NCBI RefSeq assembly: GCF_024006985.1
Contig: NZ_JAMXIB010000001.1
Span: forward strand, 310,001 to 374,000
Direction of reading: 5' to 3'
Length of the DNA stretch: 64,000 bases
DNA from: Robiginitalea marina
GTDB taxonomy: Bacteria > Bacteroidota > Bacteroidia > Flavobacteriales > Flavobacteriaceae
This document shows, piece after piece, positions 1 to 64,000 of the stretch. How positions within the stretch are numbered: the first letter of the stretch is position 1; each line of letters begins with the position of its first letter. A program made the position numbers and the translations under genes. The notes below the pieces were generated by a model. That model saw only the letters and a list, made by a program, of their open reading frames with translations. It made no database searches and was not told where the DNA came from.

Positions 1-914
1 TGGCCGAAATCAGCCACCTCATAGGGTTCCATCATCTTGAGGATCTGGTTCATCGTGACGCCACCGGAACTGGGGGGGCTCATGGAGATGATCCGAAGGT
101 CCTTATAGGTAAATACTATCGGCTCCCTCCATTTGGCTTCATAGCGCGCCAGGTCCTCCTCCGTAACATAACCGCCTTTTTCCTGAATGAACCGGGCCAG
201 GACCTTTGCTGTTTGGCCTTTATAAAACTCATCCCTGCCGTGCTGTACAATCCGTCTAAGGGTGGCTCCCAAAGCTGGATATCTTAAAGTATCACCTGGT
301 ATACATTGATTGTAAAATAGGGTGTTATCCCCATTTACTTCAAGTATTTGTTCGCGATAACTTTCAAGGCGCGCCGCCTGTTTCGGGGTCACTTCCACCC
401 CTTGTTCCACCAGGGCAATGACCGGCTCAATGATCGCTTCAATGGGCAGGCGGCCAAATCGCTCGTGGACTGCGAAAACGCCCGCAATCGTACCGGGAAC
501 CCCTACGGCTGTGGCCCCCTTGGTACTCATGCCGGGGATCACGTTGCCCAGGGAATCGAGGTACATGTCTTTATGGGCGCTCAGGGGGGCCTTTTCGCGG
601 TAGTCGAGGCCACCGATTTCACCGTCACTTTTGCGATAGACCATAAAACCTCCCCCGCCAAGGTTTCCTGCAAACGGATAAGCCGCTGCCAGGGCCAGTT
701 CGGTACCCACCATGGCATCGAAGGCATTTCCGCCCATCTTCAAAATAGCCACCCCGATTTCAGAAGCTTCCCTGCGGGCTGAGACCACCATGGCATGATC
801 GGCAACCAACCCGGTGGGAGGTGCAGGAGGTTCCCCGCAATGGGTGAGCACAAGCGACAAGACACCCGCCAGGAGGCGGGTAAGGGCCTTTCGGACCCAT
901 CGGGACACGAGCAT
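1..914 (-). CDS. ggt: gamma-glutamyltransferase, C-terminus cut by window edge
   Basis: N-terminal 304 residues of a gamma-glutamyltranspeptidase, which cleaves gamma-glutamyl bonds such as that of glutathione in the periplasm. The start at 914 gives a hydrophobic signal segment ending near Cys26 (L-T-H-C, a poor lipobox, so plain secretion is also possible). The family segments GGNAFDAMV and GNLGGGGFMVYR follow. The autoprocessing threonine and small subunit lie beyond position 1 and cannot be checked. It starts 8 nt after the stop of acpH on the same strand, so the two are probably cotranscribed. Confidence 0.9.
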   Translation of the reverse strand, partial: MLVSRWVRKALTRLLAGVLSLVLTHCGEPPAPPTGLVADHAMVVSARREASEIGVAILKMGGNAFDAMVGTELALAAAYPFAGNLGGGGFMVYRKSDGEIGGLDYREKAPLSAHKDMYLDSLGNVIPGMSTKGATAVGVPGTIAGVFAVHERFGRLPIEAIIEPVIALVEQGVEVTPKQAARLESYREQILEVNGDNTLFYNQCIPGDTLRYPALGATLRRIVQHGRDEFYKGQTAKVLARFIQEKGGYVTEEDLARYEAKWREPIVFTYKDLRIISMSPPSSGGVTMNQILKMMEPYEVADFG

Positions 915-922
915 GGTTGGAT

Positions 923-1507
923 TCAAAGCAACGTCAGTTTATCTCGGGAAAAGATAACCAATTCGTCGAAAAACGCAGTAAATTCCCGTTCGAAATCTTC
1001 GTAATGCTCCCTGAGTTCATGTACCGCCTGGTCCATGTTGCTCTCATGGGAAGCCCTCCTGGACATCCCTTCAAGGACCCGCTGTACCCCCTGCAGCTCG
1101 CGATAGTTCAGCAGCCAGTTGTCTGCAACCATGTAGGGGGTCAGGCGCTGTACGGGTTCCGGAAGCCAATGGAGGTTCTCCTCGAGAAGGACATAAAATT
1201 CGGCTACATACCGTGGAAGGCCCACCGGGGAATATACCTCCCAGTTCCTCGCCAGGAAATGGTCGTAATAAATATCGACGATTACCCGGCTGTAGTGGCT
1301 GTACAGGGGAAAAAGCCTCTGTCTGCTGCCCCTGGTAATCGGGTGGGTATCGGTAAAGGCATCTATAGCCCTATGGAGCAGGATCCCTTTCCGCACCGCC
1401 GGGGAATAGTGGAGGTACTCCTTTCCCCTGACGCTATCGGCGATGAGATTGCCCAGGGTAACCCCGGGGTCCCCGAACGAAAGGTAGATATGGGCCAGGA
1501 AATTCAC
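923..1507 (-). CDS. acpH: acyl carrier protein phosphodiesterase (AcpH/DUF479 family)
   Basis: 194 aa, the usual AcpH size; the family removes 4'-phosphopantetheine from holo-ACP. Visible motifs are NFLAHIYLSF at the start, LGNLIADSVRGK, LHRAIDAFTDTHP and YYDHFLARNW, the histidine/aspartate-rich metal site of the HD-like fold. An upstream ATG would add 42 residues, but GTG at 1507 aligns with the family N-terminus and lies 7 nt after a -7-like TATATTTC (1515-1522, minus). The longer form would also run over the promoter of the divergent glmM. Start choice is inference. Confidence 0.85.
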   Translation of the reverse strand: MNFLAHIYLSFGDPGVTLGNLIADSVRGKEYLHYSPAVRKGILLHRAIDAFTDTHPITRGSRQRLFPLYSHYSRVIVDIYYDHFLARNWEVYSPVGLPRYVAEFYVLLEENLHWLPEPVQRLTPYMVADNWLLNYRELQGVQRVLEGMSRRASHESNMDQAVHELREHYEDFEREFTAFFDELVIFSRDKLTLL

Positions 1508-1564
1508 GTCACCGGAAATATACGGCTTAATATCAGAAAACCGTTCCGGTCCCGTGATTGGGCC

Positions 1565-1572
1565 TATATTTG
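1565..1572 (+). promoter_or_regulatory. Bacteroidetes -7 box (TATATTTG) for glmM
   Basis: Exact TAnnTTTG match ending 20 nt before the glmM ATG at 1593. It lies inside a longer in-frame reading frame that begins at 1554, which supports 1593 as the true start. Confidence 0.6.
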
Positions 1573-1592
1573 TAGCGCCAAACCGAATAATC

Positions 1593-2981
1593 ATGACACT
1601 TATCAAATCCATTTCAGGTATCCGGGGTACCATCGGCGGGGTACCTTCAGAGAACCTTACCCCCCTTGATGCCGTTAAATTTGCAGCCGCTTACGGGTCG
1701 TGGTTGCGGGGGTACAGGAAGAAAGACAAGCTGAAGGTCGTTATTGGCCGGGATGCCCGGCTCTCAGGCCCCATGATCCAGCAGCTTGTATCTGCCACCC
1801 TTACCGGGTTGGGCATCGATATCATCGACCTGGGATTATCCACCACCCCCACCGTGGAACTCGCAGTGCCCATGGAAGGGGCCGATGGGGGGATTATCCT
1901 CACCGCAAGTCACAACCCAAAACAATGGAACGCCCTGAAGCTCCTCAATGAACGGGGGGAATTCCTCGATGCCGAACAGGGAAAGGCCATCCTGGAAATC
2001 GCCGAGGCGGCCAACTTCGAGTTTGCCCCGGTGGACCAGCTGGGCGAGGTGGTAACGAATGATGCCTATCTCGATATCCACGTCGATGAAGTCCTGAACC
2101 TCGAGCTGGTGGATGCCGGAAAGATCCGCGCGAAAAAATTGAAAGCAGTCGTAGACGGGGTGAATTCCTCCGGGGGTATCGCCATTCCCAAATTGCTCCG
2201 CGCTCTGGGGGTGGAGGTGGTGGAACTTTACTGCGACCCCACCGGCCACTTCCCGCACAACCCGGAACCCCTGAAGGAGCACCTGGGCGACATTTGCAAT
2301 ATGGTCATTGAGGAAAAAGCTGACCTCGGCATCGTGGTGGACCCCGATGTGGACCGCCTGGCCTTTATTACCGAAAAAGGGGAAATGTTCGGGGAGGAAT
2401 ACACCCTGGTTGCCTGTGCCGATTACGTCCTGGGAAAAACCCCGGGCAATACCGTATCGAACCTTTCCTCTACCCGGGCCCTGAAAGACGTTACCCTCAA
2501 ACACGGGGGCTCCTATACGAGCGCAGCGGTTGGGGAGGTCAACGTGGTGGCTGCGATGAAGGAAACCGGCGCGGTCATCGGCGGGGAAGGGAACGGGGGC
2601 ATCATCTATCCCGAAAGCCACTACGGGCGGGACGCCCTGGTGGGCACAGCCCTTTTCCTGATGCTGCTTTGCGAAAAGGGCCTTTCGGTTAGCGAATTGA
2701 AGAACACCTACCCACAGTATTTCATGGGCAAAAAGAAAATCGAGCTGACCCCCGGGCTGGATGTCGACAGCCTCCTTGCAGACATGGCTTCCAGGTACCG
2801 GAATGAAGAAATCAGCACCGTTGACGGGGTTAAAATAGATTTCCCAAAGGGGTGGGTACACATGCGTAAATCCAATACCGAACCCATTATCCGGGTCTAT
2901 ACCGAGGCCCCGAGCCTTGAGGAGGCGGAAGACCTGGCCGACCGGTTCGTGTCCGAAATCAGGGAAATGGCCAGCCGGTAA
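1593..2981 (+). CDS. glmM: phosphoglucosamine mutase (phosphohexomutase family)
   Basis: 462 aa alpha-D-phosphohexomutase. The four family signatures are in order: phosphoserine loop TASHNP (Ser106), metal loop DPDVDRLAF (about residue 247), sugar loop GEGNGG (about 331) and phosphate-binding RKSNTEP (about 425). In Bacteroidetes the single GlmM-like protein makes glucosamine-1-phosphate for UDP-GlcNAc, peptidoglycan and lipid A; a phosphomannomutase role cannot be excluded from sequence alone. Its own promoter sits at 1565. It is convergent with the lipid A acyltransferase gene, 46 nt away. Confidence 0.85.
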   Translation: MTLIKSISGIRGTIGGVPSENLTPLDAVKFAAAYGSWLRGYRKKDKLKVVIGRDARLSGPMIQQLVSATLTGLGIDIIDLGLSTTPTVELAVPMEGADGGIILTASHNPKQWNALKLLNERGEFLDAEQGKAILEIAEAANFEFAPVDQLGEVVTNDAYLDIHVDEVLNLELVDAGKIRAKKLKAVVDGVNSSGGIAIPKLLRALGVEVVELYCDPTGHFPHNPEPLKEHLGDICNMVIEEKADLGIVVDPDVDRLAFITEKGEMFGEEYTLVACADYVLGKTPGNTVSNLSSTRALKDVTLKHGGSYTSAAVGEVNVVAAMKETGAVIGGEGNGGIIYPESHYGRDALVGTALFLMLLCEKGLSVSELKNTYPQYFMGKKKIELTPGLDVDSLLADMASRYRNEEISTVDGVKIDFPKGWVHMRKSNTEPIIRVYTEAPSLEEAEDLADRFVSEIREMASR

Positions 2982-3027
2982 GCTATCGGCTTTTGCTTTG
3001 AGGTTTCAGGGACGCGGGGGCTGCGGT

Positions 3028-3933
3028 TTATTTGCCAGTCCCTGCGTTCCCCTCCCGGGGGGCTTTATTGCGGTGCTTCCAGCGTTTGTGGGTCCAGAAA
3101 TAATATTCAGGGGCTTCCCGGATGGACTTCTCCACCTCCCGGAAAAATGCATCCGTAATTTGAAAATCCGGGACTTCCCCGGGGTTTTCCGAAAGCAACT
3201 TGAAACTTGCTTCATAATACCCCCTTTTTAGTTTTCTCACCTTCATGTAGATCACCGGAAGGTCCATTTTTTTACAGAGGTATTCCGCCCCGGTATGCAT
3301 GGGGACCCGAACCCCCATAAAAGGGGCCCAATACTGGGCTTTTGCAAGCATCGGAGACTGGTCAATCAGCATGCCGTAAAAGGCCAGGCGACCCTCCTGC
3401 CGGTTCCTGGTGATCTGCTGGCTGGTTTCCCGGGTGGTAATCAGGGTGGTACCGAATTTCTTCCGGGTGCGCCGGGCCCATCGATCAAAATACCGGTTGG
3501 TCAGCGGCTGGTATACCCCAAACCCCTCGCCCTTGACGAAGGGCTCAAGCGCAAAAGCCCACTCCCAACTGGCGTAATGCGGGGCCAGGAGCATGATACT
3601 TTTCCCTTTTGCCTCCAGGCTGTGGATCACTTCCAGATGGGTGAAGGCATAGCGCTTATGGAGCTCTTCTTTGCTTATCCCCATGGTTTTGACCATCTCC
3701 ATGAAAACGTCGCAAAGGTGGATGTAGAAGTTCTTTTCGATTACCCTCCGTTCTGCATCGGTTTTTTCGGGAAAGGCCAGCGAGAGGTTTTCACTCACCA
3801 CCTTCCTGCGGTAGCGGACAACCCGGTAAAGGAGGAAGAACAACCCGTCAGACAGGAGGTAGAGCAGGGGAAAGGGTAAGCGGGAAACACCCCAGAGGAA
3901 TGGATAGGCCAGTAGGTATACGATTCGTTGCAT
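3028..3933 (-). CDS. lipid A biosynthesis acyltransferase (LpxL/HtrB family)
   Basis: 301 aa inner-membrane-associated acyltransferase adding a secondary acyl chain to lipid A. It has an N-terminal hydrophobic anchor (residues 4-36) and the catalytic HX4E motif (His119, Glu124 in APHYASWEW). It also has the family region after it (MLIDQSPM, PVIYMKVRKL). ATG at 3933 was chosen over an ATG 18 nt upstream because the -7 box at 3949-3956 leaves room only for the shorter form. Divergent from the rhomboid gene, with the palindrome at 3949-3966 between them. Confidence 0.9.
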   Translation of the reverse strand: MQRIVYLLAYPFLWGVSRLPFPLLYLLSDGLFFLLYRVVRYRRKVVSENLSLAFPEKTDAERRVIEKNFYIHLCDVFMEMVKTMGISKEELHKRYAFTHLEVIHSLEAKGKSIMLLAPHYASWEWAFALEPFVKGEGFGVYQPLTNRYFDRWARRTRKKFGTTLITTRETSQQITRNRQEGRLAFYGMLIDQSPMLAKAQYWAPFMGVRVPMHTGAEYLCKKMDLPVIYMKVRKLKRGYYEASFKLLSENPGEVPDFQITDAFFREVEKSIREAPEYYFWTHKRWKHRNKAPREGNAGTGK

Positions 3934-3948
3934 GCTCGGGTATCTTTG

Positions 3949-3966
3949 CAAATATAGCTATATTTG
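3949..3966. promoter_or_regulatory. 18-bp perfect palindrome carrying a -7 box on each strand
   Basis: CAAATATAGCTATATTTG reads the same on both strands, so it presents TATATTTG to the right (3959-3966, 21 nt before the rhomboid ATG) and to the left (3949-3956, 15 nt before the acyltransferase ATG). It is best read as a symmetrical bidirectional promoter. A further TATCTTTG at 3941-3948 points right. Confidence 0.6.
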
Positions 3967-3987
3967 ACCCCTTATAAGGACCATTCC

Positions 3988-4635
3988 ATGAATTTGCACC
4001 TTGCCACCCTGGCCGTGATTGCAGCCAACGTCCTGGTCTCCCTGAGGGGATTTAAGGATAGTTCTTTTTTCGAAAGGTACAAGTTCCACATCGGGGCGAT
4101 TCAGGGGGGTCAGAAGGACCGCATGATGACCTCGGGATTCCTGCACGTAGACGGGGCTCACCTGATCCTGAATATGTTCACCCTGTATTTTTTTGCCGAT
4201 GTGGTCATCCGGTGGTTTGGTGCGGGGAAATTCCTCCTGATCTATATAATCAGCTTGTTGGCCGGAAGCCTCCTGGCGGTTTTTTTCCACCGCAGGGAAC
4301 CCTACTATAGTGCAGTTGGGGCCAGCGGTGCGGTTACCGGGGTCTTATACGCAGCCATCCTGCTGCAGCCCGACATGCGACTGGCCCTCATGTTCATCCC
4401 GATCCCGTTTCCCGCATACGTGCTGGGGATTGCCTACCTGCTCTATTCCATCTACGGGATGAAACAGCGATTGGGCAGCATCGGCCATACAGCGCATTTC
4501 GGGGGAGCCGTTGGCGGATACGTCACCACGCTGATCTTCATGCCCTCCATTATTCAGGCCCACCCGGTAATGGTCCTTCTCCTCGCCCTGCCAATAGTCC
4601 TGCTCTTTCTCCTCGAAAAAATGGGGAAGCTTTAG
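3988..4635 (+). CDS. rhomboid family intramembrane serine protease
   Basis: 215 aa, about six membrane helices. Rhomboids cut transmembrane substrates in the bilayer. Seen: HLILNM in helix 2 (His58, Asn62), the catalytic serine in GASGAV (Ser113) and the catalytic histidine in the AHFGG segment (about His170). ATG at 3988 was chosen because an in-frame TTG 24 nt upstream lies inside the -7 box. The substrate is unknown. Divergent neighbour of the lipid A acyltransferase. Confidence 0.9.
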   Translation: MNLHLATLAVIAANVLVSLRGFKDSSFFERYKFHIGAIQGGQKDRMMTSGFLHVDGAHLILNMFTLYFFADVVIRWFGAGKFLLIYIISLLAGSLLAVFFHRREPYYSAVGASGAVTGVLYAAILLQPDMRLALMFIPIPFPAYVLGIAYLLYSIYGMKQRLGSIGHTAHFGGAVGGYVTTLIFMPSIIQAHPVMVLLLALPIVLLFLLEKMGKL

Positions 4636-4760
4636 GCGGCCTCAGACATTCCGGAACCCCATAGTTTCAGCCCTTTAAGCGATTTTTATGCCTTTGCGCA
4701 ATACCAAAATGGCTATTGCATCGTTATTAGCATACCCAAATCGTAGAAAACCTGCATGCT

Positions 4761-6389
4761 ATGAAGCATTTTTACCGTTTGCTGCCTTTCCTTGCGGCGT
4801 TCCTGGCCATCGGTTGTTCCGATGAAACCACCGTATTCCAGGATGGCCTGGAAGACGACCTTTACCTTGAAGAAAATTCGGCATTGCTCCAGGGGGCTAT
4901 TGGCTTCGCTGAGGCCGGTGTCCTCGAAATCGTGGGAGAAAACACCCTTGCCGGCAAAGGGGAGGAGCTGGCAGGGGATTATCCGCTCACCCTCATCGCC
5001 ACTGTAGCGCCCCCGGCCTCAGGGACTGACGAGGCCCTCACCGCTTCGCATGTGGACCTCGATGGCGATTTTGCCTATGTTTCCTACAATACTGTTGGGG
5101 AAACTTACCGGGGGGCAATCGATGTCGTCGATATTTCAGACCCCCACAACCCAAGGGTTTCCTCCCGGCTCATCTACCTGAACGCCGATATTAACTCCTT
5201 GGTTTTCGACAACGGCTTTGTCTATGCCGCTGGTGGTGTGGATGCGGAGACCTCCGTACGCGCCACCTCTAATTCCTTTGTGGCCCGGATTCCGGTAACC
5301 GCGGGAAGGATCAGCACGGAAACCATTTTATACGGTTTCCAGCAAGGATACAATGCCACCGACGTGGTGGCAGAACCCTCCCGGATACTGGTGAGCAGCG
5401 GGAAAGAAGGTAGCATTACCATATATCGCAAGGAGGACCTTGGGATCGAGGCAGAAGCCTATATCGCCGATGCAAGGGCCATGGCACCCTACGGTAACGG
5501 ATTGGCCGTACTGGATGCCGGGAGCGGGGTCCGCATGCTCAACGAGGCCCTGGAGGAGTCCGTGTTAATCCCCGTGACATCCGACCTGGGGGAGGCAACC
5601 AAGAAAACCCTGGATTTCTGGCAGGGCAATATCGCCGTGGCAGAGGCCGGGAAAGGGGCCGGGGTCTACAGTCCTGACGGGGTGCTTCTGCAGTACCTGC
5701 CCATACCCCTCCACCCCGAGGGAGCTGCTTCAGGCGATATTGTAACCAATGCTGTAACGGCAAATGAAGAAGCGCTTTTCATGGCCAATGGCGCCGGAGG
5801 GCTTTCCCTTTCAGAATCCGCTGAATCAGGGATTGAAGCGGTGGGGATCATAGAACTCCCGGGGTCAATCAATTATGTCAGTTCGCGGGGCGACTATGCT
5901 TTTGCCGCTTCCGGAACCAGCGGTTTGCAGATCATCAAGCTGAATCGCCCGCAACCCGGGCTCCAGGGGAGGTGTGCCGGCCTCCCGCCCTATGAGGGGA
6001 GTTCAAAGCTCAATGTAGGGGCATCGGACCAACTGGCTTTCAGCGGAGAAAAACGGTTCAACAACATCAACATCAACGGGGCCCTCTTGCTCTGTGGCTC
6101 CTGGACGGTGGTGAACCACGTGGATGTAAAGGACGGGGCTACCTTTGAACTCTACGGCACCCTTGCCGTAGGGCGAAACACCCAGCGGCGCAACCTCAAA
6201 GTAGGGGAAGGGGCACTAATGCGGATAGAAGGGGACCTCACCATTTACGGGGATCTTATCCTTATGGAGGGCGCCCGGCTGGAAGTGCTGGGCTCCAATT
6301 CCGCCATCGACATTTTCGGAAGCGTGAAGTACGAAGGGGAGGCCACAGTCACCGGTACCTTCAGGGATGTAAGGGGCAAATTCCAGTAA
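4761..6389 (+). CDS. lipoprotein with beta-propeller (LVIVD-like) repeats and C-terminal beta-rich domain
   Basis: 542 aa. A lipoprotein signal ends at Cys19 (LAIGC). Residues about 80-400 contain repeated strand-turn units such as AIDVVDIS-DPHNPRV and GLQIIKL, typical of LVIVD-repeat propellers. From about 400 on, a repetitive beta-helix-like stretch follows with INGALLLCGSWTV and repeated GD-LI segments. A cell-surface or periplasmic binding protein is likely; no catalytic motif is visible. Monocistronic, ending at the strong terminator at 6405. Confidence 0.75.
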   Translation: MKHFYRLLPFLAAFLAIGCSDETTVFQDGLEDDLYLEENSALLQGAIGFAEAGVLEIVGENTLAGKGEELAGDYPLTLIATVAPPASGTDEALTASHVDLDGDFAYVSYNTVGETYRGAIDVVDISDPHNPRVSSRLIYLNADINSLVFDNGFVYAAGGVDAETSVRATSNSFVARIPVTAGRISTETILYGFQQGYNATDVVAEPSRILVSSGKEGSITIYRKEDLGIEAEAYIADARAMAPYGNGLAVLDAGSGVRMLNEALEESVLIPVTSDLGEATKKTLDFWQGNIAVAEAGKGAGVYSPDGVLLQYLPIPLHPEGAASGDIVTNAVTANEEALFMANGAGGLSLSESAESGIEAVGIIELPGSINYVSSRGDYAFAASGTSGLQIIKLNRPQPGLQGRCAGLPPYEGSSKLNVGASDQLAFSGEKRFNNININGALLLCGSWTVVNHVDVKDGATFELYGTLAVGRNTQRRNLKVGEGALMRIEGDLTIYGDLILMEGARLEVLGSNSAIDIFGSVKYEGEATVTGTFRDVRGKFQ

Positions 6390-6404
6390 TAGCCCGCCAC
6401 CCAA

Positions 6405-6442
6405 TAAAAAAGGCTTCCCTGGGGGAAGCCTTTTCTTTTTTT
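6405..6442. terminator. bidirectional rho-independent terminator
   Basis: Stem AAAAGGCTTCCC / GGGAAGCCTTTT with a short G-rich loop, followed by a T-rich tail on the plus strand and six T on the minus strand. It serves both convergent genes (ends at 6389 and 6454). Confidence 0.9.
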
Positions 6443-6453
6443 CGGACTGGGGA

Positions 6454-7563
6454 TCAGCGAAGCAATTCAGCGATTTTGGCCTCAAGCTCCGGTCCGCGAA
6501 GGTTTTTGGCCACAATGACCCCTTTTTCATCCAGGATGAAGCTGGCGGGGATAGCATTCACGCTGTACAACTCGGCGATTTCGTCGAAATACCGCACATT
6601 GGAAACGTGGTGCCAGGTAAGCCCGTCATCGAGGATAGCCTGTTTCCAGTCGTCGGCATTTCGGTCGAGGGATACCCCCAGGATGCTCAGCCCCTTGTCT
6701 TTGTACTGCTCGTACACGCGGACGATATTCGGGTTTTCCGCCCTGCAGGGCCGGCACCAGGCGGCCCAGAAATCGATCAACGTCACCTTGCCGAGTACAT
6801 CGCTCAAGGCCAGTGTTTCTCCGGATGGGGTCGGTGCACTAAAGTCCGGGGCCCTGGAACCCACAGCGGTCTTGCCTGCTGCCTCAAGGGCCTGACCCAG
6901 GCTGCGCCCTAAGGTCGTCTGGCGGATTTCTTCCGATAATCCGGAAAACATTTCCTGCAATTCGGCGATGGTCATCGACTTTGTTTTCAGGAACCGATCG
7001 ATCAAAAGGGCCGAAACCAGGGCCTCCGGGTGGGTCCTGGCAAAATCCTGTTCATAGTCCATGCCTTCCTGCCGCAATTCCATGAATTCATCCCGCAAGG
7101 CGTTCATGTTTGCCGTATCGCGGGCCATCATGGCCTCCTGCATTTCCTGCTGTATGGAGTTGCGTCGTTGCACCAGCAGGCGGGAGCCCTCGATAAATTC
7201 GGCATAGGCCTGGTTTTGGGGTGTTCCTTCTACCAGGGCCGCATTGAGGCTGTCTTTATGGGCCGTCAGCTCCAGTTTGCCTTCTTCAAGGATGAGGGGG
7301 ACCCCCATATTCGCGCCCTCGACGAAGATAAAGTACAGGTGGGGCGCCTCTATGGTTCCGGAAAAACGAAAAGTACCCCCGGAAACCACGGCAGTGTCTG
7401 CTTCGATGGGCTGCAGGTTCTCATCGCTCTTTTTCAGGAAAACCCTGGTATTATCAGCAACTGCACCTTCCAGGGTGCCGTTGAGCTGGTATTCGCCTTC
7501 TCGCTCGCCACTGCAGGACAGGGCCAGGGCGGAAAGCAGGAGCATTGCGGGTATTCTTTTCAT
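6454..7563 (-). CDS. TlpA-like thiol:disulfide lipoprotein with DUF4369 domain
   Basis: 369 aa. Lipobox LALSC (Cys17), an N-terminal DUF4369-like beta domain (about 25-110), a helical linker and a C-terminal thioredoxin fold from about residue 235. The fold carries the redox motif WCRPC (Cys270/Cys273) and the cis-Pro segment NAIPASF. It is a periplasmic or outer-membrane-anchored reductase of disulfides; the partner is unknown. Bacteroidetes have many such paralogues. Promoter TACCTTTG at 7589. Confidence 0.9.
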   Translation of the reverse strand: MKRIPAMLLLSALALSCSGEREGEYQLNGTLEGAVADNTRVFLKKSDENLQPIEADTAVVSGGTFRFSGTIEAPHLYFIFVEGANMGVPLILEEGKLELTAHKDSLNAALVEGTPQNQAYAEFIEGSRLLVQRRNSIQQEMQEAMMARDTANMNALRDEFMELRQEGMDYEQDFARTHPEALVSALLIDRFLKTKSMTIAELQEMFSGLSEEIRQTTLGRSLGQALEAAGKTAVGSRAPDFSAPTPSGETLALSDVLGKVTLIDFWAAWCRPCRAENPNIVRVYEQYKDKGLSILGVSLDRNADDWKQAILDDGLTWHHVSNVRYFDEIAELYSVNAIPASFILDEKGVIVAKNLRGPELEAKIAELLR

Positions 7564-7588
7564 TCGAAAGGGTTTCTCGGTTTGGCCG

Positions 7589-7596
7589 CAAAGGTA
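7589..7596 (-). promoter_or_regulatory. -7 box TACCTTTG for the TlpA-like gene
   Basis: Exact TAnnTTTG on the minus strand, 25 nt before the ATG at 7563. Confidence 0.6.
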
Positions 7597-7667
7597 GTCA
7601 GAGGGCCGATAAAATAAAAACCCTTAACAAAAGCTTGGGGGGCAGGGGAAAAGCCCGCCCCGTCAAG

Positions 7668-8162
7668 CTAGAATTGATACCGGATACCGAGGGCGATATC
7701 GAAGTCAAAATTATCCGAAAAACCGTCATACCCGACCAGGCCGAGTTCAGGCCTGAAATCCAGGGAAAGCAGGAGGGGAAAGTCAAAATTGTATTCGATC
7801 CCTATATTCCCGGCGCCAAAAATAAAGAGGCCTCCATCGTCATCTACGATAACGTCGTTGGCGAAATCAACACTTCCAAGACCACCCCCGGCGCCGTAAT
7901 ACCAGTTGAAGTTGCCATCAAGGGGGCGCACCCACTGGTACAGCCCGGTTAGCTTGAAAGCGTCAAAATCCCGGGAGTCGCGCCATCCAAGGTTGGCCTC
8001 AAGCCGATTGGACCTTCCCAGGGATTTCTGGTAGGAGATTTCGGCCCCGAACCCATCGCTGTCGCCCAGGCGAAGGCCGAGGGCGTGGTCTGAGATCTGC
8101 TGGGCGCTCAGGGCAGCCGAAGAGAAAAACAAAAAGGCTAGTAAAAATTTACCGATTTTCAT
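7668..8162 (-). CDS. small outer-membrane beta-barrel protein
   Basis: 164 aa with a cleavable signal peptide (cut after about SAALSAQ). Amphipathic strands then alternate with aromatic residues, and the protein ends in an aromatic terminal strand (GIRYQF) typical of BAM substrates. The size suggests an 8-strand barrel. No specific function is recognised. The -7 region is only a near match (TAATTTTA upstream). Confidence 0.75.
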   Translation of the reverse strand: MKIGKFLLAFLFFSSAALSAQQISDHALGLRLGDSDGFGAEISYQKSLGRSNRLEANLGWRDSRDFDAFKLTGLYQWVRPLDGNFNWYYGAGGGLGSVDFANDVIVDDDGGLFIFGAGNIGIEYNFDFPLLLSLDFRPELGLVGYDGFSDNFDFDIALGIRYQF

Positions 8163-8259
8163 GGGTGATCATATTTAGTTTAACGTCCCGTAAAATTAGG
8201 CCTTGACCTGTGGTCTTGCGTTAATAAAAACTTAATTTAGCCCTGTAAATTGTGTTCCC

Positions 8260-11172
8260 TTGGACCAAAATGACCTAAAAAGCCTGGCCGGCAGCCTCTC
8301 CGGCAGCCTGCACTGGGATTCGCTGCACAAACGCCTCTATGCCACCGATGCCTCCGTATATCGGATGCTCCCCCTGGCCGTAGCCTACCCGGCCGACGAG
8401 GAAGACCTCAGGCAACTCGTTGCATTTGCCTCAAGGCACCGGGTGGGGCTGATCCCCAGGACCGCAGGCACCTCCCTGGCAGGCCAGTGCGTGGGGGAGG
8501 GCATCGTGGTCGATGTTTCCAGGCATTTTACCGCCATAGGTTCGCTGGACACGGAGAAAATGCAGGTTACCGTGCAACCCGGGGTCATCCGTGACGAACT
8601 AAACCAGTACCTCGAGCCCCGTGGCCTTTTTTTTGGCCCGAATACCTCAACCTCCAACCGGTGCATGATCGGGGGGATGGTCGGAAATAATTCAAGCGGC
8701 ACCACTTCCATTAAATACGGGGTAACCCGGGACAAAGTGGTTCGGATGAAGGTGATGCTCTCAGACGGGTCTGTGGTTGACGTCAGGCCCCTGGAGCAAA
8801 CCGCCCTGGGAGAACTTTCCAGGGGAAACACACTTGAATCAACTATTTATAAAGAATTATTCAACTTACTTTCTAACAGGGAAATAGCCCAAGAAGTATT
8901 TAAGGAATTCCCCCGGGAGGAAATCCACCGGAGAAACTCCGGATACGCTGTGGATGCCCTGTTAAAAAGCCGGGTTTTCTCCCATGGCGAAGAGCCCTTT
9001 AACCTCTCGAAGCTCCTTTGCGGCAGTGAAGGGACCCTTGCCCTGACCCTGGAGGTTACCCTGCAGCTCGACCCCCTGCCGCCAACGGAAAGCGCCATGA
9101 TTATAGCGCACTACCAGTCCCTTGAACACAGCCTGGCGGATGTGGTACCCGTCATGCAGCATCCGCTATACACCTGTGAAATGATGGATAAGGTGATCCT
9201 GGACTGCACCCGGAACAATCTTGAACAGCGGGAAAACCGGGTTTTCGTGGAAGGGGATCCGGAGGTCCTGCTCATGCTGGAAGTCAGGGCAGGGTCGGCC
9301 GGTGAACTGGAAAATGAAGTCGCCCGGGTACAAAAAACGCTGCGGGACTCCGGAAAAGCATATGCAACCCCGGTGCTAAAAGGCAGGGATATCACCAAGG
9401 CGGTGGAGCTTCGAAAGGCAGGGTTGGGCCTTCTGGGGAATATGGTAGGCGACCGCAAAGCCGTGGCCTGCATAGAGGATACAGCTGTTGCCCTGCCAGA
9501 CCTGAAAGACTTTATCGGGGAGTTTACGGCCATCATGGGGCGTTTCCGGCAAAAGGCGGTCTATTATGCCCATGCAGGGGCCGGGGAGCTTCACCTGCGC
9601 CCCCTGCTAAACCTCAAGAAGGAATCCGATGTGCGATTGTTCCGGGAAATTACCACCGAGGTGGCACATCTGACTAAGAAGTACAGGGGTTCCTTCAGCG
9701 GGGAACACGGCGACGGCATTGTAAGGGCTGAATTCATCCCCTTTATGATCGGGGAAAAAAACTACCACCTCCTCCGGCAGATCAAAAGCCTTTTTGATCC
9801 CCTGGGGATATTTAACCCCGGAAAGATCGTGGATCCTTACCCGATGGATCAGGCCCTTCGCTATGTTCCTGAGCGGGAAGAACCTGAAATCGAAACCTTC
9901 CTCGATTTTTCGGATAGTGAGGGGATCCTGAGGGCTGCCGAGAAATGTAACGGCAGCGGCGATTGCCGTAAAACACATAAGGTCTCCGGGGCCATGTGCC
10001 CGAGTTATCACGCCACCAGGGAAGAAAAGGACACCACCCGGGGTCGCGCCAATGTGCTTCGCGAACTCCTGACCGAGGGGGCGGAAGGGAACCCTTTTAA
10101 CCGGGAAGAACTGAAGGAAGCCTTTGACCTATGCCTGAGCTGCAAGGCCTGTGCCAGGGAATGCCCAAGCAATGTGGATGTTGCGTCCCTGAAGGCCGAA
10201 TTTAACTTCCAGTATCAGGAAGCAAACGGCTATTCCTGGAGGAACCGCCTGTTTGCCTACAATTCCCGGATCACGGCCCTACAAAGCCGGGTTGCCTGGT
10301 TCTCCAACGCCATGGCCCGGTCCCAATGGGGAAGTGCCGCCCTCAAAAACCTGCTGGGGATTGCCCCGCAGCGCTCCCTGCCCGGGGTGGGGCGGGTCAA
10401 TTTTGCTGCCTTCCTGGAAAAATACAGGCTTCCCGGGGGGCCTCGCCTTAAGCCCGTAGTCCTTTATATCGATGAATTTTCACGCTATTTGGATACGGAA
10501 CAGGCACAGGATGCGATCGAACTCCTTTGCCGCCTGGGCTATGACGTAAGCCTTTTCCAGGCCGAGAGCGGCCGCAGCTTTCTTTCAAAGGGCTTTTTGC
10601 GGCAGGCCAAAGCGCTGGCCGAGAAAAATGCGGTCCCCTTGCTGGCCTGGGCGACACAGGGTATCCCCGTGCTGGGCCTGGAGCCCTCGGCCATCCTGAC
10701 CTTCCGGGATGAATACACCCGACTGGGGCTACCCGCAGATTCGGCTGCGAAAATCGCCGGCAACAGCTTCCTGATAGAGGAATTCCTGGCCGCCGAGATC
10801 AGGGCGGGCCATATCGGGCCGGAACTTTTTACCCGGGAGCCGCGTCAGGTGAAAATCCACGCGCATTGCTACCAGAAAGCCCTCTCGGACCAAAAGTGCA
10901 CCTTTGATATGCTCAACCTGCCCGCAAATTACAAGGTCAGCATTATCCCTTCCGGATGCTGCGGCATGGCCGGTTCCTTTGGGTATGAAAAGGAACATTA
11001 TGCGGTAAGTATGAAAATCGGCAACCTGAAGCTGTTCCCCTCAATTGAAAAAACAGACCCTGCCGTCCTCATCGCCGCCAACGGAACAAGCTGCCGACAC
11101 CAGATCCACGATGGAACCGGCCGCAGGGCACTGCACCCCGTAACCATCCTCAGGCGGGCCTTACTCGACTGA
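8260..11172 (+). CDS. FAD/Fe-S D-2-hydroxyacid (D-lactate-type) dehydrogenase, GlcD-GlcF fusion
   Basis: 970 aa cytoplasmic or membrane-associated respiratory dehydrogenase. Domains: FAD-binding PCMH fold (about 35-260, with RTAGTSLAGQ), FAD-oxidase C-terminal domain (about 280-540, with SGEHGDGIVRAEF), and two Fe-S clusters. The clusters are an atypical CNGSGDC...MCPS near 562 and a classical CLSCKACARECPS near 625. A cysteine-rich C-terminal domain has SGCCGMAGSFG near 898. The family oxidises D-lactate or glycolate. The start is a TTG; a near-match -7 box (TAAATTGT, 8246-8253) sits only 6 nt before it. The 3' end overlaps the convergent gene by 12 nt. Confidence 0.9.
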   Translation: MDQNDLKSLAGSLSGSLHWDSLHKRLYATDASVYRMLPLAVAYPADEEDLRQLVAFASRHRVGLIPRTAGTSLAGQCVGEGIVVDVSRHFTAIGSLDTEKMQVTVQPGVIRDELNQYLEPRGLFFGPNTSTSNRCMIGGMVGNNSSGTTSIKYGVTRDKVVRMKVMLSDGSVVDVRPLEQTALGELSRGNTLESTIYKELFNLLSNREIAQEVFKEFPREEIHRRNSGYAVDALLKSRVFSHGEEPFNLSKLLCGSEGTLALTLEVTLQLDPLPPTESAMIIAHYQSLEHSLADVVPVMQHPLYTCEMMDKVILDCTRNNLEQRENRVFVEGDPEVLLMLEVRAGSAGELENEVARVQKTLRDSGKAYATPVLKGRDITKAVELRKAGLGLLGNMVGDRKAVACIEDTAVALPDLKDFIGEFTAIMGRFRQKAVYYAHAGAGELHLRPLLNLKKESDVRLFREITTEVAHLTKKYRGSFSGEHGDGIVRAEFIPFMIGEKNYHLLRQIKSLFDPLGIFNPGKIVDPYPMDQALRYVPEREEPEIETFLDFSDSEGILRAAEKCNGSGDCRKTHKVSGAMCPSYHATREEKDTTRGRANVLRELLTEGAEGNPFNREELKEAFDLCLSCKACARECPSNVDVASLKAEFNFQYQEANGYSWRNRLFAYNSRITALQSRVAWFSNAMARSQWGSAALKNLLGIAPQRSLPGVGRVNFAAFLEKYRLPGGPRLKPVVLYIDEFSRYLDTEQAQDAIELLCRLGYDVSLFQAESGRSFLSKGFLRQAKALAEKNAVPLLAWATQGIPVLGLEPSAILTFRDEYTRLGLPADSAAKIAGNSFLIEEFLAAEIRAGHIGPELFTREPRQVKIHAHCYQKALSDQKCTFDMLNLPANYKVSIIPSGCCGMAGSFGYEKEHYAVSMKIGNLKLFPSIEKTDPAVLIAANGTSCRHQIHDGTGRRALHPVTILRRALLD

Positions 11173-12027
11173 CGGGCTGCCTTCCGGGTCTTTCAGGCGG
11201 ATTTCCTGCTGCTTGACTATAGCCGCGATAAGGTCCTGCATATCCATTTCCTTCAGGTCCTCGTCGGCGAAGAATGGGGACAGCTTATCCTCGTTATACC
11301 GGTATAGTTTCCAGCGCTTGAAGGCGTATTCCAGGGCCGTCAGGTGTTCCACCCAGTCCCCCGAATTCAGGTAAAGGGTTTTTCCGTTGCGCGATTCCAC
11401 CCATGCCTTTTTGGGTTGGTGGATATGGGCGCAGGCCACATAGTGGTATCCTTTGTCAATAGCCAGGGAACTAACCGTCTTTTCGAACTCCATGGCATAG
11501 CGATCGGCTTTTTCATTTCCCTCTCGAAGGTGTTTGGCCCGGGAGACAGGTTCTTTTCCAAGCCGCTTCAGACCCCGGTTCACCTGTCGGTTGAGCAGCA
11601 GCAACAGGCTATACCCTCGGCTCCCCAGGCGGGCCACCCATTTGGACTGCCGTATGGAAAGGTCGAAAACATCGCCATGGAAAAACCAGGCTTTTTTTCC
11701 GTCAAGTTCCAGAAGGAGTTTGTTGCGAATATGCAGGTTCCCCAGGGAAAGCTGGTTAAAACGGTGTACCCCTTCATCCCTGTTTCCACAGAGATAATAG
11801 ACCTGCGTCCCGCCGGCCGCCATACTCAGGATTTTTTTGAGCACTTTGAAGTGCGACGGGGGAAAATATTTATTCTTCAGCTCCCACGTATCGATAATGT
11901 CCCCATTAAGCACCAGCGTCGCGGGATTAATACTGCTGAGGTAGGCCAGCAACTCCTCCGCATGGCACCGGGGGGAACCGAGGTGGATGTCCGAAATTAC
12001 GGCAATGTCTATTTTTCTCTTTTTCAA
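11161..12027 (-). CDS. lpxH: UDP-2,3-diacylglucosamine diphosphatase-like metallophosphoesterase (LpxH family)
   Basis: 288 aa. Calcineurin-like metal motifs are in order: SDIHLGS (Asp13/His15), NGDIIDTW, GNRDEG (the usual GNHD with Arg), HGDVFD and AHIHQPK. The family makes lipid X from UDP-diacylglucosamine in lipid A synthesis; other LpxH-like phosphatases exist, so the substrate is inferred. An ATG at 12081 is possible in frame, but an exact -7 box (12047-12054) lies between it and a TTG at 12027, so TTG was chosen. Confidence 0.8.
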   Translation of the reverse strand: MKKRKIDIAVISDIHLGSPRCHAEELLAYLSSINPATLVLNGDIIDTWELKNKYFPPSHFKVLKKILSMAAGGTQVYYLCGNRDEGVHRFNQLSLGNLHIRNKLLLELDGKKAWFFHGDVFDLSIRQSKWVARLGSRGYSLLLLLNRQVNRGLKRLGKEPVSRAKHLREGNEKADRYAMEFEKTVSSLAIDKGYHYVACAHIHQPKKAWVESRNGKTLYLNSGDWVEHLTALEYAFKRWKLYRYNEDKLSPFFADEDLKEMDMQDLIAAIVKQQEIRLKDPEGSPSVE

Positions 12028-12046
12028 GGATGTACTTTGGAAGGAA

Positions 12047-12054
12047 CAAAAATA
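12047..12054 (-). promoter_or_regulatory. -7 box TATTTTTG for the LpxH-like gene
   Basis: Exact TAnnTTTG on the minus strand, 19 nt before TTG 12027. It rules against the longer upstream start. Confidence 0.6.
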
Positions 12055-12164
12055 GAATGAGCGGTATGGTTGGGAAAGCACCGTACATCAATATTGCAAT
12101 AGCTTTTGGTTAAGGCTGTTTTAAGCCATCGCCTCCAATGTTAATTCAATATTATCCCCCTTGT

Positions 12165-12195
12165 TTTGCGGGCACGGGGTTAACAACTACCTTTG
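12165..12195 (+). promoter_or_regulatory. promoter of aroC (-33 TTTG, -7 TACCTTTG)
   Basis: TTTG at 12165-12168 and TACCTTTG at 12188-12195 separated by 19 nt, a textbook Bacteroidetes promoter spacing, 38 nt before the ATG. Confidence 0.7.
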
Positions 12196-12233
12196 GGGAG
12201 CTCATGGCTGGCTTAACATAAAACCACAACGAG

Positions 12234-13319
12234 ATGTCGGGAAACACCTTTGGCACTGTTTTTAGACTAACCACTTTTGGGGAATCCCATGGAAAAGGCC
12301 TGGGGGGTATCCTTGAGGGCTGCCCTGCCGGCATTCCGCTTGATCCTGATGCCATCCAGGGAGAATTGGACCGGAGGAAGCCAGGGCAGTCTGCCATTGT
12401 AACCCAACGCAAGGAAGCCGACCAGGTGGAGTTTTTTTCGGGGATCTTCGAAGGGATGACCACGGGAACCCCTATTGGGTTCCTGATCCGGAATACCAAC
12501 CAGAAATCGGGCGATTATTCCCACCTTAAAGATTCATACCGCCCTTCGCACGCCGATTATGTCTACGAGCAGAAATACGGGCTTCGGGATTACCGGGGCG
12601 GGGGCCGAAGTTCAGCCCGGGAGACCGTTTGCCGGGTAGTTGCGGGGGCCATTGCCAGGCAGATGCTCCCGGGGGTTACCTTCAACGCCTATGTCTCTCA
12701 GGTAGGGGGGCTGAAGCTGGAGGCCCCCTACCAATCTTTGGATTTATCCCTGATTGAATCAAATCCGGTGCGCTGTCCTGATCCGGCCATGGCTGAAAAA
12801 ATGGAGGAATTGATCCGGAAGGTCCGCAAGGAGGGCGATACGATCGGGGGCGTGGTAAGCTGTGTCATCCGCAACGTGCCCGTAGGACTCGGGGAACCGG
12901 TTTTTGATAAGCTGCATGCCCGCCTTGGGCAGGCGATGCTTTCCATAAACGCGGTGAAAGGCTTTGAATACGGCAGCGGGTTTCAGGGGGTTGAAATGAA
13001 GGGCAGCCAACACAATGATGCCTACAACCCGGACGGATCCACCAAAACCAACTACAGCGGCGGTATTCAGGGGGGGATCAGCAATGGGATGGACATCTAC
13101 TTCAGGGTGGCTTTCAAGCCTGTAGCCACCTTGCTGCAGGCCTATGAAACCATAAACAGTTCCGGGGAGACGGTTGGCTTGCAGGGAAAGGGGAGGCACG
13201 ATCCCTGCGTGGTACCCCGGGCGGTGCCCATTGTAGAGGCGATGGCCGCCCTGGTCATGGCGGACTTCTACCTCCTCTCCAAGCTTTCCAAATGGTCGGC
13301 CGGGAACGGTTCGTCCTAA
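12234..13319 (+). CDS. aroC: chorismate synthase
   Basis: 361 aa, full length. It catalyses the last shikimate-pathway step, EPSP to chorismate, using reduced FMN. Signatures: [10 protein letters not shown] near the start, the RPSHADY segment, the [14 protein letters not shown]-binding loop and the C-terminal [13 protein letters not shown]. The sodium symporter gene begins 37 nt downstream and has its own possible -7 box. Confidence 0.97.
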
Positions 13320-13325
13320 AAATAG

Positions 13326-13333
13326 TATCTTCA
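13326..13333 (+). promoter_or_regulatory. variant -7 box TATCTTCA before the symporter gene
   Basis: Same octamer as at 39964 and nearly that at 32194, 23 nt before the ATG at 13357. Possibly a weaker form of TAnnTTTG. Confidence 0.35.
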
Positions 13334-13356
13334 GCTTCAAAACCTAATTCATATCC

Positions 13357-14694
13357 ATGAGGAAATTAGAACTGCACTGGCAAATCCTGATCGGGATGGT
13401 GCTTGGGATTCTTTTCGGGTTCGCCATGACTTTTCCCGACTGGGGCGCCGGATTTGTACAGGACTGGATCAACCCTTTCGGCACCATTTTCGTCAAACTC
13501 CTCAAGCTCATTGCTATTCCGCTGATCCTCGCCTCCCTGGTCAAAGGGATTTCGGACCTAAAGGACATCAGCAAATTCAGGAGTATTGGGGTACGGACGA
13601 TCCTCATTTATATCTTTACCACCGTTGTGGCGATAACCATTGGACTGCTACTGGTAAACCTCCTTAAACCCGGGCAGGGGATCTCCCAGGAAACCATCAC
13701 ACAGCTCACCGAAACCTATGCCTCAGATGCCGGGGTAACCTCAAAGCTGGAGGAAGCCGGGCGCCAGAAAGGCAGCGGGCCCCTCCAGTTTTTGGAAGAT
13801 ATGGTCCCGGACAACGCTTTTCGTGCTGTAAGCGACAACAGCCTTATGTTGCAGGTGATTTTTTTCACGATTTTCCTCGGGATCTCCCTTCTCCTAATCG
13901 GTGAAAAGGCCGCCAGGCCGCTGAAGGAATTTTTCGATTCCCTCAACGAGGTAGTCCTGAAAATGGTGGACCTGATCATGCTTACTGCCCCAGTAGCGGT
14001 TTTTGCGCTGCTGGCCAACGTGGTGGTATCCTCAGGTGACCCGGACCTTTTGCTGGCCCTCTTGAAATATGGAGGCGTGGTGGTGCTCGGGCTCTTGCTG
14101 ATGATCGTGTTTTACAGTGTGGTGGTTTCCACCTTTACCAAGTACAATCCCCTGACCTTCCTGAGCAAGATCAGCCCGGCCCAGCTCCTGGCCTTCTCGA
14201 CCAGTTCCAGTGCCGCCACCCTCCCGGTGACTATGGAACGGGTGGAGGAACATATAGGGGTAGACAAGGAAGTTTCGAGTTTTGTACTTCCCGTAGGGGC
14301 CACCATCAACATGGACGGGACCAGCCTTTACCAGGGGGTGGCCGCAGTTTTTATCTCCCAGGCCCTCGGGTTTGAACTCACCTTTGCAGACCAGTTGACC
14401 ATTGTACTGACTGCCCTGCTGGCATCCATTGGTTCGGCAGCCGTTCCCGGGGCCGGGATGGTTATGCTGGTCATTGTGCTGGAATCTATCGGTTTCCCGG
14501 CAGACAAGCTCGCCATTGGGCTTGCCCTTATCTTTGCTGTGGACCGACCCCTGGACATGTGCCGGACGGTTGTCAATGTGACCGGTGACGCCACGGTGGC
14601 CATGATGGTGGCAAAATCGGTGGGCAAACTCGGAAAACCCAAAATCAGGAACTGGGACGACCACCTCGACGAAGTCACCCATAAGAAGCCCTGA
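13357..14694 (+). CDS. dicarboxylate/amino acid:cation symporter (DAACS family)
   Basis: 445 aa inner-membrane protein with about eight helices plus re-entrant hairpins. Hallmarks are the serine-rich hairpin TSSSAATLPVTME and the NMDGT motif in GATINMDGTS. Substrate is glutamate/aspartate or C4-dicarboxylates with Na+ or H+; sequence alone does not decide. The extracellular loop around residues 110-150 is longer than in short bacterial members. Confidence 0.92.
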   Translation: MRKLELHWQILIGMVLGILFGFAMTFPDWGAGFVQDWINPFGTIFVKLLKLIAIPLILASLVKGISDLKDISKFRSIGVRTILIYIFTTVVAITIGLLLVNLLKPGQGISQETITQLTETYASDAGVTSKLEEAGRQKGSGPLQFLEDMVPDNAFRAVSDNSLMLQVIFFTIFLGISLLLIGEKAARPLKEFFDSLNEVVLKMVDLIMLTAPVAVFALLANVVVSSGDPDLLLALLKYGGVVVLGLLLMIVFYSVVVSTFTKYNPLTFLSKISPAQLLAFSTSSSAATLPVTMERVEEHIGVDKEVSSFVLPVGATINMDGTSLYQGVAAVFISQALGFELTFADQLTIVLTALLASIGSAAVPGAGMVMLVIVLESIGFPADKLAIGLALIFAVDRPLDMCRTVVNVTGDATVAMMVAKSVGKLGKPKIRNWDDHLDEVTHKKP

Positions 14695-14818
14695 TCCCCC
14701 GACTTTTTGGAGGAGCGGACCCTGGTCGGCAGCCATGGTGGGAAACGGTCGTACGGGAGCCCGGGGCAGCCCCCCGACAGGGTGGAACTCCCCGGACAGG
14801 AGCGAAACAAACTTTTGA

Positions 14819-14826
14819 TATCTTTG
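14819..14826 (+). promoter_or_regulatory. -7 box TATCTTTG for the QEGLA gene
   Basis: Exact TAnnTTTG ending 20 nt before ATG 14847 (a second in-frame ATG is at 14853). Confidence 0.6.
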
Positions 14827-14846
14827 CCGCCATTCGAATTCGAGGA

Positions 14847-16025
14847 ATGTCCATGACACCACAAGAGGTCCTGCCCGAGCTTAAGGAAAAGTACCGCCCG
14901 GTATTTGAAATCGACACCCATTTAAACCGCCTGGTCAAACGAATCGAACTGCTTAGTTATATCAATCCGATCAATACGGAAAAGGAAAAACATCGTTTTT
15001 TCACGGCAAAGTATAACCTGGAACCCGAATTCAAATACCCCAGGTTGAAGTTTGACCCTTATAAACTCCACCGGCTCTTTTTTTCGTATCGCCTTGACCG
15101 GATCGAAGATGAGACCCTCCGGGAACTCTACAAGGAAGTAATCTACTTCTATGCCAATATGGTCCAGTGTATAGAGACCATCGGCAGCCCCAGGCGGTTT
15201 TACTTCAACTCCCTTCGCGTATACGGCACCCCTAGGGAACGGGACGTGGAAAACGCCCGCTTTATTTTGCACTTTGAAGACGAGCCTTCCGATGGCTCCA
15301 TGGAAAAGCATCACAGCCCTGAAGCGGCCCGGGCCTATTTTGAAGCCTTTGCCAAAGCCTATGACTTTCCGCTGCAAATTCGCTTTTCGACGCATATTTC
15401 TGCCAGGGCCATGGTTAGCAATAGCAGCCAAAGCCTGCTGATTAAGCGTAACGCCCAATTCAGCGAGAACCAGTTGCTCACCCTGGCGCACCATGAAATA
15501 GGGGTCCACCTGGTAACCACCTACAACGGACTGGCCCAGCCCCTGAAGATCTTTTCCAACGGCCTGCCCAAAAATGTCGAAACCCAGGAAGGCCTGGCGG
15601 TCTTCAGTGAATACATGGGGGGTGCCCTAACTTTAAAAAGACTTAAAGAATTAGCATACAGGGTTTTGGCTTCTGACAGTTTAAGTAAAGGATACAGTTT
15701 TTCTGACACCTTTGACCTTATCCATAATCAGTACCGGCTGAACCGGGAGGAGGCCTTTACGATTACCCTGCGGGCCCACCGGGGTGGCGGCTTTACAAAA
15801 GACGGGCTCTATCTCAGCGGCCTGCGTAAAATATACCAGCGGCATCTGAAACAACAGGCCATGGAACCCATGCTTTCGGGGAAGGTCTCCCTGGACTATG
15901 AAAGGCACATCGCGTACCTCACTGAGCTTGGGTTGGCCGGAGAAGGCCCCTACAGGTCCCTGAGTTTTGCCCGGAATCGCAATATGAACCCTACCCTGGA
16001 CTTTATCCTCAACAACCTGAAATAG
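14847..16025 (+). CDS. DUF1704 / QEGLA-motif putative zinc peptidase (MATCAP-like)
   Basis: 392 aa. It matches the family annotated as flavohaemoglobin expression-modulating QEGLA-motif protein. It has HEIGVH (His216, Glu217, His221), an HExxxH zinc-site pattern, and QEGLA (Glu248), the expected third ligand. Human MATCAP, a tubulin tyrosine carboxypeptidase, belongs to the same superfamily, so a carboxypeptidase-like activity is inferred. The bacterial substrate is unknown. No signal peptide, so cytoplasmic. Ends 4 nt from the convergent DCC gene. Confidence 0.85.
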   Translation: MSMTPQEVLPELKEKYRPVFEIDTHLNRLVKRIELLSYINPINTEKEKHRFFTAKYNLEPEFKYPRLKFDPYKLHRLFFSYRLDRIEDETLRELYKEVIYFYANMVQCIETIGSPRRFYFNSLRVYGTPRERDVENARFILHFEDEPSDGSMEKHHSPEAARAYFEAFAKAYDFPLQIRFSTHISARAMVSNSSQSLLIKRNAQFSENQLLTLAHHEIGVHLVTTYNGLAQPLKIFSNGLPKNVETQEGLAVFSEYMGGALTLKRLKELAYRVLASDSLSKGYSFSDTFDLIHNQYRLNREEAFTITLRAHRGGGFTKDGLYLSGLRKIYQRHLKQQAMEPMLSGKVSLDYERHIAYLTELGLAGEGPYRSLSFARNRNMNPTLDFILNNLK

Positions 16026-16029
16026 GGCG

Positions 16030-16443
16030 TTAATCGAGGAACCTGGCGCGCAATTCAGGGGAAGGCACCATGCATTGCTCCTGTTTCCCAAACCAACGAT
16101 ACCGGTTGCGCGCCACCAGGTCATAGGCAGCGTCCCGCAACGACCGCGGCAGCCACCCGAAAAGTACGGGTAGCCACCCGTATCCTTTGAGATTCCGGGC
16201 CAGCTCAAGGGCCGCATCCGATTTGATGTACAAGGCAACCCCCGGATCGATCAGGATAATGGAATCGGTGGATGCCGTATCAATCCCCCTTTCGGCGAGA
16301 AGTTTCCGGCCTGTTTCCCCCTGCAGGGAGGCAAAGCGGAAAAGGTCGTTCCGATCATGCCTGATCACGAACTGGACAGAGCGGTTGCAAAGGTTACAGA
16401 CCCCGTCGAATAGCACGATTTGTTTTCCCTCAGGTAATTCCAT
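16030..16443 (-). CDS. DCC-family thiol-disulfide oxidoreductase (DUF393)
   Basis: 137 aa. N-terminal DGVCNLC (Cys16/Cys19) is the defining redox motif; GWLPRSLRDAAYD and RYRWFG are the family C-terminal segments. The role is unknown, probably redox or membrane-linked. The -7 box TATCTTTG ends only 4 nt before the ATG, so the mRNA is probably leaderless. Confidence 0.9.
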   Translation of the reverse strand: MELPEGKQIVLFDGVCNLCNRSVQFVIRHDRNDLFRFASLQGETGRKLLAERGIDTASTDSIILIDPGVALYIKSDAALELARNLKGYGWLPVLFGWLPRSLRDAAYDLVARNRYRWFGKQEQCMVPSPELRARFLD

Positions 16444-16447
16444 GGTA

Positions 16448-16455
16448 CAAAGATA
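16448..16455 (-). promoter_or_regulatory. -7 box TATCTTTG of the DCC gene, abutting the start codon
   Basis: Exact TAnnTTTG on the minus strand with a 4-nt gap to ATG 16443. With transcription expected about 4-6 nt after the box, the transcript begins at or next to the start codon. Confidence 0.55.
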
Positions 16456-16543
16456 GTGCCTGGGGAACTATTTACGGATGCCAGGGGATTGCAGGGAAGA
16501 AGTATAATTTAAAAGGGTGGGGGGAGGGGGCGCCCCTTATTCT

Positions 16544-18310
16544 CTATATCGACGCCAAAAATTCGCTTAAATCCACATCCCTGTCCAGGCCGAGTTTCTT
16601 TTTCAGCCGATACTTCGACTTCAGGATGCTCTCAGGCAAAACATTCATGGTAGCAGCGATTTCTTTAGTGGTGAGATTCATCCTTAAAAACGCTGCGAGG
16701 CGAATTTCCTTTTCCGAAATCTCGGGTGAAAAGGTCTTGAGCTTTTGGTCAAAATCATTGTGCACCTGGGCAAAGTAGGTCTTAAAGGTCTCCCAGTCCT
16801 TGTCGCTGGCCTTTTCCTTTCGCAACAACATAGCAATACGCCTGAACTCCATTTTGAACTTTTCCGGTGATCTGCGCAGGTTCTCCAGATTGTCCTGTAA
16901 TTCCTCCAGGAAGGTGTTTTTCTGCACCAGGTGCAGGGTCTGGCTTGCCAGTTCCTTCTTTTTATGTTCGATTTCCTGCCTGTAGACCGCCTCCTGTTTT
17001 TCCCTCTGGATCCTGTTCCTTTTCATGCGCTGGCGAAAACCGAAGAAAAGTCCTCCTGAAACAGCCAGAAAGGAAAACATTCCCCCGGCGTACAGGCTTT
17101 TGGTCAGTTCATCCACTTTGGCTTTTTCATTCAGGGTATTGATTTCTTCCTGCTGCAGGGCCAGTTCGGCTTCTTTCTGGGCGGTTTGAAAACGAACCTC
17201 CAATGCGTTGATCTGCTCTACCTTTTCCTTCTGGAAAATGGAGTCATATTGCTCAAAATGTTTCTCCCTGAAGGTGTAGGCCTCCTTGTAGTTTCCATTC
17301 TGCGCATGGGCATCACCCAGGTCTTTCAGCAGCCTGACAAATTCCGGTTTGTTGTCTGTTTCATCGGCAAGGTTAAGGGCTATCCTTAAATACTCAAGTG
17401 CCTGGCCTGGCCTTCCCGTTTGCAGGCAAAGTGCCCCCAGATGGCGCCCGGCGGTAATTTGCATAGCCTGTTCGCCCGTCTTAATGCCCATAGCTATGGA
17501 ACGTTTCAGGTACGACTCGCTCATCGCGTATTCCCCGAGTTTCATATAGACTTCCCCAAGGTGGGCATACTGTTCCCCGGACTCAAAATCGTACTTTTCC
17601 GCCTCAAAATACTCCAGGGCCTCCAGGTAAATGGGCAGCGCCTCCCCGGGGCGGCCTGCAACGACATAATTTGTGGCCATATTCGACCTGGCTATGGCTG
17701 CTCCCCAGGGTTCATCGAATTCCTCACAAGCGGCTATCGTTTTTAAATAGTACGCATTGGATCGGTCTAACTGGTCCATTTCTCCCAGTAATACCCCAAT
17801 GTTTAAAAAAGTGGGGATTCTGTAGTAGTCGGTATCGCCCAGGATATCGGAGAACTCCAGGGATTTCATATAAGAATCCAATGCTTCATCGAGTTTGCCC
17901 CGGTTCTTCTGAACCACCCCAAGGACATTATACGACACCTGCTGCATTCCAAGGTTTCTTGCTTTGGCAAAGGAGTCTATCGCCTTTTTGTAAAGCCCCT
18001 CTGCCTTTACGTAGTCCCCGGTTTTGTTATAGTAAAACGCCAGGTCATTGAGTAACCTGGCCTGTATATTCGTGCTCTTTACCCCGGCGGCAAGGGTAAA
18101 TGCCGTATCCAGATAGGCCCGGGCCGTTTCGGGATCGTCCGTCATATAGTCATTAAAGATAGTTCTATAGGTATATATGAGCGGGGTATCCTTCTGGGTT
18201 CTCAGTAGTTGAAGCATACTGTCGAGGGACCGTGTATTGCGCGGCTGGCCCAAAAGGAGGCCACTTCCTATCAGGTAAATCAGGAGAAAAAGGATTGGCA
18301 AGCGATGCAT
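16544..18310 (-). CDS. TPR signalling protein with membrane helix, coiled coil and C-terminal LuxR-type HTH
   Basis: 588 aa. Signal peptide, then about eight tetratricopeptide repeats (residues 40-390), a coiled coil, one membrane helix (about 410-435), a second coiled coil and a C-terminal HTH. The HTH has SEKEIRLAAFLRMNLTTKEIA followed by SRKK-like basic turns (ILKSKYRLKKKLG). This architecture is a common Bacteroidetes sensor-regulator anchored in the inner membrane with the HTH in the cytoplasm. The start at 18310 gives the signal peptide; a longer form from 18406 would bury it. A -7-like TATCTTTT (18331-18338) precedes it. Divergent from the secretion-linked locus, so it may regulate it (inference). 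Confidence 0.85.
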   Translation of the reverse strand: MHRLPILFLLIYLIGSGLLLGQPRNTRSLDSMLQLLRTQKDTPLIYTYRTIFNDYMTDDPETARAYLDTAFTLAAGVKSTNIQARLLNDLAFYYNKTGDYVKAEGLYKKAIDSFAKARNLGMQQVSYNVLGVVQKNRGKLDEALDSYMKSLEFSDILGDTDYYRIPTFLNIGVLLGEMDQLDRSNAYYLKTIAACEEFDEPWGAAIARSNMATNYVVAGRPGEALPIYLEALEYFEAEKYDFESGEQYAHLGEVYMKLGEYAMSESYLKRSIAMGIKTGEQAMQITAGRHLGALCLQTGRPGQALEYLRIALNLADETDNKPEFVRLLKDLGDAHAQNGNYKEAYTFREKHFEQYDSIFQKEKVEQINALEVRFQTAQKEAELALQQEEINTLNEKAKVDELTKSLYAGGMFSFLAVSGGLFFGFRQRMKRNRIQREKQEAVYRQEIEHKKKELASQTLHLVQKNTFLEELQDNLENLRRSPEKFKMEFRRIAMLLRKEKASDKDWETFKTYFAQVHNDFDQKLKTFSPEISEKEIRLAAFLRMNLTTKEIAATMNVLPESILKSKYRLKKKLGLDRDVDLSEFLASI

Positions 18311-18617
18311 GGGTGAATGTTTTGATACTGAAAAGATAGCCCATTTTATGTGCCCGTGGGCATTACAGCCTAATGGGAAGATTAGGGTTGTCCAGAGGTT
18401 GTCCATGCACTTCGTCTATTAAACGATGCATTTAAAACTGTTACATGCCTGAATCACAGATATATAAATTACATCTTTCCATTTGGGAATTATGGACTGT
18501 CCATGCCGTTTTATGACGATGGAAGATGTTTATGTCCATACTTTGTCCATGCCTGAAATTAGGTGCGGGGTTGCTTTAAGGATAGTTTTGGGGTGTTGAA
18601 TCTAAAAACTTTATATC
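18311..18617. promoter_or_regulatory. divergent regulatory region with repeated GTCCATGC elements
   Basis: AT-rich intergenic region holding GTCCATGC at 18401-18408, 18499-18506 and 18545-18552. A GTCCATAC lies at 18534-18541, 11 bp from the last copy and on the same face of the helix. A partial GTCCAGAG is at 18390. CATGCCTGAA occurs twice (about 18444 and 18549). The -7 boxes are TATCTTTT (18331-18338, minus) and TAGTTTTG (18583-18590, plus). No gene is seen inside. Confidence 0.5.
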
Positions 18618-19166
18618 ATGAAAACCATTAATGCATTCACAACGATCAGAACCGTTTTATCGCGGGCAATGTTTATCAGTCTGCTGACTTTGGCGGCAAT
18701 CTCTTGCAGCAACGACGAGGACGAGGAACAGGCACCCACCCCGGACCCGGATGTTTCCTTCAGTGTACAACTTGTTAAAATTCGGGCATCCGAGATTTCA
18801 GGCGAGGGGAATGATGCCCTTGAAGTATTCGGAGAAATTACCGCTTCCCTGAATATTGGCACCACTTCGGACAACAGGCTCTTATGGTCCACAGATCTGG
18901 AAAACAATTTATCGGTTACTGAAAATGACTCACAAATTAGTGGGGCAGTTACCTTTACCGTGAAAGCTGAGGATGTTTCATCGGGAAGTATCGTTGTTGC
19001 TGGTGACCTTCAGGAATGGGACGGGGGTACTTTCATAGAAAATCTCGGTCAGGAGTCCATAACGCTTTCCTTGACCTCCATTTCAAGCCCGCAGGAATTT
19101 CAGCTTACATTTTCCGATGCGCCCAACCAAACCGTTGCCCTGACCTATCAGGTTTCGAGGCAATAG
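18618..19166 (+). CDS. small secreted lipoprotein, function unknown
   Basis: 182 aa. Lipoprotein signal ending at the cysteine of LAAISC (Cys31), then an acidic linker (NDEDEEQ) that fits a Bacteroidetes surface-export signal. A single beta-rich domain follows with alternating strands. No family recognised. Exact -7 box TAGTTTTG 27 nt upstream; strong terminator directly after. It faces the TPR-HTH regulator and is a likely target of it. Confidence 0.7.
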   Translation: MKTINAFTTIRTVLSRAMFISLLTLAAISCSNDEDEEQAPTPDPDVSFSVQLVKIRASEISGEGNDALEVFGEITASLNIGTTSDNRLLWSTDLENNLSVTENDSQISGAVTFTVKAEDVSSGSIVVAGDLQEWDGGTFIENLGQESITLSLTSISSPQEFQLTFSDAPNQTVALTYQVSRQ

Positions 19167-19172
19167 TTTATG

Positions 19173-19229
19173 ACAGTCGGCCTCTCAGGTAGTTGTAGAT
19201 TCAACAACTTGATGCCGGCTGTTTTTTTT
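19173..19229 (+). terminator. rho-independent terminator after the lipoprotein gene
   Basis: Two-part hairpin: outer ACAGTCGGC / GCCGGCTGT (one wobble pair), inner AGTTGT / ACAACT, then eight T. Confidence 0.8.
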
Positions 19230-19374
19230 CAATTCGGTAGCGTTCCGGCTCTTTGTTTCATAACAATTGAATGGCCGGTCAACGAAAGGGGAATTACCTC
19301 TTCCTGTCCTTTGTGGCCAGGGCCCTGCTACACGGTCTGAACCCTATCAGATCAACCGCCAATACCGCTGCGAT

Positions 19375-19860
19375 ATGAAAGCATTTTTTCTCCTTTTACT
19401 CATAATCCCTTTTTATACGAACGCCCAGACCCTTATGCGTCAAACCCTGGCACAGGCCGGGTCGGGCAGGCTGGTCCAGGCCGGGGGCAGGGGTTACTTC
19501 CTGCTGCAAAGTGTCGGGCAGGGAAGTGTTACCGGCACGTATACTGCCGGGAATGCCTCAGTCCGCCAGGGGTATATTCAGCCCCTGCCCATTCTCCTGA
19601 CGGGAGGGGATCCGGATGGCCTTGAAGCCCTTGTTTGGCCCAATCCGTTTGTAAACGGGGTGGTTGCGCGACTCGAGGCAGGCCTTGAAGAAGAGGTCCT
19701 TGTGCAGGTCTTCGATATTTCGGGGCGTTTGGTGCAGCGCATTGCCTATGTGCCCGAAACGCAGTTGGCCATCCCGCTGCTTAACCTTTCGCAAGGCATT
19801 TATTTTATACGATTCCTTTCAGGTCAGAAATCGATCACCAAACAATTGATCAAGTTGTGA
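19375..19860 (+). CDS. short type IX secretion (T9SS type A) cargo protein
   Basis: 161 aa. Signal peptide (cut after FYTNAQ), about 70 residues of passenger rich in Gly and Gln, then a type A C-terminal sorting domain. That domain has WPNPF, LVQVFDISGRLV, LNLSQGIYFIRF and the lysine-rich terminal strand. The T9SS would deliver it to the cell surface. ATG 19375 was chosen over an upstream in-frame ATG because it begins the signal peptide. First gene of a three-gene operon, sharing a GTGA overlap with the next. Confidence 0.85.
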   Translation: MKAFFLLLLIIPFYTNAQTLMRQTLAQAGSGRLVQAGGRGYFLLQSVGQGSVTGTYTAGNASVRQGYIQPLPILLTGGDPDGLEALVWPNPFVNGVVARLEAGLEEEVLVQVFDISGRLVQRIAYVPETQLAIPLLNLSQGIYFIRFLSGQKSITKQLIKL

Positions 19861-20513
19861 AGCGACTCGTTTTGATATTCCTGATGGGTGCGATTTGCCA
19901 GGTGTCCTTGGCGCAGAAGTTGTACGTGGAAACAGGGCAATCCATCACCGCCTTTGATTACCGGAATTCCGCAGGGGGAACCCTGGACAACCTGCTTCCC
20001 AAAGCCAAAACCTTCCTGTCTGCAGGATATGGCTTTCAATTGTGGGGCGACAAGGGTTACCTGCTCCTTGGCGCAAGCCTCCAGAACTACGGTGCGGTTT
20101 CCAGCGACCAGCTGCTCGATAATTATTATGAATGGGATGTCACCTATGCAGGCTTAAATACAGGCCTGTATTATCAGGTTTCAAGGATAAGGGAGTTTCG
20201 CTTCTTCATTAAACCCACCCTGTCGCTGGAGTACCTGTTGAGGGGAACCCAAACCCTCAACAACCAGGTCTTCAGCCTGTCTGGCGAAGACGAATTCGAC
20301 AACATACTATTGGTGCCCAGGGTAGGGGCAGGCGTGCAATATCCCATCTCCCGCAAAGCTGCCCTAAGCCTTACCTATGCCTTTGGAAGAAGTTTTTCCC
20401 TGGTGAATAACACCCCTGAGGACAGCGAACAACTCAACATTACCATGCATCAAATAAGCATAGGCATCTCGATAGTATTACCGGGATGCAACTGTGCCTT
20501 TAATAGTTATTGA
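19857..20513 (+). CDS. outer-membrane beta-barrel protein of the T9SS-cargo operon
   Basis: 218 aa, GTG start overlapping the previous stop by 4 nt (translational coupling). Signal peptide (about 1-19), then repeated amphipathic strands such as GYLLLGASLQNYG, AGLNTGLYYQVS and AALSLTYAFGRSFSL, and a final strand MHQISIGISIVL. No named family is certain. By context it could hold the neighbouring secreted proteins at the outer membrane. Confidence 0.75.
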   Translation: MKRLVLIFLMGAICQVSLAQKLYVETGQSITAFDYRNSAGGTLDNLLPKAKTFLSAGYGFQLWGDKGYLLLGASLQNYGAVSSDQLLDNYYEWDVTYAGLNTGLYYQVSRIREFRFFIKPTLSLEYLLRGTQTLNNQVFSLSGEDEFDNILLVPRVGAGVQYPISRKAALSLTYAFGRSFSLVNNTPEDSEQLNITMHQISIGISIVLPGCNCAFNSY

Positions 20514-20514
20514 T

Positions 20515-22422
20515 ATGAAAAAATATTACGTGTACTTCATTTGCCTCCTGTTATCGACATCTGTTTTTGCCCAGGTGGAGGGGATTACCTACCAGGCCGT
20601 GCTGATTGACAACAACCCGGATGAAATCCCGGGCATCGATGTGCCCTCGAACAGTATCCCGGAACAACCCATTGCGATTCGCTTCAGCATTGAGGATGCT
20701 TTAGGATCCATGGAGTATCAGGAAATACAACAAACGCAAACGGACCTTTACGGTACCATCAGCCTGACCATCGGGCAGGGCGAACGGACTCCTGAAAGCC
20801 TGGTGCCATTTGATCAGATCAACTGGGATGGTCCAAAAAGCCTGCGCGTGGACATTGACCTGCAGGCAGGCTCCGATTTCACGGAATTCAGCCGACAGCC
20901 TTTAACTTATGTGCCCTACGTCCGGCACCGCAATTTTATTGCCGATGGGGTAACCAACCTGAACAACGACCTCTATGTCAACAACGAAAGCTTTGCCCGT
21001 TTTTCGGGCGATGTGCTGGTCGAGCAGGACACCCGTCTCCAGAGGCTTACTGCTTTCGGGGAGTCCAATTTTAACCACAGGGTCACCATCGAGGCCCCTA
21101 TGGAAACGACCAACCAGTCCGATATTGATGCCTACCCCCTGAGGATTACCGGCAGCGCACACGGGATGGCCATTGAACTCAACGACAACATCCCCGACAG
21201 AACCACGAATTTTGTCTCTTTTTGGGATGGAAACGGCAATCCCGTAGGACGGATTGAAGGCTTCCAGGCCCTTACGGATGTCAGTCAGAATTTTATTCTT
21301 GAAGTTCTTCTTGCAGACGAGCCCGATATAGACGAGGCCAGGGAACAGGAGGACAATGATACGGCTCCGCCTGCTCCGGCACCTGGGGCCTTCGATATTT
21401 ATCTGAATAACGACTACAGCCTGAACCTTCTCCTTGAATATATCGATTTGATTGAAGCTTCCTCTACCTTCGGGTGGAACCTGGGGGCCTGTATTGGGGG
21501 CCTGGCAGTACTCGGGGACTGCGATGATGCCGCCTGGTCCTTCATCCAACTTATTATGCAGGGCGTACAAATTTCACTCTATGTGGGATATAATGAGCGA
21601 AACGTGGGGGTGGCTTTTGAGTCCGGAGGGGCAGATTATGCCGAATGGTTGAAGAAATTCGACGAAAACGAAAACCTGAGTTTCGGGGATGTGGTCGGGG
21701 TAAGGGCAGGGGAAATCTCGGCTCGATTTGCAGAGGCGGAAAAATTTATGGTGGTATCGCGGAATCCGATAGTATCCGGGGCGATGCCAAAACCCGGTGA
21801 GGAAAATAAGTACAGGCAGGTAGCTTTTATCGGGCAAGTACCGGTAAAGGTGCTGGGGGACGTCAACAAAGGGGATTATATCCTGCCCTCGGGAAATGGG
21901 GATGGAATGGCCATTGCCGTTTCCCCGGAGCAGATGCGATTGAACGATTACAGGCGGATCATTGGGGTCGCCTGGCAGGAATACCATGGAAACGACCTCT
22001 TTTCTTACATCAATACTGCTGTCGGGATCAACTCGGGTGACCTGGCCCGGGAGGTTTCGCAAATGCAGGTGATAATGAACCGGATGCAGGAGGCCCTGGC
22101 TGAAGTCAACCCTTCATATCACCCTGACTTTTTTGATGTGGAGTCCATTTCCGTGTCAAATTTGGGCGAAAAAACCCAGTCCAAAACAATGCAGCAGCTG
22201 CTATTGGAACGCCATGCCATTGGCCAGGGCGATGTTCGTCAGCAATTATTGGAAATGAAGGCCATGATGGAGGTGGAAGATAGCATGAGTCCATACTTCT
22301 CCTTCTCAAAATTGCCCTACCTGGAAGAGGTCCTGCAGAACCCTACCCCGCAGAACCTCGAAAAGTACAAGGCATTCTATGAAAAAGCGCTGACCAAACT
22401 CAAAGGCTTCGTGCAACAATAA
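20515..22422 (+). CDS. tail-fibre-like protein with peptidase G2 / intramolecular-chaperone autoproteolysis domain
   Basis: 635 aa, starting 1 nt after the previous stop. Signal peptide (1-19), a GITYQAVLID N-terminal domain, then a beta-rich shaft. From about residue 372 comes ADYAEWL...GDVVGV, then VSRNPIVSG, VPVKVLGDVNKGDYI and GMAIAV, the pattern of peptidase G2 domains that self-cleave and chaperone trimeric phage appendages. The C-terminal 150 residues are helical. Probably an exported, self-processed trimer. Cleavage itself is inference. Confidence 0.7.
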   Translation: MKKYYVYFICLLLSTSVFAQVEGITYQAVLIDNNPDEIPGIDVPSNSIPEQPIAIRFSIEDALGSMEYQEIQQTQTDLYGTISLTIGQGERTPESLVPFDQINWDGPKSLRVDIDLQAGSDFTEFSRQPLTYVPYVRHRNFIADGVTNLNNDLYVNNESFARFSGDVLVEQDTRLQRLTAFGESNFNHRVTIEAPMETTNQSDIDAYPLRITGSAHGMAIELNDNIPDRTTNFVSFWDGNGNPVGRIEGFQALTDVSQNFILEVLLADEPDIDEAREQEDNDTAPPAPAPGAFDIYLNNDYSLNLLLEYIDLIEASSTFGWNLGACIGGLAVLGDCDDAAWSFIQLIMQGVQISLYVGYNERNVGVAFESGGADYAEWLKKFDENENLSFGDVVGVRAGEISARFAEAEKFMVVSRNPIVSGAMPKPGEENKYRQVAFIGQVPVKVLGDVNKGDYILPSGNGDGMAIAVSPEQMRLNDYRRIIGVAWQEYHGNDLFSYINTAVGINSGDLAREVSQMQVIMNRMQEALAEVNPSYHPDFFDVESISVSNLGEKTQSKTMQQLLLERHAIGQGDVRQQLLEMKAMMEVEDSMSPYFSFSKLPYLEEVLQNPTPQNLEKYKAFYEKALTKLKGFVQQ

Positions 22423-22432
22423 AACAAATGTC

Positions 22433-24610
22433 TCAGGAGGCCCGCTCCACCAGCTCCAACTGGTCGAGGCTTACCTGCGTGGTAAACACGCCGTAATTCA
22501 CGATAGCCCTGTTTTTTTCAATACTGTCGATACTGCCCACCGACTTGCTCTCGGCGATCCTTACCCGGTCGCCCACTTTAAGGACCGGCCTGGGTTTTTG
22601 CTGTTCCTGTTTTTCGCGTTTCTTCCGGGCTACGTCTTTTTTCTTTCGGATCTCCCTGACCTCTTCCTGCACTTCTTTGGCCAATTCGGCCTTTTTGAGA
22701 GCTTCGCTGGCGCTTTCGCCCGTGGATTGTGTCCGGGGCTTGCGTTTGCTGTTTTCGGTCTCCACGATCCGCAGCAGGTCGGAAATAAGCGGGCGCTTTT
22801 TCTTGTCTGCGAAATACTTTTCGGCTGCCTTATCGACCCTGGTGCCCAGATGGATCATCCGCTGGTTGTAATCGTAAAGCTCCTGGTAATTGCTGAGCTT
22901 GTCCTGCAACCGGGCATTGAGCGCCTCCAGACGGCGGGCTTCCTCCCGGGCCCGGCTCTCCTCTTCTTGGAGCCGGTCGCCGGTTTGCGCCATTTTGGTC
23001 CGTTCCTTCTGGAGTTTGGCAATGCTTTCATCAAACCGGACTTTGCTTCGGGCCACTTTTTTCTTCGCCTTGTTAATGAGGCTGTAAGGGATTCCCATCT
23101 TCTGTGCCACTTCAAAAGTAAACGAGCTGCCCGGCTGCCCTAATTCGAGGTGGTAGGTAGGTTCCAGGGTTTTGCTGTCGAAGCGCATGCTGGCATTGGT
23201 GGCGTGGGGCAGCTCATCGGCAAGGGCCTTCAAATTGGCATAATGGGTGGTAAACACCCCAAAAGCCCCGCACTCATAAAAGGTTTCCATAAAGGTTTCC
23301 GCAAGGGCCCCACCCAGTTCCGGATCACTGCCGGTGCCAAATTCATCGATGAGCAAAAGGGTGGATGGGGTGCACTTCTTCAGGAAGGCATTCATGTTTT
23401 TCAGCCGGTAGGAATAGGTGCTCAGGTGGTTTTCAATAGACTGGTTGTCGCCTATGTCGGTCAGGATTTGGTCAAAAAGGCAACAGGAACTTCCTTCGTG
23501 CACCGGAATAAGCATGCCGCTTTGGAGCATGAGCTGCAAAAGCCCCAGGGTTTTCAGAGTAATGCTTTTACCGCCGGCATTGGGCCCGGATATGACCACA
23601 AGGCGGTTCCCGGGGTTCAGCTCCAGGGTCTGGGGCCAGGTCTTGTCGCCCCTTCTTCTGTTGGCCAGCATCAATAGGGGATGATACGCATCCCGGAGGA
23701 ACAGGCGCCGCTCCTCATTGATTTCAGGCAAGGTGGCGTCGAGCTCCCTCGCCAAATGGGCCTTTGCCGCGGCCAGGTCGATTTCCGCCATGATCTTCTG
23801 ATAGGCGAGGAGCTCATCGGCATAAGGCCTTAATTCCCGGCCGAGCTTCCGCAGGATGCGGTCGATTTCTTCCTTTTCCTCGAGTTCGAGCAACTGGAGT
23901 TCCCTTGACTGTTGCGTTACAGCGTCGGGCTCGATAAATACAATGCTTCCGGTTTTGGACGTACCCAAAACCTGGCCCCTGACCTTCCTGCGGTGCATCG
24001 ACTTCACCGCGAGTACCCTCCGGTTTTCCACGAAGGATTCCCGTATCTCATCCAGGAAATCTGCCTGGAGATAACGCGCAAGAGCTGCATTGAATGTTTG
24101 GTTGATTTTCCCCTGAATCTGCCGCATTTGCCTTCGGATACCCGAAAGTTCTGGGGAAGCGGAATCCTTTATTTCCCCGTGCCGGTCTATTGCGGCCTCT
24201 ACCTTTTCCGGAATTTCCGCAATAAAGGGAGCCTGCATCACCCAGGTGTGGAGAAAGGGAAAGTACTCCACAAATTTTCCAAGGAACCGCTGATGCTCCT
24301 GAATAAGCCGGCTTAAGAACCCCATTTTTCGAAAGGCTTCCACCGGGAGCAGTGAATTTTCGAGCCTAAGGAGGTTTAACTCCTGATCAATGCCTTCAAA
24401 GCCGTGGTTGGGCAGGCGGTTTTCACTCTGAAAGGACGACAGGTATTCCCGGGTACGCCCCAGGGATTCGCCCAGGGCTTCCCTGTTCTGGAACGGCACG
24501 ACAACGCTGGCCAGATTTTTTCCCGGCTCAGTCTGGCACCGGGCTTCAACAAGGGAGATGACCGAGGGAAATTCCAGGTCGTCCAGGGATTTTTTGGAAA
24601 CCTTCTTCAT
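22433..24610 (-). CDS. mutS2: MutS2-family DNA mismatch/recombination ATPase without Smr domain
   Basis: 725 aa. N-terminal MutS-III-like helical core, then the ABC ATPase with Walker A GPNAGGKS (about residue 345), DEFGTGSDP Walker B and FTTHY. A long charged coiled coil follows (about 510-660), then a short KOW-like C-terminal end (KVGDRVRIAESKSVG). The Smr nuclease domain found in Bacillus or Thermus MutS2 is absent. MutS2 acts on branched DNA or collided ribosomes in other bacteria. The start at 24610 lies 18 nt after an exact -7 box. Confidence 0.9.
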   Translation of the reverse strand: MKKVSKKSLDDLEFPSVISLVEARCQTEPGKNLASVVVPFQNREALGESLGRTREYLSSFQSENRLPNHGFEGIDQELNLLRLENSLLPVEAFRKMGFLSRLIQEHQRFLGKFVEYFPFLHTWVMQAPFIAEIPEKVEAAIDRHGEIKDSASPELSGIRRQMRQIQGKINQTFNAALARYLQADFLDEIRESFVENRRVLAVKSMHRRKVRGQVLGTSKTGSIVFIEPDAVTQQSRELQLLELEEKEEIDRILRKLGRELRPYADELLAYQKIMAEIDLAAAKAHLARELDATLPEINEERRLFLRDAYHPLLMLANRRRGDKTWPQTLELNPGNRLVVISGPNAGGKSITLKTLGLLQLMLQSGMLIPVHEGSSCCLFDQILTDIGDNQSIENHLSTYSYRLKNMNAFLKKCTPSTLLLIDEFGTGSDPELGGALAETFMETFYECGAFGVFTTHYANLKALADELPHATNASMRFDSKTLEPTYHLELGQPGSSFTFEVAQKMGIPYSLINKAKKKVARSKVRFDESIAKLQKERTKMAQTGDRLQEEESRAREEARRLEALNARLQDKLSNYQELYDYNQRMIHLGTRVDKAAEKYFADKKKRPLISDLLRIVETENSKRKPRTQSTGESASEALKKAELAKEVQEEVREIRKKKDVARKKREKQEQQKPRPVLKVGDRVRIAESKSVGSIDSIEKNRAIVNYGVFTTQVSLDQLELVERAS

Positions 24611-24628
24611 AGGCTTTGGGATTCCCCG

Positions 24629-24636
24629 CAAAATTA
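24629..24636 (-). promoter_or_regulatory. -7 box TAATTTTG for mutS2
   Basis: Exact TAnnTTTG on the minus strand, 18 nt before ATG 24610. Confidence 0.55.
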
Positions 24637-24749
24637 CGCAAAGGGAAGCAGACCCTGGTTGCATTAACCATACCCGTTTTCCCCCTTTGGTTTCCCTTTA
24701 TCAAACAAAGCCTTTTTCGTACCTTTAGGAATATAAAGTTTACGCGAAT

Positions 24750-25274
24750 ATGGGATTTAAAGAGCGCTATGGGGAACCCCTGTGGACACAGGTCAGAAGG
24801 TTGCCATATCTGGTGGCCATGGGTATGGAAGGAGCCGGGCGCAGCGGGTTGGCCGGGTCTGCCAGCGAACGCCACGCCATGGTGCTGGGCATGGTAGGGG
24901 GGAAGGAGGACTTTTCCGAAAACAAGCTCATCACGGCAATTGTGCCTGCAGGATCTTCGCCCGAACAGATGCAACTCCACGCTATGGAGCAGCACGATGA
25001 AATCCTGGATTGTTTAAAGGACCTTGAAATAAAGGATTACGCAGGGCTGCGAAAGCATATCGCCAGGGTGCTGGACAACGTGGTAGCAGCGCTTTCTTCA
25101 AGGGAATCGCAGCAAAGCGCAGGCGAATACAAAACCTGGCTGCTGCATATTGCAGAGGGGGTCGCCATGGCAGGCAAAGAAGGGGATTTCCTGGGGTTTG
25201 GCGGAGAGCGTTTCAGCGAGAATGAACGGGAATTTTACAAGGAACTGCAGCAAGCCTTCCGCAAGGGGGAATGA
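24750..25274 (+). CDS. conserved hypothetical helical protein cotranscribed with ung
   Basis: 174 aa, no signal peptide or membrane segment. The N-terminal half has KERYGEPLWTQVRRLPYLVAMGMEGAGRSG, and the rest is helical and acidic. The compactness and the ATGA overlap with ung suggest a small cytoplasmic partner cotranscribed with the glycosylase. No family assigned with confidence. A -7-like TACCTTTA lies at 24720-24727. Confidence 0.7.
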   Translation: MGFKERYGEPLWTQVRRLPYLVAMGMEGAGRSGLAGSASERHAMVLGMVGGKEDFSENKLITAIVPAGSSPEQMQLHAMEQHDEILDCLKDLEIKDYAGLRKHIARVLDNVVAALSSRESQQSAGEYKTWLLHIAEGVAMAGKEGDFLGFGGERFSENEREFYKELQQAFRKGE

Positions 25275-25963
25275 AAACCCCGATCCTGAAAAAGCCTATG
25301 GAGGTCGACATTGAACAAAGCTGGAAGGCGCTGGTTGGAACGGAATTTGAAAAACCCTATTTCCATGACCTGGCGCGGCAGGTGCGGGAAGAATACCGAC
25401 AACATCCCTGTTACCCTAAAGGGAGTAACATTTTTGCCGCTTTCAGCCATTGTCCCCTCAAGGAGGTAAAGGTCATCATCCTGGGGCAGGACCCCTATCA
25501 TGGCCCGGGACAAGCCAACGGGTTGTGTTTTTCGGTCAACGAGGGAGTGCCCCATCCGCCATCGCTTACCAATATTTTCCGGGAAGCGGTCAGGGATGTG
25601 GGTATCGCCTATCCCGAAAGCGGGGACCTGAGTCGATGGGCACGACAGGGGGTGTTATTGCTCAATGCCGTCCTTACCGTACGGGCAAACCAGGCCGGGA
25701 GCCACCAGCGCCTCGGCTGGGAAATTTTCACCGATGCCGTAATTAAAACCCTCTCTGAAGAAAAAGAGGGATTGATTTTCCTGCTCTGGGGTGGTTTTGC
25801 CAAAAAGAAGTCCTCCCTTATCGATGGGAAGAAACACAGGATACTGACCTCGGGCCATCCTTCCCCCCTAAGCGCCAACAGGGGCTTATGGTTTGGAAAC
25901 AGCCACTTCAGCAAGACCAATGAACTGCTGCAACAGCAGGGAAAACCCCCTATCCATTGGTAA
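25271..25963 (+). CDS. ung: uracil-DNA glycosylase
   Basis: 230 aa family-1 UDG removing uracil from DNA for base-excision repair. Catalytic water-activating motif GQDPYHGP (Asp74), uracil-binding SLTNIF and the Leu-loop HPSPLSA near residue 198 are intact. It overlaps the preceding gene by 4 nt (ATGA) and ends 7 nt from the convergent gene. Confidence 0.97.
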   Translation: MKTPILKKPMEVDIEQSWKALVGTEFEKPYFHDLARQVREEYRQHPCYPKGSNIFAAFSHCPLKEVKVIILGQDPYHGPGQANGLCFSVNEGVPHPPSLTNIFREAVRDVGIAYPESGDLSRWARQGVLLLNAVLTVRANQAGSHQRLGWEIFTDAVIKTLSEEKEGLIFLLWGGFAKKKSSLIDGKKHRILTSGHPSPLSANRGLWFGNSHFSKTNELLQQQGKPPIHW

Positions 25964-25970
25964 GGGGAAA

Positions 25971-26825
25971 TCAGGGCTTCCACATCAGGGCCTCTATAGA
26001 TAATTTATTAGATATTAGGTTCAGGTGACTTAGGGTACTAATCACATTTTCAAGATTTTCCCTTTTTATTTGACTCTGGCTCCAGCGGGTTATGGCCAGC
26101 CATTCCCTGATGCCTTCCAATGCTTGCTTGTAGCGTAAAGCCAGGGTCCGGTCAATACTGGGGATGTCCCTGAATTCCACGGTAAAAGTGTTAATGATTT
26201 CAAGGAGGTCGCTCAAAACCCCAGGAGCCTTCCTGCCAAATTCCTCCGTACAGGCAATTACAAAGCACGGCCAGGGGGTGGGGCAGACCCCTATCCTCCT
26301 GAATACCCCCTGGTCCACCAGGGGCTGGGTGGTGAAGCGTTCCCACATGAAGTAGTCGGCCGTACCGCTGGCGAGGGCAGACACGGCCCCTTCGAGGGTG
26401 TTAACCACCTCAAAGCGGAGGCTTTCCAGGGGCCAGCCCTGATTTTCCGCATGTATAAAGGCCATGAGGTGGCTACCGCTCCCGTATCGGCTGATGGCTG
26501 CGGTTTTACCTGCCAGCTCGCTTTCCGTGCGATAGGGGCTCGACTGGTGGACGTGGATACCCCAGTGCAGGGACGAGGCGATAAACTCCTGGGCTATTTG
26601 GGCAGGAGTTCCATCAGAAACGGCTTTGACCAGGCCCTCGGTGAGGATTACCGCCAGGTCGGCCTTCCCGGCCCTGAGCATTTCGGCCATCTTTCCTGTG
26701 CCTTCCGGAACATCGGTCCACTGAAGATCTATACCCCTTGCAGAGAAGGCCCCTTCTTCCAGGGCCATTAGCCAGGGCAGGTTAAAATGTTCGGGCACCC
26801 CAACAATGCGAACCGCTGTATTCAT
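25971..26825 (-). CDS. periplasmic-binding-like (NMT1/SsuA-type) protein lacking a signal peptide
   Basis: 284 aa with a type II solute-binding fold. VRIVGVPEHFNLPWLMALEEG opens the domain, then AGKADLAVILTEG, the hinge and SGTADYFMWE. Unlike transporter-bound relatives it starts directly at the fold, with no signal peptide or lipobox, so it should be cytoplasmic. It sits 12 nt after a nucleoside phosphorylase gene in the same operon; no permease or ATPase gene is nearby. The ligand is unknown. The last 100 bases are AT-rich relative to neighbours. Confidence 0.75.
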   Translation of the reverse strand: MNTAVRIVGVPEHFNLPWLMALEEGAFSARGIDLQWTDVPEGTGKMAEMLRAGKADLAVILTEGLVKAVSDGTPAQIAQEFIASSLHWGIHVHQSSPYRTESELAGKTAAISRYGSGSHLMAFIHAENQGWPLESLRFEVVNTLEGAVSALASGTADYFMWERFTTQPLVDQGVFRRIGVCPTPWPCFVIACTEEFGRKAPGVLSDLLEIINTFTVEFRDIPSIDRTLALRYKQALEGIREWLAITRWSQSQIKRENLENVISTLSHLNLISNKLSIEALMWKP

Positions 26826-26837
26826 GATCAGCCTCAA

Positions 26838-27713
26838 TTAAGATTCCCGGGCAAGATGTTCCAGGGTATATCGGATCAGGCGGTCGATCGCCTGCTTCGG
26901 GTCTTTTGAAAACTCCCTGGTTTCCCGGTTGGCCAGGATGCAGTTCAGGGCCGTTGCCGCATGCCCCATCAGGGCGGCCAGCCCAAAAATACCTGCAGTT
27001 TCCATTTCCATATTGGTGATCCGAAAGCCGTGGAAGCGGAACGAAGTCAACTTTTCATTCATATGGGGGTCCTCCGGAGCCAATCGGAGGTTTCTTCCCT
27101 GAGGCGCATAAAACCCCGAGTTGGTGGCCGTAAAGCCGCGGTGTATCCCGTCGGATTGAAACTTCATGCAGAGCTCCGGGTCGGCCTGCACCACGTAGGG
27201 TACCGGCTTCATGACCGACCACCCACTGTGTTCCAGAAAAGCAAACTGCATATCTGCCATTTGCACCCTGCCACTATCGTAGAAATGGAGCAGGCCATCA
27301 AAGCCGATAGCCATTTCACTGAGCACCATCGAATCCACAGGGATGTCTGCCTGGATGGCGCCCGAAGTCCCTACCCGTATCAATTCCAGCCGGGTCAGGG
27401 GTTCCCGTATTTTTTTGTTTTTAAAATCAATATTGACCAGGGCGTCCAGTTCATTGAGGACGATGTCGATATTGTCGGTTCCGATCCCCGTGGACACCAC
27501 ACTCAGGTGCTTCCCCCGGTAATACCCCGTATGGGTTACAAATTCCCTTTTGGATTTCTTTACGTCGATATGGTCAAAATAGGAGGAAACCTGGGGGACC
27601 CGGCCGGGGTCGCCAACCAAAATTACAGTAGGGGCGAGGTCTTCGGGCAGTAAATTGAGATGGTAAATAGATTGGTCCGGGTTAAGGATCAATTCGGAAG
27701 CTTCCAGGGGCAT
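26838..27713 (-). CDS. nucleoside phosphorylase (uridine phosphorylase family)
   Basis: 291 aa. VILVGDPGRV near residue 30 (phosphate loop), TGIGTDN, RVGTSGAIQ and the nucleoside-binding NMEMETAGIFGLAALMGH define NP-I phosphorylases of the Udp type. It splits pyrimidine (or purine) nucleosides with phosphate in the cytoplasm. Middle gene of a three-gene operon; 1 nt separates it from the DUF1835 gene. Confidence 0.9.
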   Translation of the reverse strand: MPLEASELILNPDQSIYHLNLLPEDLAPTVILVGDPGRVPQVSSYFDHIDVKKSKREFVTHTGYYRGKHLSVVSTGIGTDNIDIVLNELDALVNIDFKNKKIREPLTRLELIRVGTSGAIQADIPVDSMVLSEMAIGFDGLLHFYDSGRVQMADMQFAFLEHSGWSVMKPVPYVVQADPELCMKFQSDGIHRGFTATNSGFYAPQGRNLRLAPEDPHMNEKLTSFRFHGFRITNMEMETAGIFGLAALMGHAATALNCILANRETREFSKDPKQAIDRLIRYTLEHLARES

Positions 27714-27714
27714 G

Positions 27715-28647
27715 TCAGAGCTTTAGGATTCTTCCTGCCTCGGTATTGTAGAGGAAGTTGTATTTAAGGGCACCCCCCAGATAAACCTCATTGCTGCGAA
27801 GGGAGGCGTAGTAATTTGCCTGGTTTTCGAGGACATCCTTCCCCTCCTTGCTCAGCCGTACCGGGTTCATGGAGTGGAATAGGGGACGGAGGCTTCTGAC
27901 AATTCGATCGTACTGCGTATCCCCAAAACCATACCAGCCCTGGTTCGCCAAAAGGGAGGCCAGCAATTCCTTTTTGGAAGTGGGCTTTTCTTCTGCGGCC
28001 ACCTTAAGGACCCTGTTCTCAATTTCGTTCAGGCCGTTTTTGATGGTGGGAAACCGTTTGAGGTGTGTTTTAATCGCCTCCCCCAGGTATTGAAACTGGT
28101 AATGGTCGTATTCCGCCAAGTTTTCCAGTCGTATAGGGTTGTTGCTGCAATACAGCTGCCAGACATAATCGGCATATTCGATATCATCCTGGCTCAGGTC
28201 CACGCGTTTTTCATAGAGGCCCCGCAGTTGTTCATCGCTCAGGTCGTTGAGCCCGAACAATCTGTCGGTCCCGTCCTCATACCCGCTGCATACCAGGGAA
28301 ATCCGAACATGCCTTCGGTGCATTTTAAGCCAGCTGATCACCGCCAGCATATTGACCTGGCAAAAAAGGTCGTATTCAAACCATAAGACGATCTCATCCT
28401 CCTGCTTGTGGGAACAAAGAGACCTGTATTCCTTCAGGGTTTTCTCAATAAACCACGACTTGCTGACGTTATATTGTTTGTGGAGGAAGTCGAACCTGGT
28501 CTTCCAAAACGCCTCACTCCCAACATTAGTCTCCGTCTTTCCCTCACACAACATTTCCCTCCAGGTTATCACAGCCCCTTTATACTTGAGCTGCTTAAGC
28601 CTTTCGGTGAAAATATCCCCGTTGGTGATGTGCAATTGGGAACTCAT
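27715..28647 (-). CDS. DUF1835 domain protein
   Basis: 310 aa. N-terminal LHITNGDIFTERL and ITWREMLCEGK are the DUF1835 signature, with EIVLWFEYDLFCQVNML in the centre, and a second helical domain after about residue 170. Cytoplasmic; function of the family is not known. First gene of the operon with the phosphorylase and the binding-protein-like gene. A -7-like TAACTTTA lies at 28678-28685 (minus). Confidence 0.85.
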   Translation of the reverse strand: MSSQLHITNGDIFTERLKQLKYKGAVITWREMLCEGKTETNVGSEAFWKTRFDFLHKQYNVSKSWFIEKTLKEYRSLCSHKQEDEIVLWFEYDLFCQVNMLAVISWLKMHRRHVRISLVCSGYEDGTDRLFGLNDLSDEQLRGLYEKRVDLSQDDIEYADYVWQLYCSNNPIRLENLAEYDHYQFQYLGEAIKTHLKRFPTIKNGLNEIENRVLKVAAEEKPTSKKELLASLLANQGWYGFGDTQYDRIVRSLRPLFHSMNPVRLSKEGKDVLENQANYYASLRSNEVYLGGALKYNFLYNTEAGRILKL

Positions 28648-28742
28648 GATGCTTCAGGTCGTTTATCAAATGACAGATAAAGTTAGCATTTAATCGAAAG
28701 AATAAAAAAAAATTAACAGAATGACGCAACCTTTAGTCAGTT

Positions 28743-29075
28743 TTATCCTCCAACCCGCTTTACTTTAAAACCCAATTCCCTGAGGTGTTGCATGATTTGT
28801 ACGCGGTAATCGCCCTGGATAAGAATGCTGCCATTTTTACTGGACCCGCCCACCCCAAGGCGCTGCTTGATTTGCCTGGCTAAGGTTTTGAGGTCCTCTT
28901 CGGACCCGTTATACCCCTCGAGGAGGGTAACCGGCTTGCCTTTGCGTTTTTCGTATTTGCAGAGAATGGGGTCGTCCTGCATCCAGAGTTCCTTCCCTTT
29001 TGCTTCCAGGGAATGCTCATCCTCAGGCTCCGGGTGGTCAGGGAATAACTTTTTGAGTTGGTCTTTAAGGTCCAT
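28743..29075 (-). CDS. SUI1/eIF1-like translation factor (YciH family)
   Basis: 110 aa. The SUI1 fold is recognised from KPVTLLEGYNG, LKTLARQIKQRLGVGGSSK and the basic C-terminus GFKVKRVGG. The bacterial homologue of eIF1 influences start-codon choice and initiation under stress in other bacteria. This is notable in a genome that lacks Shine-Dalgarno sites and seems to use leaderless mRNAs. Confidence 0.92.
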   Translation of the reverse strand: MDLKDQLKKLFPDHPEPEDEHSLEAKGKELWMQDDPILCKYEKRKGKPVTLLEGYNGSEEDLKTLARQIKQRLGVGGSSKNGSILIQGDYRVQIMQHLRELGFKVKRVGG

Positions 29076-29109
29076 AAAGATTAAAGAATGGTGCAGTCCG
29101 GATAAAAGA

Positions 29110-30066
29110 TCAGCTACCGGGCTTTACCAGGCCCAGTTCGATAAGGCGTTCGTTGAGGAATTCCCCGGCGGTAATATCGGAAAAGGCTTTTGGGTGGGCC
29201 TCGTCGATGCAGTGTTCCAGGCAATTCAGGGGCATTGAACTGATGGGATGCATAAAAAAGGGAATAGAGTAGCGTGAGCTCCCCCAGGCTTCCCTTGGCG
29301 GGTTTACCACGCGGTGTATGGTGGATTTCAGCCGGTTATTGGTATGGCGGGAGAGCATATCCCCCACATTGATCATCAGTTCGTCCGGGGAGGCGATGGC
29401 ATCAATCCATTCGCCGCGGTGGTTCTTTACCTGGAGCCCTTTCCCATGGGCTCCCATCAGCAGGGTGATCAGGTTGATGTCACCGTGTGCCGCTGCACGG
29501 ACCGCATTTTTGGGTTCCTCCGTTATCGGCGGATAGTGGATCGGCCTCAAAATGGAGTTCCCGTCTTTTACATACCCATCGAAATAATCTTCCTGTAAGC
29601 CAAGGCGGAGGGCCAGCGCCTTTAAAACGTAAACCGCTGTTTTCTCCAGCATCTGATAGGCCTGCTTCCCGGCTTCATTGAACCCGGGCAGTTCTGCTAC
29701 AAACACATTTTCAGGATATTCGGAGGCAAGTTCATGGCCCTCTTCCAGGTATTGCCCGAAATGCCAGAATTCCTTCAGGTCACCTTCCTTACGCCCCTTG
29801 GCATGCTCCTTTCCAAAGGAGGTATAGCCCCGTTGGCCGCCAATACCCGGTATTTCATACTTCTTTTTTATCGCTTCCGGAAGGTCGAAAAACTTTTTTA
29901 CCTCTGCATAGAGCCTCGCTACCAGTTCTTCCGACAGGAAATGCCCGCTAAGGGCCACGAAGCCAATCTGCTCAAAGGCCTCGCCGATATCGTTGACAAA
30001 AGCAGCCTTTCGCTTGGGTTCGCCCGAGGTAAAGTCGCGCAAGTCTACACTGGGTATGGAATTCAT
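29110..30066 (-). CDS. isopenicillin N synthase-like 2-oxoglutarate/Fe(II) oxygenase
   Basis: 318 aa. N-terminal DIOX_N region (PSVDLRDF...EAFEQIGFVALSGH) and a C-terminal 2OG-Fe(II) domain. Iron ligands are HGD (in AAHGDINLITLL) and the distal His of STIHRVVNP; the 2OG-binding R-x-S is RYSIPFF. Substrate unknown; the family hydroxylates or desaturates small molecules. Promoter TAACTTTG at 30091. Divergent from the E1 gene. Confidence 0.9.
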   Translation of the reverse strand: MNSIPSVDLRDFTSGEPKRKAAFVNDIGEAFEQIGFVALSGHFLSEELVARLYAEVKKFFDLPEAIKKKYEIPGIGGQRGYTSFGKEHAKGRKEGDLKEFWHFGQYLEEGHELASEYPENVFVAELPGFNEAGKQAYQMLEKTAVYVLKALALRLGLQEDYFDGYVKDGNSILRPIHYPPITEEPKNAVRAAAHGDINLITLLMGAHGKGLQVKNHRGEWIDAIASPDELMINVGDMLSRHTNNRLKSTIHRVVNPPREAWGSSRYSIPFFMHPISSMPLNCLEHCIDEAHPKAFSDITAGEFLNERLIELGLVKPGS

Positions 30067-30090
30067 AGGGCAAGGGTTTGAAAGAGCCCT

Positions 30091-30098
30091 CAAAGTTA
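30091..30098 (-). promoter_or_regulatory. -7 box TAACTTTG for the oxygenase gene
   Basis: Exact TAnnTTTG on the minus strand, 24 nt before ATG 30066. Confidence 0.6.
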
Positions 30099-30104
30099 AT
30101 AATA

Positions 30105-30139
30105 TTTGTTCCACCTCCCCGGGTGAATGCGTAGATTTG
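30105..30139 (+). promoter_or_regulatory. promoter of the fused E1 gene (-33 TTTG, -7 TAGATTTG)
   Basis: TTTG at 30105-30108 and TAGATTTG at 30132-30139, 23 nt apart, 37 nt before the ATG at 30177. Confidence 0.6.
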
Positions 30140-30176
30140 TGCCTGGACTAAATCGGGTAACCCCCACTGGCAACCT

Positions 30177-32153
30177 ATGGACTACAAGGCTTTTGATATC
30201 GCCCCGGACACCCAGCTCAGGCTTTACCGGGATATGCTGCTTTCCAGGATGATCGAGGAAAAAATGCTCATCCTCCTGCGACAGGGACGGATTTCCAAAT
30301 GGTTTAGCGGTATAGGGCAGGAAGCCATTGCAGCCGGGATCACGGCCAGCCTCCATCCGGAGGAATACATCCTTCCCATGCATCGGAACCTCGCGGTGTT
30401 CACCGGCCGGGATATCCCACTGCACCGATTGTTTGCCCAATGGCAGGGAAAGCAGAGCGGGTTTACCAAAGGCAGGGACCGGAGTTTCCATTTTGGCAGC
30501 AGGGAACACCATATTGTAGGGATGATTTCACACCTCGGGCCCCAATTAGGGGTGGCCAACGGCATCGCCCTGACCCACCTGCTGCGTAAGGAACCCCGCG
30601 TCACTGCAGTCTTCACGGGGGAAGGCGCCACTAGTGAAGGCGACTTTCACGAGGCCCTGAATATCGCCGCGGTCTGGGACCTGCCCGTTTTGTTCTGCAT
30701 CGAAAACAACGGGTATGGCCTCTCCACCCCGACAAACGAACAGTTTCGCTGCGAAAACCTGGCCGACAAGGGCATTGGCTACGGGATGAAAGCGCATATC
30801 CTTGATGGCAACAATATCCTGGAGGTCTATAGCCGGGTATCGGAACTTGTTTCGGAAATGCGAAAAAACCCCGCACCGGTGCTTTTGGAGTTTAAAACCT
30901 TTCGCATGCGGGGCCATGAAGAGGCCAGCGGCACGAAATATGTTCCCCAGGAGCTCATGGACCAGTGGGCAGCCCGGGATCCACTGGAAAACTTTACCCA
31001 GCACCTGCGCGAAGAAGGCATCCTCTCTGAAACCCTGGAAGTGGACCTGAAAAAGGAAATCGCACACAGGATTAACGACAACCTTGAAACCGCCTTTGCC
31101 GAAGGGCCGGTTGATTTTAACTATACCAAAGAATTAAATGATGTATTTCATCATTTTGTTTATGAGGAGGTTAAAGAGAATATAGAAACGGAAAATATCC
31201 GTTTGGTGGATGCCGTTTCCCAGGGCCTCAGGCAATCGATAGAACGCTGCGATTCCCTGGTGATCATGGGCCAGGACATCGCCGAATACGGCGGAGTTTT
31301 CAAGGTTACCGAGGGTTTTGTGGAAGCTTTTGGCAAGGAGCGGGTGCGCAACACCCCGATTTGCGAATCGGCGGTGGTATCCACGGCTATGGGGTTGGCC
31401 ATTGGCGGCATGAAGGCCGTTGTGGAAATGCAGTTCGGCGACTTTGTCAGTTCCGGATTTAACCCCGTGGTGAATTACCTGGCCAAGGTCCATTACCGGT
31501 GGGGGCAACCCGCCGACGTAGTTATCCGGATGCCCTGCGGGGCAGGGGTAGGGGCAGGTCCCTTCCATTCCCAGACCAATGAGGCCTGGTTTACTAAGGT
31601 GCCGGGGCTTAAAGTGGTCTACCCGGCTTTCCCAAGGGATGCCAAAGGACTCCTGGCCACTGCCATCAACGACCCGAACCCCGTTCTCTTCTTTGAACAC
31701 AAGGCTCTGTACCGCAGCATCTATGGCGAAGTCCCCACGGGGTATTATACCCTTCCCCTGGGCGTGGCGAGCCAGGTCCGGACAGGCAGCAGGCTTTCCC
31801 TGATAACTTTTGGGGCCGGGGTACACTGGGCCATGGAAGCCCTCGACGAGCTGAAGATTGGGGATGCGGACCTTATCGACCTGAGGACCCTTTGCCCGCT
31901 GGATACCGAAGCCATTTTCCAGTCCGTCCGAAAAACCGGCAAAGTCCTGCTCCTGCAGGAAGACAGTCTGTTCGGCGGGGTGATGTCGGATGTGGCCGCC
32001 CTCATCGCCGAGCATTGTTTCGAATCCCTGGACGCCCCGGTGCGCCGGGTAGCCGGCCTGGAAATCCCCATCCCGTTTGCGCGCAGCCTGGAAGCCGGAT
32101 ATTTGCCCCAGCAACGGCTGCGACAGGCCCTTAAGGAGCTTTTGGCCTATTAG
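30177..32153 (+). CDS. 2-oxoacid (branched-chain) dehydrogenase E1, fused alpha and beta subunits
   Basis: 658 aa. The alpha half (1-310) has the thiamine-diphosphate motif GEGATSEGDFHEALN...NNGYG. The beta half (about 335-658) has MGQDIAEYGGVF, AMGLAIGGMK and the C-terminal transketolase domain. It decarboxylates branched-chain 2-oxoacids and acylates the E2 lipoyl arm, giving branched acyl-CoA. Such fusions are usual in Bacteroidetes. The junction (31122-31200) is an AT-rich patch. It ends 52 nt before the polyketide operon on the same strand and could supply branched starter units (inference). Confidence 0.9.
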   Translation: MDYKAFDIAPDTQLRLYRDMLLSRMIEEKMLILLRQGRISKWFSGIGQEAIAAGITASLHPEEYILPMHRNLAVFTGRDIPLHRLFAQWQGKQSGFTKGRDRSFHFGSREHHIVGMISHLGPQLGVANGIALTHLLRKEPRVTAVFTGEGATSEGDFHEALNIAAVWDLPVLFCIENNGYGLSTPTNEQFRCENLADKGIGYGMKAHILDGNNILEVYSRVSELVSEMRKNPAPVLLEFKTFRMRGHEEASGTKYVPQELMDQWAARDPLENFTQHLREEGILSETLEVDLKKEIAHRINDNLETAFAEGPVDFNYTKELNDVFHHFVYEEVKENIETENIRLVDAVSQGLRQSIERCDSLVIMGQDIAEYGGVFKVTEGFVEAFGKERVRNTPICESAVVSTAMGLAIGGMKAVVEMQFGDFVSSGFNPVVNYLAKVHYRWGQPADVVIRMPCGAGVGAGPFHSQTNEAWFTKVPGLKVVYPAFPRDAKGLLATAINDPNPVLFFEHKALYRSIYGEVPTGYYTLPLGVASQVRTGSRLSLITFGAGVHWAMEALDELKIGDADLIDLRTLCPLDTEAIFQSVRKTGKVLLLQEDSLFGGVMSDVAALIAEHCFESLDAPVRRVAGLEIPIPFARSLEAGYLPQQRLRQALKELLAY

Positions 32154-32193
32154 GACAGGGGAAGTCCAAACCAAAGGATCGGACAAAAAGAAG

Positions 32194-32201
32194 TACCTTC
32201 A
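32194..32201 (+). promoter_or_regulatory. variant -7 box TACCTTCA before the polyketide operon
   Basis: Ends 4 nt before GTG 32206. If active, the operon mRNA is leaderless for its first gene. Confidence 0.35.
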
Positions 32202-32205
32202 TCCG

Positions 32206-33312
32206 GTGGAATCGACGGAGATAATTGTGATCGGTGCCGGGCTGGCCGGCCTTACCGCCGCCCTGGAACTGGCAGAAGCCGGCAGGCAAGTGGTGGTTTT
32301 TGACAGCCATCGGCTGCCCAGGCACAAGGTTTGCGGGGAATACCTCTCCATGGAGGTCGTGCCCTATCTCAACAGCAAAGGCGTCGATCTGTCGGATGCC
32401 CCCGAAATCGGGCATTTGCTGCTAGCTACCCCCGGAGGGCGTTCCCTGAGGGCGTCCCTGCCCCTGGGGGCTGTGGGTATCAGCCGTTACGCCCTGGATC
32501 AAAGGCTATATGAGGCTGCCCGGGCAGCCGGGGTCCGGTTCGTATGGCAGGCTGTGGAAGCGGTTTCCTTCAGCGACCACCAGTTCAGGGTAAGGACCAG
32601 GGAAAACGCGTATTCGGCCCGGCTTGTCCTGGGTGCCTGGGGAAAAAGGAGCCGCCTTGACCGCCTGGCAGGGAGGCCGTTTTTCTCAAAACCCAGCCCG
32701 TGGATGGGTATTAAGATGCATTATCAGATGGATTACCCAGGCAACCAGGTCGGGCTGTATGCCTTCCGGGGCGGGTATGGGGGGCTGTCGGTTACCGAAA
32801 CCGGGGCGGTGAATTTTTGCTACCTGATCCACAGGGATCGCTTTAAAAACACTCCTGACCTGGAGGCCTGCACCCGCCTGCTGGCAAGCGAACACCCGTT
32901 GCTCGCCCCGCTGCTTTCAGAAGCCAAACCCCTTTTCCCTAAGGCCCTTGGGATTTCCAATATTTCATTCCATCCAAAAAAACTGGGTTCCAACCATATC
33001 CTGATGGCGGGTGACGCGGCGCGGCTAATCCACCCCCTTTGCGGAAACGGCATGGCCATGGCCATTGAAGGCGGCCGGCTACTGGCCTCCCTTACCACCG
33101 GGTATATTCAAGGGAAAATCCGCGACCTTGATGCCCTCGAAAAGGAATACTCCCTTCAGTGGCAGGGAAAATTCCGCCAAAGGCTTCGGTTCGGAAGCCT
33201 GTTGCAACAACTCCTGCTGCATCCACGCGGCCTTGAAATCGGGGTGGGGATTGCCGGAAAATCGCCTCGACTGGTGCAACAACTCATTGAAAAAACCCAC
33301 GGGAGGCCATGA
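32206..33312 (+). CDS. FAD-dependent oxidoreductase (geranylgeranyl-reductase/monooxygenase-like), polyketide operon
   Basis: 368 aa. Rossmann FAD motif GAGLAGL immediately after the start, HKVCGEY, GISRYALDQRLYEAA, and the second FAD motif GDAARLIHPLCGNGMAMAIEGG. This is the flavoprotein group containing UbiH-type hydroxylases and geranylgeranyl reductases. By context it may oxidise the aromatic ring made by the type III synthase. GTG 32206 was chosen because the fold begins there; upstream in-frame codons lie inside the E1 gene. It overlaps the methyltransferase gene by 4 nt. Confidence 0.85.
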   Translation: MESTEIIVIGAGLAGLTAALELAEAGRQVVVFDSHRLPRHKVCGEYLSMEVVPYLNSKGVDLSDAPEIGHLLLATPGGRSLRASLPLGAVGISRYALDQRLYEAARAAGVRFVWQAVEAVSFSDHQFRVRTRENAYSARLVLGAWGKRSRLDRLAGRPFFSKPSPWMGIKMHYQMDYPGNQVGLYAFRGGYGGLSVTETGAVNFCYLIHRDRFKNTPDLEACTRLLASEHPLLAPLLSEAKPLFPKALGISNISFHPKKLGSNHILMAGDAARLIHPLCGNGMAMAIEGGRLLASLTTGYIQGKIRDLDALEKEYSLQWQGKFRQRLRFGSLLQQLLLHPRGLEIGVGIAGKSPRLVQQLIEKTHGRP

Positions 33313-34043
33313 AAAGAAAAGCTGTTTTCAGGCACCGGAGCACTGAACCGGAATTGATGGACGACCCGTTTTTGGAAGCCTCCGAATTAAAGGCCGCCCT
33401 GAACGACATTGGTCGGGTAAATCGCCTCCTGGGTGGCAACCGCGTGGGTTTGGCAGGTTTAAAGCCCTTTTTGCGAGGCAGCGCGGAAAGGCCTGTGGAG
33501 GTGGTGGATATCGGATGTGGCAACGGGGAATTCCTCAGGCATGTTGCCCGCTATTGCCGCAGGCAACACATACCGGTACGCCTTACCGGGGTGGATATCA
33601 ATGAAAAAAGCCTCGGCCTTGGAAGGCTCCACCAGGGGGAATTTCCGGAAATCATCTATGAATGCAGTGACGTCATGGACTATACGCCGAAACCGGGCGT
33701 GGGCCAGCCTTTACTGATCTGCAATTTGTTCCTACACCATTTTTCCGAAGACCAAATCCGATTCCTGCTCGAGCGATGGCAGGGCGCGGGTTCCAGGGCC
33801 ATTATCGTGAACGATTTACACCGAAGCGCCCTGGCCTATTATTTATTTCACCTTTTTGGGGTTATCTTTATGAACTCAGGACTCGCCAGGCATGACGGCC
33901 TGGTGTCCATAAAGAGAGGCTTCCGCAGGAAAGAGCTGGAAGCCTGCTGCCGCCTGCTTCCCGGTTGGGAATGCAACATCCGCTGGAAATGGGCCTTCCG
34001 CTATCTATGGACTTTAACCCCGCAGGGAACCACATATGACTGA
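33309..34043 (+). CDS. SAM-dependent methyltransferase, polyketide operon
   Basis: 244 aa. Class I fold: motif I VDIGCGNGEFLR near residue 66, acidic loop GVDINEKSLG, and motif LLICNLFLHHFSEDQ. It probably methylates an oxygen or carbon of the polyketide ring. ATGA overlap with the gene before and 8-nt overlap with the synthase gene after. Substrate unknown. Confidence 0.88.
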   Translation: MKRKAVFRHRSTEPELMDDPFLEASELKAALNDIGRVNRLLGGNRVGLAGLKPFLRGSAERPVEVVDIGCGNGEFLRHVARYCRRQHIPVRLTGVDINEKSLGLGRLHQGEFPEIIYECSDVMDYTPKPGVGQPLLICNLFLHHFSEDQIRFLLERWQGAGSRAIIVNDLHRSALAYYLFHLFGVIFMNSGLARHDGLVSIKRGFRRKELEACCRLLPGWECNIRWKWAFRYLWTLTPQGTTYD

Positions 34044-35091
34044 TATTCGAATCGTTGGAGCTTCCAGGGAACTTCCCCGCTTTACCAGGTCTACCCCGGA
34101 GATCATTCCCCATGTCAGGGAATGGCTCAAACAGGAACCTGAAAGGCTGGTACGGAAGGCGATCAAGATTTTTGAAGGGGCCGGGGTTGACCAGCGGTTC
34201 GGCATCATGGATGTGGCCGAGGTCTTCACCCGCACCAGTTTTGAAGAAAAGAACAACGCCTATATGGAGGCTGCGAAGTCCCTTGGGATGCGCGTTCTGG
34301 ACAAAGCCCTCAGGGCAGCCGGATGGGAGCCTGAAAGCCTCGACTACCTGATCACGGTAAGCTGCACGGGGATCATGATTCCTTCCCTGGATGCCTACCT
34401 GGTCAATGGCCTTTCCCTGCGGGGAGACATTTGCCGCCTGCCCGTCACCGAGATGGGTTGCGCTGCAGGAATCTCCGGATTGATCTACGCCCATCATTTC
34501 CTTAAAGGGGGCAAGGGCACCAGGGCGGCCGTAGTTGCCGTGGAATGCCCTTCCGCAACGTTTCAGCACGATGACCACAGCATGGCCAATATCATCAGCG
34601 CTGCCATTTTCGGGGATGGGGCGAGTTGTGTGCTCCTGAGTTCGGAAGAAGGGGCATCCGGCCCAACGATCCTGGCGGAGGGCATGTATCATTTCCCCGA
34701 AACCACCAGCCTTATGGGGTTCCACCTGTCCAATTCCGGGTTGAAGATGATCCTGGATCCGGCGGTGCCGGAGACGATTACCGCCCATTTCCACCACATG
34801 CTGTTGCCGTTCCTGGAAGAAAACGGCCTGGAGCTCGGGCAGGTACGCCATTTGATCTTCCACCCCGGCGGGCGCAAGATTGTGCAGGCGACGGAACAGT
34901 TTTTTGAATCACAGGAGGCGGACCTGGAGGATACGCGGGAAGTCCTCAGGGCCTATGGAAATATGAGCAGTGTAACCGTGTTATATGTACTTCAGCGCTT
35001 CCTTGAGAAAAAACCTGCACCCGGGGAATACGGGTTGATGCTGAGTTTTGGGCCTGGCTTTACCGCCCAGCGCCTGTTGCTCCAATTCTGA
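34036..35091 (+). CDS. type III polyketide synthase (chalcone/stilbene synthase superfamily)
   Basis: 351 aa. The full catalytic triad is present: Cys in EMGCAAG (about residue 140), His in FHPGG (about 276) and Asn in YGNMSS (about 313). It condenses malonyl units onto an acyl starter and cyclises to resorcinols, pyrones or phloroglucinols. The adjacent private ACP and FAS enzymes suggest that an acyl-ACP is its starter, as in bacterial phenolic-lipid pathways. Product not predictable from sequence. Confidence 0.93.
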   Translation: MTDIRIVGASRELPRFTRSTPEIIPHVREWLKQEPERLVRKAIKIFEGAGVDQRFGIMDVAEVFTRTSFEEKNNAYMEAAKSLGMRVLDKALRAAGWEPESLDYLITVSCTGIMIPSLDAYLVNGLSLRGDICRLPVTEMGCAAGISGLIYAHHFLKGGKGTRAAVVAVECPSATFQHDDHSMANIISAAIFGDGASCVLLSSEEGASGPTILAEGMYHFPETTSLMGFHLSNSGLKMILDPAVPETITAHFHHMLLPFLEENGLELGQVRHLIFHPGGRKIVQATEQFFESQEADLEDTREVLRAYGNMSSVTVLYVLQRFLEKKPAPGEYGLMLSFGPGFTAQRLLLQF

Positions 35092-35098
35092 AGAAGGC

Positions 35099-35896
35099 AT
35101 GGAAAAACCAATGGATTTGAAGCATTACGCCCTGATCCTGGGGGCCAGTGAGGGCCTCGGGCTGGCCACGGCATCGAAGTTGATAAAGGAAGGGATCCCG
35201 GTGATCGGCATTCATCGCGACCTCAGGAAGGACATGGAACAGGTCCTGGAGCGCTTTGCCCCCCTGGGTAGCGGAAAAGTACCGTTTCACGCAATCAATA
35301 AAGACGCCGTGGGCCGGGAGGGAAGGGATGCCATTCTGGAAAAACTTTCCCATATCCTTGGCGATACGGGCCGCGTCCGGGTTCTGGTACATAGCCTTGC
35401 GAGGGGAAACCTCGGCCCCATGAAAGCCGGGGGTGAAAGCCCGGGCCTGGAGGGCAAAGACCTTGCCCTCACTTCCGAAGCCATGGCCTTCAGTTTGTAT
35501 GAATGGACGCGATCCCTTTACGACCGCGGGATGATGGCACCCGACACGCGGATAATAGCCTTCACAAGCGAAGGGAGCCGGAAAGTCATCCCCGGGTACG
35601 GGGCCGTTGCAGCCGCCAAAGCTGGTCTGGAAGCCCTGGTACGGCAAATTGCAGTGGAATTTGCCCCCCAGGGGGTACGGGCCAACTGCATTCAGGCGGG
35701 TGTTACTGAAACCCGGTCGCTCCTCAGGATTCCCGGCAGCCAAAAACTATTGGAGGCCAGCAGGGCGCGCAACCCATCCGGGCGGCTGACCGCGCCCGAG
35801 GATATAGCCAATGCCGTATACCTGTTAACCCTCCCGGAAGCCTCCTGGATTACCGGCAGTATCATCCCGGTCGATGGGGGCGAACATCTGCAATGA
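35099..35896 (+). CDS. enoyl-ACP reductase-like SDR (FabI/FabL type), polyketide operon
   Basis: 265 aa SDR with GASEGLGLATA as the NAD(P) loop. The active site reads YGAVAAAK, tyrosine and lysine six residues apart. This is the spacing of FabI/FabL enoyl reductases rather than the YxxxK of ketoreductases. The following EALVRQIAVEFAPQGVRANC and VTETRSL resemble FabL. It would reduce the trans-2-enoyl-ACP in acyl-chain building. It starts 7 nt after the synthase and overlaps the dehydratase gene by 4 nt. An in-frame ATG at 35111 is possible. Confidence 0.78.
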   Translation: MEKPMDLKHYALILGASEGLGLATASKLIKEGIPVIGIHRDLRKDMEQVLERFAPLGSGKVPFHAINKDAVGREGRDAILEKLSHILGDTGRVRVLVHSLARGNLGPMKAGGESPGLEGKDLALTSEAMAFSLYEWTRSLYDRGMMAPDTRIIAFTSEGSRKVIPGYGAVAAAKAGLEALVRQIAVEFAPQGVRANCIQAGVTETRSLLRIPGSQKLLEASRARNPSGRLTAPEDIANAVYLLTLPEASWITGSIIPVDGGEHLQ

Positions 35897-36354
35897 CCAT
35901 GACCGACTACCTGAACCATATTGTTGAAAAGCTGCCTTTTGCGGAACCCTTCCTCTTTGTGGACGGGCTTACCCACCTGGATGAAGACAGGGTCAGGGGC
36001 TTTTTCAGGTTTCGGCCTGACCTGGACTTTTACAGGGGCCACTTCAGGGATCGCCCGGTTACCCCGGGGGTCCTGCTCACGGAATGTTGCGCCCAGATCG
36101 GGCTGGTCTGCCTGGGAATCCACCTGCTCGGGCGTCAACACCAGGAAAGGGAGGGAGGCTATGTCGTGGCCCTCGCCGAATCTTCCATGGAGTTTTTACA
36201 TCCGGTATACCCGGGGGAACGGGTGGAGGTAACAGGCGAAAAAGTCTTTTTCAGGTTTGGCAAATTAAAAGTAAAGGTTTCCCTCACCCGCGCAGACGGC
36301 CAGATGGCCTGTAGGGGCGAACTGGCAGGGATGTTAAAACCAGAGGAGCCATGA
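35893..36354 (+). CDS. FabZ-like 3-hydroxyacyl-ACP dehydratase, polyketide operon
   Basis: 153 aa single hotdog domain. YRGHFRDRPVTPGVLLTE carries the catalytic His and, in the next helix, the Glu of FabZ enzymes. The gene overlaps both neighbours by 4 nt. It would dehydrate the 3-hydroxyacyl intermediate on the operon's ACP. An in-frame ATG at 35899 is an alternative start. Confidence 0.88.
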   Translation: MTMTDYLNHIVEKLPFAEPFLFVDGLTHLDEDRVRGFFRFRPDLDFYRGHFRDRPVTPGVLLTECCAQIGLVCLGIHLLGRQHQEREGGYVVALAESSMEFLHPVYPGERVEVTGEKVFFRFGKLKVKVSLTRADGQMACRGELAGMLKPEEP

Positions 36355-37634
36355 GCAGGAGGGTGGTAGTGACCGGAATGGGAATTTGCGCCCCTAACGG
36401 GTGTGACCTCGACCGCTTTGGCCAGGCCATGAGCCTTGGGGTTTCCGGGATCAGGCGGCTTCCGGAATTGGAACGCCTGGGGTTTCGGTGCCAGGTAGCC
36501 GGCCAGCCCGAACTTTCGGAAGACATTATAAACCAATACTTCAATAAAGTAGAGTTAAAAAGCTTTAATTCAACAGGTTTGACTTATGGAGTTATAGCTG
36601 GAATGCAGGCCTGGCACGATGCCGGGCTGGAGGTGCCCTCCCCGGAGGCCCCCGATTGGGATTCGGGTATTGTTTTCGGGACAGGCGTACTGGGTTCCGA
36701 TAAATTCCGGGAATCTATCCTGCTGGTCGATCAGGGGCAGGTCAGGCGGGTGGGGAGTTCGGCGGTCTCCCAAACCATGGCCAGCGGCATAAGCGCTTTT
36801 CTCGGGGGAAAACTAGGGTGCGGGAACCAGGTTACCGCAAATTCATCGGCCTGTTCCACGGGTACGGAGGCTGTCCTGATGGGGTTGGAACGGATCCGGC
36901 AGGGTGGGGCAGAACGCATGCTGGCCGGCAGTGCGAGTGACTGCGGGCCCTATGTATGGAGCGGCTTTGATTCCATGCGGATTGTACCGTCGGGCTTCAA
37001 CGAACACCCCGAAAAGGCCAGCCGGCCGCTGTCCGCTTCAGCCGCCGGTTTTGTTCCCTCTGGGGGGGCCGGGGCATTGCTGCTCGAATCCCTGGAAAGC
37101 GCCCGAAGCCGTAAGGCCCGTATCTACGCGGAAGTCCTTGGGGGTTCCGCAAACAGCGGCGGGCACCGAAATGGCGGGAGCATGACCGCTGCCAATAGCG
37201 AAGGGGTACAACGCTGCATCCGCGGTGCCCTGGCCGATGCGGGCATTGAACCAGGGCAGGTAGACCTCATTAACGGACACCTGACGGCTACTGCAGCGGA
37301 CCCGGCGGAAATCAGGAACTGGACGGAGGCCCTGGGAAGGCAGGGCAGGGAATTTCCCTATATCAACTCCTTCAAGGACGTCCTGGGCCATGGGCTGGCA
37401 GCCTCAGGCAGCATGGAAATCGTAGCGGCCCTCCTTCAGTTTGGCGTTAACCTGGTCTTTGGAAACAGGAATGCAGAAGACCTGCATCCGGAAATCCTGA
37501 AGCTAGTCGACCCGTCCCGGGTACCGGGCCAAAACGTGGACTATGCGCCTCAATATTTGGCCAAGGCCAGTTTTGGCTTTGGAGATGTGAATGCATGTAT
37601 TATTTTTAAGCGGTTTAATCCTGAAGCCCTGTGA
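36351..37634 (+). CDS. beta-ketoacyl-ACP synthase (FabF/KAS II-like), polyketide operon
   Basis: 427 aa. The thiolase-fold catalytic set is intact: Cys in NSSACSTGTEA (about residue 167), His in NGHLTAT (about 305) and Lys/His in FKDVLGHG (about 342). The active-site surroundings differ from housekeeping FabF (NGHL instead of NAHG), consistent with a specialised chain elongator. ATGA overlap before, GTGA overlap with the ACP gene after. An AT-rich stretch lies at 36530-36596. Confidence 0.9.
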   Translation: MSRRVVVTGMGICAPNGCDLDRFGQAMSLGVSGIRRLPELERLGFRCQVAGQPELSEDIINQYFNKVELKSFNSTGLTYGVIAGMQAWHDAGLEVPSPEAPDWDSGIVFGTGVLGSDKFRESILLVDQGQVRRVGSSAVSQTMASGISAFLGGKLGCGNQVTANSSACSTGTEAVLMGLERIRQGGAERMLAGSASDCGPYVWSGFDSMRIVPSGFNEHPEKASRPLSASAAGFVPSGGAGALLLESLESARSRKARIYAEVLGGSANSGGHRNGGSMTAANSEGVQRCIRGALADAGIEPGQVDLINGHLTATAADPAEIRNWTEALGRQGREFPYINSFKDVLGHGLAASGSMEIVAALLQFGVNLVFGNRNAEDLHPEILKLVDPSRVPGQNVDYAPQYLAKASFGFGDVNACIIFKRFNPEAL

Positions 37635-37894
37635 AAAGAGAAACGATCTACGAAGCCCTTTTGAAAATCATCAGCCCCTACCTGCCCGAAGATGTGGGGG
37701 AAGCGGCCATCTCCCCCGGAAGCGACCTGATAAGGGACCTGAACATCAATTCATCCCATCTGGTCGATATCATCCTTGATGTGGAAGACCATTTCAACAT
37801 AATGCTCGAAGACCAGGACATGGAAGCCCTCAAGACCGTTGAGGACGCCCTCGGGATCATTGAAGTCAAGCTGGGCACCACCGGGAACAGCTGA
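37631..37894 (+). CDS. acyl carrier protein of the polyketide operon
   Basis: 87 aa. The four-helix ACP pattern is clear, with Ser41 as the phosphopantetheine site (LNINSSHLVDII in place of the usual GADSLDTVEL) and DVEDHFNI after it. Asn replaces the normally conserved Asp before the serine, marking it as different from housekeeping ACP. GTG start overlapping the ketosynthase stop by 4 nt. Last gene of the operon. Confidence 0.88.
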   Translation: MKRETIYEALLKIISPYLPEDVGEAAISPGSDLIRDLNINSSHLVDIILDVEDHFNIMLEDQDMEALKTVEDALGIIEVKLGTTGNS

Positions 37895-37988
37895 CCCCCC
37901 GGGCGGGAATTCTTTCACAGGTTCCGGGGCTTCTGCCGGAATTGGCTGGCTAAAAGGCCATAAGTAAATTTTAATCCCGCTTTATACT

Positions 37989-38020
37989 AAAAAAGGGGCC
38001 CTGAACATGGGGCCCCTTTC
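37989..38020. terminator. rho-independent terminator between the polyketide operon and hpf
   Basis: Ten-bp stem AAAGGGGCCC / GGGCCCCTTT with an 8-nt loop (38002-38009). The longer T run is on the minus strand, so it ends the hpf transcript best and may stop the operon too. Confidence 0.85.
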
Positions 38021-38034
38021 TCCTTAAGGTCAGG

Positions 38035-38340
38035 TCAGGTCCTGCTCCTCAATTTTTCCTTCCTCTTGCGAAGCTGCCTTTCCAAATCATCGACGGCTTC
38101 TGCAATCGATGCTTCAAAACTACCATGGCTGGCTTCGGCAAAAAGCCTGGGGCCTGGAAGGCTCAGGCGGATATTGCATATCATACCGGTATCCGGGGTG
38201 GCCGTATTCTCCTTTTTGAAAAACACATCGGAACGGACTATAAAATCGTACTTATCCAAAAGTTTCTGGAGCTTCTGGGCCGCCATGATTTCCAGTCGGT
38301 CACTGGCTTTTACCGCGTCATATTCAAAATTGATATCCAT
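38035..38340 (-). CDS. hpf: ribosome hibernation-promoting factor (short HPF/YfiA type)
   Basis: 101 aa. HPF fold: MDINFEYDAVKASDRLEIMAAQKLQKLLDK-type opening (first beta-alpha unit), and the LFAEASHGSFEASIAEAVDDLERQLRK helix that binds the 30S decoding centre. It lacks the C-terminal dimerisation domain of long HPF, so it is the short form that inactivates or dimerises ribosomes in stationary phase. Confidence 0.92.
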   Translation of the reverse strand: MDINFEYDAVKASDRLEIMAAQKLQKLLDKYDFIVRSDVFFKKENTATPDTGMICNIRLSLPGPRLFAEASHGSFEASIAEAVDDLERQLRKRKEKLRSRT

Positions 38341-38448
38341 GTATAAGGGTTTTAAGGGAAATTACATTCTCTAAGCCCAATTTCCAAATTTGTCTGCGCT
38401 TGAATTATGACTTAAATCAGGAGTCCGTACACAATACGAGTTAATTAA

Positions 38449-38874
38449 ATGTTATTTCTTGAGCCTTCGGGGGTTATCCCTTTCCCGGGTGTAAAAAAAG
38501 TATTACCTTCTAAGAAAGGAAAGTACGAGGTTTTCCTAAACACCCAACGTCAGCTAATGACCCTTGCAAGCCCTAAATCCAGATACGCATCCGACTTGCC
38601 CTGCAGGGAGCAACTTGCACGCATTCGAAAGTTGGAATGCCACCTGAGGGCTTTTTTGGGACGTTATGACTTCGAACCCCAGACACTGGACCATTTCCTC
38701 CGGCGGGAAAACCTGCTGGAACAAATGAAATCCCTTGAAATAAAACTGCACGGGGTTTCGGAGCAACTCAGCAGGAAGAAGGGCACCCCCGTGGGGTTGA
38801 AAGAGGAATTGGCCGCGCTGAACATGGAATTCCGGGAACTGGAGGCCCGGGTACACGCCTACGCGGGTTCCTGA
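38449..38874 (+). CDS. hypothetical cytoplasmic protein
   Basis: 141 aa, no recognised family. The N-terminal half is short and basic; the C-terminal half (about 95-138) is a coiled coil with LEIKLHG-VSEQLSRKK and LAALNMEFRELEARV. The start is uncertain: ATG 38449 or later. Its last 16 nt overlap the convergent terC gene. No clear -7 box precedes it. Confidence 0.5.
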   Translation: MLFLEPSGVIPFPGVKKVLPSKKGKYEVFLNTQRQLMTLASPKSRYASDLPCREQLARIRKLECHLRAFLGRYDFEPQTLDHFLRRENLLEQMKSLEIKLHGVSEQLSRKKGTPVGLKEELAALNMEFRELEARVHAYAGS

Positions 38875-39839
38875 TCGTCGGGCGGTCCGGGGTGCTTCGC
38901 CCCGGGGGATTCAGGGATATAAACCGACGCCAGGATACCCCCGGCCAGGGACACCACAATTACCGAAAGGGACAGCCATTCCGGCACATCGACATGATGG
39001 CCGAGCAGCATTTTAACCCCTACGAAGGCCAGGATGACCACCAGGCTGTAATTGATAAACCTGAATTTGGTGAGCATTCGGGAGATCAGGAAAAACATCG
39101 ACCGCAACCCAAGAATGGCCAGGATGTTTGAACTGAACACAATAAACGGATCGGCCGTGATGGCCAGGATGGCAGGAATGCTGTCGAGGGCAAAAAGGAT
39201 GTCGGTCAGCTCAATGATAATCAGGGCCATAAACAGCGGGGTCGCCATGGTAATCCCCAGTCGCTTCACAAAAAACCGGTTTCCTTCCATCTCCGTGGTC
39301 ATAGGGAATACCTTCATCAGGTTCCGGAAGACCCATGATTTCTTCGGGTTGAATTCTATGTTGTCGGATTTGAGCATTTTGTATGCCGTGTAGAGCAAAA
39401 ACACCCCAAAAACATAAATGATCTCGTCGATCCTGTTGATCAGCGCCACCCCGAACATAATCATCAGGGCACGGAAAACAACCGCCCCTAAAATTCCCCA
39501 GAAAAGCACCCTGTGCTGGTAAATCGGGGGAATGGAAAAAGCCGAAAAAATGACTGCGATCACAAAGACATTGTCTATGCTAAGGGAAAGTTCAATCAAA
39601 TAGCCGGTAATGTATTTCATCACTGCTGTTCCCGGGGTAAGCCCGGTGGGGTTTTCGATCAACCCCCCGGAAAACAGCCAGTAGATTATCCCGCTGAAAC
39701 TAAGGGCAAGGGTTACCCAAACCGCGGTCCAGGTCGCGGCTTCTTTAGATTTTATGACGTGGTCATGCTTGTTAAAAACGCCCAGGTCAAGGGCGAGGAA
39801 TAGCACTATGCAAGCGATGAAGATGATCCAAATCCACAT
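38859..39839 (-). CDS. TerC family integral membrane protein
   Basis: 326 aa, about nine helices. Conserved acidic membrane motifs are ELSLSIDNVFVIAVIF and ELTDILFALDSIPAI. TerC-family proteins are linked to tellurite resistance and, in some members, to metal loading of exported enzymes or Mn efflux. An upstream ATG at 39908 would include the -7 box, so 39839 was chosen. Confidence 0.92.
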   Translation of the reverse strand: MWIWIIFIACIVLFLALDLGVFNKHDHVIKSKEAATWTAVWVTLALSFSGIIYWLFSGGLIENPTGLTPGTAVMKYITGYLIELSLSIDNVFVIAVIFSAFSIPPIYQHRVLFWGILGAVVFRALMIMFGVALINRIDEIIYVFGVFLLYTAYKMLKSDNIEFNPKKSWVFRNLMKVFPMTTEMEGNRFFVKRLGITMATPLFMALIIIELTDILFALDSIPAILAITADPFIVFSSNILAILGLRSMFFLISRMLTKFRFINYSLVVILAFVGVKMLLGHHVDVPEWLSLSVIVVSLAGGILASVYIPESPGAKHPGPPDDQEPA

Positions 39840-39859
39840 GGGACAGAAAGATATGTGCG

Positions 39860-39867
39860 CAAAGATA
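39860..39867 (-). promoter_or_regulatory. -7 box TATCTTTG for terC
   Basis: Exact TAnnTTTG on the minus strand, 20 nt before ATG 39839. Confidence 0.6.
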
Positions 39868-39963
39868 AGAATCGCCGGCAATCTGGAATCCAAAAAAGTT
39901 TTTGCCATTTATCCCAGGGGTTTTGCCGTTTTTTTTATCCCACAATTTTTCACCCGGAATTAC

Positions 39964-39971
39964 TATCTTCA
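39964..39971 (+). promoter_or_regulatory. variant -7 box TATCTTCA before the VPS10/BNR gene
   Basis: Identical octamer to 13326-13333; 27 nt before ATG 39999. Confidence 0.35.
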
Positions 39972-39998
39972 GACTTCATTAATTTAAAGATCACCTAA

Positions 39999-42900
39999 AT
40001 GAACATCCTGCGCCCTTTCCTCCTTATTTTCGTTTGCATTTCGGGGGCTTTCACCCTGCAATCCCAATGGACCGATTCGATTTTCAGCGGACTGGAATTC
40101 CGAAGCCTGGGGCCGGCCTTTACTTCGGGTCGGATCGCCGACATCGCCATCCATCCCGGGGATGAAAGCCTATGGTATGTGGCCGTGGGTTCCGGCGGGG
40201 TTTGGAAAACCGAAAATGCGGGGACTACGTGGACCCCTGTTTTTGACCAGCAGGGATCCTACTCCGTAGGATGCGTGACCCTCGACCCATCTGCCCCGAG
40301 TACTGTATGGGTGGGGACAGGCGAAAACGTCGGCGGCCGTCATGTGGGTTTTGGGGACGGCATCTATGTAAGCCGGGATGGGGGCGCAACCTGGACGAAC
40401 AAGGGTCTGAAGGAAAGCGAGCATATCTCTAAAATCATCATCCACCCCGATAACCCCGACATCCTATGGGTGGCGGCCCAGGGCCCGCTCTGGAGCCGCG
40501 GAGGGCAACGGGGGGTCTATAAAACGACGGACGGGGGCACCACCTGGAAAAGGACCCTTGGGGATGACGCCTGGATGGGTGCCACTGACCTCCTGCAGGA
40601 TCCCCGGGATCCGGACGTGCTCTATGCGGCTTCCTGGGAAAGGCACCGCACCGTGGCGGCCTATATGGGGGGTGGCCCGAATTCCGGCATCCATAAAAGC
40701 ACCGATGGGGGGGAGACCTGGCAGAAACTGACCCGGGGGATCCCCGGGTCCAACCTGGGGAAAATCGGCCTGGCCATGAATCCCTTCAATCCCGACCAGG
40801 TGTATGCCGCCATAGAGCTCGACCGACTCAAGGGCGGGGTCTTTATGTCGGAAGACGGCGGGGTTTCATGGACAAAACAGTCCGATGCGGTTTCCGGGGG
40901 TACCGGGCCGCATTATTACCAGGAACTTTACGCTTCGCCCCATGTGGAAGGCAGGCTGTACCTGATGAACTACATTGTACAGATCTCAGACGACCACGGC
41001 CGGACCTTCCGGTCGATGAATGAAGATAAAAAGCACGTGGATTCCCATGCGATGGCCTTCAGGCCTTCCGATCCGGATTATGTGATCTTCGGAACCGATG
41101 GGGGGCTTTATGAGAGTTTCGACCACACGAAAACCTGGCGCTTTGTGCGGAACCTGCCCCTTGCCCAGTATTATAAGGTTGCCGTGGATGATGCAGAACC
41201 CTTTTACCATATCTACGGGGGCACGCAGGATAACGGCTCCCATGGAGGGCCTTCCAGGACCAGGAACAGCGGGGGGATCTTCAATTCCGACTGGTGGGTA
41301 ACCCTTGGGGCCGATGGCCATCAGTCGGCCACCGAGCCGGGGAACCCCGATATCACCTACGGGGAATTCCAGCAGGGCTGGTTGTGGCGGATCGACCAAA
41401 CCACCAGGGAAATCGTATTCATTCAGCCCCAACCCGGACCCGGGGAGCCTTACGAGCGTTTTAACTGGGATGCCCCGATACTGGTTAGTCCCCACAAGCC
41501 CAGCCGGTTGTATTTTGCCTCCCAGCGGGTATGGCGGTCGGAGGACCGCGGCGATTCCTGGACCCCTGTTTCCGGGGACCTGACCAAAAACCAGGAACGC
41601 CTGGCCCTTCCGATCATGGGGGGTACGCAGAGCTGGGACAACCCCTGGGATGTAAATGCCATGTCTAACTACAACACCATCACTTCCCTTTCCGAATCCC
41701 CATTAAGGGAAGGCCTGCTCTACGCCGGCACCGACGATGGGATCATCCAGGTAAGCGAAGACGGGGGCGGTACCTGGCGGAAGGTTGAACTGGGCTCCAT
41801 CAAAGGGGTGCCGGCCACAGCTTTTGTCAATGACATCCGGGCCGACCTTTTTGAGGAAGGGACCGTATACGCCGCCCTGGATAATCACAAAAACGGGGAC
41901 TATAAACCCTATCTGATCAAAAGCACTGACAGGGGGCGCAGTTGGACCCTGATCAATGGAAACCTACCGGGCCGGCTGCTCACCTGGCGGCTGGTACAGG
42001 ATCACAAGGACCCGAAGCTATTGTTTCTGGCATCCGAATTCGGGGTTTACTTCACCCGGGACGGGGGGAATCGCTGGATCCAACTTAAAGGGGGGCTACC
42101 CACCATTGCCATGCGGGACCTGACCATCCAAAGGCGGGAAGATGACCTGGTGGTCGCCAGTTTCGGACGCGGCTTTTATGTGTTGGACGACCTGTCCCCA
42201 TTGCGGAGTTTCAGCGAGGAAACAGCCCGTGCAGAAGCGACCCTGTTCCCGGTCAAAAAGGCCTACTGGTATGTACAACAGGAAGAAACCTACGGACAGG
42301 GCCATTCGGAATACGCAGGGGAAAATCCGCCTTTTGGCGCCGTTTTTACCTATTACCTGACCCAGGACTACCCAAGTTTGAAGGAAGAGCGGCAGCAACG
42401 GGAAAAGAAGGTGACCAACAAGGTGTTTCCGGGCTGGGAAGCCCTCGAAAAGGAAAGCCTGGAGAAAGGCCCGAGGATCTTGCTGACAGTTAAGGACGCC
42501 TCCGGGAACCTGGTAAGGGTAGTGGAAGGAACAAAGAAAAAAGGGTTCAACCGGGTATCATGGCCCCTGGACGTTGCCGATCGCACCGGGGTCAGCCTGG
42601 AGCCGCCCGGGGGAGCATCCGGGAATGACTTTGGGTTCCGCATCATGGCCACCCCGGGCACCTATTCGGTATCCCTGTCTAAATGGGAAAACGGGGTCGA
42701 AACCGTCCTTGCCGGACCGGAATCTTTCGAGGTGGCACCCCTTGCCGAGGGGGCACTCAAAAGGGCTTCCTATCAGGAAATTGCCTCTTTCCGCTCAACC
42801 TATGAATCCTTTATACAGGACCTGCATGCGACCCAAAATGTTTTGGAAACCAGCCAGAAAAAAACCGGAGCCATGCAGCGGGCCCTGGAACGGGCTTCAC

Positions 42901-43238
42901 GGGTTTCCCCGGACCTTTACAAAGAGCTTTATGACCTGCAGCAACAGCTTCAGGCCCTGGATAGCCGCCTGAATGGAAATAAGGCCAAGGCGGAAATAGG
43001 GGAGCGCAACGCCCCGAACCCTGAGAACGGTGCATTTGTTGGGATGGTGGCCCTTTCCAGTTCCACGTATGGGCCCACGCCAACCCACCGGAAGGCCCTC
43101 CAGGTGGCCCAGGGTCAGCTTGAGGCGATAAAAGGGGAACTCAGGGCGCTGGAAGCCAGATTCCCCGCCCTTGAAAAGGGCCTGAAAGATGCCGGAGCAC
43201 CCTGGATAGAGGGGCAGGGGCTTCTTAAGTCTGAGTAG
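39999..43238 (+). CDS. large exported VPS10/BNR-repeat beta-propeller protein
   Basis: 1079 aa with signal peptide (cut after about LQSQ). Many Asp-box/BNR units occur, each of the form S-x-D-x-G-x-T-W (for example SRDGGATW, STDGGETW, SEDGGVSW, STDRGRSW), over residues about 40-720, the sortilin/VPS10-like double propeller. An Ig-like region around 830-900 follows, then a helical C-terminus (about 920-1075). Often labelled glycosyl hydrolase, but no catalytic residues are evident. Probably periplasmic or surface. Ends with a 14-nt overlap with the convergent pump gene. Confidence 0.85.
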   Translation: MNILRPFLLIFVCISGAFTLQSQWTDSIFSGLEFRSLGPAFTSGRIADIAIHPGDESLWYVAVGSGGVWKTENAGTTWTPVFDQQGSYSVGCVTLDPSAPSTVWVGTGENVGGRHVGFGDGIYVSRDGGATWTNKGLKESEHISKIIIHPDNPDILWVAAQGPLWSRGGQRGVYKTTDGGTTWKRTLGDDAWMGATDLLQDPRDPDVLYAASWERHRTVAAYMGGGPNSGIHKSTDGGETWQKLTRGIPGSNLGKIGLAMNPFNPDQVYAAIELDRLKGGVFMSEDGGVSWTKQSDAVSGGTGPHYYQELYASPHVEGRLYLMNYIVQISDDHGRTFRSMNEDKKHVDSHAMAFRPSDPDYVIFGTDGGLYESFDHTKTWRFVRNLPLAQYYKVAVDDAEPFYHIYGGTQDNGSHGGPSRTRNSGGIFNSDWWVTLGADGHQSATEPGNPDITYGEFQQGWLWRIDQTTREIVFIQPQPGPGEPYERFNWDAPILVSPHKPSRLYFASQRVWRSEDRGDSWTPVSGDLTKNQERLALPIMGGTQSWDNPWDVNAMSNYNTITSLSESPLREGLLYAGTDDGIIQVSEDGGGTWRKVELGSIKGVPATAFVNDIRADLFEEGTVYAALDNHKNGDYKPYLIKSTDRGRSWTLINGNLPGRLLTWRLVQDHKDPKLLFLASEFGVYFTRDGGNRWIQLKGGLPTIAMRDLTIQRREDDLVVASFGRGFYVLDDLSPLRSFSEETARAEATLFPVKKAYWYVQQEETYGQGHSEYAGENPPFGAVFTYYLTQDYPSLKEERQQREKKVTNKVFPGWEALEKESLEKGPRILLTVKDASGNLVRVVEGTKKKGFNRVSWPLDVADRTGVSLEPPGGASGNDFGFRIMATPGTYSVSLSKWENGVETVLAGPESFEVAPLAEGALKRASYQEIASFRSTYESFIQDLHATQNVLETSQKKTGAMQRALERASRVSPDLYKELYDLQQQLQALDSRLNGNKAKAEIGERNAPNPENGAFVGMVALSSSTYGPTPTHRKALQVAQGQLEAIKGELRALEARFPALEKGLKDAGAPWIEGQGLLKSE

Positions 43239-44490
43239 TTTTAAAGCGAAAGGCTCCCGGTCGCCCAATAAGGAGCAGTCCCATCGAAAGGATCCCGCAG
43301 ACCAGGAAACCGACGAATAATGGAAGTACGGTTTCCCCGATCAGGCTGCCGATCCAGGAGCCAATCCCCACGGAAAGGAGGGAAGCGAGGAAACCCGTAA
43401 TCGCGGCGCCCAACCCGGCAATATGGCCCAGGGGTTCCATGGCCATGGCCCGTAGGTTCCCGAAAAGGAAACCAATGGCGAAGAATTGCAGGCATAGGAA
43501 CAGCATCAATATCCCTATGGAAGGATTCGGCTTTCCTGCGAAGAGCCCTACATAGACCAGGGCGGTAAGGGTAAAGGCCAGCAGGGAAGCGGAGATCATC
43601 CGGCCCATGCCGAACCGGACGACCAGGGAGCCATTCATAAAAGTGGCCCCGCCAATGGTTATGGCCAGCGCGGCAAAGAAATAGGGGAATAGCTCTGAAA
43701 GGCCGTACTGGTTTTCGAAAATCTGCTGGGACGAGCTTAGGTAGACTAGGAACGACCCCGTCACCATCCCCCAAACCAGGGTATACAGGATGGTCTTCCT
43801 GTACTGAAGGACCTCCCGGAATCCGTATACGATCTTGGATGCCCTGAAGGTAACCCGGTTGCGGGGGAGGAGGGTTTCCGGTTGTCGTTTCCAGAACCAT
43901 ATCGCAATAAGCACCCCAAAGCCGGCCTGGAAATAGAATATCGCCTTCCACCCATGGAAATCGAGGATGAATTTGCCCAGGGCAGGGGCAACCACCGGTA
44001 CCAGGATAAAGACCACCGTAACAAAGGACATGATTCTCGCCATGTAATCCCCGCTGAATTTGTCGCGGATCATGGCAATACTGATGGTGCGCGGTGCCGA
44101 CAGGGCCACCCCCTGTAAAAAACGGCCCAACAACATCAGGTCCAGGCTACGGGCGTCCACGCATAAAAAGGAGGCGGCAATAAACAGGGCAAAGCCGATA
44201 TATACAATCGGTTTTCGCCCCACACTGTCCGAAACCGGCCCAAAGAGCAGGGGTCCCGTTCCAATCCCCAGGAAAAAGAGGGTAACCAGCCATTGGTTTT
44301 TGGCCGGGTCCTGGTTGCCGACCGCGATGCCAATCAGGTCCAGGGCCGGCAACAGGGCGTCCAGGGCAAGGGCCACAGCAGACATCAGGGCGGCCATTAA
44401 GGCGATAAATTCGAGATTGGATTGGGCCTTTTCCTGCACGGGCCAAAGGTAGTCCAATTCCGTGGAAAGCCATTGGATCGGATCAGCCAT
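43225..44490 (-). CDS. MFS multidrug efflux transporter (Bcr/CflA family)
   Basis: 421 aa, 12 helices. Loop motif A is GPVSDSVGRKPIVYIG; motif C-like and RTISIAMIRDKFSG are typical of Bcr/CflA drug:H+ antiporters. The start at 44490 was chosen over 44508, which lies over the promoter of the divergent gene. Confidence 0.9.
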   Translation of the reverse strand: MADPIQWLSTELDYLWPVQEKAQSNLEFIALMAALMSAVALALDALLPALDLIGIAVGNQDPAKNQWLVTLFFLGIGTGPLLFGPVSDSVGRKPIVYIGFALFIAASFLCVDARSLDLMLLGRFLQGVALSAPRTISIAMIRDKFSGDYMARIMSFVTVVFILVPVVAPALGKFILDFHGWKAIFYFQAGFGVLIAIWFWKRQPETLLPRNRVTFRASKIVYGFREVLQYRKTILYTLVWGMVTGSFLVYLSSSQQIFENQYGLSELFPYFFAALAITIGGATFMNGSLVVRFGMGRMISASLLAFTLTALVYVGLFAGKPNPSIGILMLFLCLQFFAIGFLFGNLRAMAMEPLGHIAGLGAAITGFLASLLSVGIGSWIGSLIGETVLPLFVGFLVCGILSMGLLLIGRPGAFRFKTTQT

Positions 44491-44496
44491 AAATCG

Positions 44497-44504
44497 TACC
44501 TTTA
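44497..44504 (+). promoter_or_regulatory. -7-like box TACCTTTA
   Basis: One mismatch to TAnnTTTG, 18 nt before ATG 44523. The same octamer precedes 24750, 54819 and (minus) 54544. Confidence 0.4.
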
Positions 44505-44522
44505 CCAATAAGTCATTACCTC

Positions 44523-44906
44523 ATGAAAATCAGGATAGAAGAAAATGCCGTGCGTTACAGGCTTCGCAAATCGGAGGTTGAGAAGTTGTCCCGGGAAGGG
44601 GCAGTGGTTTGCCATAGCCGGTTCCCGGAAGGCAGCCTGCACTACGCTCTTAGGCTCGATCCTGCGGCCAAGGGGATGTCGGCCTCATTCGCCCACGGAA
44701 CAATTACCATAACCCTCCCGGAAGCCTGGGGGCTGGCGTGGCCAGCTTCTGATGAGGTTGGCTTTGAGGCCGCCCAAATCCTGGAAGACGGCACGCATCT
44801 GGAACTCCTCGTGGAAAAGGATTTTATTTGTCTCGACCGCGATCCGGACATGCAGCAGGACCAGTATCCGCATCCGAAAAGCGAAGGGGGAGAGGCGGCC
44901 TGCTGA
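44523..44906 (+). CDS. conserved hypothetical protein (DUF7009-like)
   Basis: 127 aa cytoplasmic. The opening MKIRIEENAVRYRLRKSEVEKL and later HGTITITLPEAWGLAWPASDEVGFE resemble a flavobacterial DUF7009 family. It has two acidic stretches and ends with DPDMQQDQYPHP. Function unknown. Divergent from the efflux pump, with overlapping promoters. Confidence 0.65.
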   Translation: MKIRIEENAVRYRLRKSEVEKLSREGAVVCHSRFPEGSLHYALRLDPAAKGMSASFAHGTITITLPEAWGLAWPASDEVGFEAAQILEDGTHLELLVEKDFICLDRDPDMQQDQYPHPKSEGGEAAC

Positions 44907-45001
44907 TGGAAAGGCTGGCCTGTCGGGCAGGAAGTCGCGCCTGACCGAATTTGGCGACAAGGCAAAAGGATTCCTGGATTTCACAGGTGTTTAAAAATGC
45001 C

Positions 45002-45916
45002 TTAGAGCATGACTCTGTAGGTGAGCCGAAAGCTGAACAGAAAACCACCTTCTACACTGGTATTCAAAGCATTACGGGGATCATCGAAAAAAAATCCCGC
45101 AAGGGAAAGCCCTGCTTTGTCCTCTGCATCATAGACCCGGAAAGACCTGAAAAAGGCATACCCCGATCGCAGGGAAAGAAGCAGGGTTTTTGAGAGGTTT
45201 ACCTGGGCATATCCCTGTAAATCATTCGAAATGCGCTGAACATAGGCATCGCCATAATCCCCGGTCTGCAGGTCGTGGGTAGATCCCAGGCCGTCAAAAA
45301 CCACCCCCATTCGGAAATTCCCCGAGAAACTGTAATTGATATCGCCCCGGGCGGGCAGCAACATCTGCAGCTCAAGCCGCTCTGAGGGGTCCTTATAATA
45401 CAATCCAAAAAGGGGAACCAGCATGGCCCCGTAAGACTCCTGGCTGAGATAGAAACCAAGGGTGAAGGAGGTGTTCTGATCTTTCTGGCGCTGGAAGAGA
45501 TGGGCAGTGGCCACCTGAAAACCGGCCCTGGAATTGTTAAAGGCGGTTGACCGCCGGGGCATGAGCATATGGGTGCCAAACCATTTGTTGCCGTAATCGA
45601 ACCGGAGGCCAAAGGGGAGGGTGGCCGAATAAAGGTTGATAGTTCCCGGGATTTGCGGATCGAGCTGCAGTCGGTTGCCAAATCCTATAAGGCCGGTTAT
45701 AAAGGTAGTTTTCGGGGAAATGGGCAGGGGCAGGGTCAGGGTGAGGTCTGTATGATGCACCGTGGTTGTGGCGTTGGTTCCGAATTCCTGGTCATAACCG
45801 GTTCCGGGGCTAATGCCATAAGTAACATGCAATACGTCCAAATACTGCTGGGCCCAAAGGTTCAGGGGCAGGCAAAGGGACAGGAGTAGTACCGGCAGGA
45901 AGGACCTTGGAGGCAA
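45002..45916 (-). CDS. outer-membrane beta-barrel protein (DUF6268-like)
   Basis: 304 aa, TTG start. Signal peptide (cut after LWAQ), then about a dozen amphipathic strands such as DLTLTLPLPISPKTTFITGL, NYSFSGNFRMGVVFDGL and LSLRSGYAFFRSF, and a terminal strand ending FRLTYRVML. Pore or anchor function not predictable. A -7-like TATCTTCG lies at 45931-45938 (minus), 14 nt before the start. Confidence 0.7.
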   Translation of the reverse strand: MPPRSFLPVLLLSLCLPLNLWAQQYLDVLHVTYGISPGTGYDQEFGTNATTTVHHTDLTLTLPLPISPKTTFITGLIGFGNRLQLDPQIPGTINLYSATLPFGLRFDYGNKWFGTHMLMPRRSTAFNNSRAGFQVATAHLFQRQKDQNTSFTLGFYLSQESYGAMLVPLFGLYYKDPSERLELQMLLPARGDINYSFSGNFRMGVVFDGLGSTHDLQTGDYGDAYVQRISNDLQGYAQVNLSKTLLLSLRSGYAFFRSFRVYDAEDKAGLSLAGFFFDDPRNALNTSVEGGFLFSFRLTYRVML

Positions 45917-46075
45917 AAAAACAGTTTATTCGAAGATAGACAATATTTATTATGGCCGATAGGGATTAAGATGGCTTTAAGAAAAAGAGGGCCTTGCCCG
46001 GGACTGCCTGGGGATACCCGAAACCTATGGAGGTGATTTTGTAGAGAGCAGGGTGGTACCCACTTGGATTTTGGC

Positions 46076-46083
46076 TAAATTTG
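46076..46083 (+). promoter_or_regulatory. -7 box TAAATTTG for the DUF4251 gene
   Basis: Exact TAnnTTTG ending 15 nt before ATG 46099. It contains the alternative TTG start at 46081, which is therefore rejected. Confidence 0.6.
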
Positions 46084-46098
46084 AAAAAAGAAGTCACC

Positions 46099-46665
46099 AT
46101 GCCGCACCTTAACATATCCCGATTTTTCCCTGTCGGGGTCCTGATCTTAGGGATCAGTTTCCTGACCAGTTGCAAGTCAACGGTTACACCCCTAACTGCA
46201 TCAGAATGGGCAGAACTGGACAAGCTGGTGGAGGACCGGAATTTTTCGATGGAAGCGCGCTGGGCGGAACCCACACCCGACAATAGCCTGAACCAAATGG
46301 CCAATGCCGGACTGCTCCCGCCGGGTAGCAGTCCCAGCCGGATCAACCTGGAAGGTAACGCCAATTATTTCAGGATGAAGGGCGATTCCGTAGAGGTACA
46401 GCTTCCGTTTTGGGGGGAACGCCAGGTGATTCAGACTTACGGCGGCGCCGAAGGCATTACGTATCGAGGACCCGCAGAAGACCTTGAGGTCGTAAAGAAC
46501 GAAAGCCAGAGCCGGTACGACATGAATTTTACCCTGCCCAATAAATCGGAACGGCTCCAGTGCAACCTGAAGATCTTCAAAGGATATCGGGCCTTGCTCA
46601 CCGTAAACAGCACCCAGCGAAACAGCATTCGATATGAAGGCACCATAATCCCGAATCAGGAGTAG
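46099..46665 (+). CDS. DUF4251 lipoprotein
   Basis: 188 aa. Lipobox ending at Cys25 (SFLTSC), then the DUF4251 pattern NYFRMKGDSVEVQLPFWGERQV and GAEGITYRG, closing with beta strands. Function unknown, periplasmic or outer-membrane anchored. Its stop is followed by the 112-bp repeat array. Confidence 0.82.
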   Translation: MPHLNISRFFPVGVLILGISFLTSCKSTVTPLTASEWAELDKLVEDRNFSMEARWAEPTPDNSLNQMANAGLLPPGSSPSRINLEGNANYFRMKGDSVEVQLPFWGERQVIQTYGGAEGITYRGPAEDLEVVKNESQSRYDMNFTLPNKSERLQCNLKIFKGYRALLTVNSTQRNSIRYEGTIIPNQE

Positions 46666-46699
46666 GGATAGAAGTCAGGACGGTGCCGGTATTTTTCTA

Positions 46700-47440
46700 T
46701 TGAACATAATATAAATTATGATTCATTTATAACACCGCGCGTAATACGCAGTATTGAACATAAAATCAGTTTTATCCCGGCAGGGATATAACGGCCCCGA
46801 TTTTATGTTCAGCGCGGTGTGGCTCAATTATGATTCATTTATAGCACCGCGCGTAATACGCAGTATTGAACATAAAATCAGTTGTATCCCGGCAGGGATA
46901 TAACGGTTCCGATTTTATGTTGAGCGCGGTGTGGCTCAATTATGATTCATTTATAACACCGCGCGTAATACGCAGTATTGAACATAAAATCAGTTGTATC
47001 CCGGCAGGGATATAACGGCTACGATTTTATGTTCAGCGCGGTGTGGCTCAATTGGGATCCATTTATAGCACCGCGCGTAATGCGAAGTATTGAACATAAA
47101 ATCAGTTGTATCCCGGCAGGGATATAACGGCTACGATTTTATGTTCAGCGCGTTGCGGCTAAGGTATGATTCAACCACATCGATGCGCGTAATACGAAGT
47201 ATTGAACATAAAATCAGTTGTAACCCGGCAGGGATATAACGGCTACGATTTTATGTTCAGCGCGTTGCGGCTAAAGTATGATTCAACCACATCGATGCGC
47301 GTAATACGCAGTATTGAACATAAAATCAGTTTTATCCCGGCAGGGATATAACGGCCCCGATTTTATGTTCAGCGCGGTGTGGCTAAAGTATGATTCAACC
47401 ACATCGATGCGCGTAATACGAAGTGTTCTACATAAAATCC
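46700..47440. repeat. tandem array of six 112-bp hairpin units, non-coding
   Basis: Six copies of TTGAACATAAAATC begin at 46754, 46866, 46978, 47090, 47202 and 47314, exactly 112 bp apart, with degenerate half-copies at both ends. Each unit forms a 13-bp stem TGAACATAAAATC / GATTTTATGTTCA enclosing a second stem GTTKTATCCC-GGCA-GGGATATAAC, with a 1x6-nt internal loop. The spacers of units 1-3 carry another inverted pair, GCGCGGTG / CACCGCGC. 112 is not a multiple of 3 and no frame stays open, so it is not coding. It fills the space between two convergent genes and ends at the stop of the EF-G-like gene. Confidence 0.92.
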
Positions 47441-47441
47441 C

Positions 47442-49556
47442 TCACACCGCCTCCATTTCCTTTACCAGCGTTTGCTGGATGTTTTCCGGGACTGGTTCAT
47501 AGGATGAAAACGCCGATTTGAAGGTGGCCTTCCCCTGGGTCAATGACCGCAGGTTGGTTGAGTACCCGTAGAGCTCGGCTTCCGGGGTGGCGGATTTCAA
47601 AATTTGGTAATTGTCGGTACTGTCGATCCCCAGGATCAGGGAACGGCGCGATTGCAGGTCGGTCATGACATTGCCCACCATGTCTTCCGGGACCTTTACG
47701 GTCAGCTCATGTATGGGTTCCAGGAGCTTTGGCCCGGCATTCATGAAGGCCGCCTTAAACGCGTGGGCCCCGGCTATTTTGAAGGAAATATCATTCGAAT
47801 CCACGGTGTGCATCTTGCCATCGTACACCATAACCCGTACATCCCTGATGTATGACCCGGTCAGGGGCCCGGATTCCATTACTTCCAGGACACCCTTTTT
47901 GATGGAAGGCAAAAAACGGAGGTCAATCACCCCGCCTACAATACAGTTGTAAAACACCAGTTTGCCCCCCCACGGAAGGTTCACTTCCTCTTTTCCCCGA
48001 ATATTGAACCCGTCGGGTTCCGGCATCCCCTCCTGCCAGGGTTCAATTTTCAGGTGGACTTCTGCAAACTGCCCTGCCCCTCCGGATTGCTTTTTGTGGC
48101 GATAACTCGCTGCAGAAGAACGCCTTATGGTTTCCCGATACGGGATCTTGGGGGATTCAAAGTGGGCTTTTACCCCGAAAAGGTGTTCCAGGGCCCATTC
48201 AATGGTAGAGAGGTGCAGTTCCCCCTGGCACCCCAACAATTGTTGCTTTAATTCCGTGGAATACTCCACCACAACGGTGGGGTCCTGGCTGTGGATTTTC
48301 CTGAGGGCTTCGCTCAACTTCTCATCTTCACTCTGCTTTACGGGCGAGACGGCCTTTTTGATCCTGGGTTGCGGATAGGCAATCGGCTTAATGGTAACCT
48401 TATGGTCCTCATGGTGGAGGGTATCGTTGGTTTCCGTGAATTTTAGCTTTAGGGTGGCACCGATATCCCCCACGGCCAGCTGGTTTACGGGGCTGCGCTG
48501 TTTGCCGTCCATGATAAAGAGCTGGTTCAGGGTCTCCACCTCCCCATTGCGCGAATTCACGAGTTTATCGTTGGCCTTGAGGCTTCCCGATTTAACCTTG
48601 AAAAAGGTTATTTTACCCACACTGGGCATATGCACCGTCTTGAAAACAAACAGGGTGGTCGGGGCGTCGCTTTTGGGCAAAACCTCTTCTCCTTCCACAC
48701 TCTGCTCCGGTTTTAAATCGGCCGCTGCCGGGGCCACATTGTCGATAAACCCCATCAGCCTGCCGCTGCCCATATCCTGAAGGGCCGAGACGCAGAATAC
48801 GGGAAAGAGCTCATGGTGAAGCATGCCGGCCTTAATGCCGCGGCGCATCTCATCCTCCGTGAGGGTCCCTTTTTCAAAAAACAATTCCAGTAGTTCCTCG
48901 TCGTTTTCAGCTGCCTTTTCCACCAGTTCGTTGTGCAACTCGTCCGCAAGGGCTTTCTGGTCATCCGGGATGGGAAGTTTTTCAGGTTTCCCCCCTTCAG
49001 GCCCGAATTTGTAAAGCTTCATCTTCAGCACATCCACAATGCATTGCGCCCCGTCGATCACCAGGGGGTATTGTATTTTAATCGCATTGTTCCCAACCAA
49101 CCCCTTGATGTCGCGGAAGCTTTTCTCAAAATCAGCATTCATGTGGTCGATCTGGTTTACCACGAAAAGTGTGGGTTTGTTATACCGGTCGATATAATTC
49201 CAGATAATTTCCGTGCCGATCTCCACGCCCTGCTGCGCATTTAAAACCGTCACCACGGTATCTGCCACCCGTATGGAAGAGAAGATCTCCCCTATAAAGT
49301 CGTCAAGGCCGGGGGTATCGATAATGTTGATTTTATAATTCCGCCATTCGGTATGCAGTGGGGTGGCAAATACCGAATTTCCGCGTTCCTGTTCAATTTC
49401 GTGGTAATCGGCAACGGTATTTTTATTTTCCACCGTACCGCGCCGGTTTATGAGCCCGGCTTCAAAAAGCATGGTTTCGGCCAACGTGGTCTTGCCACTG
49501 TTATGCGCCCCGACAAATACGATGTTCTTGATATGCTTATCGTCATAGACTTTCAT
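47442..49556 (-). CDS. elongation factor G-like GTPase (EF-G paralogue)
   Basis: 704 aa with EF-G architecture. G1 loop GAHNSGKT, switch II DTPG, G4 NQID where canonical EF-G has NKxD, domain II around 300-390, domain IV with SGGAGQFAEVHL, and domain V. It lacks the long conserved EF-G1 insert and resembles the second EF-G of Bacteroidetes. Whether it hydrolyses GTP normally is open. No clear -7 box (TACCTTGA 49601-49608 at best). Convergent with the DUF4251 gene across the repeat array. Confidence 0.88.
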   Translation of the reverse strand: MKVYDDKHIKNIVFVGAHNSGKTTLAETMLFEAGLINRRGTVENKNTVADYHEIEQERGNSVFATPLHTEWRNYKINIIDTPGLDDFIGEIFSSIRVADTVVTVLNAQQGVEIGTEIIWNYIDRYNKPTLFVVNQIDHMNADFEKSFRDIKGLVGNNAIKIQYPLVIDGAQCIVDVLKMKLYKFGPEGGKPEKLPIPDDQKALADELHNELVEKAAENDEELLELFFEKGTLTEDEMRRGIKAGMLHHELFPVFCVSALQDMGSGRLMGFIDNVAPAAADLKPEQSVEGEEVLPKSDAPTTLFVFKTVHMPSVGKITFFKVKSGSLKANDKLVNSRNGEVETLNQLFIMDGKQRSPVNQLAVGDIGATLKLKFTETNDTLHHEDHKVTIKPIAYPQPRIKKAVSPVKQSEDEKLSEALRKIHSQDPTVVVEYSTELKQQLLGCQGELHLSTIEWALEHLFGVKAHFESPKIPYRETIRRSSAASYRHKKQSGGAGQFAEVHLKIEPWQEGMPEPDGFNIRGKEEVNLPWGGKLVFYNCIVGGVIDLRFLPSIKKGVLEVMESGPLTGSYIRDVRVMVYDGKMHTVDSNDISFKIAGAHAFKAAFMNAGPKLLEPIHELTVKVPEDMVGNVMTDLQSRRSLILGIDSTDNYQILKSATPEAELYGYSTNLRSLTQGKATFKSAFSSYEPVPENIQQTLVKEMEAV

Positions 49557-49698
49557 GGAAGGTGATGTTTAGGGTTAGCAGATTCTATTCGCATGTGGTC
49601 TCAAGGTAAGGATGGCTTCCCTCCTATTTTATGACATTTACCCATGTTTTTACCCGGGGCACACCCCTCCCCCTCTCTTTAACTTCCGAAAAGGAAAG

Positions 49699-50880
49699 CT
49701 ACTCCCCCTTGTAAGCCACGCGGTATATGACCCCCGCAAAATCGTCGGAGATCAGCAGGGAACCGTCTGAAAGCTGAAGGAGGTCCACCGGGCGCCCGAA
49801 GGCTTCCTGGGTGGCTTCATCGAGCCAACCGTCGATGAAGGGTTCATAACCCACGGCCTGGTTTCCTTCCAGCCTCACCAGGGTAATCCGGTAGCCCACT
49901 TTGGAGGAACGATTCCAGGACCCGTGCTCGGCAATGAGGGCATGGCCCCGGTAAGCTTCGGGAAACTGCTGCCCGGTATAGAATTTTACCCCCAGCGGGG
50001 CCACATGGGCCCCCAGGGGTTGAACAGGGGGCACAAAATCCGAGCACGGGTGCTGATCCCCGAATTCCGGGTCGGGGATGGTGCCACCATGGCAAAACGG
50101 ATACCCGAAATGCTGCCCGGGTTCGCTAACCCGGTTCAATTCGCAGGGCGGGACGTCATCGCCCATCCGGTCCCGGCCGTTATCGGTAAACCAGAGCTCC
50201 CCTGTTTGCGGGTGCCAGGTAAAGCCCACGGTATTTCGTACCCCGTGGGCGTATATTTCCCGGTTCGTCCCGTCCGGGTCCATCCGGGTAATCGAGGCGT
50301 AGCGGGGATCCACGGTGGCAGAGTCGCAAATATTGCAAGGGGCCCCAACCGGGACATATAATTTGCCATCGGGGCCAAAGGCAATATATTTCCATCCGTG
50401 GTGGAACTCGGTGGGATAGTCGTCGTAGACCACCTCGGGTTCAGGGGGGTCCGACAGGCGTTGTTCAATGCCCGGGTACCGGAGTAGCCGATTCACTTCC
50501 GCAACATAGAGGGCCCCATCCCTGAAGGCGATGCCGTTGGGGACGGAAAGGGTGGTATCGAGCACATAGGTCCGGTCGGCCCGGTAGTCCCCATCCAGGT
50601 CCCGGACCGCATAGACTTTGTTGGCCCTCCGGGTACCCACAAACAGGGTACCCCCATCCCCCATCGCCATGGAACGCGCATCGGGCAATCCTTCGGCATA
50701 GATGGTTATTTCAAATCCATCGGGCAGGTTCAGGCGTTCAAGGGGCAGGGAAGATACCGCTCCTTCCTTTTCCGGGGTGGATTCGGGTTCCGGTTTGGCT
50801 TCCTTTTCCTTGCAGGATGCGAAAAGGACAGCCGTTAGCATCGCTGCCCAAATAAGTTTCAATGCGGGTAGTCTGGTCAT
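49699..50880 (-). CDS. sorbosone/glucose dehydrogenase-like propeller lipoprotein
   Basis: 393 aa. Lipobox LFASC (Cys23), a charged linker (EKEAKPEPESTPEKE) and a six-bladed GSDH-type propeller. The propeller has LPDARSMAMGDGGTLFVGTR, RNTVGFTWHPQTGELWFTDNGRD and VPVGAPCNICDS. Relatives are PQQ-dependent sugar oxidases; PQQ use is inference. Anchored outside the cytoplasm. Confidence 0.85.
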   Translation of the reverse strand: MTRLPALKLIWAAMLTAVLFASCKEKEAKPEPESTPEKEGAVSSLPLERLNLPDGFEITIYAEGLPDARSMAMGDGGTLFVGTRRANKVYAVRDLDGDYRADRTYVLDTTLSVPNGIAFRDGALYVAEVNRLLRYPGIEQRLSDPPEPEVVYDDYPTEFHHGWKYIAFGPDGKLYVPVGAPCNICDSATVDPRYASITRMDPDGTNREIYAHGVRNTVGFTWHPQTGELWFTDNGRDRMGDDVPPCELNRVSEPGQHFGYPFCHGGTIPDPEFGDQHPCSDFVPPVQPLGAHVAPLGVKFYTGQQFPEAYRGHALIAEHGSWNRSSKVGYRITLVRLEGNQAVGYEPFIDGWLDEATQEAFGRPVDLLQLSDGSLLISDDFAGVIYRVAYKGE

Positions 50881-51082
50881 CTTGTAGCTTTTGATTCATG
50901 CATCTTTGGGGATTTTTTATTCACGCCTCCCCGGGGTGCCCTTAAAAATACAAGAATATCTGCATATGCAGCCGTTGGCCCCGATTTTCGATACATCGGG
51001 TCCCAAGGCCCCCCTGGAAGGACTGCTTTTTGCAAAAGGGGATAAAATACCCTGGCGGCCTTTTGGGCTGCCTCCAGGGCAG

Positions 51083-51118
51083 AAAAAAACCGCCCGAAAA
51101 GCAATTCAGGGCGGTCTT
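51083..51118 (-). terminator. rho-independent terminator after the FKBP gene
   Basis: Stem ACCGCCC / GGGCGGT with a 13-nt loop, and seven T on the minus strand, 20 nt past the stop at 51138. Confidence 0.85.
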
Positions 51119-51137
51119 TTGAAGTCAGGTCCCGAGG

Positions 51138-51566
51138 TTATTGGATCGCTACCAACTCGAGTTCAAAAATCAGGTCCTTCCCGGCCAGCGGGTGGTTGGC
51201 GTCTACCACGATGCTTTCGTCTTTTACTTCTGAAATGCGCAATTGCTGCTCGGAACCATCCTCGCCCCGGGCGACAAGCCCCATGCCCACTTCGGGCTTA
51301 ATGGTATCGGGCAGTTCGGCCCGGCTCACTTCCTGGAACAATTCCTTGCGGACTTCGCCATAGGCTTCTGCCATGGGGATGGTGATGGTCTTTTTCTCAG
51401 CGACCTGCATATCGATCAGTCCCTTTTCGAAACCGGGAATCAGCAGGCCCTGGCCCAGTTGTACCTCCAGGGGCTCCCGTTCCAGGGAACTGTCGAATAC
51501 TTCCCCGGTGGCCAATTTGCCGGTATAATGTACGCGGACGGTGTCGTTTTCCTTTACTTTACTCAT
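51138..51566 (-). CDS. FKBP-type peptidyl-prolyl isomerase (SlyD-like)
   Basis: 142 aa. VRVHYTGKL, GEVFDSS, GLLIPGFEKGLIDM form the FKBP half and a SlyD-type insert-in-flap region follows (TIPMAEAYGEVR). It lacks the His-rich metal tail of E. coli SlyD. Cytoplasmic folding helper. The start at 51566 is supported by the promoter at 51600-51607; an upstream in-frame extension to 51680 is rejected. Confidence 0.93.
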   Translation of the reverse strand: MSKVKENDTVRVHYTGKLATGEVFDSSLEREPLEVQLGQGLLIPGFEKGLIDMQVAEKKTITIPMAEAYGEVRKELFQEVSRAELPDTIKPEVGMGLVARGEDGSEQQLRISEVKDESIVVDANHPLAGKDLIFELELVAIQ

Positions 51567-51599
51567 AACTACATTTTGGTTAAACAATCCTTTAAGCCG

Positions 51600-51607
51600 C
51601 AAAGGTA
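51600..51607 (-). promoter_or_regulatory. -7 box TACCTTTG for the FKBP gene
   Basis: Exact TAnnTTTG on the minus strand, 33 nt before ATG 51566. Confidence 0.6.
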
Positions 51608-51704
51608 CGGGCAATAAATGGGCTGAAAGAAGGAAACAGGGATTTTCTGGGACGCCGGGGCGGTACAGAAGTGAACACAAAGCAAGGCAGGAGAGTGCCC
51701 GGGG

Positions 51705-52397
51705 TTACTGGCGTATGAAGGGCACGAAACGCACCGCCATGAGCTTTTCAGATTTCAATTCACCGTTTTTCCGGGTGACCAGGGTAAGCTGTCGGACCCC
51801 CCCGTGCGGCCCAACCGGGATGATCATCCTGCCGCCATCGGCCAGTTGGTCGATCAGCGGCTGGGGAAGTTCCTCGGCCCCTGCCGTGACCATGATGGCA
51901 TCAAAAGGGGCTTGAGCGGGCAGGCCATTGTATCCGTCCCCAATGATAACCTCAATGTTTTCATACCCCATATTGCTGAGTCGTTTACGGGCCTCCAGCC
52001 CCAGGGACTCAACGATTTCGATGGTGTATACCTCCCGGGCCAGCTCGCCCAAAATCGCAGCCTGGTAGCCCGACCCGGTACCGATTTCCAGCACTTTGTC
52101 TTCCGGGCCCACTTGCAGCACCTGTGTCATATAGGCGACCACATAGGGTTGGGTGATGGTCTGCCCATCGGCAATCGGCAGGGCCCGATCCGTATAGGCC
52201 CAGGGCAGGTACTCTTCGGGTATGAACAGGTGACGGGGGACCTTTCGCATGGCCTCTAGAAGGCTTTCCTGCTCAATGTCCCTGGACTCGAGCTGTTCCT
52301 CCACCATCTTTTCGCGCAACTGGTCGTATGTGCCCTGCCCTTTCAGGGAGGAGGCGACGAAGCACGATGCCATTGCCAAAACGAGTAGTTTATTCAT
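51705..52397 (-). CDS. pcm: exported protein-L-isoaspartate O-methyltransferase
   Basis: 230 aa. PCMT signatures are complete: MRKVPRHLFIPEEY, ADGQTITQPYVVAYMTQ, VLEIGTGSGYQAAILGEL and IIVTAGAEELP-like region. An N-terminal hydrophobic signal (MNKLLVLAMASCFVASSLKGQ) precedes the domain, so this copy is probably periplasmic. A SAM enzyme outside the cytoplasm needs explaining (see findings). Promoter at 52422. Confidence 0.9.
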   Translation of the reverse strand: MNKLLVLAMASCFVASSLKGQGTYDQLREKMVEEQLESRDIEQESLLEAMRKVPRHLFIPEEYLPWAYTDRALPIADGQTITQPYVVAYMTQVLQVGPEDKVLEIGTGSGYQAAILGELAREVYTIEIVESLGLEARKRLSNMGYENIEVIIGDGYNGLPAQAPFDAIMVTAGAEELPQPLIDQLADGGRMIIPVGPHGGVRQLTLVTRKNGELKSEKLMAVRFVPFIRQ

Positions 52398-52421
52398 CTG
52401 TAATCAAGTTCCAGGGAATAG

Positions 52422-52429
52422 CAAAAATA
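52422..52429 (-). promoter_or_regulatory. -7 box TATTTTTG for pcm
   Basis: Exact TAnnTTTG on the minus strand, 24 nt before ATG 52397. Confidence 0.6.
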
Positions 52430-52511
52430 CGATTTTAAATAGTGATACAACCGTCCCTTCTCCCCACCTGGAATTGTTCCGGGCAGGCGTCCCGATTTCT
52501 TTTTCGCATGC

Positions 52512-53429
52512 CTACCTCCTGAACCGCCGCAGGGCTACCAATTTTTTCCCGGTATTGATGAAGTACACCCCGGTAAGCAGGATTGCAGCCGCAGCGATCG
52601 ATTGCAGGGTAATAGGTTCTTTGAGAAAATACCACCCCAGGAACATGGCCACTATGGGGTTTACATACGTATTGGTCGCAACCTTTTCCGGAGAAACCTT
52701 CTTCAACAGATAATTGAAGGAGGTAAAGGCCACGATGCTTCCGAAAAGGATCAGCAAAACCATGGACCACAGGGTGGGCCCGGTCCACTCGGCCAACGGA
52801 ACCCAGGGTTCCCCAAAAGCCAGGCTCATGATCCCGAGGATAATCCCCCCGGTGAGCATCTGGTACCCGGTATTCACAAAATAATTCGGGGGAAGGTCGG
52901 CCTTGCCCACAAAAAGGCTTCCGTAGCCCCAGGCCAGCATGGCGGCAAAAATCATCAACACCCCGGAAAGCCCATTTTCCTGTTGCATGACGGTATTCTG
53001 GTTGATCAGCAGGTACATCCCAACCATGCCCAACAGGATACCCACCAAAGACATGGGCTTGATCTTTTTCCCCTGGAGCACCCACATCATCAACAAGATC
53101 ACCAGGGGTTGCGCAGCTGTTTCCAGGGCAGCGAAATTACTGTCAACAAATTTCAGGGCCCACACCACCACCCCATTGCCGAAACTTAGGAAGAGAAACC
53201 CGGCAAAAAGGGAATTCAGGAATTGTTTACGGGTAACTTTCAAGGTTTTGCCCATCAAAAGGGCAATGCCAAAAATCAGGAGTCCGGCCACCACAAAGCG
53301 CACCCCTGCCAGCATGAAAGGCGGCAACTGGCCAACGGCAACCTTGTTGAGCAGGTAGGTGGACCCCCAAATCACATAGATGGCGAAGAAAGCCCCTATG
53401 ATCAGGGGAAATTCAGACCGGTTCTGCAT
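52512..53429 (-). CDS. EamA/DMT-family metabolite exporter
   Basis: 305 aa, ten helices in two EamA repeats. IWGSTYLLNKVAV at the start of repeat one and AMLAWGYGSLFVGKA at repeat two are typical. Inner-membrane export of amino acids or related metabolites is likely. A -7-like TAATATTG (53434-53441) ends 4 nt before the ATG, so translation is probably leaderless. Confidence 0.9.
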   Translation of the reverse strand: MQNRSEFPLIIGAFFAIYVIWGSTYLLNKVAVGQLPPFMLAGVRFVVAGLLIFGIALLMGKTLKVTRKQFLNSLFAGFLFLSFGNGVVVWALKFVDSNFAALETAAQPLVILLMMWVLQGKKIKPMSLVGILLGMVGMYLLINQNTVMQQENGLSGVLMIFAAMLAWGYGSLFVGKADLPPNYFVNTGYQMLTGGIILGIMSLAFGEPWVPLAEWTGPTLWSMVLLILFGSIVAFTSFNYLLKKVSPEKVATNTYVNPIVAMFLGWYFLKEPITLQSIAAAAILLTGVYFINTGKKLVALRRFRR

Positions 53430-53491
53430 GCGACAATATTAGGGTATTCCCCGACAATGCGAAACAGGTTTCGTTACAATTATGACTGGAT

Positions 53492-54544
53492 TTATTCTTT
53501 CAGGGATTGCATGTCGATGACGAAACGGTATTTCACATCGGAACGCACTACACGGTCATAGGCCTCGTTGATTTCCTGCATCCTGATCAGCTCGATGTCG
53601 GATACTATATTGTGCTGCCCGCAGAAGTCCAGCATTTCCTGGGTTTCCCGGATTCCACCGATCAGGGAACCCGCAATTCGTTTTCTCCCCATGATGATCC
53701 CGCCCCCGTGAAAGGGTTTCAGCGGTTCCACAGCCCCGACCAGCACCATGGTCGCATCGATTTTCAGCAAACTGATATACGGATCCATTTCATGCCCGAC
53801 GGGGATGGTGTTCAGGATAAAGTCAAGGGAATTCACGAAGGCCTTCATCGCCTCCGGGTCAGTGGATAACAGAACCTCATGGGCCCCCAGTTCTTCGGCG
53901 TCCCTTCCCTTTTCCGGGGAACGGGTAATCACCACTACATGGGCGCCGAGGGCCCTGGCAAATTTTATGCCCATATGGCCCAGCCCGCCAAGGCCCACAA
54001 CCCCTACCCGATCGCCTTTGCCCACCTTCCAGTGGCGCAGGGGTGACCAGGTGGTGATCCCCGCACAAAGCAGGGGGGCCGTAGCCTTCTCATCCAGGTT
54101 TTCGGGGATTTTAAGCACAAATTCTTCCCGGACCACAATATGGGTGGAGTATCCGCCGTATGTGCGTCCTCCCATATGCAGATCGGGGCTATTGTACGTC
54201 CAGGTGCACCCATGCGTGCAAAATTGTTCCAGGTGGTCGGTGCAGGGGTCGCACTCCATGCAGGAATCGACCATGCAACCGACCCCCACCAGGTCGCCGG
54301 TTTTGAAGGCCTTCACTTTGGATCCCACCCCCACTACCCTGCCGATGATTTCATGGCCGGGGATTACCGGATACACGGAATTCAACCACTCGTTGCGCGC
54401 GGTGTGGATGTCGCTATGACACACCCCGCAATATGTGATTTCTATATGCACATCCCCCGGCCCGGGTGCCCTGCGCTGGATTTGCATTTCTTCTAAAGGG
54501 GCATCTGCTGAGGGGGTCCCGTAGGCCCTGGAATCTGTATTCAT
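53492..54544 (-). CDS. zinc-dependent NADP alcohol/cinnamyl alcohol dehydrogenase family (YahK/AdhC-like)
   Basis: 350 aa MDR enzyme. Catalytic zinc ligands are in GVCHSD and GHEIIGRV; the structural zinc loop CMECDPCTDHLEQFC is full. Cofactor motif GLGGLGHMGIKFA. It reduces aldehydes broadly; substrate unknown. A -7-like TACCTTTA lies on the minus strand at 54598-54605. Confidence 0.93.
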   Translation of the reverse strand: MNTDSRAYGTPSADAPLEEMQIQRRAPGPGDVHIEITYCGVCHSDIHTARNEWLNSVYPVIPGHEIIGRVVGVGSKVKAFKTGDLVGVGCMVDSCMECDPCTDHLEQFCTHGCTWTYNSPDLHMGGRTYGGYSTHIVVREEFVLKIPENLDEKATAPLLCAGITTWSPLRHWKVGKGDRVGVVGLGGLGHMGIKFARALGAHVVVITRSPEKGRDAEELGAHEVLLSTDPEAMKAFVNSLDFILNTIPVGHEMDPYISLLKIDATMVLVGAVEPLKPFHGGGIIMGRKRIAGSLIGGIRETQEMLDFCGQHNIVSDIELIRMQEINEAYDRVVRSDVKYRFVIDMQSLKE

Positions 54545-54785
54545 ATCGGTATTTGTTTAGTTTTTTTCTGCCGGAAGTTCAGGCAGGCAGTACGTATTAA
54601 AGGTACGCTTTTCCGTTGGATTGAAAAAGGCCCGGGAGGTTTCCCGTTGGAAACTTACAGGAACGTCCCCCACATGGTGTACGGTTTGGCATGGCGGGAG
54701 CACGCAGGGTGGACACTTGTGAAATGTTTAACTTTATTTCATTTTATTTAAACATTAATTAAGAGTCACGAAACAACCGACCCCT

Positions 54786-54793
54786 TACCTTTA
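54786..54793 (+). promoter_or_regulatory. -7-like box TACCTTTA for the fasciclin gene
   Basis: One mismatch to TAnnTTTG, 25 nt before ATG 54819, downstream of an AT-rich tract (54720-54770). Confidence 0.4.
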
Positions 54794-54818
54794 CCACATA
54801 ACCTTTAAACCTGAACAC

Positions 54819-55352
54819 ATGAAAATGTTAAAGATTACCCTTGCCCTTGTACTGGTAATGGGCTTCGGAACCCTGACAGCCCAGAACGGCACCGCTGCCG
54901 CGTCAACTGCCCCCGACATTGTGGGTGTGGCCAGCAGTAACGAAGTATTTTCCACCCTGGTAGCTGCCGTGGGCGCTGCGGACCTGGTAGGTACCCTTCA
55001 GGGTGCAGGCCCCTTTACGGTGTTTGCCCCCACCAACGATGCCTTCAACAAGCTTCCTGAAGGTACCGTGGAATCCCTGCTGAAACCGGAAAACAAAGGC
55101 GACCTGGCCGGCATCCTGACCTATCACGTGGTGGCCGGAAAGTTCATGGCCGCCGACGTGGTTAAGGCCATCCAGGCAAATAACAATGCCTTTGAGGTAA
55201 AAACCGTCAATGGCGCTTCCCTCACCCTTAGCCTTCGGGACGGGGTCGTGGTCCTGACCGATGCCAACGGGCAGACCAGCCAGGTTAGCATGGCTGATGT
55301 GAAAGCCTCCAACGGGGTAATCCACGTGATCGACACCGTGGTACTTCCCTAA
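54819..55352 (+). CDS. secreted fasciclin (FAS1) domain protein
   Basis: 177 aa. Signal peptide (cut after LTAQ) and one FAS1 domain with FTVFAPTNDAFNKLP and the closing NGVIHVIDTVVLP. A surface adhesion or matrix protein. Well-placed terminator follows. Likely well expressed judging by an AT-rich upstream tract (inference). Confidence 0.95.
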   Translation: MKMLKITLALVLVMGFGTLTAQNGTAAASTAPDIVGVASSNEVFSTLVAAVGAADLVGTLQGAGPFTVFAPTNDAFNKLPEGTVESLLKPENKGDLAGILTYHVVAGKFMAADVVKAIQANNNAFEVKTVNGASLTLSLRDGVVVLTDANGQTSQVSMADVKASNGVIHVIDTVVLP

Positions 55353-55377
55353 GGACTTCGCTAAAAGCAGTGCATAC

Positions 55378-55405
55378 AAAAAAACCGCCCATTGGGCGGT
55401 TTTTT
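55378..55405. terminator. bidirectional rho-independent terminator
   Basis: AAAAAACCGCCC / GGGCGGTTTTTT with a 3-nt loop between the fasciclin gene and the convergent small gene. Confidence 0.93.
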
Positions 55406-55434
55406 CTTTCATAGCAATCTTAATCCCATCGGGA

Positions 55435-55800
55435 TTACACATCCAGGCGCTTGGACAGGCGCTTTTCAACTTTGCGTTTAATTCCCGTCAAACGTTTCAT
55501 TACCTCCATGAGGTGCTGATCCATTGACTTCTTGTAGACCTCGTTAATCTCCAGGATGAGCTCTTTTAAATCACGGGAAGCCTGCACCCGGTCGCTCGTA
55601 CTGGCGCCAGACCACTTCCTGTTTTCAAATTCTTCTGCCCGTTGCAGTAATTCCATCAGCATCATATTTCCTTGTACAGTTTTAGACGTGGGAAGCGCAA
55701 CCCGGTTTCCCTCATAACCGCTCCGTTCAACAACAATTGAGTGGTCAACCCTCAAAATACTCTTCTCCGGGGATAACCGCCACGCAGCGCTAGCCGACAA
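55435..55800 (-). CDS. small hypothetical protein with basic C-terminus
   Basis: 121 aa from TTG 55800, or 76 aa from ATG 55665. The C-terminal half is helical and strongly basic (IKRKVEKRLSKRLDV). The long form is favoured by a -7-like TACTTTTA at 55808-55815 (minus) 7 nt before it; the short form has a cleaner helical start (MELLQRAEEFE). No family recognised. The paired terminator at 55378 supports a real transcript. Confidence 0.5.
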   Translation of the reverse strand: MSASAAWRLSPEKSILRVDHSIVVERSGYEGNRVALPTSKTVQGNMMLMELLQRAEEFENRKWSGASTSDRVQASRDLKELILEINEVYKKSMDQHLMEVMKRLTGIKRKVEKRLSKRLDV

Positions 55801-56060
55801 CTCATAATAAAAGTAATATAAGTTGAATTATTGTTTAATTAGATTAACACATCTTTAGACATTTTTAACCTTTTATTCTGCCGGAGTACTGGTAATGGCC
55901 CCCGTACCAGTACACGATCCGGGCCTGTGCATACCTTCCGTTCCGGCCAGGATGGCCGGGTTCCAAATGGTTGAGCGGCGTTTTGTGTTGCCTGCTGCTA
56001 CGGCAGGAACGAGCGGGCGGTTCCCTGTACACCCATCAATGGCCGCCAGGTCCTACAGGT
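55801..56060. other. intergenic region, no gene seen
   Basis: 260 bp between two minus-strand genes. The first 70 bp are AT-rich and carry the -7-like box of the small gene; the rest is GC-rich without a convincing coding frame or hairpin. Confidence 0.6.
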
Positions 56061-56822
56061 TCAATGCAGGTAACTGCCTGCATTGACATCGATGACCGTT
56101 CCTGTGGCATGGTCCATTTTTCCTGTGCAGATAAAGGCCGTAAGGGGGGCAATATCGCCGGGGCGGGTCAATTCGGGCAGGGCAATTTCATCGAGCAGGG
56201 CCCTTTCGCCGTGGGACGCGATAAAGGATTCCGCCATGGCGGTACGGGTAAATCCCGGGGCAATGATAAACGAAGTAATGCGGTCCTTTCCAAAAGACCG
56301 GGCTACAGTCCGGGCGAGGGAAGTGAGCCCGCCTTTAGAGGCCGCATAAGCGAGGTATTCCTGGGTTTCTCCGCGGAAGGAGGCCCGGCTTCCCAGGTAG
56401 ATAAAGCGCCCCCTTCCTGTTTCCCGGAAATGCCGGATCCCGAGATAGGTAAGCAACCCGGCCGCATCCAGGTTAATCCTTAAAGTCTTTTGCCAGATTT
56501 CCCACCAGGAATCAAGCCCCTCTGATACGGGATGGGGTAAAAACACCCCGGCGTTGACAATAACCGTATCCAAATGGCCCAGCTGCATGATGCACTGCTC
56601 GAAAAGCCCCCTGACTTCTTCGGGGTGCTCAAGGTTGGCGCGCAATACGAAAGACTGTGATTCGGGGTAATCAGCAATGGTTTCCCGGGCGGCTGCCTCA
56701 TTTGTATTGTAATGGACGGCCACCCTGGCCCCCTGGTCCATGAGTTCCCGGGCAATGGCCTGGCCAATGCCCTGAGAGGCGCCCGTAATGAGTATATGGT
56801 TTCCGGCGAGTGGTTTCTTCAT
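56061..56822 (-). CDS. SDR-family oxidoreductase (FabG-like)
   Basis: 253 aa. TGASQGIGQAIA nucleotide loop, NAG at VIVNAGVF, the catalytic Ser-Tyr-Lys in GSRASF...YAASKGGL (YxxxK), and PGFTRTAM. A classic 3-ketoacyl or alcohol SDR; substrate unknown. It is too far from the polyketide operon to be assigned to it, but could be tested as the missing ketoreductase. Confidence 0.88.
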   Translation of the reverse strand: MKKPLAGNHILITGASQGIGQAIARELMDQGARVAVHYNTNEAAARETIADYPESQSFVLRANLEHPEEVRGLFEQCIMQLGHLDTVIVNAGVFLPHPVSEGLDSWWEIWQKTLRINLDAAGLLTYLGIRHFRETGRGRFIYLGSRASFRGETQEYLAYAASKGGLTSLARTVARSFGKDRITSFIIAPGFTRTAMAESFIASHGERALLDEIALPELTRPGDIAPLTAFICTGKMDHATGTVIDVNAGSYLH

Positions 56823-56919
56823 GGTTCAGGACGTATTTCATTTAATTAAGTGCAACATTACACCCCATCAGTCTGTAATCATCCCTCGGGAGCGAGGCCG
56901 GCATCCGGGGCGACCGCAT

Positions 56920-58371
56920 TCAGCGGAAATGGTTTTTCAGGAAAAGGCGGCCGTTTTCCGAAAAGATACGGCGGATTACTTCATCGGCAGAAATATGGTT
57001 CTCCGACAGATTCCACCGGGCATCCTTCAGGTAATTATAGGCATGCCGCTCCAGGAAATCGGCCAGGAACGGAAGTTCCTCCGCTGTCCAAAAGCCATTG
57101 AGCGGATCGATTATACCATCAAAATCGGAACCGATGGCCATGCAGCCCCAGGCAAAAAGCCCGGCCGCATCCAGGGTTTCAGCCACGTGCTGCACCTGGA
57201 ACCAAAGCAGTTCTGACCGGTAGTGCATAATCTTATGCCGGTGGACTGAAGTTTTGGTTTTTTCCAGGACTTCCCGGCTCACAATGCGCCTTTCATCGAG
57301 CTGGAGGGCGAAAAGCCCCCCACTTCTGGCAATCCGGACAATTTCATCGTCATAAAAGTTGATCTCCACCGGATTCAGCCGCCGGGCATTGGGACGGCTT
57401 GAAGGAATGGGGTTTTCGGAGGATATGAGGCCATTGCATGCCCCATGGCTCACCAGGAGCGGAAAATCTGTATCGCCAAAGCCTCCCGATTCGCGTAAGT
57501 TGTAGAATTCCTGACGGGCCCGGGCACTCATATGCTTCAGGTCGGGCAGAACCCTGGGGCCATGAACCCGGGAAAGCATCTCCGAAATGACCCTGCGCCC
57601 AAGGGCGGTGATCCCGAGCCCCATCCCCTCTGCCTGGTCCACGTGGCGGCTAACCACCCCTGAAAGGCTGGGGGCATGCCCGCAAATATGATTCCAGAAG
57701 TGATGGGCCAGGGTGATGAAAAAAGGCGGGGTTTCCCAACCCTTGATTTCACGTAGGCGCAAAATGACCCCTTCTTCCTGCGGGTCCTCCCCCAACCCCG
57801 TGTTCAATACATGGAGGCCTTCTATACTGAGTACCACGGCAATGGTTCGGATACCCCCGGTGGCCGCCTGCTCCCGAAAGGCTTCGATTTCCGAATACCC
57901 GGCCACCAGGCGATACGTGTACCGACCCCCGGGGAGGGTAACCACCTTCCCCTGCCGCTGGCGATAAAACTGGTACTCCAGTTTAAGGTCTTCGAAGTAA
58001 TCCGTCAATTGCTGGAGGTGGTCTATGCGCCTGTCCCCGATGCCCACGGCAAAATTCAGCAGCAGGTCCCGGACCAGTTCATTGCGGATCCCGTTATTCA
58101 CAAAACCGCGCTCCAGTGGGTACAGGGAGGCGCAAATGACCTCTACCCCTCCCCTGGCGAGGCTATGGCCATTGGACTGCGAAAATTTAGTCAGTCCCCC
58201 GACAAAGTTCAGTAGCTTATCTGGCAGGGATGGCGGGTCGTACCGCCACAGGCTGGTCTTATGGGAGCGGTGTCCGCTTTGGGTTCCTGCCGGGTCCTTT
58301 CTGAAACTGTGCCCGAATGGCTTTAGGGCCGGGTGGCAGTGGAAATCGATATAAGCGTTTTCATCAGGCAT
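56920..58371 (-). CDS. M19 (membrane dipeptidase-like) metallo-hydrolase
   Basis: 483 aa TIM-barrel hydrolase. N-terminal YIDFHCHP supplies HxH; AVVLSIEGLH gives the bridging acidic residue; ITLAHHFWN and GSDFDGI near 440 complete the M19 pattern. It is longer than typical M19 (about 330-400), with insertions after residue 20 and in 200-260. No signal peptide, so cytoplasmic. Dipeptide substrate is inferred from family. The -7-like TATTTTTC (58415-58422) is a weak match. Confidence 0.72.
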   Translation of the reverse strand: MPDENAYIDFHCHPALKPFGHSFRKDPAGTQSGHRSHKTSLWRYDPPSLPDKLLNFVGGLTKFSQSNGHSLARGGVEVICASLYPLERGFVNNGIRNELVRDLLLNFAVGIGDRRIDHLQQLTDYFEDLKLEYQFYRQRQGKVVTLPGGRYTYRLVAGYSEIEAFREQAATGGIRTIAVVLSIEGLHVLNTGLGEDPQEEGVILRLREIKGWETPPFFITLAHHFWNHICGHAPSLSGVVSRHVDQAEGMGLGITALGRRVISEMLSRVHGPRVLPDLKHMSARARQEFYNLRESGGFGDTDFPLLVSHGACNGLISSENPIPSSRPNARRLNPVEINFYDDEIVRIARSGGLFALQLDERRIVSREVLEKTKTSVHRHKIMHYRSELLWFQVQHVAETLDAAGLFAWGCMAIGSDFDGIIDPLNGFWTAEELPFLADFLERHAYNYLKDARWNLSENHISADEVIRRIFSENGRLFLKNHFR

Positions 58372-58748
58372 ATTCCTCCTGGTCGAAAAGATCCGCCACA
58401 AGGGGATCGCAACAGAAAAATACGGTTTTTTATTGGTTGCCCGTGGGTCCGGTATGGATTTTTATCGCATCCGGGACCTGGTTACAGGAACAGGCTTTTG
58501 CAGGGAACCGCATACGGGCAGCCCTCTGCACCGCTTCCAAAGGACTTAGGTTCAATTCCAGGCATGAGCCTTCCCTCCCCCTTTTAAATGGTAAATATTC
58601 ATATTGGGATTTCATGGACCAACCCCTGTGTGTTAAAAATTGTTTAAAATGGTACCTTTTTATACATAGTACTGTAACAAATCGAAGAAACCATCGTCTT
58701 CCAAGTGTAATCAAATCAATTAATCATCAATCACAAAAACGCATTATC
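58372..58748. other. intergenic region and leader of the microprotein transcript
   Basis: 377 bp. The left 230 bp show no gene. From about 58620 the sequence is AT-rich and holds a possible promoter (TTGTTT about 58630 and TATACA about 58660, or TACCTTTT), then ATCATCAATCA just before the first microprotein. That motif is repeated before the second. Confidence 0.5.
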
Positions 58749-58862
58749 ATGAGAACTAGCAGCAAATCAACACCCACGGAATCAAGGAGAGGCTCTTATT
58801 TTTCCAGCTTTAAAAATACCAGTCGGGTACGCTGGAATGAATACAGGCATTACGTTTCCTAA
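58749..58862 (+). CDS. microprotein 1 of a tandem paralogous pair
   Basis: 37 aa, net charge about +6. It shares 22 of 37 residues with the next gene, colinear and without gaps. Invariant core: TS.KS.PTE.RR...FS.FK...RVRW.E.R.YV. Ten of the 21 shared residues after the start Met use different codons, so selection on the peptide is likely. No signal peptide or transmembrane segment. No family recognised. Preceded by ATCATCAATCA. Confidence 0.7.
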   Translation: MRTSSKSTPTESRRGSYFSSFKNTSRVRWNEYRHYVS

Positions 58863-58930
58863 AAACCCCCATCATCAATCAACAATCATCAATCAAAAAG
58901 CATTTAACAACATCAAAAAACGAAACCGTC

Positions 58931-59044
58931 ATGAAAACAAGTTTTAAATCCCTGCCCACTGAAACCCGAAGGTTTATGTTCTTTTCGACTTTTAAAGACA
59001 GCCGTCGCGTCCGCTGGTCCGAATCCAGGACCTATGTTTATTAG
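58931..59044 (+). CDS. microprotein 2 of a tandem paralogous pair
   Basis: 37 aa paralogue of microprotein 1, 68 nt downstream, ending in RVRWSESRTYVY. The spacer repeats ATCATCAATCA and ends in AT-rich sequence before the ATG, so the leader was duplicated too. Strong terminator 50 nt later. Same length and same net charge as its partner. Function unknown. Confidence 0.7.
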   Translation: MKTSFKSLPTETRRFMFFSTFKDSRRVRWSESRTYVY

Positions 59045-59094
59045 CCTTGTCGGCCCGGGGAAAGTAAGGATCCGAATCCGGCCTTTCGAATGAT

Positions 59095-59127
59095 AAAATC
59101 GTATGCTTGTGCATACGATTTTTTTTT
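59095..59127. terminator. strong rho-independent terminator
   Basis: AAAATCGTATGC / GCATACGATTTT stem (12 bp) with a 4-nt loop and nine T on the plus strand: end of the microprotein transcript. It also faces the end of the minus-strand Moco operon. Confidence 0.93.
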
Positions 59128-59161
59128 AGTTGGCCGGGGCCTCCCAATACATGTAAGGGGT

Positions 59162-60253
59162 TCAATGGCCTTCGAAGTGCTCCGGGGCGATGGCAGGCAG
59201 TAGTTTCATCGCGTTCTTAAAGTAGACCTTCTTCAGGACCGTATCGGGAAGGTCCAGTCCGTACATGGCCCAGAAGGCATGGTATTTCTTATGGTAGGGG
59301 AAGTATTCGTCTGCTGTTTCGAGCACCCGGAAATACGTCGGGAATTCAGAGGGCTGCCAGCTGTCCTTTCCGAAAAGTATCCGGTCCTGGTACCGGATAA
59401 AGAAGTCCCTCGCCATCCTGGGTTGGCGGCCCAGTTCCGCAATAACCGCAGCGATCCCGACATACATGTTGGGAAACTCCTCCAACAACAAACCGAGGCG
59501 TTCCAGGTCGTTGGCATACCACCCCATGTGGGCATTTATGAAAATCGTCCGGGGATGTTTGCGGAACAGGCGGTGTTGTTCGTCAATCAGCTGTTGCCAC
59601 GGCGCAGGGTCGGTATCGCTCCGCTTCCTCCCGGGCCGGGTCTTCAGTTCCAGCCACCGTTCATTGTTGCCGTCCATCGGATCCCAGAATGACTTCGGAT
59701 CTGCCGAGTGGATCAGCACCGGGATCCCCAGGTCAGCACATTTTTCCCAAATGGGATCCAGGCGGGGATCATCGACGGGGATTCGCTTGCCCTCCGAGTC
59801 GCGATTCCTCAGCCCCAGGCTCTTGAAAATTTTCAAACCACTGGCCCCGTTGCGCACATCGGTTTCCAGTTGGGCAGCTGCCCGTTCCCCCCATCCGGGA
59901 CCCCCTACCCCGTCGAAATCGACATTGGCGAAAACCAGGAACCTGCCGGGGTAATGGGTTCTGCTATTATTCACCGCATCACGCAGCCTGTCCCCGGTAC
60001 CCCCGCTGAGGTTTACCAAAACTGCCAGGTTCAGGCTATCCATCGCGGCCACCACAGGGGAAAGGTCCTGGGAAGCCATATTGGGATGGTGGCTATGGAT
60101 GTCCACAAAGGGGTATCGGGCCCGGGTCACCGGATGCTGGGGGACCACCAGGGTCGACGCCGGGTTATACTCTTCAAAACTCATTTCCTGCCCAATCAGG
60201 CCCCAGGGAAGGAGGGTCAGGAGCAGGAGCGGGAACTTCGGGTGCTTTTTCAT
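59162..60253 (-). CDS. exported amidohydrolase (TIM-barrel metal-dependent hydrolase)
   Basis: 363 aa with signal peptide (cut after LIGQ). DIHSHHP (metal HxH), VLIHSADP, FINAHMGWY and FGKDSWQP are the metal and acid positions of amidohydrolase-2 enzymes. Substrate unknown. It starts 1 nt after the stop of mocA, so it belongs to the Moco operon transcriptionally; a role in the pathway is not implied by its family. Confidence 0.85.
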   Translation of the reverse strand: MKKHPKFPLLLLTLLPWGLIGQEMSFEEYNPASTLVVPQHPVTRARYPFVDIHSHHPNMASQDLSPVVAAMDSLNLAVLVNLSGGTGDRLRDAVNNSRTHYPGRFLVFANVDFDGVGGPGWGERAAAQLETDVRNGASGLKIFKSLGLRNRDSEGKRIPVDDPRLDPIWEKCADLGIPVLIHSADPKSFWDPMDGNNERWLELKTRPGRKRSDTDPAPWQQLIDEQHRLFRKHPRTIFINAHMGWYANDLERLGLLLEEFPNMYVGIAAVIAELGRQPRMARDFFIRYQDRILFGKDSWQPSEFPTYFRVLETADEYFPYHKKYHAFWAMYGLDLPDTVLKKVYFKNAMKLLPAIAPEHFEGH

Positions 60254-60254
60254 G

Positions 60255-60872
60255 CTATTTCGTTTTTTTTATCAGGCCAGCCCGTTCCAGGGCCCTGGTA
60301 TAAGCGTCCGGGGTATCGATGTCCAGGACGGCATCCCCCCCGTCGAGGATACGGCATTGCTCAGGAATGGATTGCAGGTAGGCTTTTGCCCCCTGCCCCC
60401 CCTGCAGGTCGAACAGGGGTTCCCAGAAAGCCCTTGGAAAAAGGACCGGAACCCCCGGGGATGCTTTATAGCCGGTGGCAATCACAAAGCCGGGATGTTT
60501 CTGGTATTCCCGGAGCATTTCCTTAAGATACCGGGCACTTACCAGCGGCTGGTCTGCCAGCAGGACCACCACTGCTTCGGTGCCCGGGGCATGGTCCAGG
60601 ATCCACTTCAGGCCTGTCGCCAGGCTCGACCCCATGCCGGTTTCCCATAACGGGTTCTCGCAGGCCCCGATCCCTGCCGCACGGGCCACGGGAAGTAATT
60701 TATCATAATGTGCACCGCCCACGGCAACCACTTTGTCAATGCCCGCCTGGTGCACCACCTGTGCCAAATGTTCCAACAGGGGGACCTCCCCCCATGGCAA
60801 CAGGGCCTTGGTGCGTCCCATCCTCCGGGAAGCCCCTGCGGCCAGGATAATACACGCCGGGGTTGCTTTCAT
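60255..60872 (-). CDS. mocA: molybdenum cofactor nucleotidyltransferase (MocA-like)
   Basis: 205 aa. LAAGASRRMGRTKALLPW is the nucleotide-binding opening of the MobA/MocA family, with LLADQPLVSARY for the metal-binding aspartate. MocA attaches CMP to molybdopterin for xanthine dehydrogenase-type enzymes; MobA would add GMP. The neighbouring xdhC favours the CMP form (inference). 4-nt overlap with xdhC. Confidence 0.85.
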   Translation of the reverse strand: MKATPACIILAAGASRRMGRTKALLPWGEVPLLEHLAQVVHQAGIDKVVAVGGAHYDKLLPVARAAGIGACENPLWETGMGSSLATGLKWILDHAPGTEAVVVLLADQPLVSARYLKEMLREYQKHPGFVIATGYKASPGVPVLFPRAFWEPLFDLQGGQGAKAYLQSIPEQCRILDGGDAVLDIDTPDAYTRALERAGLIKKTK

Positions 60873-61882
60873 CTCTGGTGTATTGCCCCCTGTTTCTCCC
60901 TTAGCGGGATGGGCCGGGACCCCCGCGTTGCAGACAGGATTTCAGCGATAATCGAAATGGCTATTTCCTGTGGGCTTTCCGCAGCCAAATCTAGGCCAGC
61001 GGGCCCATGGATTCCTTCAAGGAAGGCCTCGACAACCTCAGGGTCCCGCTCGAGCAATTCCCCCAGCAGGCGCTCCCTGCGGTGCGCCGGGCCCAGGATT
61101 CCCAGGTAAGCGGGCGTGGCCCGGCTCAGGCGGAGGAGGTATTTCAGGTCTTTCGAATAGCTGTGCGTCATGAGGATTACAGCCGTTTGCCGATCCACGA
61201 GTGCACTATCAAGGGTTTCGGGCATGGTGGAGAGGACCTGTAACGCCCCCTTAAAATGGTCCGTGCCCCGGGCATCATCTGCCCCCACCACCACGATGAC
61301 CTCCCAGCCCAGCTGTGAAGCCATAGCCGTTAGCTGAACGGCATCGTGCTCGGCTCCCAGGATCAGCAGGCGCATCAGAGGCGGGAGGTGTCCTTCAAAA
61401 AGCAGGGTGTCAGGGCCCGGGCTAAATCCGCCGCGGACCGAAAATCTTCCCTCCTCCAGGATCAGGACGCTGCCCATCCGCGGGTCGGGCCCGTCTTCGA
61501 GGAAGTAATGGGAGTCCATCCGAAAGGCGCTTCGATGCCTTAACTGCTCCTCAAACGCCCTGGCCAGTCCGGCCTCCGGTCGGAAAGGTTCCAGCAGGAT
61601 GTGCAGGATGCCCTCGCAACCCAGGCGGTAGCGCCCGTCGTAGGTCATCATTCTCGGAACCCCGGATTTAAAAACCGCAGCGGCCTGCAGGTGGATTTCC
61701 TTTTCCACACAGCCGCCGCTGACCGCCCCGAAGGCTGCCCCGTTCTCCAGCACCAGCATGCGCACCCCAGCCCCCCTGTAAGAAGAACCCGAAAGGGCCA
61801 CCACGGTGGCCAGGACGGCTTCGATCCCAAGAGTGCTGGCTTGTCGGTAGCCATGGAGGATTTCCTTTAGTTCATGCGTCAA
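60869..61882 (-). CDS. xdhC: XdhC-family molybdenum cofactor insertion protein
   Basis: 337 aa. N-terminal SGSSYRGAGVRML and GGCVEKEI, and a C-terminal Rossmann domain with LILGAEHDAVQL. XdhC binds sulfurated molybdopterin and inserts it into molybdenum hydroxylases, protecting it on the way. It overlaps moeA and mocA by 4 nt each side. No molybdenum hydroxylase is in the window. Confidence 0.92.
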   Translation of the reverse strand: MTHELKEILHGYRQASTLGIEAVLATVVALSGSSYRGAGVRMLVLENGAAFGAVSGGCVEKEIHLQAAAVFKSGVPRMMTYDGRYRLGCEGILHILLEPFRPEAGLARAFEEQLRHRSAFRMDSHYFLEDGPDPRMGSVLILEEGRFSVRGGFSPGPDTLLFEGHLPPLMRLLILGAEHDAVQLTAMASQLGWEVIVVVGADDARGTDHFKGALQVLSTMPETLDSALVDRQTAVILMTHSYSKDLKYLLRLSRATPAYLGILGPAHRRERLLGELLERDPEVVEAFLEGIHGPAGLDLAAESPQEIAISIIAEILSATRGSRPIPLREKQGAIHQR

Positions 61883-63081
61883 CTCAGTAAGCTTTTATAA
61901 TAATGGAATGGAACGCTTTCCCCCGCAAGGTAGGGCGTTTCCCTGGGTTCCAGGCAAGCAAAGCCATGAGCCCTGGAAAGGCTCAGGAAATCGCCGGAAC
62001 TATTCATGGGGACAGCTGAAAATACCAGCTTTCCCTGGTCTTCGCGCACTTCCCCCAGCCGAAACTGGGTAAGGGGCGTGGTGTTTTCCTCGGTTTCGGG
62101 CAGTAAAACCTGGTGTTTCTTCAGTTCCAGGCCCCAGCAGTTCCATAACCAGGCCTTAAAATACAAATGATAATTCAAAAAAGTGGAGACGGGGTTCCCG
62201 GGGAAGGAAAACACCAGGCAACCGGAATGCCGGTTGATCCCAAACCAGAAAGGTTTTCCAGGCCGTTGGGCCACCCGGTGGAAGATGTTTTCCACCCCCA
62301 GTTCCGCAAAAAGCCCGGGGAGGTAGTCGTATTTCCCCATAGAGACCCCCCCGCTGAGCAAGACGACCCCTGGTTGGTCCAGGGCCGTAGCCAGGGTGCA
62401 TTGTATTTTTTCGGGATGATCCGGGAGGTGGCCCACGTTGGGGTGTATCCGCAGTTCCCCGAGGGCCGATTGCAGGGCATAGATGTTGGACCGCCTGATT
62501 TGGTGGGGCAGCGGGCTGGCATCCACGGGCACCAGTTCGTCTCCGGTTGAAAACAGGCTGGTGCGCGGCAGGGCAAATACCTCGGCAACAGATTTCCCAA
62601 CAGAGGCCAAAACGGCCATTTCCGCAGGGCCGATAGCCTGGCCGGGCGATAGCAGGAGCTTTCCGGCCCCGGAATCACTTCCCCGGGGATGGATATTTTG
62701 TCCGCGGTTTACAGGGGCTTTAATCCACGCCACCCCCTCCCTGATTTCCAGGTCCTCGTAACGCACCACCGTATCGGCCCCTTCGGGCACCATGGCCCCG
62801 GTCATGACCTCCATACAGGTGGCAGGGTCATTCAGGCATTGAAGCGGGGTTCCGGCCCGGGCCTCGCCACGGATGGGAAAATCCCTTTGTCCTTCCCGGA
62901 ATGCCGCATAAGCCAGGGCGATCCCGTCCATGGTAGCCCTGTCAAAAGGAGGCAGGTCACGGTCAGAATACACCTCCCCTGCCAGGATCCGGCCCCCGCA
63001 ATCTTCCAGGGGTATCTGTTCTGTCCCGAGGGCCAGGGGATGCGATAGCACCAATTCAAATGCTTCGGCAAAAGAAATCAT
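61879..63081 (-). CDS. moeA: molybdopterin molybdotransferase
   Basis: 400 aa. PPFDRATMDGIA, GAMVPEGADTVVRYED, FSTGDELVPV, LSGGVSMGKYDYLP and FSFPGNPVSTF are the family motifs over domains I-IV. It inserts molybdate into adenylylated molybdopterin. The start at 63081 begins with MISFAEAFELVL; a longer start at 63108 is possible. Follows moeB after 79 nt. Confidence 0.95.
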   Translation of the reverse strand: MISFAEAFELVLSHPLALGTEQIPLEDCGGRILAGEVYSDRDLPPFDRATMDGIALAYAAFREGQRDFPIRGEARAGTPLQCLNDPATCMEVMTGAMVPEGADTVVRYEDLEIREGVAWIKAPVNRGQNIHPRGSDSGAGKLLLSPGQAIGPAEMAVLASVGKSVAEVFALPRTSLFSTGDELVPVDASPLPHQIRRSNIYALQSALGELRIHPNVGHLPDHPEKIQCTLATALDQPGVVLLSGGVSMGKYDYLPGLFAELGVENIFHRVAQRPGKPFWFGINRHSGCLVFSFPGNPVSTFLNYHLYFKAWLWNCWGLELKKHQVLLPETEENTTPLTQFRLGEVREDQGKLVFSAVPMNSSGDFLSLSRAHGFACLEPRETPYLAGESVPFHYYKSLLS

Positions 63082-63160
63082 CCGCGTTTTATTTTTTTCC
63101 TGGGGCACCCCCTGCAGACCCCACGGCCCGGGCAGATACCCCTGAAGCTGAAACCCCTCG

Positions 63161-64000
63161 CTACCGCAGTTTGACAGGCTCCTGAATCAGGTCCCGGACC
63201 CCTCCGGCAATCCAGTGGACCTCAGCATGCTCCAGCCTTCCCTTCAATTTTTGATACCCCTGAGCACTCCGGCTTCCCGTTTCGCAAATCAGGTAGACCG
63301 GGGCGGGACCATCGAGGTCCCCCAGCTCCTGTTCCAGGGTGAGAAGCGGGATGTTGCGGGAACCGGGAATGTGCAAGGCTTTGAATTCACGGGCCTCCCT
63401 GACATCCACCAGGGTATGGGGTGTTCCATCCCGAAGGATATTCCTGTATTGCGCTACGGAAATACTGCCGCCCTGGTCACAGAACCCGGAAAGGTATTGG
63501 GAAGCGCTGTAGAGCTGCCTTGCCCCTTCCTCTTTTGCCCGGCTAAAGCGGATCTGCCGCGACTGGTGGTCGAGGGCGTTGAATAAAAGGAGTTTTCCGG
63601 AAAGGATTTCCCCCAGTCCGCAGACTACTTTAACCGCTTCCAGGGCCTGGAGGGTCCCGATCACCCCGGGCAGGACCCCGAGGGTCCCCAACTGGTTGCA
63701 ATCAGGTATTTCGCCCGGGCGCGGGGCCTGGGGAAACAAACACCGGTAGGTGGGGCCTCCCCGGTAATTAAAAACACTGAGTTGTCCCTCGAACCCATGG
63801 AGGGCTCCATAAATCCACGGGATACCCCGGATGGCACAGGCGTCGTCAAGCAGGTAGCGGGTAGGGATGCGATCGGTGGCATCCACCACAAGGTCATAGA
63901 GCTCAAGCAACTCCAGGGCATTACCGGGAAGCACGAAAGTGGCATGGCTGTCTATGCGGGTATCCGGGTTTTGGCGATGCAATTTTTCAGCCAAGACCGC
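63161..64000 (-). CDS. moeB: MoeB/ThiF-like adenylyltransferase with C-terminal rhodanese domain, N-terminus cut by window
   Basis: 280 residues of the C-terminal part. LVVDATDRIPTRYLLDDAC and CLFPQAPRPGEIPDCN...GTLGVLPGVIGTLQALE are from the E1-like domain. The rhodanese domain follows, with LVDVREAREFKALHIPGSRNIP and active-site CETGSRS. It activates the MoaD C-terminus for sulfur transfer in molybdopterin synthesis. The zinc cysteines expected before CLFP (CxxC) read TYRC, and the second CxxC is not seen. The ATP site is beyond position 64000. Confidence 0.85.
   Translation of the reverse strand, partial: AVLAEKLHRQNPDTRIDSHATFVLPGNALELLELYDLVVDATDRIPTRYLLDDACAIRGIPWIYGALHGFEGQLSVFNYRGGPTYRCLFPQAPRPGEIPDCNQLGTLGVLPGVIGTLQALEAVKVVCGLGEILSGKLLLFNALDHQSRQIRFSRAKEEGARQLYSASQYLSGFCDQGGSISVAQYRNILRDGTPHTLVDVREAREFKALHIPGSRNIPLLTLEQELGDLDGPAPVYLICETGSRSAQGYQKLKGRLEHAEVHWIAGGVRDLIQEPVKLR

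Follow-up and report, generated by a model that had tools for sequence, protein, structure and literature searches.

The window, as the whole 64-kb stretch of Robiginitalea DNA analysed here is called, contains two tandem open reading frames (ORFs) of 37 amino acids (aa), which are accompanied by the following features:

58631 to 58656, plus strand: upstream promoter part, with GTTAAA at 58632-58637 and the left GTAC half-site GGTACC at 58651-58656
58666 to 58673, plus strand: right half-site ATAGTACT, fused to the -35 box
58673 to 58699, plus strand: ECF-sigma-type promoter TGTAACA-N15-CGTCT, with the -35 box at 58673-58679 and the -10 box at 58695-58699 (G000:C11:368674-368699)
58723 to 58733, plus strand: leader of ORF 1, ATCATCAATCA
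58749 to 58862, plus strand: microprotein 1, 37 aa, with a W-x3-R-x-Y tail (RVRWNEYRHYVS) and a net charge of +6
58871 to 58895, plus strand: leader of ORF 2, two ATCATCAATCA repeats
58931 to 59044, plus strand: microprotein 2, 37 aa (RVRWSESRTYVY), with a net charge of +6
59095 to 59127, plus strand: intrinsic terminator, with a 12-pair stem (59095-59122), a 4-nt loop and a T run

An earlier sequence-only reading had described the two frames as sharing 22 residues, and both are indeed found at this place, with an ungapped identity of 22/37. Different codons are used at 10 of the 21 shared residues other than the start, synonymous variation being possible at 20 of them. The A-rich leader claimed for both frames is likewise present: ATCATCAATCA occurs three times in the window (58723, 58871 and 58885) and nowhere else in it, with 0.05 occurrences expected. 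The same holds for the 12-bp-stem terminator after the pair, whose nine T residues lie at 59119-59127, four of them paired in the stem. The observation is confirmed as real, and its interpretation as a whole is partly supported. Upstream, at a distance of 378 nt, lies a divergent M19-peptidase-like gene and downstream, 118 nt away, a convergent amidohydrolase-like gene, so that the ORF pair looks like a transcription unit of its own. ORF 2 appears in the ORF listing as an ATG ORF in its own right; microprotein 1 is the in-frame end of a 181-aa open frame (58317-58862), for which reason gene callers could mis-start it.

With microprotein 2 as the query, microprotein 1 is recovered in the same genome with an E value of 5.5e-9, as are relatives in eight of the nine other Robiginitalea genomes (E <= 5.6e-8), the ninth (G009) reaching only 0.11; the likeness thus exceeds chance. 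With the single-ORF query, 29 of 99 genomes gave a match at E <= 1, many of these being close to chance; the strong matches lie in the eight genus genomes and in five other genera (G027, G034, G035, G041 and G046). A search with a 45-member alignment at E <= 0.001 reached 59 of 397 genomes of the family, from 37 of 237 genera. Six matches were obtained in a draw of 296 genomes from the order, five in Flavobacteriaceae and a weak one outside (G540, E 2.8e-4), and three, all in Flavobacteriaceae, in a phylum draw of 296 genomes whose listed rows are mostly complete Flavobacteriaceae genomes. Among the named holders (52 loci) are Robiginitalea, Eudoraea, Muriicola, Poritiphilus, Maribacter, Pricia and Pelagihabitans.

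After removal of those identical in sequence and flanks, the 294 copies collected come to 190, grouped in 88 arrays of one to four (27 single, 26 double, 29 triple and 6 quadruple); many loci were fetched as matches, so these counts are not natural frequencies. Eudoraea-type loci (L110, L114, L119 and L121) keep distinct copies at three positions, each with a sequence of its own that recurs across loci, and other arrays hold identical proteins, two in L052 and four in L271. Both dose and diversification may matter in these tandem copies.

The proposal of selection on the protein is borne out by the 182 copies of 34-39 aa, the other eight of the 190 having been dropped from the selection test. 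Their pN/pS is 0.14, 0.23 and 0.35 at DNA identities of about 0.9, 0.8 and 0.7, respectively, and their substitutions fall mostly in third codon positions (2807, 2401 and 7268 for the first, second and third). The best conserved columns of the 182-copy alignment are W30 and R27 (99% each), R34 (96%), and F19 and S20 (94%). On this comparative evidence, the two ORFs clearly appear to behave as protein-coding genes under purifying selection. Furthermore, A makes up 57% and G 5% of the 20 nt preceding the starts, the values for 731 other, larger genes being 39% and 14%. An A-rich, G-poor leader is of the kind expected for strong starts in this phylum.

The pair is preceded by a composite promoter that spans 58631-58699 as a whole and recurs before most arrays. 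GTAAC-N14..18-CGTC was found within 900 nt of 64 of the 87 arrays with enough upstream DNA (88 in total), compared with 4 of 540 control genes taken from the same loci, and it precedes 55 of 61 arrays of at least two copies and 9 of 26 single copies. In 59 of the 64 array promoters the -35 box is fused to GTAC as GTACTGTAAC; the left GTAC is present in 56 and the upstream GTTAAA in 54, giving a consensus of TGTTAAA, TAAAA, RGTACY, about 12 nt, ATAGTACTGTAACA, 15-16 nt and CGTC. The motif is absent from 23 of the 87 arrays, 17 of which are single copies. At least five motif-less arrays (L038 twice, L046, L100 and L132) come from genomes assigned to Robiginitalea by placement or title, so control does not seem to be uniform. 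At the other end, a terminator-like hairpin follows within 160 nt of 70 of 88 arrays, against 145 of 440 shuffles.

With regard to the sigma factor that may read this promoter, the strict pattern GTAACA-N14..17-CGTCT has six sites in the own genome, compared with two for the reversed pattern. A looser form of the pattern was not enriched there (14 sites against 16 reversed), so the -35 and -10 boxes by themselves define no regulon in this genome. One strict site (L148) lies directly before an ECF sigma factor gene, the product of which belongs to the NCBIfam GFO_1088 family (sigma_PG0214; 233.7 bits, cut-off 130); the gene is followed by one for a 139-aa protein that has no confident family and then by one for a GFO_1090/DUF4252 protein. 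In six other genomes, TGTAACA-N15/16-CGTCT has 37 sites, all inspected, against two for the reversed pattern, and a site precedes the sigma gene in five of the six (G002, G003, G008, G035 and G041), the sigma gene being at none of the six sites in G034. The sigma proteins of these five genomes and of the own genome all match NF058625 with 227-241 bits (cut-off 130). The other genes behind the sites, as named by eye, encode MacB-like permeases, M16 peptidases, DUF2807-like, TolC-like and TonB/carboxypeptidase-regulatory proteins, and several sites without an evident gene are possibly due to chance.

Two side observations were made among these sites. In three Robiginitalea genomes (L158, L162 and L187), TGTAACA-N-CGTCT sites are followed by similar DNA with no evident gene on the same strand, perhaps a small RNA or an antisense unit. 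In G003, two ECF-type sites about 528 nt apart (L169/L174) each precede a secreted-type protein of 112-114 aa, the two being apparently tandem paralogues. The ATCATCAATCA-type leader is found before unrelated genes behind ECF-type sites as well; it is therefore no mark of the 37-aa family and was rejected as such.

The arrays thus have their -35 and -10 boxes in common with the gene of the GFO_1088/PG0214-type sigma factor, and the motif is enriched before them as given above. ECF-type control of the arrays is well supported by these promoter sequences; the reader of the array promoter could also be another ECF sigma factor of these cells. Among the 43 sites (37 and the six of the own genome), GTAC stands directly 5' of TGTAACA at all eight array sites and at none of the 35 other TGTAACA-N-CGTCT sites. 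Among these sites the element was seen only at the arrays, so that a second factor may act on them.

The composite site extends beyond the 37-mers. GTACTGTAACA-N15/16-CGTCT was found in 152 of 395 family genomes, from 105 of 237 genera, with no reversed pattern among the matches listed. By a hand tally, the exact site is present in 43 of 58 genomes with 37-mers, being absent from the other 15, and in 109 of 337 without them. In an order draw of 242 genomes it occurred in seven, all among about 40 Flavobacteriaceae rows, and in none of the 202 'same order' genomes outside the family; a single match of the reversed pattern was found in the draw. The inspection covered 91 composite sites in 90 loci, namely 30 loci and 60 chosen regions, nearly all from genomes without 37-mers.

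Short basic ORFs are the rule behind these sites. Those of 28 aa of the type MRTLNNNQLTGTLNGTKSNQWNTKRRYR occur in one to four copies at 72 of the 91 sites, and the inspected loci also yielded 26 different ORFs of 43-44 aa with ends such as WKGTKRYAH. At 83 of the 91 sites there is an ORF no longer than 60 aa that carries W-x3-[RK]-x-[YFH] near its C-terminus; the corresponding figure for random windows from array loci is 120 of 2000. The class patterns were written after the first 30 loci, which makes the counts there circular in part; the other 60 regions were added later. The eight exceptions to the motif ORF are L217 (twice), L224, L227, L236, L258, L259 and L260. In L227 the composite promoter is followed by four near-identical tandem ORFs of 29 aa that lack the Trp motif and end in GYFKRRIA, and L236 holds a peptide that looks related by eye. 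L217, L259 and L258 have the promoter before proteins of 141-188 aa with signal-peptide-like starts (two in tandem in L217) and no microproteins. Additionally, at 32 of the 91 sites (e.g. L195 and L223) the microproteins are followed, within 900 nt, by the start of an ExbD-like gene (one confirmed by Pfam), with a common transcript or regulon being possible.

Purifying selection was also detected in the 28-aa class (pN/pS 0.22 at 90% identity, 115 pairs) and in the 44-aa class (0.29 at 80%, 6 pairs). An extra ORF stands in front of 22 of the 37-mer arrays, 21 times with a GFGW-like sequence (alignment A3); selection on this ORF is less marked (pN/pS 0.25 at 80% with five pairs, 0.70 at 90% with one pair). 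The GFGW class does not align with the other classes in profile comparison, and a divergent 37-mer is thus an unsupported description of this ORF. The mean net charges of the 37-, 28- and 44-aa classes are +6.1, +5.8 and +6.2. Profiles of the 37- and 28-mers align at W, R and Y with a P of 0.0026, and those of the 44- and 28-mers with a P of 0.0016, in both cases with a low HHsearch probability (12-16%). The classes also have the promoter and their position relative to it in common. In L212 a single promoter precedes a mixed operon of 28-mers and a 37-mer-like ORF; a 24-aa form with SKRVRWSAHRNY occurs in L271. The 28-mer is absent, at E <= 0.1, from 13 of 16 genomes with 37-mers, and its profile matched in 5 of 246 genomes, including one weak match outside the family (G542). 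One origin of the three classes, with replacement of one by another, is plausible but unproven.

A transcript that acts as RNA, with ORFs that are incidental or merely protective, would also be expected to form a short terminated unit after a stress-type promoter, as sigma-E sRNAs do elsewhere. Moreover, in F. psychrophilum, Rfp11 is described as a putative RNA whose promoter is of the ECF type (PMC9723704). Six loci (L106, L110, L114, L116, L119 and L121; alignment A6, columns 45-71) have kept a small hairpin in the leader, with one-sided changes only. Nevertheless, the codon pattern of the substitutions, seen in the 37-, 28- and 44-aa classes alike, speaks against an RNA-only function, which was dropped as the main reading because of it. 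RNAalifold on six close orthologous arrays gave two-sided change in 2 of 96 pairs, one of them in the hairpin after the last ORF, and an Rfam search of the locus returned no match at E <= 1. The sequence-only reading had named a structured RNA devoid of protein-level conservation as the outcome that would speak against it; such conservation was found, and an RNA effector is very unlikely in our estimate.

The description of the frames as unrecognised holds, as neither ORF matches Pfam, NCBIfam or Rfam. For the 37-mers, no convincing match was obtained in Pfam, NCBIfam or PHROGs: four PHROG families (best E 0.0018), four Pfam families (best 0.029) and one NCBIfam family (0.21), each hit by one of 45 members, were taken as chance. 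The same was concluded for the 28-mers in Pfam (two families, one of 44 members each, best 0.11) and for the 44-mers, whose best Pfam match is a zinc-ribbon family (2 of 24 members at 0.014). One member each of the 28-aa, 44-aa and GFGW classes gave no match in NCBIfam. A PDB profile search with the 37-mers produced two chance-like matches, the best (E 0.06) to an unrelated receptor. The AlphaFold2 model of the 37-mer has a mean pLDDT of 60 and no confident fold, a low value that may also come from a shallow alignment, and a stable fold is thus not supported. A phage or plasmid origin was considered and set aside, with no match in IMG/VR (one pattern set) or in phage or plasmid records (one 37-aa query). 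These microproteins were not found described in the open-access literature searched.

The genes around the arrays appear to tell more about descent than about function. The commonest neighbour family is DUF4251 (17 of 69 arrays); a PCMT-type methyltransferase gene occurs at 14 of 69 and another methyltransferase at 12 of 69. At 15 of 69 non-duplicate arrays one of the three closest genes is EF-G-like (about 700 aa); this gene usually flanks the array divergently and sits near M19-peptidase-like and PCMT-type genes in L113, L106, L110, L114, L119 and L121. As these three genes recur at some loci and differ at others, their setting is probably the ancestral locus, which speaks for a place of origin and not for a partnership; these and other neighbours with such a patchy recurrence were dropped as a functional clue.

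Short peptides that vary within a family while their ends are conserved would also suit a role as precursors, either of RiPP-like modified peptides or of secreted signal peptides. The sequence-only reading had listed precursors of modified peptides as an option, which finds a foothold in the methyltransferase neighbours and little beyond them. The PCMT-type gene is convergent, confined to part of the loci and less common than DUF4251, and no other typical modification enzyme was found among the 20 annotated representatives of 50 neighbour clusters (each common to at least two arrays). A precursor role is very improbable.

Short ORFs whose C-terminal motif is fixed might also serve as leader peptides, attenuators or ribosome-arrest peptides that control the gene behind. 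The ExbD-like genes at about a third of the composite sites would agree with this, as would a following gene in the same direction in 25 of 67 cases. However, the unit in the window is closed off by its terminator ahead of a convergent gene, 42 of the 67 next genes are likewise convergent, most arrays end in the terminator-like hairpin described above, and the following genes vary between arrays; we hold such a control function to be highly improbable.

What remains is a set of small basic proteins tied to a stress-type promoter, and the arrays probably supply the microproteins of an ECF stress regulon, with RNA or ribosomes as their probable target. For the two-gene Robiginitalea unit itself, we see about even chances that it encodes two cationic, probably unfolded microproteins, made upon release of the GFO_1088/PG0214-type sigma factor, which serve as cytoplasmic effectors on RNA or ribosomes under stress. 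Release of the sigma factor would lead to transcription of the array, tandem copies would raise the dose and the distinct kept copies would supply variants. The peptides, in which no signal or membrane segment is seen by eye, would remain cytoplasmic, and their Arg/Lys-rich Trp/Tyr tail (W-x3-[RK]-x-[YF]) would bind a large, anionic and common partner, most likely RNA or the ribosome, a binding that we infer from composition. Such binding could adjust translation or mRNA fate in envelope, oxidative or nutrient stress. Flavobacteria are not known to have Hfq, and because of this presumed absence and the composition, RNA or the ribosome is the first-choice target. Small regulators or nucleic-acid-binding peptides, both named in the sequence-only reading, are possible roles.

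The chief rival to this target is feedback on the sigma factor, in which the microproteins would be induced by a response that they then switch off or adjust, by binding the ECF sigma, its anti-sigma or RNA polymerase. Promoter boxes in common with the sigma gene and a short linear C-terminal motif, as in peptide ligands, are what such regulators might show, but up to four copies and several unlike classes would seem to exceed the need of a feedback loop, and we consider it quite unlikely. Cationic peptides that act on the membrane or envelope, either toxin-like or membrane-protective, are decidedly unlikely as well. A net charge of about +6, an abundance of aromatic residues, the envelope-type proteins named by eye behind other sites and the resemblance of tandem copies to type I toxin arrays would suit a membrane role under envelope stress. 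Against it, no hydrophobic segment or signal peptide is apparent by eye and viral contigs, phages and plasmids gave no match; with net charges of +3 to +9 and R, S, T, F and K as the commonest residues, the composition is not that of the hydrophobic membrane-spanning peptide of a type I toxin.

As a whole, the finding exceeds the two frames first noted and points to a stress-promoter microprotein set in Flavobacteriaceae; the composite ECF-type promoter, the distribution across the family and the further tandem microproteins lay beyond the reach of the sequence-only reading. Genes that are absent from the curated libraries searched (with the 37-mers, and in Pfam with the 28- and 44-mers) appear to form a prominent target of an ECF sigma factor that is conserved yet has received little study. 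If this is confirmed, accounts of the stress response of this marine bacterial group have so far overlooked one of its chief products, and any 'sRNA' that maps to a promoter of this type should have its coding potential checked. The composite promoter offers a ready handle, since a single pattern locates the sites across the sampled family genomes.

Known systems provide several points of comparison. In F. psychrophilum, SM6 is an ECF-type promoter motif that is switched on when nutrients are scarce and whose targets include an ECF/anti-sigma pair; the accessible part of the source describes neither tandem microproteins nor GTAC half-sites for it (PMC9723704). As a further difference, T9SS genes were not noticed among the sites inspected here, and SM6 is no more than a candidate for the motif read by the present sigma factor. 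In P. gingivalis, PG_0214-PG_0216 are an ECF sigma factor, a putative anti-sigma factor and a DUF4252 protein, and are about 8- to 11-fold up in FLL361, taken as the PG_0686 mutant, in the second condition of the table (PMC10101095). They resemble L148 in sigma family and DUF4252 neighbour. By analogy, these two data sets hint at inducing signals and show nothing for Robiginitalea itself. We know of no microprotein array in P. gingivalis.

Tandem type I toxins such as Ldr and Ibs are short, easily missed and hydrophobic, and come with antisense RNA; the arrays are equally tandem, short and easily missed, whereas their peptides are hydrophilic and basic. SRA/bS22 and RMF are small, Arg/Lys-rich, basic ribosome-associated proteins induced by stress. 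The 37-mers share their short length and Arg/Lys richness, a likeness by composition, with no sequence match in the PDB profile search. The sigma-E-dependent sRNAs and small proteins of enterobacteria are short terminated stress transcripts that constitute an arm of the envelope-stress sigma factor; there it is mainly the RNA that acts, whereas in the arrays selection is on the protein. A protein counterpart of this sRNA arm, in which a composite ECF promoter would drive unlike tandem microproteins that have only a C-terminal W-x3-[RK]-x-[YF] in common and dock through it on one target (ribosome, RNA or a hub protein) and reprogramme the stressed cell, is a tentative and somewhat unlikely proposal. 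If true, it would represent a new class of stress effector, with the promoter in 152 of 395 sampled family genomes and proteins outside the libraries searched. Small products of a stress sigma factor are a known kind; the proteins and the composite promoter described here are, as far as the searches reach, new.
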